This document shows positions 1 to 64,000 of a stretch of 64,000 nt of DNA, in pieces. The translations under genes and the position numbers were made by a program. The stretch spans positions 1 through 64,000 of the forward strand of contig NZ_AOIP01000009.1 of NCBI RefSeq assembly GCF_000337535.1, given 5' to 3'. Numbering within the stretch: the first letter of the stretch is position 1; the number at the start of each line of letters is the position of its first letter. The notes under the pieces were generated by a model. The model had not been told where the DNA came from. It saw only the letters and a program-made list of their open reading frames with translations, and did not search any database. The DNA comes from Natrialba aegyptia DSM 13077 (GTDB taxonomy: Archaea > Halobacteriota > Halobacteria > Halobacteriales > Natrialbaceae).

Positions 1-471
1 GTCTCCGACGAGGGCGGGACGACGAATCTGGAGGGCCTCCCCGCCCGCCCCTTCGACCTCCATCCAGCCCTGCTTCACGACGTGCTCGCGGAGGCCGAGT
101 TGCTGGTCGCCGACACCCAGACGATGGTCACCGAGGCCGCGATGCTCGGCACGCCCGCGATCCGGTCGAACTCCTTCGTCGGCGACGACGACATGGGCAA
201 CTTCGTCGAACTTGAAAACCAGGGGCTGATCCGCAACGTCTCTTCGGCGGACGGAATCCGCGCCGAGATCGACACCTACCTCGGGACCGACACCGACGAG
301 ACGTGGCGCACACGACGCGACGAGTTCCTCGCGGAGACGGTGAACCTCACCGACGTGATCGTCGATGTCGCGACGGTGGACGGCCACGTCGACGGACTCG
401 AGTCGGTCCGCCAGTTCGGCAATCACCGGCGACAGGAACCGGCGAGTTCAGTGGGCGTCGGCAGCGACTGA
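1..471 (+). CDS. DUF354 family protein, C-terminal part (5' end outside window)
   Basis: The frame is open from base 1, so the gene begins upstream of the window. The visible 156 residues include the segment VADTQTMVTEAAMLGTPAIR, typical of the C-terminal half of DUF354 proteins, which resemble GT-B glycosyltransferases (compare UDP-GlcNAc 2-epimerase). A full-length relative lies at 47803-48870 and shares the pattern of an acidic loop, a TEAA-type motif and GTP(A/S). DUF354 genes commonly sit in surface-polysaccharide clusters, which fits the rest of the window. The exact reaction is not known. Confidence 0.8.
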   Translation, partial: VSDEGGTTNLEGLPARPFDLHPALLHDVLAEAELLVADTQTMVTEAAMLGTPAIRSNSFVGDDDMGNFVELENQGLIRNVSSADGIRAEIDTYLGTDTDETWRTRRDEFLAETVNLTDVIVDVATVDGHVDGLESVRQFGNHRRQEPASSVGVGSD

Positions 472-540
472 GCACGGATTCTTCGACTGCGACCGACGTG
501 TTTTTCGTCACCCTATCCGAGCGTATTGGTAGCACGATAC

Positions 541-1404
541 ATGTCTATTTACCGTTCACGAGCGGGAAAAGCGAAGCTGCTGGCGGCCTACGACGACGCC
601 GTCGACCGTCTCGACGTCGAGGTCGACGAGCGCCGGATCGAGACGCGATACGGATCGACGCACCTTCTCGTTACGGGGCCGTCGGACGGTCAGCCCGTCG
701 TCGTCTTCCACGGCGGCAACGCGACCAATCCGATGACGCTCGCGTGGTATACGGGACTGGCCGACGACTATCGGCTGATCGCACCGGATACGATCGGGCA
801 GCCGGGAAAGAGCGCGGAGACGCGCGTCGACCCGAACGGAAGCGGCTACGGCGAGTGGGTCGTCGATATTCTCGATGCGCTCGACATCGCGTCGGCGTCG
901 ATGATCGGCACGTCCTACGGCGGCGGAATCATCCTCCGGACGGCCGCGGTCGCTCCCGAGCGGATCGACCGCGCCGCGCTGGTCGTGCCCGCGGGGTTCG
1001 GTACGGGGTCGCTCGTCTCGATGCTACAAGTCGGTCTGCCCGCCGTACTCTATCGGCTGGTTCCTCGCGACCGGCTGTTAGACCGCGTCTGTTCGGCGAT
1101 GGTCACACGGCCGAATTCGAATCCCGTCGTCCGAGACACCATTGCCGCCTCACTGCGACACGTCGACCTCGAGCGAACGTTCCCGCAGGCGACCGCGGCT
1201 GAACTCGAGCGGTTCACTGCGCCCGTTACGCTGGTCGTCGCCGAAAACGATCCGTTCTTCCCGCCCGACGAAATCGTTCCTCGTGCTCGGAAACGACTTC
1301 CCTCGCTCTCGCAGGTCCACTGTCTCTCCGGCGAGAAACACATCCTGTCGCCGCCAGCCCAGCGGCGAGTCACCGACGTTATTCGCGAGTTCTACGGCGG
1401 CTAA
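541..1404 (+). CDS. Alpha/beta-fold hydrolase
   Basis: This 287-residue cytoplasmic protein has the full alpha/beta hydrolase layout. There is an oxyanion HGGN motif near residue 60 and a nucleophile elbow GTSYGGG with Ser near 125. The acid is in AENDPFFP near 236 and the His in GEKHILS near 266. A TTG at 526 would add five residues, but the ATG at 541 is preferred because the conserved MSIYRSRAGK start of this subfamily begins there. No operon partner is evident: the next gene is convergent. The substrate cannot be told from the sequence; esterase or peptidase-like roles are both possible. Confidence 0.85.
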   Translation: MSIYRSRAGKAKLLAAYDDAVDRLDVEVDERRIETRYGSTHLLVTGPSDGQPVVVFHGGNATNPMTLAWYTGLADDYRLIAPDTIGQPGKSAETRVDPNGSGYGEWVVDILDALDIASASMIGTSYGGGIILRTAAVAPERIDRAALVVPAGFGTGSLVSMLQVGLPAVLYRLVPRDRLLDRVCSAMVTRPNSNPVVRDTIAASLRHVDLERTFPQATAAELERFTAPVTLVVAENDPFFPPDEIVPRARKRLPSLSQVHCLSGEKHILSPPAQRRVTDVIREFYGG

Positions 1405-1418
1405 AAGAGGCTGCGGCG

Positions 1419-2768
1419 CTATTCTCGACGCCGAGTTCGGATCGCCGCGGCCCCGATGAGGGCGACGATCACGCTCAGCGCGACGACCGGACCGAAGCCT
1501 GGCATCGGCGATTCGGTGATGCTCGACGGCTGCTGTGGCGCAACGGTGAACCCGCCGAGCGACGACACCGACGCGGTGAACTCGTAGCTGTCGCCGGTCG
1601 CGTCCCGGACGGTCGTCTCCGATTCGGCCCAGCCGTCGCCGCCACGCTCGTAGAGGGCGAGTTCATCGGGTTCGATGCCCCGTTCGTTCAGCAGATCGGC
1701 GGCGACGCTGAACGTGACCGTCCCGGAGACATCGCCGAGGTCGTCGTCGCTGGTGACGGAGAGATGACCGAGCGATTGCACGTCGTCGGGTGACTCCGGC
1801 AGGCCGTCGGGCTGGTTGCTTTCGAACTGAACCGTGCTGTTCGATGGGAGGCCGGTCGCCTCGATCCCGTCGAACCGGACGCCGTCCGTCGTTCCCGCCG
1901 TCGGCTGGAGGTAGACGGTATCGTCCTCGCTCGCGCCGTCGACCGTAGCGGTGATGCCGTCCCCTTCGGTATCGGGACCGCTCGTATTGCCGTGGCGCTC
2001 GTACGTGATGGACGGTCCGTCGCAGGTCCCGGTTCGGATCGTCACCGGCTCGTCGAGCGAGGGAAGCGTCGCGCGGTCCGGATCGTCGGCGTCGCCCGAG
2101 AGCACGACCCAGTCCTCGATCTCGCCGTCCTCGTGGAAGTCCGGATCGTACAGGTCGTCCGCGTCGGCGAACTCGGCATCGTCGTTGAACGCCGGCTGGA
2201 CGGTGAGGCTGAACGGCCCGTTGAGACCGCCGTTGATCGCACCCCCGTCGGTTCTGCCCTCGGCCCAGATGAGCGAGGCTCCGAGCCAGCCGTCGCCGCC
2301 GTACCATTCGGCCATGTTCGTCTCGCCGGTGTAGTTGTCGTCCTGGACCGCCCACGCGCTCTTGTGGGGAACGCCGACGAACTCGAACGTGGCGATGCCA
2401 CCGGTGGTATTGCCGTCGACGCGGTCATTGACGGTGACGAGACTCAGTCCGTCGGTCCCTTCGTGAAGGAAGAGCAGGCTGGTGTTATCCTCCTGTAAGT
2501 CTTGTGTCCCGTAGGAGCTGTACATTCGATCGGTACCGTTGGAATGCGTCTCGTGATTGCGGTAGTCGTAGAACGATTCGACCGTCTCGTCGGTCGAGAG
2601 CGGCTCGATCTGCTGGCAGCGATCGCCCTGCTCGACGACGTACGTGTCGGTCGGCGCGTTCACCTGTGGGGCGACGCTGGATTGGCCTCCCCGCTGGGCG
2701 ACCCCGCCGACGCTGGCGCACACGAGAAGCGCGATGACCGCGAGTACCGGGAGCACTCGCGCGCTCAT
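1419..2768 (-). CDS. Secreted surface protein with PGF-CTERM anchor
   Basis: This 449-residue protein has an N-terminal signal segment of about 25 residues and a C-terminal PGF-CTERM signal: PMPGFGP, a hydrophobic helix, then RTRRRE. In haloarchaea this signal is cut and lipid-anchored by archaeosortase A. The region before it (ALYERGGDGWAESETTV to SSLGGFTV) resembles the PGF-pre-PGF domain. The rest is Asp/Gly-rich, with N-glycosylation sequons (NTS, NTT, NST), and I recognise no enzyme fold. Its ATG overlaps the TGA of the deacetylase-like gene by four bases (ATGA), so the two are probably translated from one message. Confidence 0.75.
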   Translation of the reverse strand: MSARVLPVLAVIALLVCASVGGVAQRGGQSSVAPQVNAPTDTYVVEQGDRCQQIEPLSTDETVESFYDYRNHETHSNGTDRMYSSYGTQDLQEDNTSLLFLHEGTDGLSLVTVNDRVDGNTTGGIATFEFVGVPHKSAWAVQDDNYTGETNMAEWYGGDGWLGASLIWAEGRTDGGAINGGLNGPFSLTVQPAFNDDAEFADADDLYDPDFHEDGEIEDWVVLSGDADDPDRATLPSLDEPVTIRTGTCDGPSITYERHGNTSGPDTEGDGITATVDGASEDDTVYLQPTAGTTDGVRFDGIEATGLPSNSTVQFESNQPDGLPESPDDVQSLGHLSVTSDDDLGDVSGTVTFSVAADLLNERGIEPDELALYERGGDGWAESETTVRDATGDSYEFTASVSSLGGFTVAPQQPSSITESPMPGFGPVVALSVIVALIGAAAIRTRRRE

Positions 2769-3883
2769 GAGTGGGACTCACCCCGCGTTGTCGGCGAGCA
2801 CGGCCGTGGCGTCGTCCGCTCGTGCTCCCTCGCCGGTGCTTGCGGATCGTACTCCGTCCCATCGTTCTCCCGGATCGCTGCCGGTTCTGAACTCGGTCCG
2901 TCGGCGTTCGAGAGCCGAGCCATCCGTTCGTCTTCGATTCGAGTATAGAGTTCTGCCGGCGTTCCGACCCAGCCGCCGAGTTCGAGCGCGCGTTCGACCA
3001 GCCACCGGTAGCAGTCGCGGTAGCCGGGGAACTCGCGGTCGTTGAAGAACCGGGGGTGCCAGAGCACCGTCATCACCGCGTCGTTGCGGACGGCATCGAG
3101 CAACAACCGTTCGCAGGTCCGTCGGGCGGCCGCCGGATTCGCGTCCGGATCGGGAAGCGCCTGGTCCATGATCGTCAGCGGGAAGACGACGAACTCGTCG
3201 TCGAAGGGCCGGATCGGATGATACCCGTTGTGGAACCCGCACTCGGTCGTCGACCCCAGACTCGTATCGTACGCGAGTCCGAGGTCCCGATAGTGTTCCC
3301 ACGTCTCGGGAACGGAGAGCCGAAGGTGGTGTTGGCGGCCGCCCGTGATCGACTGCCCGAGGATGCTTTCGAGTTCAGTTTGCTCGACGTCGAGTCGGTC
3401 GCGGTCGTCGCGCGTGTGATAGGAGCCGTGGAGGCCGACCTCCCAGTCCCCGCTATCGAGGTCGCGGATGACGGTTGCGATGTCGTCGGCGTCGAGTCGG
3501 TATCGGCCGAGGTGTTGCACCCAGTGTGCCGGGGAGAGCCACTCGCGTGGTGGCCGCGCCGCAAGCAGGTGTTGTTCGTTCAGGAAGTAAAACGCCGATC
3601 GGACGCCGAGGTCGTCCTCGAGCGCCATGATCTCCTCGAACTGCCAGTAGGGATTCTTCGAGGAGAGTGCCGTTTGCAGGTGATAGCGCGGTCGCTCCTG
3701 CGTTGCGTAGTACAGCGACCGAACCCCCTTGTACGGGCGGTCTACGTCGTGAGTGAGACAGAGGGCGAACTCGGCGTCGTCGGGGAGGGTCCTGACGCGG
3801 GGACGATGGTCGGTAGTAGCCGTTTGCTCACGGGCGCACTCGCGCTGGGCCGGTGAGCGATGGCAACCAGTCGTATCGCTCAT
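2765..3883 (-). CDS. Polysaccharide deacetylase (NodB-like)
   Basis: This 372-residue protein carries motif 1 as THDVDRPYKG, the archaeal HDVD form of the NodB metal and base motif. Motif 2 is HGSYH (H-x3-H) and a late WHPRFF could supply the motif-5 His. No signal peptide is visible, so it is probably cytoplasmic or membrane-associated, deacetylating a glycan or glycolipid intermediate. The ATG at 3883 was chosen over a GTG at 3895 because an AT-rich TATA-like stretch (TTTACTATC) lies about 34 bases before it. It is the first gene of a two-gene unit with the PGF-CTERM protein. Confidence 0.85.
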   Translation of the reverse strand: MSDTTGCHRSPAQRECAREQTATTDHRPRVRTLPDDAEFALCLTHDVDRPYKGVRSLYYATQERPRYHLQTALSSKNPYWQFEEIMALEDDLGVRSAFYFLNEQHLLAARPPREWLSPAHWVQHLGRYRLDADDIATVIRDLDSGDWEVGLHGSYHTRDDRDRLDVEQTELESILGQSITGGRQHHLRLSVPETWEHYRDLGLAYDTSLGSTTECGFHNGYHPIRPFDDEFVVFPLTIMDQALPDPDANPAAARRTCERLLLDAVRNDAVMTVLWHPRFFNDREFPGYRDCYRWLVERALELGGWVGTPAELYTRIEDERMARLSNADGPSSEPAAIRENDGTEYDPQAPAREHERTTPRPCSPTTRGESHS

Positions 3884-3989
3884 GCTGTCTAACACGCATC
3901 GGAGCCGATATGATAGTAAATGACAACATTACGCTCGCAGTGATCGTGCGGCGCTCCCGAACGATCGGTACCGAGACCATACCCGGTCG

Positions 3990-4577
3990 TCAGCGACCGC
4001 CGGTGACGACTCGAACGCAGCCGCGTAGACACTCTCGGACGACCGGTGCGCCGTCGTAAAGCCACACCAGCGCCGCGATCCCGACGAGCCCGAGCTGCGC
4101 CCACCGATACGCCGGCAACTCGCCCGCGAGCAGGCGCGCCAGATACTGCCCGAACAAGCGTCTGAACTCGTTGACGAAGCCCGGGCTCGTACCGGCGGAT
4201 TCAACGGTTTTGACGGGCCACAACAGAATGTCGAATCGAATCTGCCCGCCCCGGAAGTAGGTGTCGAGCACGTCACCCGGCAAGTGCAACAGATACCCGA
4301 GGCCGAACGCGAGGCCGACGCGCGGCCGACCGGCCGACTGCGCGATCGCGCCGGCGATGAGTGCGAGCGGAACCGCCATGAAAACCGAATGGCCCAGCGC
4401 GTAGCCCGCATCGAAGACTCCGAACTCCCAAGCCAACGGCTTATCGATGATATCGGGGAGCACCGACGCGAACACGACGGCGAATGCCTCGAGTCCGCCC
4501 GGCGAGCGCCGATACACGAGGTGGCTGCACAGTGAGTAGGCCAGATAGCCGACGATTGCGTGTTCCCATGGCCACAT
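3990..4577 (-). CDS. DUF457/YdjM-type membrane-bound metal-dependent hydrolase
   Basis: This 195-residue membrane protein has about four or five helices. It carries the family signature: an N-terminal HAIVGYLAYS, then FASVLPDIIDKP, then LGHSVFMAVPL. The His/Asp residues are the predicted metal ligands. The same architecture is annotated as inner-membrane metal-dependent hydrolase in many archaea, and the physiological substrate is unknown. It stands alone between genes and shares no promoter with its neighbours. Confidence 0.8.
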   Translation of the reverse strand: MWPWEHAIVGYLAYSLCSHLVYRRSPGGLEAFAVVFASVLPDIIDKPLAWEFGVFDAGYALGHSVFMAVPLALIAGAIAQSAGRPRVGLAFGLGYLLHLPGDVLDTYFRGGQIRFDILLWPVKTVESAGTSPGFVNEFRRLFGQYLARLLAGELPAYRWAQLGLVGIAALVWLYDGAPVVRECLRGCVRVVTGGR

Positions 4578-4764
4578 CAGTGTACGTCAGCCACCTCGAC
4601 CCGTTAGTTATGCAGCTGATAACCCGCTGTGCCAGCGGTTTCGTCACCGACTGTGGACGCCGACTTCCGCCCACCCGTCGTCGATGACGCCTGCCCACAC
4701 AGCGTTTTCTCGGTCAGAAAAACCGGACCGTTTTTCATAGCGATGCCGAAACGATCAGCTACCA

Positions 4765-5112
4765 GTGAGTGAGGATACCGATTTATCGACCGTTCTCTCG
4801 GTACTCGACGACGAGTACGCGCGAGAGATCCTCACGCATACGAGCGTCGAATCCATGTCTGCCAGTACACTGAGTGACCGATGTGACGCGTCCCTCCCGA
4901 CGATCTATCGGCGACTCGATCGTCTCGAGGAGTGCCGGCTCGTCACCGAGGAAACTGAACTCGCCCCGGATGGTAACCACTACAGCGTCTACAGTGCGAA
5001 CCTCGACCGACTTGAACTCTCACTCGAGGACGGGGCGTTCGATCTCGAATTGTCCTATCACGAAGAAGACGTCGCCGACAAGTTCACCCGGATGTGGGAG
5101 GGAATGCGATGA
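4765..5112 (+). CDS. Winged-helix (ArsR-like) transcriptional regulator
   Basis: This 115-residue protein begins at GTG 4765. A compact winged helix covers residues 6-65: VLDDEYAREILTHT, then SASTLSDRCDASLPTIYRRL as the recognition helix, then a wing ending NHYSVYSAN. Its stop overlaps the start of the following membrane protein (ATGA at 5109-5112). This two-gene arrangement, an HTH followed by a three-helix membrane protein, recurs in haloarchaea, and the two are probably one regulatory module. The signal is unknown. Confidence 0.85.
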   Translation: MSEDTDLSTVLSVLDDEYAREILTHTSVESMSASTLSDRCDASLPTIYRRLDRLEECRLVTEETELAPDGNHYSVYSANLDRLELSLEDGAFDLELSYHEEDVADKFTRMWEGMR

Positions 5113-5420
5113 GCGACGAAGCCGTCCCGCTCACCGATGCGACGCTGTTCGAAGTATTCACCGTCGTGAGTCTCTTTCTCGTCGCCCTCTTCGGGACGGT
5201 TATCGCCTACCAGGCCTATCGCGGCTACCGTCGGAACGATGCCGGGTCAATGCTCTACCTTGCCATCGGATTACTCTTGTTGACGCTTTGTCCGTTCCTC
5301 GTCAACATCGTCATCAATACGGCGACCGATATGGCACGGATCGTGACGGTCTTTGCCGAGAACCTGAGTCGCCTCCTCGGTCTCGTCGCGATCATGTACT
5401 CGCTGTACGGCCAGCATTGA
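5109..5420 (+). CDS. DUF7521-like small membrane protein
   Basis: This 103-residue protein has three predicted transmembrane helices: LFEVFTVVSLFLVALFGTV, then SMLYLAIGLLLLTLCPFLV, then a C-terminal helix near RLLGLVAIMYSLY. An earlier in-frame ATG at 5094 lies inside the regulator gene. The ATG at 5109 forms the usual ATGA overlap with the regulator stop and is preferred. The link to the HTH gene suggests it senses or anchors the regulator at the membrane (inference). Confidence 0.8.
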   Translation: MSDEAVPLTDATLFEVFTVVSLFLVALFGTVIAYQAYRGYRRNDAGSMLYLAIGLLLLTLCPFLVNIVINTATDMARIVTVFAENLSRLLGLVAIMYSLYGQH

Positions 5421-6064
5421 TTCACCGGGGTGACATTCTCCTCGCCGTTTACAGGTAGTAGCCGCTGCGAGTCACTGTACACCCGATCGGTCGGTTGTAT
5501 CCCCTTCTTTGTGCTCTTGCAGGACTTACACCCCTTCTGACCGGTACAGACGGGGCTGGCGAATCGAGTTCAGTTTGCGAATCGGAACCAGGTTCAGTTG
5601 GCAGGGCCGAAGCAGGCGGGGGGCGCGACACAGACAGTGTGGACCCACTGTCGAGGGAAGTGGAGGTGAGGGTGGGTGGGGTTCGAACGGGAACACGGCG
5701 GTGTGGGGGTGGCCGTGCCGGGCTAGGGGCTCCGTTCGAATTAATTCGGGCGAGGGGGACCAACGAGGTGCGGGATTCGATCCGTTATGTCCCCCACATT
5801 GTTCGTTCGACTGTATCGTATTAGTGTCGGGCGAGTATTTTCTGAGTCGGAAAACGCCGGATGGGAGAGCGATTTCGGTCGCGCATTGAGAGCGAGTACT
5901 AGCGATGGAGGGCGAGCGCGGTACTGGCCGAGAGCACAGCCGCTGGTGCGTAGACGAGGAAACTGACGTCTCGAGAGGGGTGATCAGACGGTGTGCTATA
6001 TCGATTACCCGGCGCGATCCAAGACGGTTGCGGGTGCGCCGGCACTGGCTGCCAGTCGTCCGTA
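5421..6064. other. Intergenic region without recognisable gene
   Basis: About 640 bases with no ORF of haloarchaeal character: candidate frames are rich in Ser, Arg and Cys and lack domain motifs. It contains one copy of the recurring octamer GAGTTCAG at 5566-5573. No RNA gene was seen. Confidence 0.6.
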
Positions 6065-7558
6065 TCAATCGTCACTCGGTGCCGTTTCAGGACGGTAGCC
6101 GCGGCTGATCGCCTTCCAGCGGCCGGTCGAAAACCGGTGGTAGTTGATCGCTGCTGGCGCGGCCGTCTCCGCGATAAACGAGAGGTAAAGTCCCACCAAT
6201 CCGATCGGTGCGATGTTGAGTCCTGGAAGCGGTCCGACCGCGGGGATGACCAGTCCTTCAGCACCCAGATACGCGAGCGGAATCGCGAGGACGAACATAC
6301 CGATAAACTGGCTGAGGAACGGCCAGAGCGTATCGCCACTCGCCTTGAGCGCTCCCGCGGCTCCGGTCGAGACGCCCTTCAAGATAATCGCAAGACAGGC
6401 CGCATAGATGAGCGAGACCGCAGTCGGAACCGAGAGATCGGCCGGATTATCGGTAAACAGCAGGACGATCGGCTCGGCAAACACGAAGACGACCGCGGCG
6501 GCGACGACGTAGATCGCGACGGCGTACAGGATGATCTCGTGACCGTAGCGTTCGGCGCGCCCCTCGTCGCCGAGGCCGAGTTTCTGTCCGACGAGACTCG
6601 AGGCGGCCAGCCCGAAGCCCCAGCCGGGCGTGTTCATCAGCCCCCAGATGCGACGGGCGATGACGTAGGCGGAAACGGTCTGTTGTCCGAACAACCCGAC
6701 GATCGCGAGCATCGGGAACTCGGCGACCGTCCAGACGGACTTGCTCCCGAGAACGGGAAGCCCGATTTTCGCCAGGTCCCGGATGGACTCCTCGTGGACG
6801 TAACTCCCGAAGGGATCGATACTGACCGGGAACGACCCCACGCCCGGGAGCCGGCCAGCGACGAGCGCCCCGGTAAACGCAGCGGTGACGACGACGTTCG
6901 CGAGGACGGTTCCCAGCGCCGCCCCTTCGACACCGAGGTCGAGCCCGAAAATAAGGACGGCATTGAGAACGATGTTAGAAATCGCCCCGCCCGCACGGAC
7001 GATCATCGGCGTCCACGCGTCGTCCATGCCGACGAAGGCACGGCTCCCGATGAGGTTGAGCCCGGCGAAGGGAATGCCGAGGCCGACGATCTTCAGGTAC
7101 TCCGCCCCCAGTTCGATCGACTCCGGCTCGTTTCCGATCACCGAGATCAATTCGGTCGGGTACGTCCAGAACAGGACCGTCAGCGGCAGCGTCAACAGGA
7201 CCACGAGGAGCGAACTCGATCGCACCGCCTGGCCGAGCGAGGCGAACGATTCGGCGCTGTATCGCTGTGAGACGAGCGCGATAGTCCCCCCTGCGACACC
7301 GCCGCCGACCGCGAACGCGAGGCCCCAGAACGGCGAGGCAAACCCGACGCCGGCGATCGCCGGTGACCCGACTGCGACGCCGACCATCGCCACGTCGACC
7401 GCGTTTTTCGACATGCGGGCGAGACCGGTGACGACGCGGGGCCAGGCCAGATCGGCGGTACGGCGCGCTCGATCGGCGTCCAGAACGCCGAGACGGGCGA
7501 GCGCGAGTCCGACCCAGTAGATACACACCCGGATCGGATTGGGAACGCGACGACTCAC
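6065..7558 (-). CDS. MATE family efflux transporter
   Basis: This 497-residue membrane protein has about 12 helices in two similar halves, the length and layout of NorM/DinF-type MATE exporters. Family-like segments include VDVAMVGVAVGSPAIAGVGF near residue 55 in the first half and the mirrored MNTPGWGFGLAASSLVGQKL in the second. MATE proteins exchange Na+ or H+ for cationic drugs or metabolites. No substrate can be inferred from context: the gene stands alone and divergent from a long spacer. Confidence 0.9.
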   Translation of the reverse strand: MSRRVPNPIRVCIYWVGLALARLGVLDADRARRTADLAWPRVVTGLARMSKNAVDVAMVGVAVGSPAIAGVGFASPFWGLAFAVGGGVAGGTIALVSQRYSAESFASLGQAVRSSSLLVVLLTLPLTVLFWTYPTELISVIGNEPESIELGAEYLKIVGLGIPFAGLNLIGSRAFVGMDDAWTPMIVRAGGAISNIVLNAVLIFGLDLGVEGAALGTVLANVVVTAAFTGALVAGRLPGVGSFPVSIDPFGSYVHEESIRDLAKIGLPVLGSKSVWTVAEFPMLAIVGLFGQQTVSAYVIARRIWGLMNTPGWGFGLAASSLVGQKLGLGDEGRAERYGHEIILYAVAIYVVAAAVVFVFAEPIVLLFTDNPADLSVPTAVSLIYAACLAIILKGVSTGAAGALKASGDTLWPFLSQFIGMFVLAIPLAYLGAEGLVIPAVGPLPGLNIAPIGLVGLYLSFIAETAAPAAINYHRFSTGRWKAISRGYRPETAPSDD

Positions 7559-7999
7559 AAGAACCGTCTCGGCCTAGTTCGGGGGTACAAAAGTGCCTTG
7601 GCGACGCGGCAGACGCGGCCGATTTCGGCTCGCTATCCAATCTCATATTCCGGATTCGATGGTACTGAATACGATTGATGAACTCGTTTACCGGGCGCAG
7701 CGAGTTCTCACGAACACCCACCTCTCAGCAAACCGTCCCGAGTTCAGGACTTCTCGGAAAGAACCGTATATGTGGTATCGGATATGTCGTCGCGGCTGTG
7801 CCTTCGCGTGGGGACTTCGAGCGAATGCGAGTCGCTGAACTCTACGCCGAGTTGTCGCTCATCGGCCTTCCCGACCCAGTATGCGCCGAAAGCGCTCTTC
7901 ACGAGGCCGATTACCGATCGTGACGGAGAGTCGGCCGGCCTCGCGTTGAGCAACCTCCACCGCAGAGAATCGGACGGTGGCGTCCCGTTTTTCGGCCGC
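7559..7999. other. Intergenic region, two copies of the CGAGTTCAG-type motif
   Basis: About 440 bases between the MATE gene promoter side and the 3' end of the MaoC gene. I see no convincing coding frame. It holds GAGTTCAG at 7740-7747 and its reverse complement at 7835-7842, about 95 bases apart and in opposite orientation. Confidence 0.55.
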
Positions 8000-9004
8000 C
8001 TACGGCTTCCGTTCCGGAAGCGTCGCCGTCGCCGTCCCGGTAAGGAGCGTCGTCCCGCCCGCAGTCGTCGCCTCGACAGCTGTCTCGACGGTCCCGTCTC
8101 CTGTCACATCGGTCACCTCGCCGGTTGCGACGATCGTCTCGCCGGGGAAGACCCGCGACTGGAATCGAACGCCGAACGAGGAGACGGCAGCGCGGCCGAA
8201 CCAGTCGGTGACGACTCGCGAGGCGACGCCGGCCGTGAACATTCCCTGGCCGAAGACGCTCTCGTTGCCCGCCTCCCGAGCGTAAGGTTCGTCGTAGTGG
8301 ATCGGATTGAAATCGCCGCTCGCGCCGGCGTACGCGACGAAATGGCGTCGTTCGAGTTCAGTGACGACGACCGTCGGGCCGGGTTGTCCGGGGTCGAGGT
8401 CGTCCGCTGACCGCGGCGGTGCGACGGATTCTGGTTCCGGCGGCGCTGGCGACGTATCGCCGGTGGACTTGCTGTGCTCGCTCTCGCTCTCGCTGTCGTC
8501 GTCGACGGCTCCTTCCGTTTCGATCGCCGTCGCGCGGTCGGTGAGAACGAGTTCACCCGACTGGTCGCGATACTCGGTTTCGAGCACGGCGAAGGTCATC
8601 GTGCCGGCGCGGCCGCCGTCACGCTGGTAGACGTCGGTGAGCGTCGTCGTCCCGGTCAGTTCGTCGCCGACGAGCAGCGGGCGGGCGTACTCGTAGGCCT
8701 GTTCGCCGTGGAGGACGTACTCGGGGCGAAAGCCGAGGTCGAACCCGTAGTGTCCCTCGTCGATAGCGGCCCCATCGTCCGCTCGATACCGCGGAAAACG
8801 CTTGACGCGCGGATAGGTAAGCGGTGCCGGGACGGCGTCGAAGCCCCGTTCTCGGGCGACGGACTCGTCCCGGAACACCGGGTTCGGGTCCGTGATCGCG
8901 CGGGCGAACTCGGCGACTTTCCCGGCTTCGACGCGAAAGCCCTCGACCGTTCGGTGCGAGTCGCCGACCATCGCCTCGAGTTCAGCGAGCGGTTTCGTCG
9001 GCAT
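8000..9004 (-). CDS. MaoC/FAS1-type double hot-dog dehydratase
   Basis: This 334-residue protein has two hot-dog halves. The N-terminal half (VEAGKVAEFARAITDPNPVFRDE) resembles the FAS1-like dehydratase domain. The C-terminal half has the MaoC hydratase signature FVAYAGASGDFNPIHYDEPYA followed by FGQGMFTAGV. Asp and His in DFNPIH are the usual catalytic pair for hydrating enoyl-CoA. The start at 9004 is fixed by GGAGGTGA seven bases or so upstream; longer in-frame starts at 9067 and 9118 lack this. Neighbouring thiolase, acyl-CoA dehydrogenase and acyl-CoA synthetase genes point to acyl-CoA catabolism. Confidence 0.85.
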   Translation of the reverse strand: MPTKPLAELEAMVGDSHRTVEGFRVEAGKVAEFARAITDPNPVFRDESVARERGFDAVPAPLTYPRVKRFPRYRADDGAAIDEGHYGFDLGFRPEYVLHGEQAYEYARPLLVGDELTGTTTLTDVYQRDGGRAGTMTFAVLETEYRDQSGELVLTDRATAIETEGAVDDDSESESEHSKSTGDTSPAPPEPESVAPPRSADDLDPGQPGPTVVVTELERRHFVAYAGASGDFNPIHYDEPYAREAGNESVFGQGMFTAGVASRVVTDWFGRAAVSSFGVRFQSRVFPGETIVATGEVTDVTGDGTVETAVEATTAGGTTLLTGTATATLPERKP

Positions 9005-9194
9005 CGCCGTCACCTCCGTCGCGTCCTGTGGTGGGCATTGCCAGCAGGGTTCGTTCGACGAACCCATAAGCGTACGCCAACCGGTGGCTAGCGGGTTCTG
9101 TCGGGTGGCTGATGGCACTCACGGTCAGTCTCGGTAGCCGCTTTCTGCGGGCCCTGCGGAACGTCTATAGTGGTCGCTAGAGTATTCCTGACAC

Positions 9195-10343
9195 ATGCAC
9201 GATGCAGTTATCGTCGATGCCGTCCGCACTCCGTTCGGCAACCGGGACGGCTCGTTCCGCGACACGCACCCGCAGGATCTGGCGGCGAAGCCGCTCGAAG
9301 CGCTCGAACGTCGAAACGAGTTCGATCCGGAGACGATCGAAGACGTCATCTACGGCTGCGTGACGCCGATCGGTGAGCAGGGGGCGAACATCGGCCGCCT
9401 GGCTCCGATGGTCGCCGGCTGGGGCGACGGGGTCCCCGGCGTCCAACTCAACCGCATGTGCGGGTCGGGCCAACAGGCGGTCAACTTCGCCGCGACGAAC
9501 ATCATGGCCGGCCAACACGACGTGCTGGTCGCCGGCGGCGTCGAACACATGACCCGCGAACCGATGGGCTCGGACGGCGACGGCGTCACGGACACCTACT
9601 TCGACTACTTCGACGAGGTCACCACCCAGGGCGAGGGTGCAGAACGGATCGCCGAAGACTACGAGTGCAGCCGCGAGGAACTCGACGAACTCGCCGTCGA
9701 CTCCCAGCGCCGCTGGGCCGAAGCCTGGGATGCCGGCCGCTACGACGACCAGGTCGTTCCCGTCGACACTGAACTCGACGGTAAACCGGTCCGCGTCGAG
9801 CAGGACGAGCACCCGCGACCGGAGACCGATCTCGAGACGCTCGCGGAACTGCCGCTCTCGTTCCGCGAGGAAGGGACCGGCGTCCTCCATCCGGGGAACT
9901 CGTCCGGTATCGTCGACGGTTCGTCGGCCCTGTTGCTCGCGAGCGCCGAGGCCGCCGAGCGCCACGGCTGGGAGCCGATGGCTCGCATCGTCCAGACGGA
10001 GGTCGTCGGCGTCGATCCGATCACGATGCTTACCGGCCCGATTCCCGCGACGGAGCGGGTTCTGGAGAAAGCCGACATGGAACTCGAAGATATCGACCTC
10101 TTCGAGGTCAACGAGGCCTTCGCATCAGTCGTCGCAGCCTGGCTCGCGGAAACCGGCGTCTCCTGGGAGCGAGTCAACGTCAACGGCGGTGCCATCGCTC
10201 ACGGCCACCCGCTCGGGGCGACCGGTGCCATGCTGCTGACGAAACTGGCACACGAACTCGAGCGAACCGGGCAGGACACGGCCCTGTCGACGATGTGTAT
10301 CGGGTTCGGACAGGGGATCGCGACGATCATCGAGCGGGTCTGA
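9195..10343 (+). CDS. Thiolase (acetyl-CoA C-acyltransferase)
   Basis: This 382-residue protein has all three thiolase active-site signatures: the nucleophile Cys in NRMCGSGQQAV near residue 89, His in GGAIAHGHPLGATGA near 335, and the second Cys in TMCIGFGQG near 368. It would cleave 3-ketoacyl-CoA, or condense acetyl-CoA in reverse. It is divergent from the MaoC gene and convergent with the acyl-CoA dehydrogenase gene. A CTATAG element about 30 bases before the ATG suggests a short-leader promoter. Confidence 0.92.
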   Translation: MHDAVIVDAVRTPFGNRDGSFRDTHPQDLAAKPLEALERRNEFDPETIEDVIYGCVTPIGEQGANIGRLAPMVAGWGDGVPGVQLNRMCGSGQQAVNFAATNIMAGQHDVLVAGGVEHMTREPMGSDGDGVTDTYFDYFDEVTTQGEGAERIAEDYECSREELDELAVDSQRRWAEAWDAGRYDDQVVPVDTELDGKPVRVEQDEHPRPETDLETLAELPLSFREEGTGVLHPGNSSGIVDGSSALLLASAEAAERHGWEPMARIVQTEVVGVDPITMLTGPIPATERVLEKADMELEDIDLFEVNEAFASVVAAWLAETGVSWERVNVNGGAIAHGHPLGATGAMLLTKLAHELERTGQDTALSTMCIGFGQGIATIIERV

Positions 10344-10363
10344 GGGGTCCCCTCGCCGTTCGC

Positions 10364-11614
10364 TTACTCGTCGAGTTCGTCGATCCGCAGATTCTCGTCG
10401 AACTGGAGGGTGTTCTCGATCTCGGCTTCGTCGACGTCTTCGAATGCCCAGCGAGCGATCGAGCGGCGGTGGACTTCGTCTGCGCCGTCGACGATGCGGA
10501 ACGCGCGGACGTTCTCGTAGAAGTGCGCGATCGGGAGATCCTTCCCGATGCCGTTGCCGCCACAGCACTGCAGCGCGAGGTCGATCGTCTCCTGCGTGAC
10601 GTTCGCGGTGAACAGCTTCGCCATCGCGACCTCGATGCGGGCGTCGCTGCGGTCGAGTTCGCGGGCGGCGTGGCGGACCATCGTTCGCGCGGCGTGGAGT
10701 CGGGTTTCGGCGTCCGCGATTCGGTGGCGAAGCGCCTGCTTTTCGTCGAGCGTCGTGCCGAAGGCCTCGCGTTCGCTGAGGTAGGCCTTCGCGATGTCGA
10801 GCGAGCGCTCGGCCATGCCGGAGTAGCGCATGCAGTGGGTGAGTCGGCCGCCGCCGAGTCGCATCTGGGCGATCTGGAAGCCCTGGCCGGCGTCGCCGAC
10901 GGTGTTCTCGACGGGAACGCGGACGTTCTCGAACTTCACTTCGGCGTGGCCGCCCTCGCGTTCCGTGATGCCGTGGCCGCCGAGGTGTGGAACGTTTCGA
11001 ACGACTTCGACCCCGGCAGCGTCGGCGGGAACGAGGATGATCGAAGTGCCCTCGTAGGGATGGGCGTCGAGGTCCGTCCGGGCCATGACCAGGTAGAAGT
11101 CGGCGTTCAGCCCGTCGGAGGTCCACCACTTGTGTGCGTTGATGACCCACTCGTCGCCGTCTCGGGTGGCCGTACTCTGGAGCATTTTCGGGTCGGAGCC
11201 CCCGCCCTGTCTCGGTTCGGTCATCGCGAACGCGGAACTGATATCGCCCTGCACGAGCGGGCGAAGCCACCGCTCTTTCTGCTCGTCGGTGCCGACCATC
11301 TCGAGCGTGTGCATGTTCCCCTCCTGGGGCGCGTTGGCTCGGATCGCGAGCGCGCCGATGAGCGACCGGCCGACCTGTTCGAACGAGGGAAGCATGTCAC
11401 TGAAGTCGAGCCCCTGCCCGCCGTACTCCGTCGAAACCTGCGGCGCGAATAGTTCGCGGTCTTTCGCTTGCTCCCAGAGATCCTCGATTTCGGCCATCGG
11501 AATCGGCTCCTGGGTCGCAAGCGCCTCTCGCTCGCGCGGGATGACGACCTCGTCCATGAACGATGCGACCCGGTCCGCGACGGCTTTTGCCGTATCGGAA
11601 TCGTGGTATTCCAT
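10364..11614 (-). CDS. Acyl-CoA dehydrogenase family protein
   Basis: This 416-residue protein has the three-part acyl-CoA dehydrogenase layout. An N-terminal helical domain is followed by the FAD/substrate-binding segment SSAFAMTEPRQGGGSDPKML. The C-terminal helical domain ends in VRAFRIVDGADEVHRRSIAR. The DGxDEVH form resembles the ACAD10/11-like branch rather than the classical YEGT form. It reduces ETF while desaturating acyl-CoA. It is divergent from the acyl-CoA synthetase gene, and its upstream region carries a direct repeat described separately. Confidence 0.9.
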   Translation of the reverse strand: MEYHDSDTAKAVADRVASFMDEVVIPREREALATQEPIPMAEIEDLWEQAKDRELFAPQVSTEYGGQGLDFSDMLPSFEQVGRSLIGALAIRANAPQEGNMHTLEMVGTDEQKERWLRPLVQGDISSAFAMTEPRQGGGSDPKMLQSTATRDGDEWVINAHKWWTSDGLNADFYLVMARTDLDAHPYEGTSIILVPADAAGVEVVRNVPHLGGHGITEREGGHAEVKFENVRVPVENTVGDAGQGFQIAQMRLGGGRLTHCMRYSGMAERSLDIAKAYLSEREAFGTTLDEKQALRHRIADAETRLHAARTMVRHAARELDRSDARIEVAMAKLFTANVTQETIDLALQCCGGNGIGKDLPIAHFYENVRAFRIVDGADEVHRRSIARWAFEDVDEAEIENTLQFDENLRIDELDE

Positions 11615-11633
11615 ACCCAGTCATTCCCATACT

Positions 11634-11675
11634 CCATTGTAAATGTACGCGCCCTGTCCAGACACCATTGTAAAT
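11634..11675 (-). promoter_or_regulatory. Direct repeat in the acyl-CoA dehydrogenase promoter
   Basis: The 11-mer CCATTGTAAAT (plus strand) occurs at 11634-11644 and 11665-11675, 31 bases apart, which is close to three helical turns. Read towards the gene it is ATTTACAATGG. The proximal copy lies 20-30 bases before the ATG, the place of a TATA box. The distal copy could be an operator half or a second promoter. Confidence 0.5.
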
Positions 11676-11784
11676 ACGACCAACCCGGGCGAACTCGGCC
11701 CTGACTGGCGGTTAGCTCCCCGTCACACCGCACTTCGGCCCTGTCGTCGTTCTGCCGCCACCCAACGTGTCGGCCCGGGGTACG

Positions 11785-11793
11785 TTTTAATAT
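11785..11793 (+). promoter_or_regulatory. TATA box for leaderless acyl-CoA synthetase
   Basis: TTTTAATAT is centred 26 bases before the ATG at 11815, the distance expected from an archaeal TATA box to the start site. This supports 11815 as the start and a leaderless transcript rather than the ATG at 11800. Confidence 0.55.
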
Positions 11794-11814
11794 TGGTATA
11801 TGATATACAGGGAC

Positions 11815-13392
11815 ATGGAACTGGACGAGACGAGTACTACCGCAAGGAAGGGCAATGCTGCACGGATACACGACGAAACGGCTCGCCATCACGGCGACGC
11901 GGTTGCCGTCGAGTACCACGGCACTGAGCTCACGCACGACGAACTCCGCGAGGAGAGCGCTCGGTTCGCCGGCGGACTGGCCGACCTGGGTATCGAACCC
12001 GGCTCGGTCCTCCTCCAGTACGTACCGAACTGTCCCGCAGCCCTGATCGGCTCGCTCGGCGCGCTCAAAGCCGGCGTCGCCGTCTCCCCGGTCAACCCGC
12101 AGTATCGCCGCCGTGAACTCGCCTACCAGCTCGAAGATACCGGCGCGGCGGCGGTCTTGACCCACGCTTCCCTGGTCCCCCATCTGCGGGAAGGACTCGC
12201 GGCCGTCGACGCCGATCCGGTCGTTATCAGCGTCGCAAGCACCGACGACGACGGTCACTCCTTCGAGTCCGTTCGTGGCGAGGAACGGCTCGTCGAGCGG
12301 GCCGCCGATGATACTGCACTGCTCCCGTACACCTCCGGGACGACCGGCAAGCCGAAGGGCGTCCACTTGACCCATCGGAATTTTCGAACCCAGCTGTTCT
12401 CGACCCTCTCTCAGGAACAGTCTCTCGAACCCGAGGCGGTTCGCAGTCTCGCCTGGCTCCCGCTGTATCACATCACCGGCTTTACGCACACCGCGTGGCA
12501 GCCCCTCGTCCGCGGCGGCCGGGTGTTCCTGCGCAGCGCCGCAAACTGGGACGCCGACGCAGCGATGTCGCTGATCGAAACCGAGGCGATCACTCACTTC
12601 ATCGGCGTCACCGCCATGTACGTCGACATGGTCGCGAGCGACGAGTTCAGCTCGTTCGATCTCTCGAGCCTCGAAACGGCGAGCGAGGGTGGGGCGAAGC
12701 TCTCCGTCGCCGTCCAGCGGCAGTTCGAGGAGACGGCTGGCGTCGACATTCAAGAGGGGTACGGCCTCACGGAAACGCACGGCGCGACCCACAGTCAGTC
12801 GAACTCGACGTTCGGGCCGCGCCACGGGACGATCGGACAACCGTTACGGATGACCGACTGCAAGATCGTCGACGACAGCGGTGCAGAAGTCCCGCCGGGT
12901 GAGGCGGGCGAACTCCTCGTCCGCGGCCCGCACGTGATGTCGGGCTATCACGATCGGCCGGACGCAACCGCGGCCGCGTTCACCGACGACGGCTACTTCC
13001 GGACCGGCGATATCGCCCGCCGGGACGACGACAACTACTACGAGATCGTCGACCGGAAAAAGCACGTCATCGTCACCGCCGGCTACAATGTCTACCCGAG
13101 TGAACTCGAAGAACTCCTCGCCGAACACGACGCTATTGCGGAGGGGGCCGTCGTCGGCATTCCGGACGAACGGCGCAACGAAGTCCCCAAAGCATTCGTC
13201 GTCCCGACACCGAACGCCGAGCCCGGTGTCGATATCACCGAGGCGGACATCACGGAGTATTTTCTCGACACCGTCGCGGCCTACAAGCATCCCCGAGAGG
13301 TCGAGTTCATCGACGAACTCCCGCGGACGGTCTCGGGAAAGATCCAGAAATTCAAATTGACGGCGGACCACGAATCGACGGACGGTGAGTGA
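11815..13392 (+). CDS. Acyl-CoA synthetase (AMP-forming, ANL superfamily)
   Basis: This 525-residue enzyme has the ANL core motifs: LLPYTSGTTGKPKG near residue 170 for phosphate binding, the A5-like QEGYGLTETHG, YFRTGDIARRDDDNYYEIVDR with the hinge, and the C-terminal catalytic Lys in PRTVSGKIQKFKL. It would activate a fatty or other carboxylic acid to its CoA ester. It is divergent from the acyl-CoA dehydrogenase gene, so shared control through the 200-base spacer is likely. The ATG at 11815 was chosen from TATA spacing; 11800 adds five residues. Confidence 0.9.
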   Translation: MELDETSTTARKGNAARIHDETARHHGDAVAVEYHGTELTHDELREESARFAGGLADLGIEPGSVLLQYVPNCPAALIGSLGALKAGVAVSPVNPQYRRRELAYQLEDTGAAAVLTHASLVPHLREGLAAVDADPVVISVASTDDDGHSFESVRGEERLVERAADDTALLPYTSGTTGKPKGVHLTHRNFRTQLFSTLSQEQSLEPEAVRSLAWLPLYHITGFTHTAWQPLVRGGRVFLRSAANWDADAAMSLIETEAITHFIGVTAMYVDMVASDEFSSFDLSSLETASEGGAKLSVAVQRQFEETAGVDIQEGYGLTETHGATHSQSNSTFGPRHGTIGQPLRMTDCKIVDDSGAEVPPGEAGELLVRGPHVMSGYHDRPDATAAAFTDDGYFRTGDIARRDDDNYYEIVDRKKHVIVTAGYNVYPSELEELLAEHDAIAEGAVVGIPDERRNEVPKAFVVPTPNAEPGVDITEADITEYFLDTVAAYKHPREVEFIDELPRTVSGKIQKFKLTADHESTDGE

Positions 13393-13529
13393 CGTGTCGT
13401 TGTGAACGCTCTCGCTATTTCCAGGTGATTTCTTGTCTTCATATATGTTCTATATTCAGAAAGTGGTTCTAGAGTGGTGGTGTCGACGCTAATCGGTGGT
13501 ATTACAGTATCTGGCCGAAACGAACGGCT

Positions 13530-14342
13530 ATGAGCGAAGCCGACGCTGTCGATCGCGTTGCGGAGCCGGCTACCGTCTCCACACTTACCGAGGAGTTTCG
13601 TGCACTCGGCGTCGAGGCCGGCGAGGTGGTGCTCGTCCACTCGTCGCTGTCGTCGCTCGGCTGGGTGGCAGGCGATGCCCAAGCCGTCGTGGAGGCCCTT
13701 CGAAATGCTGTCACGCCCAGTGGGACGCTCGTCATGCCGACGCACACGACCCAGTACTCCGACCCTGCGGTCTGGTCGAACCCACCCGTCCCGGACGACT
13801 GGGTCGACACCATCCGTTCGTCGCGACCACCGTTCCGGCCCGCCGCCACTCCGTCGCGAGGAATGGGTGCGATTCCGGAGTGCTTCCGAACCTACGACGA
13901 CGTCGTCCGGAGTTCGCACCCGGTCTACTCGTTCGCCGCGTGGGGCGCGGACGCCGAGGCGGTCGTCTCCGAGCACGGGCTCGATTACGGACTCGGCGAG
14001 GACTCCCCGCTGGCGACCGTCGATGAACTCGGCGGAACGGTCTTGCTCCTCGGCGTCGGTCACGACTCCAACACGTCGTTGCACCTCGCGGAGTATCGCG
14101 CTGCACTCGAGCAGGAGACGACGAGAAACGCCGTTCCGGTGCTCGAGGACGGCGACCGAGTGCAGCGAGAGTACGTGGATATCGACCAGTCGACCGATGA
14201 CTTTCCCGAAGTCGGGGCGGCGTTCGAACAGCAGGCGGGATCGGCAGTGACGACGGGGACCGTCGGTGTCGCGACGGCCAGACTCGTGTCCCAGCCGGAA
14301 CTCGTCGACTTCGCCGTCGACTGGTTCGAAGCGAATCGGTGA
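13530..14342 (+). CDS. AAC(3)-family N-acetyltransferase
   Basis: This 270-residue protein has the features of the aminoglycoside 3-N-acetyltransferase family. The N-terminal segment is VLVHSSLSSLGWVAGDAQAV. It is followed by GTLVMPTHT, then SRGMGAIPECFR, then VRSSHPVYSFAAWG, and finally LLLGVGHDSNTSLHLAEY with the catalytic-region His. In archaea, which lack the drug target of most aminoglycosides, such proteins probably acetylate another amino compound, for example an amino sugar. It is a single gene before the tRNA. Confidence 0.85.
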   Translation: MSEADAVDRVAEPATVSTLTEEFRALGVEAGEVVLVHSSLSSLGWVAGDAQAVVEALRNAVTPSGTLVMPTHTTQYSDPAVWSNPPVPDDWVDTIRSSRPPFRPAATPSRGMGAIPECFRTYDDVVRSSHPVYSFAAWGADAEAVVSEHGLDYGLGEDSPLATVDELGGTVLLLGVGHDSNTSLHLAEYRAALEQETTRNAVPVLEDGDRVQREYVDIDQSTDDFPEVGAAFEQQAGSAVTTGTVGVATARLVSQPELVDFAVDWFEANR

Positions 14343-14462
14343 TGCGGTCGGCCGCGAACGGTGGTGAGTCGTGGGCCAACCGGTGAACGAAACGCTGGCG
14401 AGTTGGGAGAGCGAAACAATAACTCATAAGCCAGTCTGTCGCTAATCCAGAGGTGGATCCGC

Positions 14463-14535
14463 AGTCCCGTGGTGTAGTGGCCAATCATCTGAGCCTTTGG
14501 AGCTCAGGACGGCGGTTCGAATCCGCCCGGGACTA
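14463..14535 (+). tRNA. tRNA-Gln(UUG)
   Basis: A complete cloverleaf can be folded. The acceptor stem AGTCCCG/CGGGACT has seven pairs. The anticodon stem TGAGC/GCTCA encloses loop CTTTGGA with anticodon TTG. The T stem GGCGG/CCGCC has loop TTCGAAT, and the discriminator base is A. There is no intron and CCA is not encoded. tRNA genes are frequent integration targets and the accessory island starts just downstream, but I found no copy of the tRNA 3' end at the far side of the island. Confidence 0.9.
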
Positions 14536-14646
14536 TCCATAAACTGTTACGAATCCCCGCAGAAACATCAACCGAGTAACCCTTCCACGGCGGTGCGCGC
14601 GGTCGCCGATCCAGATTGTCGCATATCCGTCACATTCACTCCCACG

Positions 14647-14915
14647 TTAGTAAGCCACGCGGTTGTAGGCCGCTGGCACGAGGTCTCGGTGGCGGAAGTC
14701 GACGTCGAGGGTCTCGTCGGTGTCGGCGTCCTTCAGTCGGTAGGGGTGGCCGTCGGTGGCGCGACGGTCTCGTCGCCGAGGGAGTCGCTGATGCGTTCCT
14801 CGACGACGCACACGTGTCCATGATGCTCTGCGTCGGGATCGTCCTCGGCGAGGTACACCCGCACCCGGTCGTCGGGTTGGTAGGGCTCGTCGGCTGGTTG
14901 GGGGACGTCCTCCAT
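14647..14915 (-). pseudogene. Small DUF8139-like protein, frameshifted
   Basis: Reading from ATG 14915, the first 50 residues (PYQPDDRVRVYLAEDDPDAE, then SDSLGDET) continue a haloarchaeal small-protein family. The expected tail (ATDGHPYRLKDADTDETLDV, then FRHRDLVPA) lies in a different frame, ending at 14647. Adding one G near 14766, making GACCGGTCGC from GACCGTCGC, restores a single 90-residue reading with DETGRATDG at the join. A one-base deletion or a sequencing error explains it. The family's role is unknown. Confidence 0.65.
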
Positions 14916-14927
14916 CTCTTAGTCGCA

Positions 14928-14933
14928 TTTAAG
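14928..14933 (+). promoter_or_regulatory. TATA-like element before the restriction-modification gene
   Basis: TTTAAG is centred about 29 bases before the ATG at 14960, consistent with a leaderless or very short-leader transcript. Confidence 0.4.
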
Positions 14934-14959
14934 TCATGAGAATATGAAATGGTTGGTTA

Positions 14960-17900
14960 ATGTCTGACGAGTTCGTCACCGAACTCCATTCTTCCCTCTG
15001 CGAGATTCACGACGAGATCCGCGAGGAGGGGAGCGAGTTCGACTTCCGATTCAGTCTGGTTGACCACCTCTTCACGGACGCGCTCGGTTGGTCACGCACC
15101 GAGGGAGAGGGCCACGTCAACTTCGAGGACGACCGCAAGGACGTCCTCTGCTTCGACGACGATGACCCGCCGTTCCCCGTTGTCGTGTGCGAGACGAAGC
15201 GTCCGTCCCACGAACTCGAACTACCCGACGTCGAGCAGTTGGAGACGTACATGGTGGGCGTCGGGAGCGCGGAGTACGGCATCCTGACGAACGGCCACGA
15301 GTTCCGCCTATACGAGTACGAGCCGGACGAGCGCACCATCCGTTCCATCGACGGTTTCGCGCTCGACGAGGTGGTGGGCGTGGAACCGAGCGGGTTGACG
15401 GCGGAGCAGCGCGAGGTGCTGGAGGAGTTCGAGTACCTCCGACAAGACCGGTTCACGAACGTCGGCGACGCGGAGTACTTCCGACGGCGGGCGCGCGAAG
15501 TTCCTGTCCAGCACCAGCCCGGAACGGAAGACGAGGGGTACGAGCTGTTCCTCGACGCGGTGAAGAAGTCGCTGGACGAGCTGTCGAACGTGATGAGCCG
15601 GTTCTTCGACGACTACAAGGAGCGACCGGAGGACTCGTACCCCCGTGAGTTCCTCGAAACGACGTTTCCGGACTGGAGGGACTGGCGCGAGTACACGGGA
15701 AAGAGCGAGGATGCGAAGAAGACGTTTTGCAGGGAGACGGCGTACATCCTGATGAACCGGGCGATGTTCGCCCGGATTGCCGAGGACAAGGAGATCGTCG
15801 GCCAGACGCGTCTCTCGGGGCGCGGGATGGCGGAGGCCGTTGAGCGCGGGGACGACCGCCCGTACCTTGACGCGCTGATCGACACGTACGACCGGATCGA
15901 CGATCACTACGCTGACCTGTACGAATTGGGAATCTTCGACTGGTGGTGGGTGAGCCGCGACAAGCGCCAGCGGTTCGACTCCGACGAGGAGAGTCGGCAG
16001 GAGGATCTCGAGGACGACTTGGACTACCGCCTCGGAGAGGTGTTCAAGCGGCTGAACCGCTTTGACTTCGAGTACGTCAACCGCGACATCCTCGGCCACG
16101 TCTACGAGGACTACCTGCCGAAGGAGGAGCGCAAGGAACTCGGCGAGTACTACACCCCGATAGAGGTGATCCGGTACATGCTGGACGAGGCTGACTACCG
16201 CCCGGGCGAAGGCATCGGCCGGGAGAACGTCCTTGACCCGGCGTGTGGGAGTGGTGGCTTCCTGACGGAGGCGTGCGACCGCCTGATCCAGCACTACCGA
16301 CAGAAGTTCGGGAAGACGAGCGTGCATCGACTTGATTCGGAGGAGGCTCGGACGATCTTGGAGCGAGCCCAAGAGAACCTCTACGGCATCGACATCAACC
16401 CGTTCGCCGTTCACATCACCCAAATCAACCTGCTGTTCCGCACCATCGACTTGTACGACAAGGTGACGGAGCAAGACCCGTCGTACACGATGGACGGGTT
16501 CCAGATTCACGTCGCCGACACTCTGACGCCGACCCTCCTCGAGAAGCAGGAAGGGAGTACGGACAGCGAGAGTCAGCAGGCGCAGATTCAGCAGTTCGCC
16601 AACTACAACGGGCGCGCGCAGGCGTTCCTCGACGACCGGAACGAGGTTGACCGCATCAAGGACGAGGTGGAGTTCGACGTTGTGGTGGCGAACCCGCCGT
16701 ACGTGCGTACACAGAACATCAACGGGCCGAAGGAGGAGTACGCGGAGCGGTACGCGTCCGTCGACAGCAAGTCGTTCGACATCTACGTCCCGTTCATCGA
16801 GCGGGGTATCGAGTGGCTGGCGGACGACGGGAGACTGTCGTACATTTGCCCGAATCGGCTGCTCACGAACGAGTATGCGGAGGACATCCGGGAACGGATT
16901 GCCGAGGAGCCGCTGGACGTGGTTGTGGACTTCAAGGACGTGGAGGTGTTCGATGCCGCGACACCGTATCCGTGCATCGTCACGGTCAACCGGGAGAACG
17001 TCTGGAGTCCCGACGAGGTTCGGTGTGCGAGATTCGCCGAATCCCGTGACGGCATCCTCGAAGAGATCTTCCGAAATGACGAGTGGGAGACGCCGTCGGG
17101 GGTGGACGAGTACGACTTGTTCACCTACCCCCGCGACCGGCTGGACGCCGACAACCGGAACGGCCACTTGTCGAGCTGGCCGCTGATGCCGGCGGACGAG
17201 CGACGCGTGTACGACAAGATCATCGAGAACGGCGACTTCCGTCTCGGCGAGATCACCGACTCCGTGTTTCAGGGACTCATCACGGGCTGGAACAAGGTGT
17301 TCGTCGGCGAGATTGTCGGCGAGGCCGAAGAGGATGGTGTCGTGCAGTTCGTCCGCGAGGGCGGCGATGAGCCGGAGCCGGTGGAGAAGTCGCGCCTTCG
17401 GCGCCTGTTGAAGGGAAGCGAGATTGACCACTGGGGCGCCGACTGGGAGGGGTTCTGGTTGATCTGGCCGTACGAAGTCCGCGACGGCGAGGCAAGCCTG
17501 TTGCCGCAGGTTACGTTAGAGGAGGAGTACCCGCACCTGTGGGACTTCTTCAAGAACCACGAGGACGATCTGAAAGGCCGCGAGGGCGGCAAGTGGGAGG
17601 ACGTCGAGCAGTGGTGGGCGTTCGGCCGTTCGCAGAACCTCGCCAAGATGGAGCCGGACAAGATCATGCTCAACATCATGAGCGACTACAACCGGTTCGC
17701 CGTCGACACCGAGGGCGAGTACTACTTCATCGGCGGCGGGAACGCCGGCGGGTACGGCATCGATCTGATGGACGAGTACGCGCCCCGGTCGGAGGATCAC
17801 CTCTACTTCGTAGCGTTACTCAACTCCGCGGTGCTGGAGTACTACCACAAGCACATCGCGCCGATTTTCGGGGGTAAGTACTACTCGTACAATAAGCGGT

Positions 17901-18475
17901 ACTTGGAGCCGCATCCCATCGTACTCCCCGAGAACGCGCCCGAGGACGCGGTTGAGGAGTTGGCGAACGACATCAAGCAGGCGCGCGAGGAGATCACGGA
18001 CTTGGAGTACAAGACCGACGACGTCCGCAACTACCTCCCCGAGTACGACCGCTCGTGGACGGTTCTTGATCTCGCCCAGTCGATCAGCCTCGACGATGAC
18101 GACTACCGGCAGGGGCCGATCCGGAAGGATGCGAAGATGAACGTGGAGGCCGTCGAGGAGGTGTATCAGGTGGTGATGAAGCGCGGGCACGAGATCGACT
18201 TCCACGACGAGCGCGTTCGCGACTTCGTGTACGAGATGCTGACGGCGCAGGACAAGCGGTTGACTCGCTCGGAAGTGATGAACATGGACGTGCCGTCGCG
18301 TGACGACGTGATCGAGCTAATGGATCAGCTCGGAGAGGACGTCGACCGGATCGACGAGCTTCAAGAGGAGTTCGAGCGGTTGCAGGCCGAGTTGGACGAC
18401 GTGGTTCTCCGCGAGGTCTACGGGTTCAACGACGGCGACGTCGACGTAGTGGAGGAGTTCTTGGAGGTCTGGTAG
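14960..18475 (+). CDS. Single-chain restriction-modification enzyme (type IIG-like, Eco57I/BREX-PglX-like methylase)
   Basis: This 1171-residue protein joins three parts. Residues 1-150 look like a type I HsdR-N or PD-(D/E)xK nuclease domain, with Asp61 and the pair Glu78-x-Lys80 in VVVCETKRP. A central N6-adenine methyltransferase has motif I LDPACGSGGF near 425 and motif IV NPPY near 577. A C-terminal TaqI-like target-recognition region and a coiled-coil tail (LQEEFERLQAEL) follow. This is the composition of type IIG enzymes that cut and methylate without partners. It is convergent with a membrane protein and a nuclease-like gene, so the stretch reads as a defence island. Confidence 0.85.
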   Translation: MSDEFVTELHSSLCEIHDEIREEGSEFDFRFSLVDHLFTDALGWSRTEGEGHVNFEDDRKDVLCFDDDDPPFPVVVCETKRPSHELELPDVEQLETYMVGVGSAEYGILTNGHEFRLYEYEPDERTIRSIDGFALDEVVGVEPSGLTAEQREVLEEFEYLRQDRFTNVGDAEYFRRRAREVPVQHQPGTEDEGYELFLDAVKKSLDELSNVMSRFFDDYKERPEDSYPREFLETTFPDWRDWREYTGKSEDAKKTFCRETAYILMNRAMFARIAEDKEIVGQTRLSGRGMAEAVERGDDRPYLDALIDTYDRIDDHYADLYELGIFDWWWVSRDKRQRFDSDEESRQEDLEDDLDYRLGEVFKRLNRFDFEYVNRDILGHVYEDYLPKEERKELGEYYTPIEVIRYMLDEADYRPGEGIGRENVLDPACGSGGFLTEACDRLIQHYRQKFGKTSVHRLDSEEARTILERAQENLYGIDINPFAVHITQINLLFRTIDLYDKVTEQDPSYTMDGFQIHVADTLTPTLLEKQEGSTDSESQQAQIQQFANYNGRAQAFLDDRNEVDRIKDEVEFDVVVANPPYVRTQNINGPKEEYAERYASVDSKSFDIYVPFIERGIEWLADDGRLSYICPNRLLTNEYAEDIRERIAEEPLDVVVDFKDVEVFDAATPYPCIVTVNRENVWSPDEVRCARFAESRDGILEEIFRNDEWETPSGVDEYDLFTYPRDRLDADNRNGHLSSWPLMPADERRVYDKIIENGDFRLGEITDSVFQGLITGWNKVFVGEIVGEAEEDGVVQFVREGGDEPEPVEKSRLRRLLKGSEIDHWGADWEGFWLIWPYEVRDGEASLLPQVTLEEEYPHLWDFFKNHEDDLKGREGGKWEDVEQWWAFGRSQNLAKMEPDKIMLNIMSDYNRFAVDTEGEYYFIGGGNAGGYGIDLMDEYAPRSEDHLYFVALLNSAVLEYYHKHIAPIFGGKYYSYNKRYLEPHPIVLPENAPEDAVEELANDIKQAREEITDLEYKTDDVRNYLPEYDRSWTVLDLAQSISLDDDDYRQGPIRKDAKMNVEAVEEVYQVVMKRGHEIDFHDERVRDFVYEMLTAQDKRLTRSEVMNMDVPSRDDVIELMDQLGEDVDRIDELQEEFERLQAELDDVVLREVYGFNDGDVDVVEEFLEVW

Positions 18476-18505
18476 CGCCGCTACACGCTGCTAGCGCAGT
18501 GAAGC

Positions 18506-18943
18506 CTACACCGGCGGCCGTCGCCGCCCGGCGCGCCTGTTGTGCCCGCCCGAGTTCTTGATGACGTCGACGACGAGGACGAGTAGGATGGCGATGAAGA
18601 GGAGAACCATCCCAACCGTGAACGCGCCGTTGAGGAACAGCGAGGTGCCGAACCAGCCGACCGCGTACACGGCGAGTCCGGCCTTGTCGGCCCACGCGTA
18701 GGCGGCGATGACGGGCGCAACGTACGCGATCAAGAAGTAGGCGACGCCCCACGCGCTGAAGACGAGGTCGAGATCGAACACGACGGTCTCGGGGTTGAGT
18801 TGCTGCTGGATGTCGGCGAGGGTGCTGAACAGGAGGGCGACGTACCAGTTGATGAAGGCGAGTGCGATGCCCTCGACGAACCCGAAGATGACGCCTGCCG
18901 CCGAAGTCGGATCCGGATTTTGGCCCCGTTGGACGTGTACCAT
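18506..18943 (-). CDS. Small membrane protein of unknown function in the defence-like island
   Basis: This 145-residue protein has about four transmembrane helices (VIFGFVEGIALAFINWYVAL; VAYFLIAYVAPVIAAYAWA; AVYAVGWFGTSLFLNGAF; VGMVLLFIAILLVLVVDV) and a basic tail, NRRAGRRRPP. It lies 33 bases after the nuclease-like gene on the same strand, so the two are probably co-transcribed. Membrane proteins paired with nucleases often act as effectors in abortive-infection systems, but nothing in this sequence proves that role. Confidence 0.65.
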   Translation of the reverse strand: MVHVQRGQNPDPTSAAGVIFGFVEGIALAFINWYVALLFSTLADIQQQLNPETVVFDLDLVFSAWGVAYFLIAYVAPVIAAYAWADKAGLAVYAVGWFGTSLFLNGAFTVGMVLLFIAILLVLVVDVIKNSGGHNRRAGRRRPPV

Positions 18944-18976
18944 AGATTCAGTTCTTCGCGACCGGTAGTAGTGCGG

Positions 18977-19873
18977 TTACGTATCCCAGTCGTCAGTGAT
19001 CTTCGTCTGCTCCAGCTTGATCTGAACGTCGTCGACGAACTCGTCAACCTTGCGCTGGAGTGCCTGCAGCGACTTGGAGACCACCCGCCACTTATCCTTG
19101 CTCCCGGACTGTAGCTTCTCGATATGTTCGTCGAGTCCCTCCCGCTGGTACTCCGAGAGGATGGTTTCCGTGTGAGCGCGGAGTTCCTTCTTCATGTCCG
19201 CATCGAGGTCAACCCAGAGCGGGTGGGCGTCCTCGAGTAGATCGTCGGCGTCGAACTCGTCCTTTTCCAACGCGACGTGAACGGTCGACTGGAGGATAGA
19301 GATGGTGAATTGCCGGTAGTCGTCCTCTCCCGTTCCTACGTCGAAGGGGAAGTAGTCGGTCGGGAGCCGGCGCGTTCCGGTGTAGATGGGGTACTTGTCT
19401 TCGAGTTCGTCAAGATTGAACTCGTAGTCGTCGAGTGTGTCGATGATGTACTGGTTTGCGTCCTCGTCGAAGTGGATGACGGCGAAGCCGTTGTCGGGGA
19501 GGAAGGGGTTCACGCTCAGGTCTGCAAATGACGAGTAGGCGAACTCGGCGTCGTAGTCCGCCGTGGCCTCAGCCGACGAGACGATACCGCGAGTAAGGAG
19601 GACACCCGGTGACTCGTGGATGGCCTCGTATCTCTCGTTCTGGTGTTCCGAGAGGGTCTTCGACTTGCAGTCGATGACGATGGAGTGGTTGTGGCCACGG
19701 CTGGTGAGGATCAAGTCGGGGTTCATCTTCTCCCCGTCGTGGACGAACTTGGGATCGTGGATGTCGACGGTGTAGCCCAGCTCGCGGAGATCGTTGGGGA
19801 ACGTGCGGTCAATCTGGCAGAGCGCAATCCATGCGTTGATCTGCTGGGTGTGCTTGGAGACGTTCTCTATCAG
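18977..19873 (-). CDS. PD-(D/E)xK-like nuclease-fold protein with probable CTG start
   Basis: This 298-residue protein has coding character well upstream of its first ATG (19726). The frame runs to a stop near 19910 without ATG, GTG or TTG. GGAGGTG at 19885-19879 sits five bases before a CTG at 19873, giving a start reading (M)IENVSKHTQQINAWIALCQ. NPDLILTS followed by SIVIDCKSKTL fits a PD-(D/E)xK core (Asp in NPD, then D-x-K). The C-terminal part is helical and charged (DEFVDDVQIKLEQTK). It is followed by the small membrane protein and faces the restriction-modification gene. No close family was recognised. Confidence 0.6.
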   Translation of the reverse strand: MIENVSKHTQQINAWIALCQIDRTFPNDLRELGYTVDIHDPKFVHDGEKMNPDLILTSRGHNHSIVIDCKSKTLSEHQNERYEAIHESPGVLLTRGIVSSAEATADYDAEFAYSSFADLSVNPFLPDNGFAVIHFDEDANQYIIDTLDDYEFNLDELEDKYPIYTGTRRLPTDYFPFDVGTGEDDYRQFTISILQSTVHVALEKDEFDADDLLEDAHPLWVDLDADMKKELRAHTETILSEYQREGLDEHIEKLQSGSKDKWRVVSKSLQALQRKVDEFVDDVQIKLEQTKITDDWDT

Positions 19874-19878
19874 TCTTG

Positions 19879-19885
19879 CACCTCC
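19879..19885 (-). promoter_or_regulatory. Ribosome binding site deciding a CTG start
   Basis: GGAGGTG on the minus strand is followed by CAAGA and then CTG. No conventional start codon exists in this frame between here and the upstream stop, so the site argues for CTG initiation. Confidence 0.55.
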
Positions 19886-19994
19886 AGTCGATTCGCCGGC
19901 CGTTCTAGCGCGAGTTCACCGGCGGCCGACCTGGCAGCGAGTGGGCCGGGGAAGGCTAAGTCCGTCAACGGTGTCGTCTCATCCAGAAGACCAA

Positions 19995-20561
19995 ATGAGT
20001 CGATCGACAGTCTCGACGCTTACGACGTCGGTCACGGAGCGCGATCATAGTCGCGGGCCGGACGATGCGCCGTTGACGCTCGTACAGTACGCCGACTTCG
20101 AATGTCCGTCCTGCGGGAACCTCTACGACGCCCTCGAGCGGCTACAGAACCAACTCGGCGATCAGTTTCGAGTCGTCTTTCGCCACTTTCCGCTCACATC
20201 GGTCCATCCGCATGCGCTGCGCGCTGCGGAAGCGGCCGAGGCGGCCGCCGCCCAGGGAAAGTTTTGGGAGATGCACGACGTTCTCTACGAGAATCAGGGG
20301 GCGCTCGAAACGGACGATCTGGTCCGCTACGCCGCCGAAATCGGGCTTGATACGGATCAGTTCGTCCGCGAGTTAGAGAACGGCACTCACCAGGAACGCA
20401 TCGAGGAAGACGTTTCGAGCGGTGCCCAGAGTGGCGTCGACGGGACGCCGACGGTCTTCATTAACGGCCGTCGGTACGATGGTCCTGCTGATACTGCCGG
20501 ACAAAACTATTCACACGTCGGTCGCATTCGAACGGTCGTCGCCACAAGCGACGATCCGTGA
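19995..20561 (+). CDS. DsbA-family thioredoxin-fold protein
   Basis: This 188-residue protein has a thioredoxin fold with redox motif FECPSCGNLY near residue 36, the DsbA helical insert, and the cis-Pro loop GVDGTPTVFINGRRYDG near 155. No signal peptide is visible with the ATG at 19995. The last 24 residues (TAGQNYSHVG onward) are encoded by the left part of a 110-bp repeat element that begins at 20491, so the native C-terminus has probably been replaced. It is likely a dithiol oxidoreductase. Confidence 0.85.
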   Translation: MSRSTVSTLTTSVTERDHSRGPDDAPLTLVQYADFECPSCGNLYDALERLQNQLGDQFRVVFRHFPLTSVHPHALRAAEAAEAAAAQGKFWEMHDVLYENQGALETDDLVRYAAEIGLDTDQFVRELENGTHQERIEEDVSSGAQSGVDGTPTVFINGRRYDGPADTAGQNYSHVGRIRTVVATSDDP

Positions 20562-20600
20562 GACGCGATCGAGTGTTCACTGACTTTTGTCCGGCAGTAT
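20491..20600 (+). repeat. 110-bp terminal-inverted-repeat element, copy 1 (MITE-like)
   Basis: The ends ATACTGCCGGACAAAA (20491-20506) and TTTTGTCCGGCAGTAT (20585-20600) form a perfect 16-base inverted repeat. A second element of exactly 110 bases lies at 36786-36895. By eye the two align without gaps at roughly 64 percent, best in the last 30 bases. It carries no gene of its own. No target duplication was evident. It is joined to the C-terminus of the DsbA-like gene and to the N-terminal region of the transporter gene. Confidence 0.75.
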
Positions 20601-20684
20601 GAACTCGACGCGCTGTACGAGGCGATCGTACGGACGGGAGACATCACCGCTATCCAGGCGTCGATCCGGCATCGCGGGAGGGCG

Positions 20685-21620
20685 TTGCGCGATACGATCG
20701 ACCGTTCACAAAGTGGGGCCCCGGCCGCGGGTGCGGCCATTCGCGATTACTTCTCGGCGGACGAGATCTTCCAGCGGATCGTCGCCACCGCCGACGAGGA
20801 GTTCAGTCGGAGCAATCGGCTGTTATTCATGAGCGGGTTGGCTGCCGGGTTCGCGGTGACGCTGACGTTTCTTGCGCGATCAGCGGTTACTGCGGCGGTT
20901 CCGACCGATTCGGGGGAGTTGATCGGGAATCTGTTCTATCCGGTCGGCTTCGTGCTCATCGTCATGGGGCGGTATCAACTCTTCACCGAGAACACGCTCA
21001 CGCCGGTCACGCTCGTGTTGACGCGCATCGCGAGCGTCCGAAACCTACTTCGACTGTGGGCGGTTGTTATCGTTGCGAACGTTCTCGGGGCGGCTCTCGG
21101 CGCGTTCGTCCTTGCGACCACGGGTGTGTTCACGCCCGAAGCCGCCGCGGTCGCACGGGGCTTCGGCGAACACGCGTTTGCGACCGGCTGGTGGGATCTC
21201 TTTTTCAAGGCGGTGTTCGCGGGGAATATCGTTGCAGCGATGGTCTGGCTGGTGCACGCGAGTCAGGATACGACGGCGCGGTTTCTGATCATCGTTTTTC
21301 TCATGTTCTTGATCCCGGCGACCGATCTGTTCCACTGTATTACCGGCATGTGTGAGGTGCTTTACTTCGCCTTCCGCGGGCAAGAAACGCTCTGGGCTGC
21401 CGTTGTGGAATTCTTCGTCCCGGTTACGCTCGGCAACATCGTCGGCGGGGTCCTACTGGTTGCACTGCTCAACTACAGCCAGACGGCCGAGCGGCAATAC
21501 CCGGATCGAGATGCGAGTCAGCTCAAACTCTCCTGGGCGGAATGGTTATACAGTCGACAGACGGGCCACCCTCGGTCGCCATCGTTCAGTGGCGAGAACG
21601 ACGACGAATTGACCGAGTAA
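20685..21620 (+). CDS. Formate/nitrite transporter (FNT) family protein
   Basis: This 311-residue protein from TTG 20685 has six hydrophobic helices with FNT-like features: GLAAGFAVTLTFLA, FYPVGFVLIVMGRYQLFTEN, WDLFFKAVFAGNIVAAMVWL and GNIVGGVLLVALLNY. It would form a pentameric anion channel. Coding-like sequence in the same frame (LDALYEAIVRTGDITAIQAS) continues upstream to the edge of the 110-bp element, so the original start has probably been lost and TTG or an upstream CTG (20613) is used. The transported anion cannot be inferred. Confidence 0.8.
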   Translation: MRDTIDRSQSGAPAAGAAIRDYFSADEIFQRIVATADEEFSRSNRLLFMSGLAAGFAVTLTFLARSAVTAAVPTDSGELIGNLFYPVGFVLIVMGRYQLFTENTLTPVTLVLTRIASVRNLLRLWAVVIVANVLGAALGAFVLATTGVFTPEAAAVARGFGEHAFATGWWDLFFKAVFAGNIVAAMVWLVHASQDTTARFLIIVFLMFLIPATDLFHCITGMCEVLYFAFRGQETLWAAVVEFFVPVTLGNIVGGVLLVALLNYSQTAERQYPDRDASQLKLSWAEWLYSRQTGHPRSPSFSGENDDELTE

Positions 21621-21648
21621 GATAGAGCGGGAACCGATACTGCAGTTG

Positions 21649-21665
21649 GCGAACGGAGCGTTCGC
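21649..21665 (+). terminator. Hairpin after the FNT gene
   Basis: GCGAACG-GAG-CGTTCGC is a perfect seven-pair hairpin 29 bases after the stop codon. A second short palindrome, CAAAATCGCGGTTTTG, follows about 15 bases later. It may be a terminator or mRNA-stability element; no long T tract is present. Confidence 0.3.
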
Positions 21666-21854
21666 TAATCGGGGCTCATTACAAAATCGCGGTTTTGAAG
21701 GGTTTAACGAACAGATAATGAAGGGCACCGTCTCCGTTGGATTGAGCTAAGACGCGTGCTCGTATCGACCGGCGAGTGGCTGTGGTCCGTCGCAGATTGG
21801 ACGCAGTACCGGTCGAGCTAGCACAGCAGTACTACATACCAGAGGCATGATACG

Positions 21855-23603
21855 ATGAGTCGGACGTCTAACCGCGACGAGATGGTATCGAACGAGAACA
21901 GTACGGACGGCGAGTCGAGTTCACTCGAGACCTTGGTGATCGGCATCGATGCGGGTTGTTTGCCGGTGTTCGAGCGGTTGTTCGAAGACGATCGGATTCC
22001 GACGATCGAACGGTTGTGTTCCGACGGCGTCACTGCGCCACTCGAGTCGCAGATCCCGCCGTGGACGCCGAGCGCCTGGCCGTCGGTGTATACCGGCGTC
22101 AATCCGGGAAAACACGGGGCGATCGGATTCGTCGGCTACGACGGATACGACTGGCACGTAACGAGTAACGACGACGTCGCCGCACAGCCGTTGTGGACGT
22201 TGCTGGACCAACAAGATCGGTCGAGCGTCGTCGTCAACGCGCCGGTGACGCATCCGCCGGACGAGTTCGATGGTGCGATCATCCCCGGATTCCTCGGTCC
22301 CGAAGATCCGCAGTGTCATCCGGCGGGACTGCTAGCGGAGGTTCGGGAGGCGATCGGCGAGTATCGGGTCTATCCGAACTACACGCGTGATGACGAGTCG
22401 GTTCCGGAGTCGGTGAAGATGGCGGAGTACCAGCGGCTGGCTCGGATGCGCGGAGCGGCCTTTCGCTATCTGGTCGACGAGTACGACCCGGATTTCGGGT
22501 TCTTGCAGTTCCAGAAGACGGATACGGTTTTCCACGAGTTCGCGGGAGACGAAGAGAAGGTCGAGACGATATACGAGGCGACGGACGAGGAGATTGCGCG
22601 CGTTCTCGAGGCCTGTGATCCGGACCGGGTCTTCCTCGTGAGCGATCACGGCATGGGGCCGTACGAGGGCTACGAGTTCAGGCTGAACGAGTTCTTGCGC
22701 GACGAGGGATTCCTGGAGACGACGACGAGCGGGAAGGGGATGCCGTCGTGGACGCCGATGCGGCGGCGGCTCCGCGAGGGTGAGGAGTACGATACCTGGG
22801 AGCCGGGGACGGTCGCTCGGGCAGCGTCGGTCGCCGCGCAGTTTGGGATTACTGCCAGTCGGATTCGGACGGCACTCGAGCGCGTCGGACTCGCCGATCT
22901 GGCCATCAAGTACGCGCCGAGCGGCGTGTCGCGGACGGCGAACGAGCAGGTCGATTTCAGTTCGTCGAAGGCTTACGTTCGCGCTCGCACCGAACTCGGC
23001 GTTCGGATCAACCTCGCGGGGCGTGAGCCGATGGGTGTCGTGCCGCCGTCGGAGTACGAGACCGTTCGCGAGGAGTTGATCGAACTGCTTCGCGGTGTCG
23101 AGACGCCGGACGGTGAACCGTTCTTCGAGACGGTCGAGCCGCGCGAGGAGTACTTCCACGGCGAGCACGTCGAGGAGACGGTCGATATCGTCACGATTCC
23201 GACGGACTTCGAGCACACGATTTCGGAACAGTTCCGCGAGAACGCAACGACCTACTTCGGCCCGGTCGAGCCGTGGAATCACAAGCTCGATGGGGTGTTC
23301 GTCGCTCTGGGAGAGGGAATCGACGAGACGGCCTCCCTCGAGCGAGCACATCTGTTCGACGTTGCGCCCACGGTCATGGCTGCGATGGGGATTCCCTACA
23401 GTGATCGAATGGACGGCGAGGTCGTTTCGGTCGTCGAACCAACCGACGCGATCGAGTATCCGGAGCACGAGGGTCGGGCGAGCGGTGGTGTGACACGGGA
23501 GACGGTACGAGGCCAAGACCAGGATCAGGACCAAGACCAGACCGGACCCAATGCCGACGACGACGTGACGGAACGACTTGCCGATCTCGGCTACCTCAAT
23601 TGA
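21855..23603 (+). CDS. Alkaline-phosphatase-superfamily phosphodiesterase/pyrophosphatase-like protein
   Basis: This 582-residue protein has the alkaline phosphatase superfamily metal-site pattern: LVIGIDAG near residue 30, PPWTPSAWPSVYTGVNPGKH near 75 carrying the probable nucleophile, VSDHGMGP near 260, and a late HLFDVAPTVMAAMGIPYSDR. It matches the type I phosphodiesterase/nucleotide pyrophosphatase group. No signal peptide is present. The C-terminus holds a DQDQDQDQ run encoded by a short tandem repeat near 23515. Such genes accompany haloarchaeal glycan clusters, where they may act on phospho-sugar intermediates. Confidence 0.85.
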   Translation: MSRTSNRDEMVSNENSTDGESSSLETLVIGIDAGCLPVFERLFEDDRIPTIERLCSDGVTAPLESQIPPWTPSAWPSVYTGVNPGKHGAIGFVGYDGYDWHVTSNDDVAAQPLWTLLDQQDRSSVVVNAPVTHPPDEFDGAIIPGFLGPEDPQCHPAGLLAEVREAIGEYRVYPNYTRDDESVPESVKMAEYQRLARMRGAAFRYLVDEYDPDFGFLQFQKTDTVFHEFAGDEEKVETIYEATDEEIARVLEACDPDRVFLVSDHGMGPYEGYEFRLNEFLRDEGFLETTTSGKGMPSWTPMRRRLREGEEYDTWEPGTVARAASVAAQFGITASRIRTALERVGLADLAIKYAPSGVSRTANEQVDFSSSKAYVRARTELGVRINLAGREPMGVVPPSEYETVREELIELLRGVETPDGEPFFETVEPREEYFHGEHVEETVDIVTIPTDFEHTISEQFRENATTYFGPVEPWNHKLDGVFVALGEGIDETASLERAHLFDVAPTVMAAMGIPYSDRMDGEVVSVVEPTDAIEYPEHEGRASGGVTRETVRGQDQDQDQDQTGPNADDDVTERLADLGYLN

Positions 23604-23783
23604 CTCACCGGGACAGCCGTCCCAGCGTGACCCTCGTGCCGTAGTTGTACGCACGGCCGGATGAGGGATTCCCGTTCACTCAGTTCTCCCGTACGACCGT
23701 TTCACCGGTTACAGTCAGTACAACGGCGCTTAGTGACACGATAAGTATGGGTTAGTCAGACTGAGTGTCAGGCAAACGGTTAC

Positions 23784-24458
23784 ATGGGGTTTATTGCAGA
23801 GATCAATGTCGCTCACGACGAACTCGTATTGGTACCGACTATCGAGCGACATCCGAACGTCATGATCAGATACGAGTATGAGGTTGAAACCGACGGTGCG
23901 GTAACGTACTTCGTCTCGCTGTTCACCGACGAGTACGAGCGGCTCGAAGCCTCGATGGAGGCCGATCCGACCGTCTCTAACCCAATCCGTGTTGCGACGT
24001 TCGACAACCGAGTGATCTACCGCGTCCAACTCGAGACCGAGCGTGAACTCGTGCCGGAGCGCTGTGCCAAGCGCGGGCTGTTCGTCTTTACGATCACGAG
24101 CGGTTCGGGCGGCTGGAACGCCCGCGTTCACTTTCCGGACCGGGAGGCGTTGATGGAGTTTCGAGAGTACTGTCGTGAGCAGGACATCGCTTTTCGGGTG
24201 GACCAGTTATACGAGTCGTCGGCTTCGGACGATGAAACGTACTTTCTGACCGAGCAGCAACACGAGATTCTGTCGCTTGCGTACTATGCGGGCTACTACG
24301 ACATTCCGCGAGAGGCGACACAGGACGATCTGGCGGAGCAGCTTGATATTACTGATTCGGCGGTATCACAGCGGTTGCGGCGGGCTGTCGCGGAGTTAAT
24401 CGGTGCGACGCTTGATGACGATCGGACGCCGGACGAGTCCAGTCCGAGTAACGATTGA
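23784..24458 (+). CDS. HTH_10 (Bat-type) transcriptional regulator
   Basis: This 224-residue protein has the GAF/HTH-associated Bat N-terminal region and a C-terminal HTH_10 domain. The domain reads LTEQQHEILSLAYYAGYYDI, then REATQDDLAEQLDITDSAVSQRLRRA. The YYAGYYDIPR form is diagnostic of the Bat family. It probably controls nearby cell-surface genes, but no target is shown. A second member of this family at 54908-57459 is broken by an insertion element. Confidence 0.9.
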   Translation: MGFIAEINVAHDELVLVPTIERHPNVMIRYEYEVETDGAVTYFVSLFTDEYERLEASMEADPTVSNPIRVATFDNRVIYRVQLETERELVPERCAKRGLFVFTITSGSGGWNARVHFPDREALMEFREYCREQDIAFRVDQLYESSASDDETYFLTEQQHEILSLAYYAGYYDIPREATQDDLAEQLDITDSAVSQRLRRAVAELIGATLDDDRTPDESSPSND

Positions 24459-24941
24459 GGAGTGGTATACTGGGTAGTTGTCGGCTCCGGTGTCGATCAG
24501 GCGCGTATTTGAGTACACGTGTGATCGACTGGTCCGGACGAACGGAAGGGAGTATGGCTGTAATCGGTGACCGTAGTGACCACTCGGGGCGACTCGTATC
24601 CGGGTAGTGTTTGTTCAGGATTTGGCGACTATCCGTTCGTTCGATAGGTCAGCTTGCGTTTAACCGGGAGTTCGTCGGTGTTGATTCCCGATAAGATCTG
24701 CTGTTTCGTAAAGTCAATGACGGATTATTTGGGTATTATACGCGTCATAGGCCCAGGTATCAATCACGCTTGTTACGGGCTATCAAAGGCGATACTCGTA
24801 GAATTGCAACACGTACAATCGTTGCAATTCTCACGCCAGTGATGGCTGTGTGTTCAGAATATTGAGATATCAAACTTAAAGACTTGCTATCCTAATCCAT
24901 AGATACTCGGTCCAAAGATTACTCAAGTAACTTGGCTATCA
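24459..24941. other. AT-richer intergenic region with inverted repeat
   Basis: About 480 bases, lower in GC than the surroundings, ahead of the beta-helix gene. It holds a perfect 11-base inverted repeat (24800-24831) and a CTTAAA TATA-like element at 24875-24880. No coding frame is convincing. Confidence 0.6.
24800..24831. promoter_or_regulatory. Perfect inverted repeat upstream of the beta-helix gene
   Basis: AGAATTGCAAC, a ten-base spacer, then GTTGCAATTCT. The arms are 11 bases with no mismatch. It lies about 45 bases before the TATA-like CTTAAA and 110 bases before the start codon, a good position for an activator or repressor site. Confidence 0.5.
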
Positions 24942-26609
24942 ATGTCGAAACGAAGTGGTATGCGGAACGCGATTCAGGGAAGTGGGGATGGATGGAACGA
25001 TTCGGCGACAGCGTCTGACGACACTGCTGCGACAGCGACGGGGGAATCGGGCTCGAGTGGTGGGTCCGGCCGATCGCGACGGACGTTCTTGCAAGGTGTC
25101 TCGGTTGCCGGCGCAACAGTACTTGGCCTCGGAGCGGCAACGACGAACGGCGCAGCCGTACACGAGTACGGCGAAGAGTTCGATACCGTCGTGAACGTCG
25201 TCGACGCGGGGATGGACAACACCGGGCGACGCTCGATCACGCCTGTACTCGAAGATCTCCGTGCGGACAACACGTTGCTGATCTTCCCCGAGGGCGAATA
25301 CTACATCGACGAACAGTTCCGGTTTACCGGATTCGAGAAGTTCGGTATGGTCGGGGATGGAGCGACGCTCGTGCCGGCGAACTATCACGAGTTCGATGGC
25401 CCGCAGTTTCGGTTATTCCGTCTCGGCGTCTCCTATAGACCGGGTGGCCACCTGCTGTTCGCAGGGTTCGATGTCGACCAGACGGCACCGGATACGGGGA
25501 TTCGGGTCATCGAGGCGACAGCCGAAGACCACCTCGAAGTACGGGACGTGACGATCCACGGCGAACACGACAGCGGGACGTGGGGTCCTGGTATGTTCGC
25601 CATGGCCGACCCGGACGGCTACGGCATCATCGAACGATTCCGTGCGCCCGACGGCGGCGTCCACGCGGATCAGACGCCCAACGCGGGGAATATCTGGCGC
25701 GGCCCGATCGGAATCGAAGCGAACACGAACGTCGGCCACCTCGAGTTCAGCGATTGTGAACTCGGCGGTTTCCCGGATAACGGGCTGTACGCGATCAACG
25801 ATGAGGGGACGATCGTCGTCGACGGCGGCGAGTTCAGAAACAGCAACGGCGCGAACGTTCGCGTCGGCGGTGAGGGAAGCGTCGTCAGGAACGCGACCGT
25901 CGAAATCGATCGGACGCGGTCGTACGACCGTGGACAGCGGGGCGTTCGACTCGAGAACGGGAAGAACCTCCAGATCGACGATGTCGATATCTCGATCACG
26001 TCGCCCCAGCCGACCAACCACGCGCTTTCGGTGATGAACACGTGCGAGTCATCGAAGATCAAAGACGCGACCATCGAGATCAGCGGCGATCGGGTGAACC
26101 ACGGGATCGTCGTCTCGCCGGAAGCGGGCTACACCTACATCTACGACGGCGAGATCGATTACAACGCCGCGGGTGGCTATCCGCTGTGGATTCGAGACAG
26201 CGACCGGGACGAACGGGTACTCGTCGAACTGCTCGATATCCACGGCGAGGCCGGCGTTACCTCGGCCGGTTTCCGCGACGGAATCCGGTGTAGCCGGGAT
26301 AACTGTCGGTTCAGTCATGTCTCCGTCGACCAACCGGGTCGCCACGGTGCCGACCGGAACGCCGTCTTCCTCAACGGAAACGATGCGACCTTCTACAAGT
26401 GCACCTTCCGTGCGAACCAGTATCCGTACATCGACAACGGCGACGGGAACCTGCTCCGGAACTCGACGGTCGAATCCTACGAGGGCCAGGAGGGGATCCG
26501 GCTCTATCCGGGCATCGATAACCCCCAGTTCAAAGTGAACGAAATCGTCAACGGAATCGACGACCTCGGTGCGAACGACGTCGTTTCCTGGAACAATACC
26601 ATCGCGTAA
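24942..26609 (+). CDS. Tat-exported right-handed parallel beta-helix protein
   Basis: This 555-residue protein has a long polar N-terminus followed by a twin-arginine signal (RSRRTFLQGVSVAGATVLGL, near residues 45-65). The body has successive short strands with Gly/Asn turns (GIEANTNVGHLEFSDCELGG; NGLYAINDEGTIVVDGGEF; NHALSVMNTCESSKIKDATI) typical of pectate-lyase-like beta-helices. Such proteins cut or bind polysaccharides outside the cell. No catalytic set could be assigned. The site in a glycan cluster supports a role on exported polysaccharide. Confidence 0.8.
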   Translation: MSKRSGMRNAIQGSGDGWNDSATASDDTAATATGESGSSGGSGRSRRTFLQGVSVAGATVLGLGAATTNGAAVHEYGEEFDTVVNVVDAGMDNTGRRSITPVLEDLRADNTLLIFPEGEYYIDEQFRFTGFEKFGMVGDGATLVPANYHEFDGPQFRLFRLGVSYRPGGHLLFAGFDVDQTAPDTGIRVIEATAEDHLEVRDVTIHGEHDSGTWGPGMFAMADPDGYGIIERFRAPDGGVHADQTPNAGNIWRGPIGIEANTNVGHLEFSDCELGGFPDNGLYAINDEGTIVVDGGEFRNSNGANVRVGGEGSVVRNATVEIDRTRSYDRGQRGVRLENGKNLQIDDVDISITSPQPTNHALSVMNTCESSKIKDATIEISGDRVNHGIVVSPEAGYTYIYDGEIDYNAAGGYPLWIRDSDRDERVLVELLDIHGEAGVTSAGFRDGIRCSRDNCRFSHVSVDQPGRHGADRNAVFLNGNDATFYKCTFRANQYPYIDNGDGNLLRNSTVESYEGQEGIRLYPGIDNPQFKVNEIVNGIDDLGANDVVSWNNTIA

Positions 26610-26629
26610 CGAAAGTGCAACGCGAACGG

Positions 26630-26696
26630 GTGTGACTCGTAACCGTGCACCCTCGTTTTCGGTTTCAGTCTCGTTTGAGCCGAGTTCGAGTCACAC
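26630..26696. repeat. Inverted repeat between convergent genes
   Basis: GTGTGACTCG at 26630-26639 and CGAGTCACAC at 26687-26696 form a perfect ten-base inverted repeat with a 47-base interior. It starts 21 bases after the beta-helix stop. It may serve as a bidirectional transcription end or be a small repeat remnant. Confidence 0.4.
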
Positions 26697-26830
26697 TCCG
26701 CCGGGCCGCTGGAACTCACCTCCGACGCACCCGCGATCTATCAACTGGGGTTGTGCCGGGAAATCGGTACAGCAGTCCGGCTCAAACCACACTGGCGACT
26801 GTCCACAACCGAGAAGACAACGAGTGACTG

Positions 26831-27892
26831 CTACTCGCTTGTCGCTCGGATCGCGTCACGGAACGTCACGACCTCGAGATCGAGTTCGTCGACCCATTCG
26901 AGGGTCTCGCGGATGCGATCTTCCGTGACTTCTTCCTTGAACGAGTGCGCGCCCAGGATCGCGATATTCTCCTGTCTCGCCGCTCGGTCGAGTTCAGTCT
27001 CGATCGTCTCTTGATCGGTGAACTCGATGAAGTAGGTCCGGTGGGTATCGAACGGGTCGAACGCGTCGCGGTCGTTGTGCATCGAACCCGGGTTCACGTT
27101 CGCGATTCCGTCGTAGTACTGCTTTGCGTGCTCGATCGCCCATTCGTCGACGACGTCGTAGGGTGCGAGCAGCGTGTCGATCGTCAGGCCGTGGTCCTCG
27201 AGCGTGTTCTTCGACGTTTCGAGGAAGTCGTTCATGACGTCGTCGGGGTATCGCTCGACGGCTTCTCCTGCACTGAAGGACTCGCCCAGGGCCTCGCCGA
27301 GTTCGAGATAGCCGCCGGTGTCGTCCGTGTTCGAGTTGACGATCGTTCGGCGAACGCTCGTGTCGCCGTCCGTGATCTCGATATCGTTCCCGTGGTTGAA
27401 GCCGTGGCTGCGCTCTTCGGGATAGATGCGGGTGTCGTCCGCCGCGGCGTCCTCGACGAGTTCGAACTCGCCGAGTGCAGTATGGGAGGTCGTGTGGGAC
27501 ATGATCTCCCAGCCGGCAGATTCGAGTTCGTCGAGCTGCTCGATGGTCATCCAGTCGGAGCCGTCGAAGTCTTGACGGCCCATCCACTCGGTGACGACGG
27601 CGGTGCTCGCGGGCGCGTCGAACTCTTGATGGACCGGGAACGCGGTCTCGTAGTCTGACATCGGTCCGTCGTCGTAGACGAACACGACGGCTCCGCCGTC
27701 GATCGTCGGTACGTCTTCTCCATCGGTCTCGTCGCCGTTTCCGTCGGTTTCGTTTCCGTTTCCGGATTCGTTTCCGTTCTCGCCGCCCGGTTGAATCGCG
27801 CTACAGCCAGCACCCAGTCCAAGACAGCTGACACCAGCCGTGGCGATGAGGTGGCGTCGCGTCAGTCGGCGACCTGTCGAATCTCTCTCCAT
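26831..27892 (-). CDS. Secreted polysaccharide deacetylase lipoprotein (NodB domain, motifs present)
   Basis: This 353-residue protein has a Tat signal (TRRHLIATAGVSCLGLGAGC) with a lipobox Cys, then a Gly/Asn/Glu-rich linker, then a NodB domain. Motif 1 is VFVYDDGP, motif 2 is MSHTTSHT (H-x3-H), and a late His is in ILGAHSF. These residues bind metal and act in catalysis, so an active enzyme is expected, anchored on the outer face of the membrane. Five NodB-fold genes occur in this window and this one lacks the extra N-terminal beta-sandwich of three others. Confidence 0.85.
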   Translation of the reverse strand: MERDSTGRRLTRRHLIATAGVSCLGLGAGCSAIQPGGENGNESGNGNETDGNGDETDGEDVPTIDGGAVVFVYDDGPMSDYETAFPVHQEFDAPASTAVVTEWMGRQDFDGSDWMTIEQLDELESAGWEIMSHTTSHTALGEFELVEDAAADDTRIYPEERSHGFNHGNDIEITDGDTSVRRTIVNSNTDDTGGYLELGEALGESFSAGEAVERYPDDVMNDFLETSKNTLEDHGLTIDTLLAPYDVVDEWAIEHAKQYYDGIANVNPGSMHNDRDAFDPFDTHRTYFIEFTDQETIETELDRAARQENIAILGAHSFKEEVTEDRIRETLEWVDELDLEVVTFRDAIRATSE

Positions 27893-28103
27893 CGGTTAGT
27901 GTCACGGTTGTGAGTACAGTCCTATACTTATCGGTCCGGTAATCGCGCCGTCGACGGGCAATCACGTTGCACGCCTCGTTTAATCGCGGTATAATAAGGC
28001 CGCCACAGCAGCATCGTTTCACCACTGTGGCTTTCGCTCGCGAGTTGTTGGGGGTTCGATTGCAAAACGCAATCACTGGACGGCGATCGCTGGAGGACAA
28101 GCA

Positions 28104-29744
28104 ATGAATAGAAGCCTCGCTAGTGGCATCTTTTCGGTCGTCAGTACAAAAGTCATCGTTCTCGTCGTCACGGCACTTTCGACGCCGCTTTTGTATCGGT
28201 TTCTCGGTGCGTCGGGATTCGGTGACTACTCGTTCCTGATGTCGGTGTTCGCGATCTACATGATCTTCGTCAGCTCCGGCATCACCGACGGCGTCAGGAA
28301 GTTCCTCGCCGAGGATCGACCGAAAGCAAACTGGAGTAAACACGTCGTCGGCTACTACTTTCGTCTCGCACTCGTCCTTTCGGTCAGTGGTGCAGTGCTC
28401 ATGCTTCTTGCCGCCTATTTCGACCTCGTCGGAAGCGCCTTCGGCGGCGGGTTGTCGCAGTACTTCTACGCGCTCGCACTGCTCGTCATCACCGCCCAGT
28501 TTCGCGATTACGCACGCAAGACGCTCATGGGATTCGGCCTCGAACGGTACTCCGAGCCGCTGAAAGTCCTCGACAAGATCGGCTTCGTCATCGTCGCCAT
28601 CCCGCTTGCCTACTTCGGTGCTGGTGTTTTCGGTGCACTCGTCGGCCACCTCGTCGCGAGCACCCTCGTCGCGGCCGTCGGCCTCGCCCTCGTTCACCGT
28701 CGCGTTTCGCTTTCGTCGGTGTTCGACCGACCCGGCGATACCTTCCCCCGGAAGACGATGCTCACCTTTAACTCGATGAGCATCGCACTCGTCTTCCTCC
28801 TGATGTCGCTCTATCACATCGACATCATCATGCTCCAGCAGTTCCGCGCGAGTGCCGACGTCGGGAACTATCGCGCCGCCCTCGCTATCGCCGAGTTCCT
28901 CTGGTTCGTCGGCATCGCCCTCCAGACCGTGTACGTCCACTCGACGTCGGAACTCTGGTCACAGAACCGCCACCGACAGATTACTGAACTCGCCTCTCGG
29001 ACGACCCGCTACACGTTTCTCCTGACGGCGATCATGGCCGTCGGCCTCGCGTCACTCGCCGACGTCGCCATCCCCCTCTACTTCGGTTCCGAAGCGAAGC
29101 CGGCGATCGAGCCCCTCCTCCTCCTGCTCCCCGGCGCGCTCGGATTCGCGCTTGCAAGGCCGATCCTCGCCATCTCGCAGGGGAACGGCAAACTCCGGTA
29201 TCCGGTCGCAGCGACCGGGGCTGCAGCCGGCATCAACCTCGTTCTCAACGCGCTGTTGATCCCCCGCTTCGGGATGCACGGCGCGGCAGTCGCGACGAGC
29301 ATCGGGTACGGTTCGATGTTCGCGTTTCACTGCCTGAGCGCCCGCGTTATCGGATTCGATCCCCTCGCTGACGCCCGACTCGGACGTGGTGTGGTTGCAG
29401 CGCTGCTCGCCGGTGCACCCATCCTCTCGCTCTCGATGGCGATTACGAACCCGCTGCTCGCGCTCGTGGTCGTCCCGCCGGTCGGCTTCCTGATCTTCGT
29501 CGGCTTCGCGCTCCTCGTCGGCGCGCTGGACCCGACGGAGCCGTTCGAAATCCTCGGGATGCTCCCCGATCCGGTCGGTTCGAAAGCGGATGCGATGAAC
29601 AACCGAATCGATCGGCGAGTCAGTAGTACTGATAGCCCCTCACGCGGCTGGTTCCAGCGCATCCTCTTTATCGTCGGCCTCTCGCTGCTCGCATCCGGGC
29701 TCGCACTCGGACTGCTCGGCCCGGCACTCAATTCCCTACTATGA
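28104..29744 (+). CDS. Oligosaccharide flippase (polysaccharide biosynthesis protein, MOP superfamily)
   Basis: This 546-residue membrane protein has about 14 helices. The start LASGIFSVVSTKVIVLVV followed by PLLYRFLGASGFGDYSFL is characteristic of Wzx/RfbX-like flippases, which turn lipid-linked glycans across the membrane. The ATG at 28104 has GGAGG eight bases upstream. It is divergent from the deacetylase lipoprotein. A short polar stretch (RRVSSTDSPSRG) precedes the last helix. It would export the repeat unit made by the nearby glycosyltransferases. Confidence 0.88.
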   Translation: MNRSLASGIFSVVSTKVIVLVVTALSTPLLYRFLGASGFGDYSFLMSVFAIYMIFVSSGITDGVRKFLAEDRPKANWSKHVVGYYFRLALVLSVSGAVLMLLAAYFDLVGSAFGGGLSQYFYALALLVITAQFRDYARKTLMGFGLERYSEPLKVLDKIGFVIVAIPLAYFGAGVFGALVGHLVASTLVAAVGLALVHRRVSLSSVFDRPGDTFPRKTMLTFNSMSIALVFLLMSLYHIDIIMLQQFRASADVGNYRAALAIAEFLWFVGIALQTVYVHSTSELWSQNRHRQITELASRTTRYTFLLTAIMAVGLASLADVAIPLYFGSEAKPAIEPLLLLLPGALGFALARPILAISQGNGKLRYPVAATGAAAGINLVLNALLIPRFGMHGAAVATSIGYGSMFAFHCLSARVIGFDPLADARLGRGVVAALLAGAPILSLSMAITNPLLALVVVPPVGFLIFVGFALLVGALDPTEPFEILGMLPDPVGSKADAMNNRIDRRVSSTDSPSRGWFQRILFIVGLSLLASGLALGLLGPALNSLL

Positions 29745-30256
29745 ACTGGTACCCCGAGTTCAGTTTCTCACTTCGGGGACAGCCAGACTGTCACTGAACT
29801 CGTTTCCGAGGAGTGCGGTGAACAAGCGAGTACACGAGCGCGCGTCAGGTGCTTCGCGCGCACCCGCATGGGTTACAATCACAATTTAATCTTCACTACT
29901 CGATCGGCACCGCTCACCCGCCACGAGACGTGGCACGCGAGAACGGTCGCAGGCGAGTTCACGAAATCGCTTCGCCGGTGACGGGAGGAACGAAGAACGA
30001 GGAGCGAGGGGAGTCGGCTCTCGCTTGGGATTCACCGGATCGGGTTGGGTTCTCAGCCCGTACAACGCGGCGGCTAATTGTGGAGTCCGTGTCCGACGGA
30101 GCGACGAGTGTGGCAGTGACACCAGAGCGGAGAGCGGAGTGCGGAGTGCGGAGTGAGCAGTAAGGAAGACGCCGCTGAGATCGATCCGCGCGTGAGCGAA
30201 CTCGTGCGGGAGATGCGTTCGGGATCGATCCGTGACCGGAGGCAAGTGAGCGAGCG
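29745..30256. other. Intergenic region with short repeats and a facing CGAGTTCAG pair
   Basis: Directly after the flippase, GAGTTCAGT (29756-29764) and ACTGAACTC (29793-29801) face each other. Near 30124-30157 there is a short imperfect tandem of GGAGTGC/GGAGAGC units. A 35-codon ORF from GTG 30153 to the stop at 30260 (beginning MSSKEDAAEIDPRVSELVRE if GTG is the start) has haloarchaeal codon use but overlaps the end of the next gene. It may be a real small gene or a remnant. Confidence 0.4.
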
Positions 30257-31333
30257 CTAGTACACTTGCGTCTCGAGGTGCTCGCTCTGGGCCATATCGA
30301 ACACCATCGCGAAGAGCAAGAGCGCGACGCCGAAGATGAAGACCAGGAAACTCGCCATGCCCTGGAGGAACGGAAGCGTCAACTGCGAGAGAGCGATGAA
30401 CAGCGTCCAGAGTCCACCGCCCACCCCGACTGCGGTGGTTCCCGCCCCGAGTAGGTAAAAGAGTGCGAGCGGGTGGAAATCGAGGGCGAGGTATTTCGTC
30501 TTGAGCCGCCAGAAGAAGTTCGTGAGGAGCATCGTCGAGACTTTCGGAATGTACTCCGAGTAGGTGATGCTCGACTCCTCGTCGCCGTAGACGGCGGGCA
30601 TCGACACGTCTGCTACGGCCACATTGTTGACGTTTAGCTTCACCAGCAGGTCGTTGCAGTAGCCGTAGTACTCGTAGAGTGCTTCGAGTTCAATCGCTTC
30701 TAGAGCGTCTCGGGAGATGGCCGTGTACCCGTTCTGGGGGTCCATCGTCTTCCAGTAGCCGGAGGCGACCTTGGTGAGGAAGGTAAGCATGGTATTGCCG
30801 ATGAACCGAAAGCGGGGCATGGCGTCCCGATATTCGGCGACGAGGAGTCGATTCCCCTTGGTGTAGTCGGCGGTGCCATCGACGATCGGATCGAGCAACC
30901 GCGACATCTGGGAGAGGTCCATCTGGCCGTCCGCGTCGACGGTGACGGTCGCGTCGACGCCGTCCGCACGAGCGGCGAGGTAGCCGGTTTTGATCGCGCC
31001 GCCCGCACCGCGGTTTTCACGGTGCTGGATCGGGATGACGCGCCCGATCGGATCGTGGACGACGGCTCGGTTCGACAGGGCAGAGGTGCCGCCGTCGGGT
31101 GCGAGTTCAGCTCGGTGGGTCGCGGCTGCACGGTTCGAGTCGGTCTCGGCCGTGCGTTCGTTTCGATCCGCCCGAGCTGCGTCGTGGATTTCCTCCCAGG
31201 TGCCATCGGTCGACTGGTCGTCGATGAGGTACAATCGGTCGACGTACGCCGGCATCTCGCGGATCACGTCGCCGACGAATCCTTCCTCGTTGTAGGCGGG
31301 GATCACGACGCCGACGCTGGAGTCTCGGTACAT
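30257..31333 (-). CDS. GT2 family glycosyltransferase with C-terminal membrane helices
   Basis: This 358-residue protein has a GT-A domain: SVGVVIPAYNEEGFVGDVI, DDQSTDGT, ENRGAGGAIKTGY and VTVDADGQMD carrying the DxD metal motif. Two C-terminal helices follow (PLALFYLLGAGTTAVGVG; FLVFIFGVALLLFAMVFD). This is the form of dolichol-phosphate mannose synthase or GtrB-like enzymes, which load a sugar on polyprenyl phosphate. An unusual Ala/Thr/Arg-rich insertion of about 40 residues lies between strands 2 and 3 (residues 53-95). Confidence 0.88.
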   Translation of the reverse strand: MYRDSSVGVVIPAYNEEGFVGDVIREMPAYVDRLYLIDDQSTDGTWEEIHDAARADRNERTAETDSNRAAATHRAELAPDGGTSALSNRAVVHDPIGRVIPIQHRENRGAGGAIKTGYLAARADGVDATVTVDADGQMDLSQMSRLLDPIVDGTADYTKGNRLLVAEYRDAMPRFRFIGNTMLTFLTKVASGYWKTMDPQNGYTAISRDALEAIELEALYEYYGYCNDLLVKLNVNNVAVADVSMPAVYGDEESSITYSEYIPKVSTMLLTNFFWRLKTKYLALDFHPLALFYLLGAGTTAVGVGGGLWTLFIALSQLTLPFLQGMASFLVFIFGVALLLFAMVFDMAQSEHLETQVY

Positions 31334-31358
31334 CTAGGTAGTGCCTCCTGTGACTGTG

Positions 31359-32648
31359 TTAGGCATCGGAGAGTTCGGATGCGGTGACGACATCGACATC
31401 CGCGGCATCGATGTACTCGAGGAGGTCCGCGAACGCGGTTTCGGCCATGCCGTCGGGACCGATTTCTTCGAAGTGCAAGACTGCGAGTTGCCCGTACGCT
31501 TCGGCGTGATCGACGTACGTTCTCGTCGTCGCACCCGCCTCCCCGGAGAAGAACCCGAGGTTGTAGGGGTCCGAAATCGGCAGTGCGTTCGGAGATCCAC
31601 CATATCGGAGCGCTCGGTCGTGATACTCCTGGACGAGTTCACGCGTCGTCGAGCCGAGGACGTTTCGTGGGGTGATGAAGGTCCCCGCACCGTCTTCGAA
31701 GCCGCGGGTCTCGAGCCAGCCGGCCGTCTGCTCGATTATTCGTTCCTGCTCGTCGGCGGAGAAGTCGGTGATGTTCTGAGAGCCCGTTCGCGGACGGGCG
31801 GCGAGATCCCAGCCGGCCTCGGCTAGCTCGTCGAGTTCACTGAGCGAGAGTCGGCCGTTGCTGTCGTTGCCGACGGCTTCGGGGATTACGGCTTCGACGC
31901 CGGCGAAGTCGTACGTCGAGAGGTGCTCGAGTGCGATTTCGTGATGGCTCTGAAGCGTTCCGTTGAACAGGAGCATGACCTTGCCCGTGTCGGGGCGGGG
32001 GGCGGTGCGAAGGTCGTCGATCGAGCACTCGATCGGGCCGGAGTCGCTACCGCGTCGGCGGGCCGAGAGGCGGATCTCGCGAACGGACGAGAGGTCGGGG
32101 TTGCCGTCGACGTCCGTCGTACCGAAGTCGACGCGGGTCCAGCTGTCGTTTGGCCCGACGAGGGTGCGCCGGAGCCGGTGAACGATGTTCGAGTTCGGCG
32201 CGAAGAGTTCGAGCGTCAGCGTGAGTTGGTCCTGTTCGGCGAATTTGACCGCCAGTGAGAGGTTCGAGTCGCTCAGGTCCGTTCCGCCGGAGATGGTCCG
32301 ATAGATGCCGGCGTATTCGGTCCCCTCGGGCACGGTGAGGCGAGCGGACTGGGAGCCGCTGTATGGGTCTTCCTCATTGGCTTCGAAATCGCCCTCGTCG
32401 AGCAACGTGACCCAGTCGTCGAGGGTATCGAAGGAGTTGATGGTTTCGCCCGGCAAGTCGGCGGGGTCGGCGTAGTGGAACGTCGTCCCGTCGCCGGAGT
32501 CGTCCGCGTCGCCGTTTGAGTCGGTGTCGGAATCGTCGTCACCGTTCCCGCCACCCCACTCTTCGATGCTCGAGAGGCAGCCGGCGACGCCGAGTGTGCC
32601 GACCGCCGCGGTCGCCGCCACGAACGATCGTCGATTACTGTTCGTCAT
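31359..32648 (-). CDS. NodB-fold lipoprotein paralogue lacking catalytic residues (pseudoenzyme)
   Basis: This 429-residue protein has a Tat lipoprotein signal (NRRSFVAATAAVGTLGVAGC), an N-terminal beta-sandwich (SFDTLDDWV to CSIDDLRTA), and a NodB-like C-terminal half. Where active relatives have WDDGT it has LLFNGTLQ, and the H-x3-H segment reads RPRTGSQ, so metal and base residues are gone. TFITPRNV and AVLHFEE still mark motifs 3 and 5. It may bind glycan without cutting. Start 32648 (MTNSNRR) is preferred to 32657. It is downstream of nothing obvious and 25 bases from the GT2 gene start. Confidence 0.75.
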   Translation of the reverse strand: MTNSNRRSFVAATAAVGTLGVAGCLSSIEEWGGGNGDDDSDTDSNGDADDSGDGTTFHYADPADLPGETINSFDTLDDWVTLLDEGDFEANEEDPYSGSQSARLTVPEGTEYAGIYRTISGGTDLSDSNLSLAVKFAEQDQLTLTLELFAPNSNIVHRLRRTLVGPNDSWTRVDFGTTDVDGNPDLSSVREIRLSARRRGSDSGPIECSIDDLRTAPRPDTGKVMLLFNGTLQSHHEIALEHLSTYDFAGVEAVIPEAVGNDSNGRLSLSELDELAEAGWDLAARPRTGSQNITDFSADEQERIIEQTAGWLETRGFEDGAGTFITPRNVLGSTTRELVQEYHDRALRYGGSPNALPISDPYNLGFFSGEAGATTRTYVDHAEAYGQLAVLHFEEIGPDGMAETAFADLLEYIDAADVDVVTASELSDA

Positions 32649-32810
32649 TGACTCCATCGAGAACTGGTTGGGTCTTTCTTATACACCTCTTAGCGCCCAC
32701 AGCAACCCGGATCGTTGCCGGGGACCCAATCTGTGGGTGGATACAGAATCCACTGGCAGCGGTGCTTATGCGCTCGATAATAATGGCCTGGGGCCGGGTA
32801 GCGTTCCGAA

Positions 32811-33899
32811 ATGGTACACGAACAGTCAGAGCCGCGCGTCAGCGTCGTGATTCCGACGTACAACAGAGCCAGGACCCTGCCGACGGCGATCGATAGCGCG
32901 CTCGAGCAGACGGTCGAGGAAATCGAAGTCATCGTCGTCGACGACGGATCGACGGACGACACGCCAGCGGTGCTCGCGAGCTACGACGACCCGCGAGTAC
33001 AGCCGGTCGTCCACGCGGACAATCAGGGGGCAAACGTCGCCCGAAATACCGGTATCGACCACGCCCGCGGCGAGTACATCGCATTCCTCGATTCCGACGA
33101 CGAGTGGCGTCCCGAGAAACTCGACCGCCAGCTGGAGACGCTCGAAACGCGCTCGGAAGAATGGGTCGCCGCCTACTGTGACACCGCGCTGGAACTTCCC
33201 GAGACGAGCGACAAACTCCGCGGTCTCGCCGCAGCCGTCCTCTCCCGGTCGGACGCAGAGCCGACCCGGGAGGGCGGCGAGGAACTGATCGGCGAAATCC
33301 TGGCGGACAACGTCCAGCCGGGGGCTGGCTCGACCCTCCTCGTCGAAACCGAGGTTGCCCGCGATATCGGCGGCTTCGACGAAGAACTCGACCGATTTCA
33401 GGATCCGGAGTTCTGTCTGCGTATCCTCAAGGAAGGAAAACTCGCCTACGTCGACGACGAACTCGTCGTTCGCGAGGAAACGGGCCATCCGCCAGCAGCC
33501 GTCATCAAAGCTGCCGATCAGCAGTATCTCTCGCGGTACGAAGACGAGGTCGATCGCTTCGAGGATGACGGATACGACATTCGTGCGCGTCACAACCTCC
33601 TCCTCGCAAAGCGATACCTCGCCGAGGGACGGTTCCTGCGCGGCGCGTGGCATCTCCGATCCGCAACTCCCTCCCGACGCCGCTATCCGGGGCTGTGCTG
33701 GGCTGCTGGAACCGGCGTTCGACGGCGTCCGAAGACAGTCGTCGCGACCGCGTTCCTCTTTGCGCTGCTCACTGTCGGCCTCGTCACCGCCGCCTCTCGA
33801 ATCCCGCTGTGTAGTGCGACCGCAAACAGCCCCGATGTCGACGAGTTCTCGACGGACGCCGGTTCGACGCTCGCCGACTCGGAGTCGGCAGACGAGTAA
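32811..33899 (+). CDS. GT2 family glycosyltransferase
   Basis: This 362-residue protein has a classic GT-A domain at the N-terminus: SVVIPTYNRARTLPTAIDSA, VVDDGSTDDTP, NQGANVARNTGID and AFLDSDDEW with the DxD-type motif. The remainder includes a helical region and one C-terminal hydrophobic helix (TVVATAFLFALLTVGLVTAA), then an acidic tail. It would add a sugar to a lipid-linked glycan at the inner face of the membrane. It is divergent from the deacetylase-like lipoprotein gene. Confidence 0.88.
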   Translation: MVHEQSEPRVSVVIPTYNRARTLPTAIDSALEQTVEEIEVIVVDDGSTDDTPAVLASYDDPRVQPVVHADNQGANVARNTGIDHARGEYIAFLDSDDEWRPEKLDRQLETLETRSEEWVAAYCDTALELPETSDKLRGLAAAVLSRSDAEPTREGGEELIGEILADNVQPGAGSTLLVETEVARDIGGFDEELDRFQDPEFCLRILKEGKLAYVDDELVVREETGHPPAAVIKAADQQYLSRYEDEVDRFEDDGYDIRARHNLLLAKRYLAEGRFLRGAWHLRSATPSRRRYPGLCWAAGTGVRRRPKTVVATAFLFALLTVGLVTAASRIPLCSATANSPDVDEFSTDAGSTLADSESADE

Positions 33900-33989
33900 C
33901 CAACGTTCCACCTGGACCAACTGAACTCGCGGCCGTGAAACGATCTTTTCCGCTCGGTAACTAATACCGTCGCGCTCCCAGCGGCAGCC

Positions 33990-35165
33990 ATGAACGTCCG
34001 AACGCTGTATCATACGGCTCGAGGGCTGCAGGGACTCGCGGGGACCGAGTACGAGAGCGACGTTTCCCCACCGCTTCGGCGTCGGCTGTGGCTCTGGCGG
34101 CGCGGCTTCCTGAGTCGCTCCGATGCGATCTACGATCTGGACGAGGAGTCAGCGCAGGACTACGTCAACGACTATCAGCGGTTCGTTCGAACGAAGCGCA
34201 TTAACGGCACCTGGTCGGTCGCGCTGTCGAACAAACTCCTGTTTCATCGGGTGATGCAGCCCTTCGACGAGCAGCGGATGACCGTCTACGGGATGGTCAC
34301 TGATGGCTCGTTCCACTCTGTCGATGCGATGGCCGAGCAGTCGGAACTGACCGACGGTGGACGCGTCGTCGCCGAGTCCGCGGGTGATGGAGGCGTGACG
34401 GGGAAGAGTGACGCGGGCGACGAGTTCAGTCGAGCAGGAGACCGGACGCATAACGCCGCTCAACGGGTCGTCGAACGCCTCGAAACCGAGGGCGAACTGG
34501 TGCTCAAGTGGGTCCACGGCGGCGGCGGGAACAACGTCTTGCTGTGTTCCCGGTCCTCGGACGGCTACCGGGTGAACGGCGAGCACCACACGGAGACCGA
34601 GTTTCGCTCGCTCGTCGCGAACCTGGACGAGTACCTCGTTTGTGAGTACGTCGAGCAGGGGGATTTCCCGGCCGAGCTGTATCCGGAGACGCCGAACACG
34701 CTCCGATTCATCACGATGTACGACGAGGCCGATCACGAGCCGTTTATCGCGGCGGTGATCCATCGAATCGGCACCAGTGACTCGGAGCCGCTCGACAACT
34801 TCACGCAGGGCGGGCTCTCCGCGGCCATCGATCCCGAGACGGGTGAACTCGGGGCCGGTGCGCGGCCGCCGGCACACGGCGGTAGGCGCGTGTCGTGGCA
34901 CGAAACCCATCCGGACACCGGGACGCAGATCGAGGGCAGGCAGGTTCCCGGCTGGCAGCAGATCCGCGATTCGGTGCTCGAAATGGCGTCGACGGCCTCG
35001 TTCCTCCCGTACATCGGCTGGGACGTGATCGTCACCGACGACGACGGATCGTTCTCGGTTATCGAAGCCAACAGCTATCCGGGGCTCAAGTCGATCCAGG
35101 TCCACGGCCCACTGCTGGCCGACGACCGGGTACGGCGGTTCTACGAACGCCACGACGTATGCTAA
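33990..35165 (+). CDS. Sugar-transfer-associated ATP-grasp protein
   Basis: This 391-residue protein matches the ATP-grasp fold linked to sugar transfer (ATPgrasp_ST). LVLKWVHGGGGNNVLL near residue 172 is the ATP-binding loop, CEYVEQ comes near 215, NTLRFITMY near 235, and the metal ligands are in SFSVIEANSYPG near 355. Such enzymes probably ligate an amino acid or similar group to a glycan. It is 90 bases after the GT2 gene in the same direction, so co-expression is possible. Confidence 0.8.
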   Translation: MNVRTLYHTARGLQGLAGTEYESDVSPPLRRRLWLWRRGFLSRSDAIYDLDEESAQDYVNDYQRFVRTKRINGTWSVALSNKLLFHRVMQPFDEQRMTVYGMVTDGSFHSVDAMAEQSELTDGGRVVAESAGDGGVTGKSDAGDEFSRAGDRTHNAAQRVVERLETEGELVLKWVHGGGGNNVLLCSRSSDGYRVNGEHHTETEFRSLVANLDEYLVCEYVEQGDFPAELYPETPNTLRFITMYDEADHEPFIAAVIHRIGTSDSEPLDNFTQGGLSAAIDPETGELGAGARPPAHGGRRVSWHETHPDTGTQIEGRQVPGWQQIRDSVLEMASTASFLPYIGWDVIVTDDDGSFSVIEANSYPGLKSIQVHGPLLADDRVRRFYERHDVC

Positions 35166-35373
35166 CAAGATTTACTCTGTGGCCATAGATATATCACCGA
35201 AACACAACCTACACACGGGAGCAGTATTCGCATACTCACCCGCTTATACCGATCAGATCGGACAGTTGTGGGCCTGGAACAGTTCGACTGATACCGGAAC
35301 TCTACTCGTCCCAACCATTTCGCGAGCGGAACATAGTCGCACAATAGTCTTAGATGCGCTATAGTGATCACCC

Positions 35374-35390
35374 CCTCCTTCAAAAGGAGG
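35374..35390 (+). promoter_or_regulatory. Hairpin that buries the ribosome binding site
   Basis: CCTCCTT-CAA-AAGGAGG is a perfect seven-pair hairpin whose 3' arm is the ribosome site AAGGAGG, seven bases before the ATG at 35398. Folding would block ribosome entry, so translation of the M14-like gene may be gated by structure, a protein or temperature. Confidence 0.5.
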
Positions 35391-35397
35391 CAGTGGT

Positions 35398-36786
35398 ATG
35401 CAGCGGGATTCGATATCACGACGAACAGTATTGTCCCTTTCTGGACTGGCAGTCACTGGCGCAGGTATTGCAACCGGTACACAAGTGCAGACACAGACCC
35501 AAGATCAATCCGATCCGGGATCGACCGACGAGGCTGACCTCTCTCGTTCTTCGTTTACGATTCTGGAGGGAACGGACGACGAAACGACCGTCAACGTCAC
35601 GGAGGCTCCAACCGACGGTCCAACGGTTTTCGTCATCGGCGGCATCCACGGCAACGAGACCGCCGGCTACATCGCCGCCGAAGAGATTACCGAGTGGACG
35701 ATCGACGCCGGGACGCTGGTCACGCTCCCACGAGCGAACCCCGTCGCCATCGAACGCACGACTCGCGTCGACGACGAGGGCGTCGACCTCAACCGACAGT
35801 TCCCCGAGGGAAGCGACCCCGGAACTGAACTCGCCACCGCGATCTGGGATGTCTTCTCCGAGTTCGATCCCGACATCGTGATCGACCTGCACGAATCGCG
35901 CGGGATCTACGCGGGCGACCCCGTCGACGGCGTCGGACAGGCGATCTTCCACTCTCGCCGGGACGATGTCGCCCAACTGGCAGCGGACACCGCCAACGCG
36001 GTCAACGACACCTACATTGACGATTCGAACCGCGCGTTCCAGACCGGGTACCACTCCGCTCCCGGCAACGATCCGAGCGGGCTCCTCGTCCACAAGGCGT
36101 CTCGCGAGCTGAACGCCGATACCTTCCTCGTCGAAACCGTCTCGACCCAGAACGAACTCGAAACCCGAGTCACTTGGCACTCGGCGATCGTCGAACACCT
36201 GGCCACCGACGCGCTGTTCCCGGCGGATGAACCCGACAACGGCCACGAGCCAGACGAACCACTCGACGAAGAGGAAGAACCGGACGACCCGCCGGCGAAC
36301 GAGAACGATCCGGACGAGACCGAACCCGACGATGGTGACGATAGTAGCGGTGAGAACGGCGGTGACGGCGAGAACGACGACAACAGTAGTGACGGCGACG
36401 GCGACAACGGCGACAACGGCGAAAACGGTAAAAACAGCGAAAACGGTGCGGGTTCCGGCGACAACGACGGCAGTGACGACAGCGACAGCGACATCCCAGC
36501 GGATCACACCGCCCCGACCGCAACAATTCGCACCGAGCCAGCGAACGCTGCCGACCGAACCTTCGCTCCCGACGAAACCATCACCCTCGATGCCACCTGT
36601 TCCTCTGCTCCCGACGGTGAACTCGTCAGCTACGAGTGGAGCATCCAGAACGACGGCACCTACGACGAATCCGGTCAAACGGTCGACGTCACGGTCAGTG
36701 CCACCGGCGAACACCGCGTCCTCTTGCGCGTCACCGACAACGCCGGCGCACACGATACGACCGAACTGACGCTCACCGTCAACTAA
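35398..36786 (+). CDS. Secreted M14-type (succinylglutamate desuccinylase/aspartoacylase-like) hydrolase with PKD domain
   Basis: This 462-residue protein has a Tat-type signal (ISRRTVLSLSGLAVTGAG) and a zinc peptidase domain. The ligands are in GGIHGNETAG near residue 84 and IDLHESRG near 164, and a probable catalytic Glu is in FLVETVST near 244. An Asp/Asn/Glu-rich linker (residues 280-365) and a C-terminal PKD-like domain (TLDATCSSAPDGELVSYEWS) follow. Zn carboxypeptidases of this type remove acyl or amino-acid groups. Here it could act on peptide or glycan decorations outside the cell. The 110-bp element starts at its stop codon. Confidence 0.82.
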   Translation: MQRDSISRRTVLSLSGLAVTGAGIATGTQVQTQTQDQSDPGSTDEADLSRSSFTILEGTDDETTVNVTEAPTDGPTVFVIGGIHGNETAGYIAAEEITEWTIDAGTLVTLPRANPVAIERTTRVDDEGVDLNRQFPEGSDPGTELATAIWDVFSEFDPDIVIDLHESRGIYAGDPVDGVGQAIFHSRRDDVAQLAADTANAVNDTYIDDSNRAFQTGYHSAPGNDPSGLLVHKASRELNADTFLVETVSTQNELETRVTWHSAIVEHLATDALFPADEPDNGHEPDEPLDEEEEPDDPPANENDPDETEPDDGDDSSGENGGDGENDDNSSDGDGDNGDNGENGKNSENGAGSGDNDGSDDSDSDIPADHTAPTATIRTEPANAADRTFAPDETITLDATCSSAPDGELVSYEWSIQNDGTYDESGQTVDVTVSATGEHRVLLRVTDNAGAHDTTELTLTVN

Positions 36787-36895
36787 TACTGTTAGACAGT
36801 ACTGCTTGAAGACCGGTCGCTCGAACTCGGCTGTCTCCAACGGCGACAGCCGGACCGTCGCGACCGACTTCTCACTGACTTCTGTCCGACAGTAT
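36786..36895 (+). repeat. 110-bp terminal-inverted-repeat element, copy 2 (MITE-like)
   Basis: It begins with ATACTGTTAGACAG and ends with CTGTCCGACAGTAT, giving a near-perfect inverted repeat. Length and layout match copy 1 at 20491-20600, including a nearly identical right end (TCACTGACTTCTGTCCGACA against TCACTGACTTTTGTCCGGCA). It abuts the stop codon of the M14-like gene. The rest of the 305-base spacer to 37091 shows no gene. Confidence 0.75.
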
Positions 36896-37091
36896 ACCCA
36901 CCGACGCGACTGGGAGACCAACTGCTTCAACCGACCGCGTGAGTATGGCTATCGGCTTCTCTCACTCTCACTGAGCACCGAGCGACGACGACAGCAGTCG
37001 TACTGATCGACGTGCTGCCCGATAGCACTCGAGAAACAGCCCGTCTCTCGGTCCGAGTTGCGTTCAGTACTGCCCGCGACCCGTGCCCCGC

Positions 37092-38426
37092 TCAGAACGG
37101 GTCCGTTCGTAGCTTCCACAGGTCATCGAAAGTAATAACCTCGACATCCGCAGTATCGACGTACTCGAGGAACGTCTTGTAATCGCCCTCGGGCATCGTA
37201 TTGTTCGCGTCGAACTCGTGGAAGTTCAGGATCGTACACTGGTTGTGCGCCTCGGCGAGGTCGACACACCGTTTCGCCGTGCTGAGGTCGTGTCCGATCG
37301 TCCGCGGCAACGCCATCGGATCGAATCCGTAGACGGTCGTCGTGTTGACGTTCCCCGACTGATTGAACCCGCCGCAGTAGTGGTAGTCCGTGAGGTACTC
37401 GAGACTCGTCTTGTCGTAACTGTTGTTCGGATAGACGATATAATCTGCACCCTCGAACTCGTTCTCGATAAACCAGTTTTTGTCGCTCCGGATACGGTTC
37501 TCGAGTTCAGCTTCGTCGTCGTACTCGTGCAGTGACGTGTGCGTTCCGTGGACGACGATTTGATCGCCCGCTGCCTGTCGATCCTCGAGTTCCGAAACGG
37601 ACATGATGCCGTTGCGCCCTTCTACCACCCACCGCGGGACGACCGCCTGGACCGCCGTGAAGCCGAACTCGTCGTGCAGCGGCGCGGCAGTGTCGTAGAA
37701 ATCGCGCGTGCCGTCGTCCCAGGTCAGCACGACGTAGCCCGTCTCTGGTTTCTGGTGGGTCCGAAGGTCGTCGATCCAAATCTCGGCCTCGTCCATGGAG
37801 TGGAGAACCCGGATTTCGAGTCGGTCGGCATCGTCCAGCGTCGGCGCGATATCGCTCTCTTCGAAGACGCCGGGACTCGCGCGGAACCAGCCGACATCGG
37901 GAGTGCGATACGTGATCTCGCGAAGCGAGTAGACCCGGTCGCTCCCGTAGGAGTCGACGACGCGCAGGTTAACTGTGATGTTCTGGGGCGTCGTGGTCCG
38001 AACAGCAAAGGAGTAGTCGTTGCCGGTCAGATCCGTTTCCGAGATATCGCGTTGTGCGACGATAGTCTGGCCGTTCTCGCTCGTCAGACGGAGGCTTTGA
38101 GAGCCGTCGAAAGAAACGTCTTGGTCGGCCTTACCCGATCCGCGCGTGATCTCCCAGGCGTCGATATCCTCGAAGTCGTCGAGGGAGTCGCCCGGTTGGC
38201 CGTACTCAGTACGGCTATTATACTCGGTTTCGAGGGGCGGAACGCCGTCGGCGAGTGCGGCGACATCCGACGCCCCGTTCTCGGCGGATTCGTTTCCCGA
38301 CGATCCGTCGTCGACCGGTCCGCCGCGCAGTGACTTGAGCCGGTCGGTACAACCCGCCAATCCGGCGACCGCAGCAACGCCCGATCCGGCGAGGAATCGG
38401 CGTCGCGTCGCGCGTCCATCTGTCAT
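37092..38426 (-). CDS. Secreted polysaccharide deacetylase lipoprotein with beta-sandwich domain
   Basis: This 444-residue protein has a Tat lipoprotein signal (TRRRFLAGSGVAAVAGLAGC). An N-terminal carbohydrate-binding-like beta-sandwich (SLDDFEDIDAW to IWIDDLRTHQ) is followed by a NodB domain with key motifs retained: VVLTWDDGT, HGTHTSLH holding H-x3-H, IVYPNNSYD and a late TILNFHEFD. Predicted to be an active, membrane-tethered glycan deacetylase. The start was set at 38426 because the signal peptide begins there; the frame extends to 38477 without signal character. Paralogues lie at 31359-32648 and 59635-60927. Confidence 0.85.
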   Translation of the reverse strand: MTDGRATRRRFLAGSGVAAVAGLAGCTDRLKSLRGGPVDDGSSGNESAENGASDVAALADGVPPLETEYNSRTEYGQPGDSLDDFEDIDAWEITRGSGKADQDVSFDGSQSLRLTSENGQTIVAQRDISETDLTGNDYSFAVRTTTPQNITVNLRVVDSYGSDRVYSLREITYRTPDVGWFRASPGVFEESDIAPTLDDADRLEIRVLHSMDEAEIWIDDLRTHQKPETGYVVLTWDDGTRDFYDTAAPLHDEFGFTAVQAVVPRWVVEGRNGIMSVSELEDRQAAGDQIVVHGTHTSLHEYDDEAELENRIRSDKNWFIENEFEGADYIVYPNNSYDKTSLEYLTDYHYCGGFNQSGNVNTTTVYGFDPMALPRTIGHDLSTAKRCVDLAEAHNQCTILNFHEFDANNTMPEGDYKTFLEYVDTADVEVITFDDLWKLRTDPF

Positions 38427-38670
38427 GGTGCTCAACCGTATCGATAGTGACGGCATTATTATGGCTCTGATAGGCACCTGCGCGGTGTTCGTGCGGCTCG
38501 ACTAAACCCCTCTATTTCGACCGTCTCGGGCCTTAGCAACGGCATAGTTAATGGGAACTCGACCCCAGATCAGAGGAGAGACAGACCCGCGGGGACGGCC
38601 GGACCGTTCCGGCATCCCCGCGACGAAACGCCGTCTACTCCCACCACAGCGGAGAGTACTAATATTAACG

Positions 38671-40377
38671 ATGAACAAGGAACTGTTTGGTGTATTCGGT
38701 GGTAGCGAGACGTTCGAGCGGTTTCGATCGCGCGACGAGTTCGACGAGGTCCTCTCGGGACCGTCGCTTACAGTTGCGATCAGAGATCCCGGTCTCGACT
38801 ATCCGGGCTGGAGCGCAACGTCTGCGGACGAAACCGGCTGCTGTGTGATCTGGGGCGAGGCCTACGTTCCCGGTGACGAACAAAACGCCGCACGCTGGCT
38901 GCTCGACCAGTACGACGCGAACGGCCTCGATGCACTGGACACGCTCAACGGTTCGTACCTGGCCGTCCTCGATATCGACGGTGAAACGCCGTTCGTCGCA
39001 ACCGATCTCGTGCGCTCACGGGAGTGTTTCTACACCGACGACCCCGGTCCGCTCGTCTTCGGCACCGACGCCGCCGAAGTCGGACGGACAATTCCGGACC
39101 CCTCACTCGACCGGAACGGTATCCTCGAGTTCCTCCACATGGGCCTCGCGCTCGGAGAGAAGACGTGGATAGACGAACTCTCGCGGCTTCCGATCGATAG
39201 CCGGCTGACACCGCACGGCGTCGACTCACTTTCCCGGTTCGTCTACCGACCGGCCGACCCCGACGCCTTCGACTACGTAGACGAACTCGCGTCCCGACTC
39301 GAACGGGCGCTGCGACGGCGCTCCCCGAACCCCGGGCCGAAGGGGCTCTTGCTCTCTGCGGGGTACGATTCCCGCATCGTGCTCTCACAGGTCGACGACA
39401 TCGACCACTGCTATACCGTCGGCTCGCCGGATGCACAGGAAGTGCAGGGTGCAAAACGGGTTGCGAACCAGTACGGTGCAACACACACCGCGTTCCAACC
39501 GGACGAACGCTATCTGCTCGCCGACGAGTCCAAGGTGCAGTACTCACAGGGGATCAAAGAGTCGCTTCATATTCATCACGCCGGCTATACCGACGAACTC
39601 GCGGACGAAGTCGAGACGATGTACCACGGCCTGCTCTGTGATACGTTCTTCCGCGGGCACTTTACCGCACAAGACGGGGTCGACGTACTCGGGACATGGG
39701 TACCGTTTCAGCGACTCGATCCCGATCCCGATCCGGTTGCGGTCTTCCTCGACAAGTACGGGTACAGCCGCGAGCAGAGCATCGAACTGACCGAGCGGAC
39801 GGGGATCGACAACGATCCGGAACAGTTCGTCGAGGAGGCGATCGCCGCCGAATTCGCCGCCAATCGCTCGCGCGCAGATTGCATTCAAAACGCCCTGACC
39901 TGCTGTGGCATCGCCAATCAGCCGTCGGTTCCGTTCCACAACCACCTTGCCGACCAGTTCTTTGCCCCGTTTCTGGCAACCGATCGCGAACTACTCGAGT
40001 GGCACCTCCGAACGCCCCCGCGCCTCCGGACGACTGAGACCTTCTTACAGGCTTGCAAACAGCTCGATGACGATATCCTCCGTCACCGGCCGCCGGATCG
40101 CCCGCACGACGGCATGTTGCTAAACGAAGTTGAGGGGTTCGTCAGGCGCAAGACGCCGCTTCTAACCTCGTTCGAGCCCCCGTGGCCCGACCGGCGAACG
40201 CTCTTCGAGAAACACGGGTTCAATGACCGACTGCTCGGCGAGTACGAGAACATCCACCCGATAGCACCCAGACACAAACTCCGCGTGGCCGACCTGCAAA
40301 CGTGGCTCGACTCCTGGGATGCAGTTGCTAGTGACACAATCCCATGGTTGCAATCACCACCACGGATTATGTCCTAG
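38671..40377 (+). CDS. Asparagine-synthase-like protein without the glutaminase Cys
   Basis: This 568-residue protein has an N-terminal Ntn-hydrolase-like domain that starts MNKELFGVFGG, where true asparagine synthases have MCGIFG, so the Cys nucleophile for glutamine is missing. The C-terminal synthase domain has a PP-loop, LLLSAGYDSRIVLS, near residue 230. Family members without the Cys may use ammonia or act as amide-forming ligases on glycans or peptides. In-frame sequence extends to 38551 but lacks conservation. AT-rich TACTAATATTAACG directly precedes the ATG. Confidence 0.8.
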   Translation: MNKELFGVFGGSETFERFRSRDEFDEVLSGPSLTVAIRDPGLDYPGWSATSADETGCCVIWGEAYVPGDEQNAARWLLDQYDANGLDALDTLNGSYLAVLDIDGETPFVATDLVRSRECFYTDDPGPLVFGTDAAEVGRTIPDPSLDRNGILEFLHMGLALGEKTWIDELSRLPIDSRLTPHGVDSLSRFVYRPADPDAFDYVDELASRLERALRRRSPNPGPKGLLLSAGYDSRIVLSQVDDIDHCYTVGSPDAQEVQGAKRVANQYGATHTAFQPDERYLLADESKVQYSQGIKESLHIHHAGYTDELADEVETMYHGLLCDTFFRGHFTAQDGVDVLGTWVPFQRLDPDPDPVAVFLDKYGYSREQSIELTERTGIDNDPEQFVEEAIAAEFAANRSRADCIQNALTCCGIANQPSVPFHNHLADQFFAPFLATDRELLEWHLRTPPRLRTTETFLQACKQLDDDILRHRPPDRPHDGMLLNEVEGFVRRKTPLLTSFEPPWPDRRTLFEKHGFNDRLLGEYENIHPIAPRHKLRVADLQTWLDSWDAVASDTIPWLQSPPRIMS

Positions 40378-40487
40378 TACAGCACCCGAACGACCTGTTT
40401 CTTGACATCGGGAACGAATCCTAACGGTTCCTCAAACAGCCGCTAACAATCATTTAGATCGTTTACCGGATTTGAATCGTGAGAATA

Positions 40488-40495
40488 CTTATATA
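40488..40495 (+). promoter_or_regulatory. TATA box for a leaderless gene
   Basis: CTTATATA is centred 26-27 bases before the ATG at 40518, which selects this start over the in-frame ATG at 40479 lying upstream of the element. Confidence 0.6.
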
Positions 40496-40517
40496 CCACG
40501 AAGATTTAGGCTGGAAT

Positions 40518-41330
40518 ATGCGTCTGACGCCGTCTTGGTTGCGCTCTTCGTCAGCCCACACGGTCGAAGAGCAATCAGTAGATGGCGATTCACCGGGGGC
40601 CTCACTGCGCAATATCGCCGGCGTGGCTGGTTCCAGTCCACGTCCCAGGACCAATACTGCCACCGCTAGGACCTCCGCAAGCCCGAGTACAAGTACAAGT
40701 ACAAGCACAAGCGCGAGTTCAAGCTCAGGTTCAGGGTCGAGACCACCGACAGACCGTGACACGGACACTGACACCAACGGCAACCACACTGCCGACTCCA
40801 CTCCTGCTGCGGTTCCCGACTCCGATGAAGAACTCCTCGCGCTCCTTGCAGACATGCGAACCCCAGTTACCGTCGATGAACTCGTCGACCGACTGGTACA
40901 TAATGTTGACCAGCAGGAGACAGCACATGCGTCCGTGGTACAGTCGACACGCACTCGAACTCCGTCAAATCCATCAGCGGTACAGCAATCACAGTCGACA
41001 TTAACATTCTCGTCGACCCCGCCGACCCCGCCGTCTTCCGTCCCGATCGAAACGTGGGCGACTATTCACGAACACCTCCATCAGAAGCGCCTTCCTGCGC
41101 TCAACGAGGCTGGTTCGATCACGTTCGATCCGGAACGTGGTCTTGTGGAACTTCCCGAGACGACTGCAGACGAACAGTCATTTTCGCCGCCGCTCCTTGG
41201 TCCGGTTCTGGTCGGACTCCTGTTTCTATTCGTTGCACTCGCATCGGCATCAGTACTGACGGCAGTAACGCTTACAGTGGCTGCAACGACGTTTGCAGTG
41301 TGGATGTTCCCGGTTTACGGGCTAGTATAA
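40518..41330 (+). CDS. DUF7344-type HTH protein with two C-terminal membrane helices
   Basis: This 270-residue protein has a Ser/Thr-rich N-terminal region with a tandem-coded STSTSTSTS run. A DUF7344 winged-helix-like domain follows (DEELLALLADMRTPVTVDEL, then IHEHLHQKRLPALNEAGSIT). Two transmembrane helices lie at the end (PVLVGLLFLFVALASASVL; VAATTFAVWMFPVYGLV). It is convergent with another DUF7344 protein of the same layout, so the pair may cooperate as membrane-bound regulators. Direct DNA binding is an inference. Confidence 0.75.
   Translation: MRLTPSWLRSSSAHTVEEQSVDGDSPGASLRNIAGVAGSSPRPRTNTATARTSASPSTSTSTSTSASSSSGSGSRPPTDRDTDTDTNGNHTADSTPAAVPDSDEELLALLADMRTPVTVDELVDRLVHNVDQQETAHASVVQSTRTRTPSNPSAVQQSQSTLTFSSTPPTPPSSVPIETWATIHEHLHQKRLPALNEAGSITFDPERGLVELPETTADEQSFSPPLLGPVLVGLLFLFVALASASVLTAVTLTVAATTFAVWMFPVYGLV
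40686..40733 (+). repeat. Hexanucleotide tandem repeat (AGTACA-type)
   Basis: Three perfect AGTACA units are followed by diverged AGCACA, AGCGCG, AGTTCA, AGCTCA and GGTTCA units. The run encodes the Ser/Thr-rich linker of the DUF7344 protein and could vary in copy number without shifting the frame. Confidence 0.6.
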
Positions 41331-41358
41331 GGAGTTTCGTTGATCGGGGTCGTCCGGG

Positions 41359-41964
41359 TCAATTGATGAACCGACTGGCAGTGACCAGTGTGAACAGCAG
41401 CAAGATCAGTGCGCTCAGCCCGATTCCTGAAACGATCGAGAGAACTGGGAGTTCGAGGACAGCACCCAGCAGCGCGACGTAACAGACGGCGGTCGCACCG
41501 ATGTAGTAGTCGTCGCTGACGGAGATCGTCGTCTCGTCGCTTTCAGTTGATTCGTCCGTCTGCTCGTTGACCTGCAGGTACTGATCGACTTCGTCCGCGA
41601 GCGGCTTGCGTTCGACGATTCCACGGTTTTGCTGATAGTCGATGACGCCGGCTTCGTCCAGTTTCGAGAGGTGGGACTGATACAGTGGGATGTAGACGCG
41701 CTGGCGCTCTGTCGAAGTGAGCTCTGCAACCGTCGTATCGTGTTCCCACGCAGCTACCTGCTCTGCAACGTCACGCATGCGGACGGCTTCGTCAGTACCG
41801 CGGAGGTACCGCAGAACCAGCCGCCGGCGTTCATTTTGCAGCAGGTGAAATATTTCGTCTTCGGTGAACGACTCCGCGTCTGAAACGTCGGCTGCATCAT
41901 CAACTGCGTCGTCTGCAGTTTCGTGCCCGTTCTGTTCTTCCGAGCTGATATGTGTCGCTGTCAT
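41359..41964 (-). CDS. DUF7344 HTH protein with two C-terminal membrane helices
   Basis: This 201-residue protein has a clear DUF7344 domain (DEIFHLLQNERRRLVLRYLR, then YQSHLSKLDEAGVIDYQQN, then GIVERKPLADEVDQYL). Two helices at the C-terminus (GATAVCYVALLGAVLELPVL; GIGLSALILLLFTLVTASRF) anchor it in the membrane with the DNA-binding part in the cytoplasm. It ends 28 bases from the end of its convergent paralogue. Confidence 0.82.
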   Translation of the reverse strand: MTATHISSEEQNGHETADDAVDDAADVSDAESFTEDEIFHLLQNERRRLVLRYLRGTDEAVRMRDVAEQVAAWEHDTTVAELTSTERQRVYIPLYQSHLSKLDEAGVIDYQQNRGIVERKPLADEVDQYLQVNEQTDESTESDETTISVSDDYYIGATAVCYVALLGAVLELPVLSIVSGIGLSALILLLFTLVTASRFIN

Positions 41965-42350
41965 CGAACCAGTCTTCCCTAATCAGGTGTGGGTAATAAA
42001 GTGTAGAAACCGGACATTCCAATTGAATCGACTTCACGATATTTCATCGACCGGGATTCGATTTTATGCCATTTTATAACTCCAGTAATACGCTCATTTG
42101 GGCTATATAACGCCGGTCTCAAAATACCACTCCCTATTAATTACAGCTATTGAAGAGTGAATACTTCAAAACACTATCGCTGAATTTTCGATAGTTCTGT
42201 TCAGTATGACTATCAAGAACCAGCGAAAGACATTAGTCCAGAACATATGTCTGGTTTGTGGTATAATGGGTTGAGTTCGGGGGTGATTTCACCGGGTGAG
42301 CGGCCCTTACCGGGGCGATAATAAACCACCTAGGACCCGTCGTCGACACC
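41965..42350. other. AT-rich divergent promoter region
   Basis: About 385 bases between the divergent DUF7344 and DUF1616 genes, the least GC-rich stretch of this area, with several TATA-like runs (for example ATTTTATGCCATTTTATAAC near 42060). No coding frame seen. Confidence 0.55.
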
Positions 42351-43346
42351 ATGAGCGACACCGACTGGTGGTTTCTCGACCTGGCGATCGTCATCGCGAG
42401 TACTGGTGCCCTCTCACTCGGGCTTTTCCTCCCGCTTCCAGGTCCTGTTCGCATCGGACTGGCACTCCCGCTGTTACTCTTCCTTCCCGGGTATGCGCTC
42501 GTCTCCGTGCTGTTTCCGGACGAAGCCGCCGACGACGATCAGGCGTTCGACGAGGAAAAAACGGGTCTTGGGAATCCCTTATTGCACACCCGTGGTCTCG
42601 AACTCACTGAGCGGGGAATCTTGTCAGTTGTTTTCAGTGTTGCGCTCGTCCCGGGAATCACCCTTCTTGCCAGCGTAACCCCTTGGGGTATTACCTTCGA
42701 ACCAGTGCTTTACGGGATTACGCTGGTGACCATCGTGCTGTCCCTACTCGGAATCGTCTCTCGCTACCGGTGTCCGCCGGATCGACGATTCGCGATGACT
42801 CCGACCGAGAACTCGCTGTTTTTCACCCAAGTCCAGAATCGAGCGTACTCCGGCACGAATCCGCGCCCGTACAATCTCGGAATCGCACTCGGTATCGCCG
42901 TGTTGCTCTTGAGCGCGGGGTTTGCCGTCGCCAATCCCGCACAGCACGACGGCTACACCGAGTTCGCGGTCCAAACCCAGGAAGTCGACGGCGATATGCA
43001 GACGATGTACAATGACACGTACACGGCTGGTGAAACGCAGGAGCTGACGGTATCGATCACGAACGAAGAGGACACGGAGCAGACGTATACGACGGTGATG
43101 CTGTTACAGCGGGTGAACGAAACCGACGGCGGTGATTCCGTGACCGTCGCGGAGGAAACGCAACTCACCACTACCTCGACGACGATCGCCGATGGCGAGA
43201 CGAGTGAACCGACACTCGAGTTCACGCCGTCGATGCAGGGTGAGTCCCTTCGGCTGACGCTCTTGCTGTACAAGGGTGAGCCGCCGGCAGATCCGAGTTC
43301 GGAGTCCGCCTACCGGGAGATCCAGCTACCGATCGTCGTCGAATAG
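42351..43346 (+). CDS. DUF1616 membrane protein
   Basis: This 331-residue protein has four N-terminal helices in two hairpins, with the DUF1616 hallmark PGPVRIGLALPLLLFLPGYA. A fifth helix (ALGIAVLLLSAGFAVA) follows. The C-terminal extracellular beta-sandwich of about 130 residues (YTAGETQELTVSITNEEDTE) resembles CARDB-like domains. These proteins recur in archaeal glycosylation clusters. The biochemical role is unknown. Confidence 0.88.
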   Translation: MSDTDWWFLDLAIVIASTGALSLGLFLPLPGPVRIGLALPLLLFLPGYALVSVLFPDEAADDDQAFDEEKTGLGNPLLHTRGLELTERGILSVVFSVALVPGITLLASVTPWGITFEPVLYGITLVTIVLSLLGIVSRYRCPPDRRFAMTPTENSLFFTQVQNRAYSGTNPRPYNLGIALGIAVLLLSAGFAVANPAQHDGYTEFAVQTQEVDGDMQTMYNDTYTAGETQELTVSITNEEDTEQTYTTVMLLQRVNETDGGDSVTVAEETQLTTTSTTIADGETSEPTLEFTPSMQGESLRLTLLLYKGEPPADPSSESAYREIQLPIVVE

Positions 43347-44068
43347 AACCGTCGCTCGCCGGATTACGGCCCGGTCAGTTCTATCAGTTGTTCCAGTCGT
43401 CCGCTCCGGTCTGGTCGCTCTCGAGTTCTCCGAAGACCGGGCTTCGACGGGTTTGTCCCCGAGTCGTAGTCCGCGATCGATTCACCGTTGGTCGAACTCA
43501 CATCACCGCAGCGTTCTCCCTGCTCTTTGCTGTTCTTTGCTGTGGAAACTCCGCTGCCACCATCAACCAGACACGGTGGCCGGCTACTCGGGGAAGTCGA
43601 TGATAAGCCCCGTCTCGATACACGGCTGCCCGAGCAGATCCGGTCGCGGGACTAGCTGTGCGACCCGCAGTCGATGTCTACCGTTGTCCGGAACGAGCGG
43701 CCGTCCTGCTACAAGCGTTGCGGGCGGCTGCGAGCGCCACCCGCCGACGGTCGTCGATGAGCGGGCTGCGGAGGCGAGGACCGTTTCGTCAGTGCGGCGG
43801 TTCGGGCAAGTCGTCTGCTCTGTTCTGTTCACCGATTTGAAATATATCCTGTGGTCTCCGGCTGACCGCGTGGAGGGTCGAGTGATTACCGGAGCAACGA
43901 TCGATCCCACCGGTGCCTGTCAAGAACAGCGTGCTGACTATAGCGGATATCTCGATCGATGAACGCTCGTATATTCTCGATTTGCTCGTCTGAAACGGCT
44001 GTGAGAACGAGCGTGTAGACTGACCGGTACCGATGCATATATCCTTCACCTTGACTACGGCTCCCAAA
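43347..44068. other. Long intergenic region with a possible gene remnant
   Basis: About 720 bases. On the minus strand a frame from 43910 to 43584 ends with a plausible coding tail (VAQLVPRPDLLGQPCIETGL, then IIDFPE), but the upstream half is Ser/Arg/Thr-rich and unlike a haloarchaeal protein. It may be a decayed gene end; I could not recognise a family. Nothing else was seen except the TATA element CATATAT at 44036-44042. Confidence 0.35.
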
Positions 44069-44758
44069 ATGACCGAGTCGATCACCGTTCACCTGATCGG
44101 GGATTCTACGATGGCTGAGAAAGCGGCGAGCGAACGTCCTGAGACCGGTTGGGGAACGCCATTCACCCACCGTCTGGACGATTCGGTGACGGTGGAAAAC
44201 CACGCCTGCAACGGGCGCAGTACTCGTACGTTCTTGGAGGAGGGTCGCTGGAAGCCCGTGGTGCGTCGCTTGGGTGAGAACCACTACGTGTTCGTCCAGT
44301 TCGGCCACAACGACGAGGTGCCCTCGAAAGAACAGCACACGACTGAGGAGCAGTTCGTCACCAACCTCGAAAAGTTCGCCGAAGAGACACGCGAGCGCGG
44401 AGCAACGGCGGTCTTTCTCACGCCCATCGCGCGCCGTCACTTCGACGAGGATGGGGAACTGAAAAACACCCATCGAGTCTACTCGGAGCTGATACGAGAC
44501 GTCGCACGGGCGCGTGACGTGCCGCTCATCGACGCGGACGAGCGGAGTCAGTCACTCTTGGGAGAACTGGGGCCGGAGCGATCAAAATCCCTCTACAACC
44601 ATCTGCCGCCGGGTGAACATCCCAACTATCCCGACGGGGTGGCCGACAACACGCACTTCAGTGAGTCCGGAGCCCGCCAGATGGCCGACCTAGTACTAGA
44701 CGGGGTCGAAGCATTGGACCTCGAGCTGGCTACCCACGTCGTCCGGGACGATCAGTAA
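44069..44758 (+). CDS. SGNH-family (rhamnogalacturonan-acetylesterase-like) esterase
   Basis: This 229-residue hydrolase has all SGNH blocks. Block I is VHLIGDSTMAEKA with Ser near residue 12, block II is NHACNGRSTRTF, block III is FVQFGHNDE, and block V is DNTHFSESGA with the Asp and His. This matches the rhamnogalacturonan acetylesterase group that removes O-acetyl groups from polysaccharides. No signal peptide is visible, so it may act on cytoplasmic precursors. The ATG at 44069 lies 30 bases after a TATA box; the ATG at 44033 falls upstream of that box. Confidence 0.88.
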   Translation: MTESITVHLIGDSTMAEKAASERPETGWGTPFTHRLDDSVTVENHACNGRSTRTFLEEGRWKPVVRRLGENHYVFVQFGHNDEVPSKEQHTTEEQFVTNLEKFAEETRERGATAVFLTPIARRHFDEDGELKNTHRVYSELIRDVARARDVPLIDADERSQSLLGELGPERSKSLYNHLPPGEHPNYPDGVADNTHFSESGARQMADLVLDGVEALDLELATHVVRDDQ

Positions 44759-44847
44759 TTGTGACAGTGGATACAATCGGGGGCAGTGAACTCTCGATCG
44801 GGGCCGGGTGTGAACGGGAAAAATAGCGCGGCGACGAAACCGACCGA

Positions 44848-46833
44848 CTAACTCGCCGGCGAGGGCGTACACATGGTTACCTCGCCGTTCGTGTAGACCG
44901 TCGCCTGGTCCGGACTACAGAGCCGATCCTGACTGACCTGTTCGATGCGACCCGGGCCGTCGGCGGTACCGAAGTACGTCGCATCGGTCGATTGCTCGGT
45001 CCGGTAGACGACGTAGTCGTGGTCGGCGGACCCGCCGTCGGGGACCGTCGCCGTCGTCGTCGACGGATAGGCTCCCGTCCGACTGAAGACCGTTTGATAC
45101 GGATGGTCCGTGTGGAGTTGTTGATCGGGTCTGATATTGTCCCCGTCAGGGCTCCCCGTGAGCTCTCCGATGCTGTCGACGGCGGCGAGTTCAGCTTCGC
45201 TGTAGGCGAGTTGTTCGTGCTGCTCGGAGAAGACCGGATTCTCGGTGTTGCTTTCGGCGGCGAGGAACATCGCGCCGGGGTAGATGAGCGCGAACAGCAC
45301 GAGGCAGGTGACGACGATGCCGGGTGAGAGGTTCCGAGCGAACGTGCGTAGCCCGATCGCACCGAGGATGGCCATCGGCGCGTAGAGGAACGCGAACCAG
45401 CGCGTCGGAATGAAGTTCCGGATGCCGAACATCGGCAGGACGAGGACGAACACGAGCATGATCGCGGCGGCGAGCAGGAGGGTGAACACCGACTGTTCGG
45501 CCCGGCGGCGGTGGACGACGTAGAGGCAGCCGACGAACGTCGCACCGAGCAGGAACAGGAAGCCGAGCACGTCGATATAGGGGACGAGCTGTTCGAGAAG
45601 CGTCGGTGCGGCGGCTTCGGCACCGGCTTCAGCGCCGCTCGAGCCGCCGCTTGCGATGTTGAGGAAGCCGGCACTTTCCTCGAGCGTTTGCCTGAAGTAG
45701 CTCAGGACGGTTGCGAGGAACGATTGATCGCGGTAGGGCGTAAGCGACCAGACGAAGATCGTCATGCCGAAGTTGAAGACGACGAGGCCGATGAGGTTGA
45801 CCGGCTTCTTCGCGCGGAAGACGCTCGTATCGAGCCGCGTGATCCCGAAGGGGCCGACGACGAAGACGACCTGGGCGACGAAGGCCGCGAGCAACAGGAC
45901 GAGCATGATGAACGTCGACACTTGGTGGGTGAGAATGACGGCGACGCTCGAGAGGAGCAACAGCGAGAAATCGCGTATCGTGTACTCGATACGCATCACG
46001 CGGATGAGGGCGTACAGGACGCCGAGGAAGAACACCAGCCCGAGGCTCGTCGGAATGAGGTGCATGCCCCAGTTGGCGACGTGGCCCGCGAACGCGAACA
46101 GCGCCGTCGCCAGAACCGCCCAGCGCGCCGAGACGAGCAAGTTCGTCGTCGCGTAGACGAGCAGCACCGACAGCGGCATCACGACTCCGACCGACAGATA
46201 CAGCGCGAGTCGAAGCGGCACGTCGAGGAGGAGCGACGACGCGACGACGAGCAGGTGGTAGAACGGCGAGGCGTAGTGCTTGTCGTGAGAGATCGCGCTC
46301 AGGGACTCCTGGGCGTGTATCGAATCGACGAATCCCATGTGGGTCCAAATGTCGATTCCGATGTAACCGGGTGTGGCGTACAGCGCCGTGAACCGGAAGA
46401 CGAGCGCGAAGAGAACGATCTGTGCCAGTAACAGCCGCTGGTTGAAGTCTCGTGAACTCGTAAAGAGGATCTGGACGAGGATCAGCGTCGCGAGCACGCC
46501 GGCGAGTCCGAAGAATACCGGCGTCCGTTCGCCCTGAAGACTGGTCAGGACGATCAGCCCGCCGAGTCCGACCAGAACGACGCTCGGAAGCGCCATCGAT
46601 ACGCTCGTCGGCAGCCGCGGCATCGTCGTTTCGCGGTCCTGCTGATACAGCGCGACGAGGTAGAGCCCGCACGCGATGGCCAGGACGAACGGGACCGTAT
46701 CGAGGTAGACCTGCGAGACGAACAGTTGGAGCGGGAGCATTGCCAGTGCGAGTAGCAGTCCGCCGATCGCCGCGACGCTGTCCAGTCGGAGCGGGCGCAG
46801 CTCCGACAGCGAGCTATACCCCACGAGAAACAC
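44848..46833 (-). CDS. Polytopic membrane protein, probable GT-C glycosyltransferase
   Basis: This 661-residue protein has about 12-14 helices and a C-terminal extracytoplasmic domain. The loop after the early helices contains YIGIDIWTHMGFVDSIHAQE, an Asp-rich first loop like that of GT-C enzymes (PMT/ArnT/Alg class) that use polyprenyl-phosphate sugars. Its start overlaps the end of the GT4 gene by 20 bases, so the two form an operon with the DUF354 gene upstream. It would transfer a sugar on the outer side of the membrane. Confidence 0.75.
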   Translation of the reverse strand: MFLVGYSSLSELRPLRLDSVAAIGGLLLALAMLPLQLFVSQVYLDTVPFVLAIACGLYLVALYQQDRETTMPRLPTSVSMALPSVVLVGLGGLIVLTSLQGERTPVFFGLAGVLATLILVQILFTSSRDFNQRLLLAQIVLFALVFRFTALYATPGYIGIDIWTHMGFVDSIHAQESLSAISHDKHYASPFYHLLVVASSLLLDVPLRLALYLSVGVVMPLSVLLVYATTNLLVSARWAVLATALFAFAGHVANWGMHLIPTSLGLVFFLGVLYALIRVMRIEYTIRDFSLLLLSSVAVILTHQVSTFIMLVLLLAAFVAQVVFVVGPFGITRLDTSVFRAKKPVNLIGLVVFNFGMTIFVWSLTPYRDQSFLATVLSYFRQTLEESAGFLNIASGGSSGAEAGAEAAAPTLLEQLVPYIDVLGFLFLLGATFVGCLYVVHRRRAEQSVFTLLLAAAIMLVFVLVLPMFGIRNFIPTRWFAFLYAPMAILGAIGLRTFARNLSPGIVVTCLVLFALIYPGAMFLAAESNTENPVFSEQHEQLAYSEAELAAVDSIGELTGSPDGDNIRPDQQLHTDHPYQTVFSRTGAYPSTTTATVPDGGSADHDYVVYRTEQSTDATYFGTADGPGRIEQVSQDRLCSPDQATVYTNGEVTMCTPSPAS

Positions 46834-47791
46834 CTCGTTGGGAAACGGCGGTCTCGTTCGACTCCGTCGTCCCGAGCAACCCTTCGTAGAGGGTGACTAG
46901 CCGGTCGCCCATCGCGTCGAGGCTCAACCCGTCGATTCGCTCGCGTCCGTCCGAGGGGCTGCCGTCCTCGAGCGTGGCCGCGAGTCCGGCGGCCAGTTCC
47001 TCGTCGTCGTCGCTGACGACGCAGTTCGAGAGGTGCTCGATCGTGTCGCCGACGAAACCAACGTCCGTCGAGACGATCGGCAGGTTGCAGGCGGCGGCCT
47101 CCTTGACCACCATCGGCCCGCTCTCGCGCTTCGAGGTCACCAGCAGTACGTCGCTTGCGTTCATGTAATAGGGAATCTCCGTGTGGTCGACGCCGCTTAC
47201 CGTCCGCAGTTCGATCTCCGCATCGGCCCGCTCGACGAGTCGCTTCGCCCGTGAGAAGTCCTTGACCGACCGCGACTGATCGTAGGGAAAGAGCGCAATC
47301 TTCCGCTCGCCGTCGGTCTGCCAGCCGACCCGTTCGCGCGCCCTCTCCCGTGGGATCGGTCTGAAGAGTTCAGTGTCCACGCCGAAGGGGATCAGTTCGT
47401 GGTCGGTCTCGAGTTCGCGCGCCATGACCGGACTCGGAACGACGGCGGCGCTTGCGTGGCGTGCTCCGAACCGACTGATCGCCCGGAGCCACTCCTGGTC
47501 GGCCATGAGGTCGGTTCCCCACAGCGTCAGGACGACCGGTCGGGTCGGCTGAGCGAGCGCGAACGGAGCGACGAGCCCGTAGTTCGCGTGGACCAGGTCG
47601 TAGTCGTCGGACCGAAGTTCGGCGAGAATCCGCGGATAGAATCGGGCGTAGTCGAGCGGCGTCCGTCCCGAATCGCCGTGGTGTTCGCCGGGGACGCCAA
47701 CTACCGTACAGTCGACGCCGCGATCTTCGAGTACCGACACCTGCTGGTCGAAAAACGGCCGTGGCGTGGTCACTACCTGAAGTACCTTCAT
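46814..47791 (-). CDS. GT4-family (GT-B) glycosyltransferase
   Basis: This 325-residue protein begins MKVLQVVTTPRPFFDQQVSV. It has a GT-B layout with LTLWGTDLMAD, IPFGVDTELFRP, LVTSKRESGPMVVKEAAACN (the E-x7-E sugar-nucleotide motif) and PIVSTDVGFVGD. The C-terminal lobe closes with DAMGDRLVTLYEGL. It would transfer a sugar to a cytoplasmic glycan precursor. It is the second gene of the run DUF354, GT4, GT-C; the frame extends upstream to 48316 only as a shadow of the DUF354 gene. Confidence 0.88.
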   Translation of the reverse strand: MKVLQVVTTPRPFFDQQVSVLEDRGVDCTVVGVPGEHHGDSGRTPLDYARFYPRILAELRSDDYDLVHANYGLVAPFALAQPTRPVVLTLWGTDLMADQEWLRAISRFGARHASAAVVPSPVMARELETDHELIPFGVDTELFRPIPRERARERVGWQTDGERKIALFPYDQSRSVKDFSRAKRLVERADAEIELRTVSGVDHTEIPYYMNASDVLLVTSKRESGPMVVKEAAACNLPIVSTDVGFVGDTIEHLSNCVVSDDDEELAAGLAATLEDGSPSDGRERIDGLSLDAMGDRLVTLYEGLLGTTESNETAVSQRGVSRGV

Positions 47792-47802
47792 CGTTTGCTC
47801 AC

Positions 47803-48870
47803 CTAGCCGAGATTCGCTGCGTGTTTTGCCTGTGTCGGACGCCCACCGCGGGCGGTCGTCTCGAGCGTCCGGACGATCACGTCCGTCACGTCGACGCGCT
47901 CCGCGAGCAACCGTTCGCGCCGCGTTGCCCACGGGTCGTCCTCGCGCTCGACGATCGACACCGCTTTCTCGAGTGCCTCCACGTGGCGGTTCTCGTCGCT
48001 GAACTCGAACAAGAGCCCGTATTCCGAGTCGAGTTCGGCCGTGTAGCCGAGCGAGAGCGAGTTCACGTAGACCGACGGTGTGCCGAGGACGGCGGCTTCG
48101 GCGGCGGTCGTCGCGCCCTCGCCGACGACGACGTCGGCGTAGGCGAGCAGGTCGTGCATCTTCTCGGGGGGCGTCTCCAGCTGGTAGGATTCGAGCTCGG
48201 CGGGCGGCTCGCCCTCCGCCGTGAGCAGGACGGTCGCGCCGGCGTCCTCCAGTCGGTCGACGACCTCGTGTGGGTCGTCGAAGCCGCCGTGACCGACGTC
48301 GTGCGAGGCCTCCCAACTGCTGAGGCGGACGACGGCGAACTGCTCGTCACGCTCGACGCCGGCCAGCTCGAGGACGGACGGGTCCGGTTCGAACCGGTCG
48401 GGGTGGAGATACGCCAGTTCGTGGTAGCCCGGGTACGAAACCTGTTTCGAACCGATCTCGTCGCGGTAACACGTCGGGGTACAGATCACGTCCGCGAAGG
48501 GGTAGCCGAGGGACGTGATGAGCGTCGCGTGTTCGGTGTCGTAGAAGACGACGCTCTCGGTCCGGAGTGCCGTCGCGACGTGGGCGGCGGCGACGCCGCC
48601 GATCGCGGTGATGACATCGGGATCGATCGCTCGTGCTCGGCGCAACAGTCGCGCCTCGTAGGTCGCTTGGACGGCCGCCAGGGAGGGTAACGAGTTCGCA
48701 TCGCCAGCGAGGACCTCGTGGTCGATACCGGCGGCCTCGAGCAAGTCGATCGCGACGCCGCTCTCCCGGGCGAAGACGTGAACCTCGTGGCCGTCGGCCT
48801 CGAGTTCGTCGATCGCGTTCCGGAAGAAGTGGACGTGTCCGGGGTGTTGGATCGTGACGATAACGCGCAT
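47803..48870 (-). CDS. DUF354 family protein
   Basis: This 355-residue protein starts MRVIVTIQHPGHVHFFRNAI, the usual DUF354 opening. Near residue 262 it has DVVVGEGATTAAEAAVLGTP. The fold is GT-B-like. It is the first gene of an operon with the GT4 and GT-C genes (12-base and overlapping junctions), so it takes part in glycan assembly. The gene cut by the left edge of this window belongs to the same family. Confidence 0.88.
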   Translation of the reverse strand: MRVIVTIQHPGHVHFFRNAIDELEADGHEVHVFARESGVAIDLLEAAGIDHEVLAGDANSLPSLAAVQATYEARLLRRARAIDPDVITAIGGVAAAHVATALRTESVVFYDTEHATLITSLGYPFADVICTPTCYRDEIGSKQVSYPGYHELAYLHPDRFEPDPSVLELAGVERDEQFAVVRLSSWEASHDVGHGGFDDPHEVVDRLEDAGATVLLTAEGEPPAELESYQLETPPEKMHDLLAYADVVVGEGATTAAEAAVLGTPSVYVNSLSLGYTAELDSEYGLLFEFSDENRHVEALEKAVSIVEREDDPWATRRERLLAERVDVTDVIVRTLETTARGGRPTQAKHAANLG

Positions 48871-49058
48871 CGGTGATCAGTGGGGTGCCTCCGTGTGTGA
48901 CGTGTGTGATGCGTTCGTCCTGCGCGGACTGCGAGACGGGTGCGGCGCGTGTGGCGCGTGTCGGCTCCCGTCCGTCGCGGCGACTCGCGTCACAACCGCT
49001 GTACCCGTCGCCGCAACCGACCGCTCGAGATCGGTCACGATCCCATCCCCCCGCCCCA

Positions 49059-50462
49059 TCATACTCGTCGGTAGGTGAATCCGGCGTCGACGGCTTCGTC
49101 CTCGTCGATCGCGCCCGCAACGTCGATCAACGCCGGATCGTCGGCGAGTTCGCTCGCGACTGCTGGCAGGTCGAGCGTGGTGAACTCGTCGTGGGGCGTC
49201 GCGAGGACGATTGCATCGAAGTCCTCGAACGAGAGGTTCTCTTGGACCTGGAGATCGAACGTTTCGCTTGCGGCGTCGGGGTTTGCGATCGGGTCGAACC
49301 CTTCGAGGTGGATGTCGTACTCGTTGAGCGTGTCGACGACTTTGGATACCTTCGAACTGCGGAGGTCGCCGACGCCCGGTTTGTACGAGAGACCGAGGAC
49401 GAGCACGCGGCTGTCGCGGAGCGTCTTGTGACACTGGTTGAGGGCCTTGATCGTCAGGTCGGCGACGTGGCCGGGCATCGCTTCGTTGACTTTTCGGCCG
49501 GTCTGCATCAGTTCGGGGTCGAATCCTTCCTGTTCGGAGCGGTAGGAGAGGAAGTACGGGTCGACCGGGATACAGTGGCCGCCGACCAGTCCGGGTTGGT
49601 AGTCGTGGAAGTTCCACTTCGTGCCGGCAGCATCGAGTACATCATGCGTGTCGACGTCCATGTGCTCCAGCGCGACCGAGAGTTCGTTGACGAAGGCGAT
49701 GTTCAGATCGCGCTGCGTGTTTTCGACGACCTTCGACGCTTCGGCGACCTCGATCGACGGAGCGCGGTGGACGCCGACGTCGACGACGGACTCGTAGAGT
49801 TCGGCGATGTCGTCGAGAACGGCTTCGGTCTGGCCGCTGACGACCTTCACGACATCCGAGAGTCCGTGCTCTTCGTCACCCGGTGTCGCCCGCTCGGGCG
49901 AGTAGCCGACGAAGAAATCCTCGCCGGCGGTCATGCCGGATGCGTCCTCGAGTTTCGGAATGAGCACTTCGCGGGTCGAGCCGGGATAGACCGTCGATTC
50001 GAGGATGACGGTCGTGCCGGCGCTCATCTTCGAGCCGACCGTCGTGCCGGCGCTCTCGACATAGCTCAGGTCCGGGCGGTCGTCGTCCTGAATCGGCGTC
50101 GGGACGGCGATGACGACGTATTCGGCGTCGCTGATCGCCGTCGCGTTCGTCGTGTAGGAGATGTCGTCGTTCTGGACGGCCGCATCCGAGAGGTCGCCGG
50201 TCGTATCCTCGCCGTCCTGCAATCGCTCGACGGTGGTCTCGTCGACATCGTAGCCGATAACCTGATAGTTCGACTGGGCGAAGCCGACTGCAAGTGGCAG
50301 GCCGACGTAGCCGAGCCCGACAACGCAGATCGTCGCTTCGCGCGTTCGCTGGTCGTCTTCGACGTGCTCGAGGGTCGTTCCAGACTCAGTCTGGTCGACT
50401 ACCTGACGGCCATGCGTTCGCTCGTCCGTTCGGTTCTCGGTGTCGCTTATTGTCGGCGTCAT
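49059..50462 (-). CDS. UDP-sugar 6-dehydrogenase (nucleotide-sugar dehydrogenase, WecC-like)
   Basis: This 467-residue enzyme has an N-terminal NAD-binding Rossmann motif, VVGLGYVGLPLAVGF, near residue 50. STVYPGSTRE follows near 160, and the catalytic Cys is in GGHCIPVDPYF near 300, followed by the C-terminal UDP-binding domain (LGLSYKPGVGDLRSSKV). It oxidises a UDP-sugar such as UDP-ManNAc or UDP-Glc to the uronate. ATG 50462 was chosen because residues upstream to 50582 are not conserved. The first 45 residues are polar and probably disordered. Confidence 0.92.
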   Translation of the reverse strand: MTPTISDTENRTDERTHGRQVVDQTESGTTLEHVEDDQRTREATICVVGLGYVGLPLAVGFAQSNYQVIGYDVDETTVERLQDGEDTTGDLSDAAVQNDDISYTTNATAISDAEYVVIAVPTPIQDDDRPDLSYVESAGTTVGSKMSAGTTVILESTVYPGSTREVLIPKLEDASGMTAGEDFFVGYSPERATPGDEEHGLSDVVKVVSGQTEAVLDDIAELYESVVDVGVHRAPSIEVAEASKVVENTQRDLNIAFVNELSVALEHMDVDTHDVLDAAGTKWNFHDYQPGLVGGHCIPVDPYFLSYRSEQEGFDPELMQTGRKVNEAMPGHVADLTIKALNQCHKTLRDSRVLVLGLSYKPGVGDLRSSKVSKVVDTLNEYDIHLEGFDPIANPDAASETFDLQVQENLSFEDFDAIVLATPHDEFTTLDLPAVASELADDPALIDVAGAIDEDEAVDAGFTYRRV

Positions 50463-50928
50463 GGTGTATCGTGTGGGTGGGTCGTCGCTGACCGGCGCAC
50501 AACTCGTGCGGCGGCGGTTCGGTTCAGTTTGTGTCCGGTACCCCGAGTCCCGCTGGGGCGGGATCGCTCTCGATTCAGACAAGCATGGATGACCGGTTTA
50601 CTATAGCGCTGATAAACTGTTGCAGCGAGAACACTGATTCGGAATCCGACTGCTCGGCAGTGCTCGGTGGCGATATGGGCAATTTCGAGGTAACTGGACA
50701 GCGAGCGGCTTAGCAGCCTACTAAACGTGTTTGTATCGACCCATAATGAAGGTCCCCTAGGTTGGACTCTCAGTGCGGTCGTCGTGACTGCAGTGAGTCG
50801 CCGAGATCACTCACGATCACCCATCAGTCGCGAATCGGCCGCAGTGGATCGACACACCAAAGAGGCAGACGTTGCGGACGAACGCAATCGCAGTCACAGA
50901 CACAACGTAGATCAGAACCGCGAAATCC
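50463..50928. other. Divergent promoter region with near-palindromic motif
   Basis: About 465 bases between the dehydrogenase and the membrane-bound winged-helix gene. It contains a TATA-like TACTATAGCG near 50600 and the motif TTAGCAGCCTACTAAACG at 50710-50727. No gene seen. Confidence 0.55.
50710..50727. promoter_or_regulatory. Near-palindromic candidate operator, copy 1
   Basis: TTAGCAGCCTACTAAACG. A version with two changes, TTAGCGGCCTGCTAAACG, lies at 52296-52313. The arms TTAG and CTAA are symmetric about the centre. Confidence 0.4.
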
Positions 50929-51645
50929 ATGGCACCAACACCCAGAATCTGGTTCGATACCGGACCGCACGCACCGATGGAGGGAAGCGATCACTCCATC
51001 GATACGGTCTCGGTTGCCACACCCGACGTAGACACGGTTGTCGCGACGATACCCCTTCCTGGGTTGGGCGAAATGGCAGGTGGATCGTCGTACTGGCCGT
51101 CGGCGATCCGTGGCGCGTCGATCTGGGAGGTGTCACTGATCGTGGTCCTGTTCCTGCTGATCGCCGCGCTGGTCGGCATCCGCATGCTTCAGGCTTTCTC
51201 CACGCGCGAGCCCGGCGCTACCCAGTCGCCGAGCGCTGACACACCCGCTCCCGGTGCGGTTGGATCGACACGCTCCAATGCGAATCCGAACCCAAGTGCA
51301 GCCCCAGCGGCGGGAGCACAATCAGCCGAGCAACCACGCTCGTACGAAGATGTCGTGTCGGCAGAGACGCCCCCGGAGCTGCTCAGCGACGAAGGGCGCG
51401 TCGTTCGACTACTCGTGAAACACGGCGGCCAGATTCGACAGCACCAGATCGCCGACGAAACGGGCTGGTCGAAGTCAAAAGTCAGCCGAATTCTCTCGAG
51501 TATGTACGATGACGGTACGATCGAGAAAACTTCCGTTGGACGCGAGAACGTCATCTCGCTCCCGGAGCGATCGGATGGCGAGCCGACGGGCACCGGCACC
51601 GACACCGGGACGACGACCGACAATCCCAATAACCCGGTCCCGTAA
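50929..51645 (+). CDS. Membrane-anchored winged-helix regulator (DUF7343/MarR-like)
   Basis: This 238-residue protein has an extracytoplasmic N-terminus and one transmembrane helix (SIWEVSLIVVLFLLIAALVG, residues 63-84). A Pro/Ala-rich linker leads to a winged-helix domain (LLSDEGRVVRLLVKHGGQIR, then HQIADETGWSKSKVSRILSS, then IEKTSVGRENVISLP). This arrangement places DNA binding in the cytoplasm and a sensor outside. It is divergent from the nucleotide-sugar dehydrogenase and near glmS, so envelope precursor genes are likely targets (inference). Confidence 0.85.
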   Translation: MAPTPRIWFDTGPHAPMEGSDHSIDTVSVATPDVDTVVATIPLPGLGEMAGGSSYWPSAIRGASIWEVSLIVVLFLLIAALVGIRMLQAFSTREPGATQSPSADTPAPGAVGSTRSNANPNPSAAPAAGAQSAEQPRSYEDVVSAETPPELLSDEGRVVRLLVKHGGQIRQHQIADETGWSKSKVSRILSSMYDDGTIEKTSVGRENVISLPERSDGEPTGTGTDTGTTTDNPNNPVP

Positions 51646-52612
51646 GCAACCCTCTGTTACAGCAGACACGGCACACCTACAGCCACACCACCACCCCTAC
51701 CCCTACCACCTTCTCGAAACCAACGCGTCAGTAGTGCCGTCTCAGTTCTCTCAGCGGTCGGTCACACCCGATGGGTTCCGTTGTCGTCGCTCGCTCGGTT
51801 TTCGAATCGGCTCGGACTCCCGATCGGCATCAAAACTGACCCGGATTCCGGTCAGCATCAAAACTGGCTCGAACCGATCGGTACCGATCCGATCACAAAC
51901 ACGCTCGCGTTCGTTATCGCAAGCAGCGAGTCGACCCGCCAAGACGATCTAGTAGCAATGCGCTTCGACTGGTTCTTCCCGACTGCCCCACTTCGAACTC
52001 GAGACACAACTGCACGACAGCCCACCGGCGAACCGAGTTCACGACGCGCTCGTTTTCGAGGTCGGACGCTGCATGCCGCATGCCGCGTCGTCTGTCCCTT
52101 GCCAGCTCGTTCGTGTCCACGATGTACAGCCGAGAATACCAGCGTGAGTGCAATCGTCTCGGCAGACAGATACTACGAGCGTCCATCGAGACGACTGGTC
52201 GGGTCACCACAGAGGTTGATCGGTCACAACGACACGCGTCGCGTTCGATAGTCCTGCCGCGTCTGAACTCGTAGAGATCCATCCGGACACTACCCTTAGC
52301 GGCCTGCTAAACGGAACCTGTGCTGTGCACAACAGTCGAGCGGAGAGTCGCCATCGTGTTGCGAAGACGGTCCCTCTCGATACAGGAAACGCCTGACTCG
52401 ATACTACCCGTTCGAGTTCGTCTATCTCGTATAGCTGCTCGCCAGCGCCTCTATCCGGAGAATGTCCCGTAACTGTGGTGCAGTACATGTAACGGCGACC
52501 GTCTTATTCGCTCTATAGTAATCCCTGCAGGACTATTCGATTCGAGTAGATACCCGAGACGTCCGACATTGGACGGGGCGGGTACGAGCACATATATCGA
52601 GTTCAACGTACT
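51646..52612. other. Long intergenic region upstream of glmS
   Basis: About 970 bases without a convincing gene; ORFs here are rich in Arg, Ser and Cys. It holds a 13-base near-identical direct repeat (GCATCAAAACTG at 51827 and 51855, 28 bases apart), the candidate operator copy at 52296-52313, CTGAACTC at 52263-52270, and TATA-like ATATAT at 52592-52597. Confidence 0.5.
52296..52313. promoter_or_regulatory. Near-palindromic candidate operator, copy 2
   Basis: TTAGCGGCCTGCTAAACG has perfect five-base arms TTAGC and GCTAA around GGCCT. It lies about 315 bases before the ORF that precedes glmS. Confidence 0.4.
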
Positions 52613-52801
52613 ATGATTCAGAATAGCACCGAATCCCGGGCAGCTGTCTCGAGCCGAGTTACTAAGGATACGACTGTCGCAGTCGATGCCGGTATCGGTG
52701 CCGGAACTGAAGCCGATACGCCGGTTCAGTCGTGCGGTGTGGCGGGAACGCTGGCGTTGACGTGGAACGTCCCGAGCGATCGAACGGAGGTGAGCGGCTG
52801 A
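52613..52801 (+). CDS. Small upstream ORF overlapping the glmS start
   Basis: A 62-codon ORF (MIQNSTESRAAVSSRVTKDT at the N-terminus) ends TGA with its last base being the A of the glmS ATG (TGATG). That arrangement would let terminating ribosomes restart at glmS. The sequence matches no family I know. A TATA-like ATATAT at 52592-52597 is slightly too close for a leaderless start at 52613, so the real 5' end is uncertain. It may be a leader peptide or a non-coding leader. Confidence 0.35.
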   Translation: MIQNSTESRAAVSSRVTKDTTVAVDAGIGAGTEADTPVQSCGVAGTLALTWNVPSDRTEVSG

Positions 52802-54609
52802 TGTGTGGAATTATCGCGCGGATTGGACACGGTGAGGCCGCGGAAACGCTACTTACGGGTCTCGAAAACCTGGAGTACCGCGGCTACGACTCCGCAGGGA
52901 TCGCCGTCCAGAACGGCTCCGGCGTCAAGGTGCACAAGTGTTCGGGGGAGGTATCCGAACTCAAGTCGCAACTCGACGGCCAGCCCCACGGAAACATGGG
53001 AATCGGGCATACCCGTTGGAGTACGCACGGCCCGCCGACCGACGAGAACGCCCATCCCCACACCGACACCGTCGGCGACATTGCGGTCGTGCACAACGGC
53101 GTCATCGACAACTACGACGAGCTCAAGGCTGATCTCCAGGCGAAAGGCCACGAGTTCGAGAGCGACACGGACACGGAGGTCATCCCGCACCTCATCGACG
53201 AGTACCGGGATTCGGCCGAGGATACGGAAGTCGCAGTCCGTCGAGCCGTCGAGACGCTCGAAGGCAGTTACGCCATCGCCGCGATCGTCGACGGCGAAGA
53301 GCGCGTCTACGCGGCTCGAAAGGGGTCGCCGCTCGTCCTCGGACTCGACAACGACGAGTGGTTCCTCGCGAGCGACGTCCCGGCGTTCCTCGATCACACG
53401 GACGAGGTCATCTACCTCGAGGACGGCGATCTGGTCACGCTCGATCCCGACACTTACCGTATTACCGACCTCGACGGGCAACCGGTCGAACGATCGGTCG
53501 ACACCGTCGACTGGGACCCGGAGGACGCCGGGAAGGGCGAGTACGACCATTACATGCTAAAGGAGATCCACAACCAGCCGACCGCGCTCTCGAACACGAT
53601 CGAGGGCCGGGTCGAGAACGGTGACGTAGCGTTCGACGCCCTCCCCGCAGGCTCGTTTGCAGAAACTGAAACGGTTCAGTTCGTCGCCTGTGGGACCTCC
53701 TATCACGCCGCGATGTACGGCGCACAGCTCCTCCGAGAGGCCGGTCTCCGGACGGAAGTCGTCCGCGCGAGCGAGTACGACTCGACGGCCGGCCCTGTCG
53801 ACGAGAACACCCTCGTCGTCGCGGTCACCCAGAGCGGCGAGACCGCGGACACGCTCGATGCGGTCCGCACCGCAACCGACCGCGGCGCACGGTCGCTCGC
53901 CGTCACCAACGTCGTCGGTTCGACCGCCGCTCGCGAGGCCGACGACGCCGTCTACATCCGCGCCGGCCCCGAGGTCGGCGTCGCCGCGACGAAGACCTAC
54001 TCCTCGCAGGCCGTCACCCTCGCGCTGCTCACCCAGCGCATCGCGGCCGACGTTCCCGAGGCGACCCCCGCCGCGGATCGCGAGGAGATGCTCGCCGAAC
54101 TCGAACACCTCCCCGAATACGTCGAGCAAGTGCTCGAGTTCACCGAGGCGGCTGAACTCGCGGACGACCTGCTCGACAGCGAGTCGTACTTCTTCATCGG
54201 GAACGGGCTGAGCCGCTCCGTCGCGCTCGAGGGGGCGCTGAAGTTCAAGGAGATCACCTACGAGCACGCGGAGGGCTTCGCGTCGGGACAGCTCAAGCAC
54301 GGGCCGCTCGCGCTCGTCACCGAGGCGTCGCCGATCTTCGCCGTCGTGACGGGAGACGGTGACGAGAAGACGAAGACGAACGCGATCGAAGCCCAGTCCC
54401 GCGGTGCGCCGATCGTCGCGGTCGGGCCGGACGATCACGGGCTCGTCGACGTGGCCGATGCGACCCTGTCGGTTCCGGACACCCACCCCGTCTGGGCGGG
54501 GCTGCTCGCGAACGTCCAACTCCAGCTCGTCTCTTATCACGCGGCGGACATGCTCGGTCGACCGATCGATAAGCCACGGAACCTCGCAAAGAGTGTCACC
54601 GTCGAGTAA
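52801..54609 (+). CDS. glmS: Glucosamine-6-phosphate synthase (isomerising)
   Basis: This 602-residue enzyme begins MCGIIARIGHGEAAETLLTG, with Cys2 as glutaminase nucleophile. LENLEYRGYDSAG, GHTRWSTHG and HNGVIDN follow in the Ntn domain. Two SIS sugar isomerase domains come next (VACGTSYHAAMYGAQLL; FIGNGLSRSVALEGALKFKE) and the tail is DKPRNLAKSVTVE. It makes glucosamine-6-phosphate from fructose-6-phosphate and glutamine, feeding UDP-GlcNAc synthesis for the surface glycans. GGAGGTGA about seven bases before the ATG sets the start. The length is normal. Confidence 0.97.
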   Translation: MCGIIARIGHGEAAETLLTGLENLEYRGYDSAGIAVQNGSGVKVHKCSGEVSELKSQLDGQPHGNMGIGHTRWSTHGPPTDENAHPHTDTVGDIAVVHNGVIDNYDELKADLQAKGHEFESDTDTEVIPHLIDEYRDSAEDTEVAVRRAVETLEGSYAIAAIVDGEERVYAARKGSPLVLGLDNDEWFLASDVPAFLDHTDEVIYLEDGDLVTLDPDTYRITDLDGQPVERSVDTVDWDPEDAGKGEYDHYMLKEIHNQPTALSNTIEGRVENGDVAFDALPAGSFAETETVQFVACGTSYHAAMYGAQLLREAGLRTEVVRASEYDSTAGPVDENTLVVAVTQSGETADTLDAVRTATDRGARSLAVTNVVGSTAAREADDAVYIRAGPEVGVAATKTYSSQAVTLALLTQRIAADVPEATPAADREEMLAELEHLPEYVEQVLEFTEAAELADDLLDSESYFFIGNGLSRSVALEGALKFKEITYEHAEGFASGQLKHGPLALVTEASPIFAVVTGDGDEKTKTNAIEAQSRGAPIVAVGPDDHGLVDVADATLSVPDTHPVWAGLLANVQLQLVSYHAADMLGRPIDKPRNLAKSVTVE

Positions 54610-54907
54610 CGCCGCTGCGATTTTGTATCGATAGTCGATATCGAGTGACCCGAGTCGGTGCTGTTCTCCTGGTTCTGGCCCCCGAGTGACTGAGTGACTA
54701 GGCTTGACTTCAGGACTGGCCTTGTCGTTGTCTCCCCGTTCCGCCGGGTCCGAGCGGGCAGTACGAACGGACACGACCATGGCAGAGTCCACAGCGCGAG
54801 CCATCAAGCGATGCGTTCCGTCAACCCGGTACCCGTCAGTGCTTCGACCGATCACTGACGGGATCGACACCACCATACAGAAGGATGGCGGAACCGCTTG
54901 GTCTCAC

Positions 54908-55009
54908 ATGGGACTCGTCGCCGAATTCGAAATCACCTGCGAGGCGCTGCCGCTCGTCGAGGTTGCAACAGCCGTGCCAGCGGCGACGATGGAGGTCGAC
55001 ATTCAGTTC
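54908..55009 (+). pseudogene. HTH_10 regulator, 5' fragment interrupted by an insertion element
   Basis: The first 34 codons (MGLVAEFEITCEALPLVEVA, then TAVPAATMEVDIQF) match the N-terminus of Bat-like HTH_10 regulators. The frame then runs into the insertion-element end. The matching remainder resumes at 56860 in register: joining codon 55009 to 56860 gives one continuous 233-residue reading of usual family length. Confidence 0.8.
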
Positions 55010-55082
55010 ATTGACCTCCTCCCGCGCCTAAAGACGCGGGAATCCCACCACGGGATTTCAGGCCGGTCGTGGCCCTATGGTT

Positions 55083-56296
55083 TCAAGACGCATACGTCCC
55101 AAGCGTCTCTTGCTTGGTAGCATCGGCTTGGGTGTCTTGTGGGGCGGTCAAACGCCCCCCATCCTCAGCCGAGTCATTGCCATCCGTGTGTTCTCTTGAA
55201 TGGCTCTCTCCACTGAGGTAGCGGTCTGCGATATTTATCGCGCCGTTCACGTCCGCTTGGTACTCGCCCATCCAGCAAGCGTCGTTCGTACACTTGAACG
55301 TCGCCTGTCGCGGACGGTATCCTACCTCACCGCAAGCGTGGCACTCCTTCGACGTGTTGCGTGGGTTCACCGTCTCGACGGGGATACCCTTCTCGACGGC
55401 CTTGTAACGTATCTGCGCGTGGAGTTTGGCGAATCCCCATCCGTGGAGACGCCGGTTCATGAAGTCGCCGTAGTCCATTGACTCCCGTATGTACGTCAGG
55501 TCTTCCAGAACAAGAACGGGATTCTCGACGGACTCGGCGTACTCCACGACTTCGCGGGTGACGCGGTGGAACACGTCATCTATCTGTTTCCACACGTCAT
55601 CCCCGAAGGACTCCGCGATACGCTTGCTTCCACGCGTCTGGAGTCGGCGTTTGGCGGTGAAGTAGGTCTTGCGGAGCCGACGAACGGTCTTGCCCTCGTC
55701 AGCCCACAGTTCGGGCGCGGTCGGAGAACCGTGACGAGTGACGCTTCCCCTATGTCCACTCCGATGGGTGTCCGTTCTTTGGCGGACACCTCGGGGCGTT
55801 CCTCCACGTCGCGGGTGGCGGTGACGTGGAGATACCACGTCCCATCCCGCTCGAACAGCCGACTCTCGCCCATCGTGGCGTCTCCCGCGTTCAACGCTTC
55901 CAGCCAACCCCGTTGTTCGGGATTCGGTTGGGCCGGTAGCCAGAGGTGGTAGTCCTCGTGGTGCGGGATTTTGACGTACCACTCGATAGCGTTCTCGGGC
56001 TTGTGGTCGAGCCGTAGCCCCTCGTTGGTGAAGCGCACAGGGTGGTCGTCGTGAAGTTCGCCCGCGTTGTAGGTCGTCGTGAGTTGCGGGACGTACTTTT
56101 TGAGCGCGTTCTTCGCGTACCCGCTCAGGTCGTAGTTGACCACCACGTCGTTCGCTTCGGTCTGCGTGGTGCATCGGGCGTCGAAGGCGTCTTGGAGGGC
56201 GTTCTGGTACGCCTCTCGTGTCTCTCGGAGTTTCCTCCGCTTGTGGGCGTTCGGGTCCACAAGTTTGAGTTCGAGCGTCTTCGTGAGTTCGGTCAC
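55083..56296 (-). pseudogene. tnpB: IS1341-type TnpB, disrupted by a frameshifting deletion
   Basis: The N-terminal part (MTELTKTLELKLVDPNAHKR to GVDIGEASLVTV, with the first RuvC Asp) is read from 56296. The C-terminal part (APELWADEGKTVRRLRKTYF to the stop) is in another frame. It has the RuvC Glu in VLVLEDLTY, the zinc-finger pair CHACG and CTNDAC, and the last Asp in QADVNGAINIA. The switch is near 55727-55732, and several residues usually present between VTV and GSPTAPEL are missing, so a short deletion (not a multiple of three) is likely. No working RNA-guided nuclease is expected. A guide-RNA (omega RNA) region would lie near 55010-55083 (inference). Confidence 0.8.
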
Positions 56297-56733
56297 GAAT
56301 CGCCCTTCTTGTGTTCTTGAATGTAGTTCTCGACCGTTTCACTCGAAACGTGCCCGGCGGTCCCTGCGTAGTATCCTCGCGCCCATCCTATTTTCTCGCC
56401 TTTGTGGTCGGCGTATCGGTGGTTGTACTTGCGCGAGGAGATACCCTTGAACCAGTTGGCGAGTAGCGCCGGTTCGTTCTTGGGCGGGCTACTGACGAAC
56501 AGGTGAACGTGGTCGGGCTGTACGGTGAGGTCGAGTATTTCGACGCCTTTGTCGTCGGCTATTTCGTGGAGGATGGACCGGACACGGCTGGCGACCTCGT
56601 TGACGAGTACCGATTGACGGTACTGAGCGGAACTCTGTTCCGCGATGTCCGCAGAACCGTCGGTTCTGCGAGACTTCGGCAACCACACTATGTGGTAGTT
56701 GAGGTTGTAGGTCGCGTGCCGTGTGGTCCTCAT
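56293..56733 (-). CDS. tnpA: IS200-type Y1 transposase TnpA
   Basis: This 146-residue HUH enzyme begins MRTTRHATYNLNYHIVWLPK. It has the His-x-His motif in QPDHVHLFVSSPPK and the catalytic Tyr region SSETVENYIQEHK. It would excise and insert the element as single-stranded DNA. Compared with usual members it has about 16 additional residues after WLPKSRRT (DGSADIAEQSSAQYRQ), encoded by two short hairpin sequences. It overlaps tnpB by four bases. A TATA-like TTAATAC lies upstream near 56770. Confidence 0.88.
   Translation of the reverse strand: MRTTRHATYNLNYHIVWLPKSRRTDGSADIAEQSSAQYRQSVLVNEVASRVRSILHEIADDKGVEILDLTVQPDHVHLFVSSPPKNEPALLANWFKGISSRKYNHRYADHKGEKIGWARGYYAGTAGHVSSETVENYIQEHKKGDS
56627..56669. 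repeat. Two adjacent perfect hairpins inside tnpA
   Basis: GCGGAAC-TCT-GTTCCGC (56627-56643) and GCAGAACC-GTC-GGTTCTGC (56651-56669) are seven- and eight-pair palindromes with three-base loops. They encode most of the extra residues in TnpA, suggesting an in-frame insertion of a small palindromic unit. Confidence 0.5.
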
Positions 56734-56859
56734 CCGTGTTGCACACTATGGTCCGTCGGCATCTTAATACTACCGATAGAACGGTGAGAAATCCAGCCGT
56801 GGCGTCGTCAGTGGGTGTGTAGGCTATTGTCCGCTTGACCCCCGCCTAAAGACGGGGGT

Positions 56860-57459
56860 ATGCGCTCGTATCTTTATCACGGGAACCGGCCGCCGTTCAT
56901 CGTTCACGTAACACGCGACCCTGCCGATGCCGTCGAAGACGCCTTCGACACGTCCTCGTTCGTCGCCGAATACGCACTGATCGGGCGGGCAGGGAACACG
57001 TCTCGATATCAGGTACTCCCGGCCGTTGGACTCGAGGCGCGGCTCGGTGACCACGTGGCGGACCTCTCGGGACTCCGTGCGCTGGCCACCACCGACGCCA
57101 TCATCGAGCGCATCCGCGTCACGCCGACCGGATGGATACAGCGTGGCTGGTTTGCCGATCGAAACGCGTTCGCCGAGTTCAGCGAATTTTGGCAGCAAAA
57201 CGCTGGATTCACTCTCAGACGGCTTACCCGTGACGGTGACCCCGAAGCGCCTGGAGACGGACTGACCGATCCCCAGCGGGAGGCGCTTCGAACCGCGTAC
57301 GAGATGGGCCACTACGAAATCCCGCAGTCGGCATCGCTCGACGATGTCGCCGCTGAACTCGGGATTACGGCGTCGTCGCTCTCCGAGCGCCTTCGACGTG
57401 CACAGACCCGGCTTATCGAGACGACCGTCGGCTCGACGTGGCCACCGTTACCGGAGTGA
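56860..57459 (+). pseudogene. HTH_10 regulator, 3' fragment
   Basis: This stretch of 199 codons holds most of the Bat-type regulator, including IIERIRVTPTGWIQRGWFAD and the C-terminal HTH_10 (LTDPQREALRTAYEMGHYEI, then SASLDDVAAELGITASSLSE, then RLRRAQTRLIE). An internal ATG at 56860 formed at the element junction could still drive a shortened protein, but the N-terminal 34 residues are separated by 1.85 kb. Whether it keeps function is unknown. Confidence 0.8.
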
Positions 57460-58028
57460 CTCCCGAACTTCTGGTTCTTGTGGTCGGATGATTGACCGAC
57501 GGTTTCGAGACGCGGGTCGGTCCCGAATTCGGAGTCTACCGAGACAGATAGTGCCGCCGACTGACGGGACCGGTCGTGCAGACGAACGACAGTCCGTCCG
57601 TGGACCGTTTTCCGGACCGACGACGGGTGTGGCGAGAGGAAAAGAAAGGTTGTGGTGAGAGAGAAGAAAAGAAAGCGACTACTGCTGCGTATCGCGTCCC
57701 CCGTGGTCGAAGATCCCCGACAGCGATCGATGCGGTCGCAAGCGATCCGATCCGGGTTGGTCGTCTTCAGGCGATCAGCGCCGCCTGTGACGGTCGCGTG
57801 AAAGCGTGACGCCGACGGGACAGATTCCGACGGCGAGGACAGAGCGCAAGCGCTGCGCGCGGCACAACGGGAGACGCGACGCAACGACGGACAGCACTGC
57901 GAGGCGATCCGTCGATGTGCCCGCCCGTATCACAGTCGAAGAGACATATATTCTGATAGTTATCCGACTGAGAACGGAATCGAACCGCCGGTTGGTCTCA
58001 TCCAAAAACGAGCGATCGAACGGGATCG
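57460..58028. other. Intergenic region, purine-rich stretch, no gene seen
   Basis: About 570 bases after the split regulator. A purine-rich stretch (around 57635-57675, GAGAGGAAAAGAAAGG and similar) stands out. No coding frame or RNA fold was convincing. Confidence 0.5.
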
Positions 58029-59045
58029 TTAGTTCGAGTCGAGTTCGATCGAGACGTCCTGGTCTTCGTCGAGGTTGACCTCGAACTCGGTTTCCTCGTA
58101 GCCGTCTGCGGAGACGACGACGGTGTACTCGTCGGATTCGGCATCGAGTTCAGCGGTACCGTCGTCGTCGGTCGTGGCGTCTGCGTCGGGGCCGAAGAAC
58201 TGGTAGCCGCTGTAGAGTTCGACGGTTGCGCCTTCGATCGCGCTGCCGTTGGAGCTGTCCTTGACGGTGGTGGTGAGCGTGTTGGTGTTGCTGTCGTCGT
58301 CGCTGTCGTTGTCGCTCCCGTTGTCGTCACCGTCCTCGCTTTCGAGGGTTAGCGTGGCGCTTTCGTCGCTTCCATCGACCTCGACGTCAGTTTCGCTCTC
58401 CTCGTAGCCGTCCGCGGAGGCGGTGAGCGTGTACTCGCCGTCGTTCACGGTGAACTCGGCCTGGCCGTTGTTGTCGGTCGTTACGTCGGTCGTTCCGCTG
58501 TCGCCAGTGAGTTCGAGGGTGGCACCCGAGATCGCGTTCCCGTTGTCGTCTTCGACGGTGGTGGTGAGCGTCTGGGTGCTGGTTCCGGAGTCCCCGTCGT
58601 TATCGTCGCTGCCGTCGCTGCCGTTGTCGCCGTTATTGTTATCGCCGTTATCTCCGTCTCCGTCTCCGTCTCCATCTCCGTTGTCGTCACCGCCATTGGA
58701 ACCGTTTCCGTCGTCGTTGCCGTTGCCAGTGTCGTTACCATCGCCGCCACTGCCGTCGCCGCTATCGTCACCGCCGTTCCCATCACCGGTGTCGTCACCG
58801 CCATTAGCACCGTCGTCAGTCGCGTTGCCGTTGTCGGTATCATCGGCGTTCGATCCAGCGTCCTGGTCGTCAGGGCTGTCGTCGTCGTCACCGATCGAAC
58901 CGAGCGTCTCGTTAATCGATGCGCCACTCGCTGCAAGCGCCAGCCCAGCGACGAGCAACACGACGCCAGCAGCCGTTAGCAGGACCTGTACACCCGTCTG
59001 GATCGATCGCGCGTCTGCAGTCTGTTGGCGGGTATTGCGGGACAT
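58029..59045 (-). CDS. Membrane-anchored protein with two carboxypeptidase-regulatory-like repeats
   Basis: This 338-residue protein starts MSRNTRQQTADARS and has one N-terminal helix (VQVLLTAAGVVLLVAGLALA). A linker of about 110 residues made of Asp, Gly and Asn follows, then two beta-sandwich repeats of about 80 residues. Repeat 1 is TTTVEDDNGNAISGATLEL to EYTLTASADGYEESE; repeat 2 is TTTVKDSSNGSAIEGATVEL to EYTVVVSADGYEETE. It is probably a surface-exposed structural or adhesion protein. The ATG at 59045 is preferred to an upstream 59108 codon. Confidence 0.75.
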   Translation of the reverse strand: MSRNTRQQTADARSIQTGVQVLLTAAGVVLLVAGLALAASGASINETLGSIGDDDDSPDDQDAGSNADDTDNGNATDDGANGGDDTGDGNGGDDSGDGSGGDGNDTGNGNDDGNGSNGGDDNGDGDGDGDGDNGDNNNGDNGSDGSDDNDGDSGTSTQTLTTTVEDDNGNAISGATLELTGDSGTTDVTTDNNGQAEFTVNDGEYTLTASADGYEESETDVEVDGSDESATLTLESEDGDDNGSDNDSDDDSNTNTLTTTVKDSSNGSAIEGATVELYSGYQFFGPDADATTDDDGTAELDAESDEYTVVVSADGYEETEFEVNLDEDQDVSIELDSN

Positions 59046-59634
59046 GTCTGTCAGTAGTCGGTTTGGTGGTCGGGAGACGGCCCAGGCTCCGTTCGGGTCG
59101 TCACGCACGGACCATCGCGTTCAGGTTTAAATTCACTCTCGTGGGCGGTCCAACTCGTGTTCTCGACTGGAGACTGCAGTGCAGTCTCACCGCTCCTGTC
59201 GGGCTTGCTCCGGTCAAGCCCCGTCTGCGGCCGGGGCGGGGCCCCTGACAGCGAACTGAGCAGCAACGGTTGACTCTGGCGGCGTTGCATTACCAGAACA
59301 GTTCTCGCTTTCGGCGGTTCACTATACAGTTGCTAAGGTCGTTCTATTGACCTGAACGAGGCCGATCCGTACTAGCGGTCCTGTCGTACAGGCCTCCGGG
59401 CATTACAGCATCCCAGAGTAGTACTGTTGTGGGAATCGCGACTGATTTTCTTCCGGTATCTCCGTACTTCCCGGATCTCAACTGTCCAGTTGCAATCGGC
59501 CTTGGCAGCGACCGGACCTCTCCTACAGTAGACACCTGCATGCGGCCGATTGATACGGGACTTCGTCACGCCGGTTCCTTCGGCCGAATAGCCTCTCGTC
59601 GCCTCTGCGGAAGAGTTCTTCGTCGGTATCCCCG
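59046..59634. other. Intergenic region with palindromes
   Basis: About 590 bases. It contains a perfect 19-base palindrome at 59170-59188, a GC-rich hairpin at 59217-59236 (GCCCCG and CGGGGC arms) and a TATA-like TTTAAA near 59126 for the gene on the minus strand. No gene seen. Confidence 0.5.
59170..59188. promoter_or_regulatory. Perfect palindrome upstream of the repeat-domain protein
   Basis: GAGACTGCA-G-TGCAGTCTC has nine-base arms with no mismatch. It lies about 45 bases upstream of the TTTAAA element and 125 bases before the start codon on the minus strand, so a dimeric regulator could bind here. Confidence 0.45.
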
Positions 59635-60927
59635 TTATTCTAAATTCCCATCAACCAGGTCCGAGGGTGTAACCACGTCGAGACCGCGATTTTCGAGGTG
59701 ATCGAGCAGTTCTTCGAAATCCTCGAGCGGCATGCTGTTCGAGCCGGCCTCCCCGCCGTTCGACGTGTCGACGATGCGGGGAATGCGAAGCACCGTGAGT
59801 TGCTGGAACTGGTCGCACAGGTTGATCGCACGCCGAACGCCGCCGTGGAGGTCCGGTCCCCAGATCAGCGGCGTCATGTGCAGGTTGGTCGGCGGCGCGC
59901 CGGCGGGGGAAGCCCCGAACAGGAACGCCGATTCGTGGCTGTCACGGAGGACCGTCTGCGTCGCTGCGGCCATTCGGTCGTTGGGCGCGAAGAAGTGCCG
60001 GGAGCCGTCCTCGTAACCGAGTTCAGCGAGTTCGTCTCGGTTGCTTTCGATGACCTCCTGTTGGCGGTCCTCGGGCATTTCAGGCAGCGGGGTGCTGACG
60101 GACGGGTACGAGCAGATGTCCCAGCCCCGTTCGGTGAGTTCGTCGAGTTCGCCGAGTCCCATCCGGCCCTGGCCGCCGATTCGGTCGGAATCGACCGGTA
60201 CTGCAGCGGACCAACCGCGTTCTTCGAGCCTGTCGGCTGCGAGTTCGTAGTGCGAATCGCGGCCGTCGTAGAACGCGAGGACAGCTTTCCCGTTGTCGAC
60301 GGCCTCGGTCTTCCGGAGGTCGTCGACCACGATTCGGGTGCCGTCCTCGGGCCCGACGGCGACGATGTTCAGACGCCTGACGTTCGCGAGATCGGGTTCG
60401 CCGTGTTTCTGAATGTACCCGAAGTCGAGTCGCGTCCACCCCTCGAAGTCCGACGGGATGTCACGGATGCTGGTCAGGTGACTCCCGCGTTCGGGAGCCA
60501 TGAACTCGAAGTGAATCTTGGTGACGGAATCGGTTTTGACCGCGAGTGAGGTGTCCCAGCCGTCGAGGTCGATACCTCGCGGGATGTCGATGCGCATCGC
60601 AGCCCGGTCGCCGTCGCCTTCGACTGCGAGACCCTGGGAGCCGGTCGGGGCATCCGACACGGTTTCGAGTTCGCCGGTAACGGCGGTCCAGTCGTCTGCT
60701 GTCTCGAAGTCGGAGATGACCTCGCCATCGTCGATCGCGGGCCAGCCGCCTCCGTTCCCGTTTCCGTTCCCGTCGCCGTTTCCGTTGCCGGAGCCGTCGC
60801 CGTTTCCGTTGCCGTCTCCATTGCCGTCACTATCGTCGGAGAGAGCGTCGAGACAGCCTGCGACCGTCGCTGTCGATGTCACGCCTAGTGCTGTGACCAA
60901 TTGTCGTCGAGACAGTCCACGAGTCAT
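59635..60927 (-). CDS. NodB-fold lipoprotein paralogue, catalytic residues mostly lost
   Basis: This 430-residue protein has a Tat lipoprotein signal (LSRRQLVTALGVTSTATVAGC). A Gly/Asn/Asp-rich spacer and a beta-sandwich (VISDFETADDW to IVVDDLRKTE) precede the NodB-like half. Motif 1 reads AFYDGRDS (one Asp kept, one replaced by Tyr), and the H-x3-H segment reads SYPSVSTP. The late motif that should carry His reads VLRIPRIV. A deacetylase role is unlikely; it may be a glycan-binding lipoprotein. It is clearly related to the proteins at 31359-32648 and 37092-38426. Confidence 0.75.
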   Translation of the reverse strand: MTRGLSRRQLVTALGVTSTATVAGCLDALSDDSDGNGDGNGNGDGSGNGNGDGNGNGNGGGWPAIDDGEVISDFETADDWTAVTGELETVSDAPTGSQGLAVEGDGDRAAMRIDIPRGIDLDGWDTSLAVKTDSVTKIHFEFMAPERGSHLTSIRDIPSDFEGWTRLDFGYIQKHGEPDLANVRRLNIVAVGPEDGTRIVVDDLRKTEAVDNGKAVLAFYDGRDSHYELAADRLEERGWSAAVPVDSDRIGGQGRMGLGELDELTERGWDICSYPSVSTPLPEMPEDRQQEVIESNRDELAELGYEDGSRHFFAPNDRMAAATQTVLRDSHESAFLFGASPAGAPPTNLHMTPLIWGPDLHGGVRRAINLCDQFQQLTVLRIPRIVDTSNGGEAGSNSMPLEDFEELLDHLENRGLDVVTPSDLVDGNLE

Positions 60928-61230
60928 GTCTGTATCGGCACAACTCCTGCGAGGGACTTTCTAATGAAGGTGTTAATTCCGCTGGAGTAAACTATTCCGG
61001 CGCCGATAGCAATCCCAACCGGTCGCCGTCTCTCCGTCGGACTGCTCGATCCATCGGGAACGATGACTGACCCTTAATCGAGTGATAAACGCCGTGTGGA
61101 GACTAGCACCGCCCCGTGAGATCATGGTATCGGCTGGCCTGCAGTCTCCGGTGGGCCTGCCTACTCCGGTGGCCCGCTCTCACCCGCCGCCGGCAACCCC
61201 ACGTCAACGGGCCGGTCGGGCGTCCTCGAC
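60928..61230. other. Intergenic region, promoter side of the lipoprotein gene
   Basis: About 300 bases. TATA-like TTAGAAAG and TTAACACC (minus strand, near 60960) could serve the lipoprotein gene. No gene seen. Confidence 0.5.
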
Positions 61231-61941
61231 TCAGTCTCGACCGGGAGTTCCGTCCAATGGGTCCCACTCCTCATCGCCCTCGTCATCCTCGTCATCCTGA
61301 TCGCTTTCAGCGTCTCCCTCCCCGTCGCGCCACCGTGACTCGAGTTCAGAGCGCACGTCGGCCGCATCGACATCGGCCTCGCTGAACTCGGTCGAAACGT
61401 CGGCCGGCAGCTCGGATGGCTGGTGTTCGTCGGTGGTCGGCTCCGATGCTGTCTCCGGGTCGGCCGTCGATTCGGCGGTCGTTTCGGCCGCCGTTGTCGC
61501 CACCGCAGCCGAGGTGGTCGTCTGAGCTGTCGTGGTCGACGCCTCCGTTCCCGTGTTTGTCTCCGAAGACGCGGTTGTCTCGGTCGTCACCGTTCCCTCG
61601 GTGTCTACTGTCGTCGCGGAACCGTCGACGACGGACTCGCCGTTCGATGGGGCTACGGACGCCGTCGTCGTGTCGGGATCCTCGCTTGCAGTCGATTCGT
61701 TCGTTTCTATCATGTCGTCCGTTGCACCAGTCTCATCGGCCTCATCCGTCCCGTCCGTTGCATCCGCCTCGTCCGTCGATTCCGTCGAATCGATCGAACT
61801 GGAGCGGTCGGGCATCATATTCGGCGCGAAGACAGCGATGAGCAGCGAGAACGTACACAACACCACCACAACCGTGACGATGAGCGTCCGTGTCGTCGGA
61901 CGCTGATCGTCGGGTTCGGCCCGGTCAGACGAGTTCACCAT
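61231..61941 (-). CDS. Low-complexity Thr/Glu/Ser-rich membrane-anchored protein
   Basis: This 236-residue protein has an N-terminal cytoplasmic tail and one helix (TLIVTVVVVLCTFSLLIAVF, residues 18-40). A long Thr, Ser, Glu and Asp-rich region (DGTDEADETGATDD; TTTTAQTTTSA-like) ends in a very acidic stretch, DQDDEDDEGDEEWDP. The Thr/Ser-rich part is suited to O-glycosylation. No domain was recognised, and the protein is probably poorly structured. Confidence 0.6.
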   Translation of the reverse strand: MVNSSDRAEPDDQRPTTRTLIVTVVVVLCTFSLLIAVFAPNMMPDRSSSIDSTESTDEADATDGTDEADETGATDDMIETNESTASEDPDTTTASVAPSNGESVVDGSATTVDTEGTVTTETTASSETNTGTEASTTTAQTTTSAAVATTAAETTAESTADPETASEPTTDEHQPSELPADVSTEFSEADVDAADVRSELESRWRDGEGDAESDQDDEDDEGDEEWDPLDGTPGRD

Positions 61942-62109
61942 TCGAGACTCTCCAGACGTGACGGTGAGCCTTTGTTAAGCGCCGCCCACACCTGTAGCTC
62001 TGGATTACGGGGCTTGTTACCCGCGCTTTGCGCCGCGTAGGTCCGGTGCCGACCGGTGGCGAACAATGATATGGACGGCACCCAGAGTGGTGATAACGAG
62101 TCCCGCTAC

Positions 62110-64000
62110 ATGACAGACCAGTACGATCACGCGCAGGTCCAGGAGTTCTGGCAGTACGTCTGGGAGCGCGACGGGGTCGCCCGCCTTTCGGACGACGCCG
62201 TCGATCCGACGTACGTCCTCGGCATGTTCCCCTACACCTCCGGGACGCTGCACATGGGCCACGTCCGGAACTACGCGATCACCGACGCCTACGCTCGCTA
62301 CCGACGGCTACAGGGCGACGACGTCCTCCATCCGATGGGGTGGGATGCCTTCGGCCTGCCCGCCGAAAACGCGGCCTACGAGCGCGCGAGCGACCCCGAA
62401 TCCTGGACCCGCGCGTGCATCCGCCGCATGCGCGAAGAACTCGAGACGATGGGCTTTGGCTACGACTGGTCGCGGGAGGTTACGACCTGTGAGCCCGCCT
62501 ACTACCGCTGGAATCAGTGGCTGTTCAAGCGATTCTACGAGGCCGACCTCGTCGAGTTCACCGGCGCGGCGGTCAACTGGTGTCCGGACTGCGAGACGGT
62601 ACTGGCCGACGCGCAGGTCGCAGTCTCCGACAGCGATAATGATGGCGATGGCGATGACGACCATCACGACGGAACCCGCGTCTGCTGGCGCTGCGAAACG
62701 CCCGTCGAACGGCGCGAACTCGACCAGTGGTTCTTCACGATCACCGACTACGCGGACGAACTCGCCGACGGCCTCGACGAACTCGACGGCTGGCCCGAGG
62801 GCGTTCGGGAGATCCAGCGCAACTGGATCGGCCGCCAGGACGGTGCGCGACTCACGTTCGACCTGTCGAACGCCCCGAGCGCCGCCGAATCCGTCGACGT
62901 CTTCAGCACCCGCCCCGAAACCGCCTTCGGCGCGACCTTCCTCGCCGTCTCGCCCGAGCACGACCTGGCGACCGCACTCGCAGAGACGGACGCGGACATC
63001 GCGGCGTTCGTCGACCGCGCACGAACTCGTGAGGGGGCGTCCGGACACGCCGACCGTGACGAGTACAGCGACTCGGGTATCGAAACGGATGCGACGGCGG
63101 TGAATCCGCTGACGGGCGAGGAGCTACCGGTGTACGTCGCCGAGTACGTTCTGGGTGACGTGGGAACCGGCGCGGTGATGGGCGTGCCGGGGCACAACGA
63201 ACAGGACTACGAGTTCGCGCGCGAGCGCGACCTAGCGGTGGAGACGGTCGTCGTTCCCGCGGCCGACGCGGCGGACGACGTGGCCTCCGGACCCGGGAAC
63301 GGCCCCTACACCGATAAGGGCGTGCTCGACCTCGGTACCGGGACGGATAGCGAATACGACGGCCTCGCGAGCGAAACGGTTCGAGAAGAACTGCTCTCGG
63401 ATCACGAGGCGATCGAATCGGACGTGACCTACCGCCTGCGCGACTGGCTGATCTCCCGCCAGCGATACTGGGGCACGCCGATTCCGGTCGTCCACTGCGA
63501 GGACTGCGGCCACGTCCTCGTTCCCGACGACGAACTCCCCGTCGAACTTCCCGAGTTCGTCCAGACGACCGGCAATCCGCTCGACGCCGCCACGGAATGG
63601 AAGGAGACGACCTGTCCCGACTGCGGCGGGCCGGCCGAGCGGGAGACGGACACGATGGACACCTTCGTGGACTCCTCGTGGTACTTCCTGCGCTTTCTCT
63701 CGCCCGACCTCGCGGACGCGCCCTTCGATACCGAGCGGGCGAACGAGTGGCTGCCGGTCGACATCTACGTCGGCGGCGACGAACACGCGATCCTCCACCT
63801 GCTGTACATCCGCTTCGTGACGCGTGCGCTTTCGGATCTAGGGCTGCTCGATCGGCGCGAACCGGTCGAGCGGCTCGTTAGCCAGGGGACCGTCCTCTAC
63901 GAGGGCGAGAAGATGTCCACCTCGACCGGCAACGTCGTCACTCCCGACGAGTACGGCGCGGAAACGACGCGGCTGTTCGTCCTCTCGGCCGCCCATCCCG
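62110..64000 (+). CDS. leuS: Leucyl-tRNA synthetase, bacterial type (3' end outside window)
   Basis: The frame is open to the right edge (630 codons visible). The class I signatures are HMGH in [20 protein letters not shown] near residue 45 and KMSTS in [14 protein letters not shown] near 605. The ending [18 protein letters not shown] identifies the bacterial LeuRS form, which haloarchaea use. A zinc-like pair of CxxC motifs (CPDC, CWRC; later CEDC and CPDC) and an editing-domain region ([20 protein letters not shown]) are visible. An Asp/His-rich insert ([14 protein letters not shown]) lies near 180. A longer in-frame start exists at 62071. Confidence 0.93.

What the first reader, a model, noticed from the sequence alone, without database searches (positions are those of the whole stretch)
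20460..20690. Repeat element has rewritten the end of one gene and the start of the next
The DsbA-like protein ends with about 24 residues encoded by the element. The FNT transporter frame shows coding-like sequence (LDALYEAIVRTGDITAIQAS) running up to the element's right edge, where its normal start should be. The element therefore seems to sit between two genes and changed both termini, forcing a TTG or CTG start on the transporter.
Basis: partly seen in the sequence, partly recalled or inferred. Interest (0 to 1): 0.55.

Follow-up and report, generated by a model that had tools for sequence, protein, structure and literature searches.

The report
Small transposon split a fused gene
In a salt-loving archaeon, a 108-base mobile DNA hairpin has landed inside one gene that joins a DsbA-like protein to a formate/nitrite-type transporter, so that what looks like two neighbouring genes is one gene recently cut in two.

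Summary
In detail: the DsbA frame ends inside a repeat element, and transporter coding sequence begins at its right edge without a normal start. In N. taiwanensis, N. asiatica and other Natrialbaceae, DsbA and FNT are one continuous frame of about 500 residues. The window has that frame plus 111 bp: a 108-bp element (20492-20599) and a duplicated TGA; N. taiwanensis shows the empty site. As 111 is divisible by three the frame is kept, but a TGA inside the element (20559-20561) ends translation after 23 new residues, and the orphaned FNT half has no ATG or GTG before its domain, only TTG 20685. The element is a transposase-less, MITE-like hairpin with perfect 15-bp inverted ends and TNA target duplications, in nine close copies here and with its end pattern in 55 of 125 Natrialbaceae genomes. 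The copy is identical to another in this genome, so the insertion looks recent. Most likely the gene is broken; a fused paralogue remains. No autonomous partner was found. Ordinary mechanism, mildly interesting as gene fission and for a widespread hairpin family that I did not find described.

The parts
19995..20561 (+). 5' half of the split gene: DsbA-like frame (188 aa), ATG 19995, now ending at TGA 20559-20561 inside the element
20489..20491 (+). left copy of the duplicated target triplet TGA
   Evidence: single copy at the empty site in N. taiwanensis
20492..20599 (.). 108-bp MITE-like hairpin element
20492..20506 (+). left terminal inverted repeat, 15 bp
20585..20599 (-). right terminal inverted repeat, 15 bp, perfect
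20490..20558 (+). 23 codons added to the DsbA frame by the insertion
20600..20602 (+). right copy of the duplicated target triplet TGA
20562..21620 (+). 3' half of the split gene: open frame with the Form_Nir_trans (FNT) domain, stop TAA 21618-21620; no ATG or GTG ahead of the domain
20601..20684 (+). orphaned stretch that in relatives codes for the end of the DsbA domain and the interdomain region
20685..20687 (+). TTG, first common start codon of the transporter frame

Best explanation
A 108-bp non-autonomous (MITE-like) transposable hairpin inserted at a TGA triplet inside a single gene for a DsbA-like domain fused to a formate/nitrite-family transporter and duplicated the TGA (shown by the empty site in relatives). 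The 111-bp addition keeps the frame but brings in one stop codon, so the gene now gives at most a DsbA fragment that lacks the end of its domain and carries a 23-residue tail (shown from sequence). The transporter half has no ATG or GTG start ahead of its domain and is probably not made (inferred). A transposase supplied in trans, probably of an IS5-type element that duplicates TNA (inferred from the target duplication only), moved it recently. The gene is most likely a fresh pseudogene, tolerated because a fused paralogue exists elsewhere in the genome (inferred).
For: Fused frame without the element in N. taiwanensis and N. asiatica, each 504 codons, exactly the window gene's length when the 111 bp are left out. 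DsbA-FNT fused in the 8 best-scoring of 29 relative loci and in 5 of 11 named loci, a further one having the reverse order. Empty site CCTGCTGAACTC in N. taiwanensis against CCTGC-TGA-element-TGA-ACTC in the window. Identical TNA triplets on both sides in 20 of 28 end-pair rows. The window copy is identical, TGA included, to the copy at G000:C14:111723-111836. Thioredoxin_4 matches to profile position 156 of 165 in the window but 163 of 165 in N. taiwanensis. Fused paralogue at G000:C59.
Against: Both halves are otherwise intact. Changes private to the window lineage (4 nonsynonymous codons, 22 synonymous differences) look no looser than those of N. taiwanensis (2, 17) or N. asiatica (7, 28), so decay is not shown; with so few changes this says only that the insertion is young or that something is still constrained. 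No autonomous element with these ends was found. Expression was not measured. The fused orthologues compared come from one genome per species.
Confidence: 0.9

Rival explanations
1. Functional fission: the element turned the composite into two working genes; the DsbA half works with its new tail and FNT is translated from TTG 20685 or another unusual start.
For: FNT without DsbA is common in relatives (21 of 29 relative loci). TTG 20685 lies upstream of the FNT Pfam match, which starts near 20763. Both halves are open and show no excess of nonsynonymous change.
Against: No ATG or GTG before the domain. The G-rich stretch GGGAGGG at 20676-20682 lies too close to the TTG for a usual ribosome-binding site (spacing rule recalled) and sits in plain coding sequence in relatives. 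The residues just after the insertion are well conserved in 5 fused homologues and are lost from the DsbA half.
Confidence: 0.1
2. Two genes were ancestral and the relatives fused them by losing the element.
For: Transposable elements can be lost; FNT without DsbA exists in more distant relatives.
Against: The fused frame is shared by several genera, up to about 55% identity, while the insertion with its identical TGA duplication is seen only here and its copy equals another in the same genome. The frame and length match exactly after leaving out the insertion.
Confidence: 0.02
3. The stop in the element is read through, giving a full-length protein with 37 extra residues.
For: 111 bp keeps the frame and the frame holds one stop only.
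Against: No known read-through signal was identified; frame-neutral length is a property of every 108-bp copy with a 3-bp duplication, not of this site.
Confidence: 0.02

Closest known systems
Haloarchaeal MITEs and small mobile repeats as described for Haloquadratum walsbyi (PMC3119063; passages seen)
   Same: short, transposase-free, terminal inverted repeats, target duplications, strain-specific insertions; the paper also notes MITEs that moved although no functional matching transposase was found in the genome
   Different: the paper's MITEs have ends related to a known transposon; none was found here. The element was not compared by sequence with the Haloquadratum families
IS1031 subgroup of the IS5 family (PMC12016507; one passage seen)
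   Same: 3-bp TNA target duplication, TGA among the targets
   Different: the inverted repeat quoted there (GAACCTGTCTAGTATCT) differs from TACTGCCGGACAAAA; no transposase belongs to the element
Rickettsia palindromic elements (PMC2635572; passages seen; that they sit in frame inside proteins is recalled)
   Same: palindromic short repeat found inside a protein gene, with the frame kept
   Different: this copy brings in a stop codon and breaks the protein; most other copies here lie outside long frames
FNT family channels (FocA, HSC; solved structures listed) and DsbA-like oxidoreductases
   Same: both domains recognisable by Pfam and by PDB sequence matches
   Different: here they are one composite protein in the intact relatives

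Membership tests
MITE | short, cannot code for a transposase | tested here: met
   108 bp; with the TGA triplets, four of six frames hold a stop inside the element, one is bounded by the triplets themselves and one is open
MITE | terminal inverted repeats | tested here: met
   perfect 15 bp at both ends
MITE | target duplication of constant size | tested here: met
   identical TNA triplets in 20 of 28 rows; empty site
MITE | many copies | tested here: met
   11 places in the own genome; end pattern in 55 of 125 family genomes
MITE | ends shared with an autonomous transposon | tested here: inconclusive
   none found among 60 DDE_Tnp_1 loci or around 20 single-ended hits
IS5/IS1031-type mobilised element | TNA target duplication | tested here: met
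   rule from PMC12016507
IS5/IS1031-type mobilised element | matching inverted repeat or transposase | tested here: inconclusive
   only one quoted IR compared by eye, unlike; no partner transposase found
Rickettsia-type in-frame palindromic element | adds residues without stopping the protein | tested here: not met
   TGA at 20559-20561
DsbA-FNT composite gene | both domains in one open frame in orthologues | tested here: met
   the window copy itself is interrupted
Rfam RNA family | match to a curated RNA family | tested here: not met
   no match up to E = 1 in 19900-21800

The most novel reading that the evidence does not exclude
A frame-neutral mobile hairpin is turning a composite DsbA-transporter into two separately expressed proteins: transposon-driven gene fission caught at an early stage. 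The same hairpin family, held at about 108 bp with compensatory changes across much of Natrialbaceae, may be kept for its folded form.
Probability: 0.1. Interest if true: 0.5.

Novelty: new member of a known kind. Interest (0 to 1): 0.27.

Why it matters
It corrects a gene call: two 'genes' are fragments of one. It brings out a DsbA-FNT fusion, with an order-reversed version in a Salinivenus MAG, which suggests that thiol chemistry and FNT transport belong together. It also documents a widespread transposase-less hairpin family in Natrialbaceae with a clear TNA target rule, an empty site and a recent move.

Tried and rejected
Autonomous partner: DDE_Tnp_1 (PF01609) loci from the genus and from three copy-rich genomes were scanned for the inverted ends: 30 loci (the same 30 and 30 more), where five chance pairs came up, none with convincing ends. 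Only loci handed out were scanned; many more hits had none. PF13586 gave 0 of 2 genomes. Twenty hits that had looked single-ended were fetched: 16 had a diverged second end about 80 or 110 bp away and 4 had none; their flanks were not searched for other transposase families.

Longer copies (171-188 bp) in this genome and in N. taiwanensis each hold one N with a repeated inner part, so I read them as assembly joins over the repeat, not as a second form.

Structure prediction of the fused N. taiwanensis protein on 5 sequences failed (mean pLDDT 39.6) and was not used for a fold search; its helix call at 164-177 is not used as evidence.

Rfam: nothing. Phage collection: no match to the element. 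The 63 viral contigs with the 15-base end were not examined and may be chance.

Papers: searches (open-licence PMC library only). No paper on this element or on a DsbA-FNT fusion came up; this is weak evidence of absence, as three of them returned no paper at all for narrow terms.

Rows set aside: elements with N and lengths outside 110-118 bp (triplets included) and loci from viral contigs were dropped before the 50-copy alignment; those 50 were found partly with a pattern that asked for TNA, so target counts are taken only. In one search one of the 28 rows (L093, 143 bp) is a chance end pair, and some rows are one ancestral insertion seen in different species (for example L083/L096/L103 and L088/L099), so the rows are not all independent.

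Full report
What the window is. Two same-genus genomes carry contigs of the same lengths as the named records of Natrialba asiatica DSM 12278 and N. taiwanensis DSM 12281, so this is a Natrialba; the species was not established.

The two frames are one frame. The DsbA-like ORF and the FNT ORF both read with codons starting at positions divisible by three. The part ahead of the stop gives Pfam Thioredoxin_4 and DSBA; the part after gives Form_Nir_trans. A protein search with the FNT half found open frames of 545 and 560 residues in two same-genus genomes at 97-98% identity, and reading them shows DsbA and FNT in one protein. A domain test gave: of 29 relative loci (L010-L038) the 8 best-scoring were DsbA-FNT fusions and the other 21 had FNT without DsbA; of 11 named loci (L069-L079, three of them the same genes as in the first set) 5 were DsbA-FNT, 1 (a Salinivenus MAG) was FNT-DsbA, and 5 had FNT without DsbA. 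The Halostagnicola larsenii orthologue is annotated as a single CDS of 1524 bp.

The insertion. N. taiwanensis reads CCTGCTGAACTC where the window reads CCTGC-TGA-[108 bp]-TGA-ACTC. Leaving 111 bp out of the window gives 504 codons, the same as in N. taiwanensis and N. asiatica, with no other stop or shift. N. asiatica has CGA at the site. The element copy equals another copy in the same genome, triplets included, which points to recent movement. Around the site, DNA similarity to N. taiwanensis and N. asiatica runs from about 19883 to about 24100, broken only by the insertion.

What it does to the proteins. In this frame the insertion supplies 23 codons and then TGA at 20559-20561. The lost part belongs to the DsbA domain: the Thioredoxin_4 match runs to profile position 163 of 165 in N. 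taiwanensis but 156 of 165 in the window, and PDB relatives such as 3gyk and 3eu3 align to residue 175-176 of the fused protein, past the insertion after residue 165, although the three best-scoring PDB matches stop at 166. The transporter frame is open from 20562 but has no ATG or GTG before its domain; the first common start is TTG 20685. Among changes private to one of three Natrialba sequences the window has 4 nonsynonymous codons and 22 synonymous differences, N. taiwanensis 2 and 17, N. asiatica 7 and 28: too few to show decay.

The element. The ends are perfect 15-bp inverted repeats. As one strand it folds into a hairpin over its whole length (z -7.6 with DNA and -8.0 with RNA parameters; 0 of 200 shuffles as good). 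There are 11 places in this genome, nine at 92% identity or more and two near 75%. A search for the end without asking for the flanking triplet, followed by pairing of ends, gave identical TNA triplets in 20 of 28 rows: TGA 10, TCA 8, TAA 2. The end pattern with TNA occurs in 55 of 125 Natrialbaceae genomes, in 18 of 29 genera, while the reversed control pattern had none in any row. Eight plasmid records match, of the genera Natronorubrum, Natribaculum and Natrialba. Fifty distinct copies of 110-114 bp (triplets included) were aligned. The consensus hairpin keeps 94.9% standard pairs against 91.0% in shuffles and a covariation score of 0.237 against 0.160, with 0 of 500 shuffles as high for both; the number of pairs with a two-sided change is less striking, 39 of 500 shuffles reaching it. 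The structure was derived from the same alignment, and related copies inflate such scores. So the palindrome seems kept while sequence drifts; copying or conversion of the hairpin would explain that as well as selection.

How it works. Shown: insertion with TNA duplication, frame-neutral length, one stop, split of a composite gene. Inferred: mobilisation in trans by an IS5-like transposase (a paper states that the IS1031 group prefers TNA and makes a 3-bp repeat, PMC12016507, passage seen), loss of the composite function, and cover by the fused paralogue at G000:C59 (57% identity). No autonomous partner was found. A second copy in the same genome, on contig C54, also interrupts a long frame whose second part has a borderline TraG-type Pfam match, though that copy contains an assembly gap. 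Most other copies lay outside convincing long frames, judged by eye from joined flanks.

Standing. As an event this is a standard small-element insertion. The points of some interest are the DsbA-FNT composite, the exact empty site, and the spread of the hairpin family. In the searches listed under Tried and rejected I saw no paper on either; the library holds only open-licence papers.

Noticed in passing
G000:C54:2224-2396 (L113): Another copy of the element interrupts a long frame; the two parts read 561 and 626 residues, the second with a borderline TraG-D_C Pfam match. The copy contains an N, so its length is uncertain.
   Followed up: partly
L074:2381-4018: A Salinivenus MAG contig carries the same two domains in reverse order (FNT then DsbA) in one frame.
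   Followed up: partly
G000:C59 (L121) and G048:C2 (L015): A stand-alone DsbA-like frame lies directly beside a fused DsbA-FNT gene.
   Followed up: no
window 14960-19883: Similarity to N. taiwanensis and N. asiatica begins at about 19883; the sequence just to the left is not shared at this place and includes an Eco57I-type methylase/restriction-like gene at 14960-18475.
   Followed up: partly
L085-L088, L092, L095: Element copies of 171-188 bp hold one N and a repeated inner part: probably assembly joins over the hairpin rather than a true long form.
   Followed up: partly
G050 (same family, another genus): Very copy-rich genome: 181 forward and 161 reverse end matches with up to one mismatch.
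   Followed up: no
G113 (same family) and L106 (G003): A shorter form of about 78-80 bp with the same ends and, in L106, the same TCA duplication.
   Followed up: no
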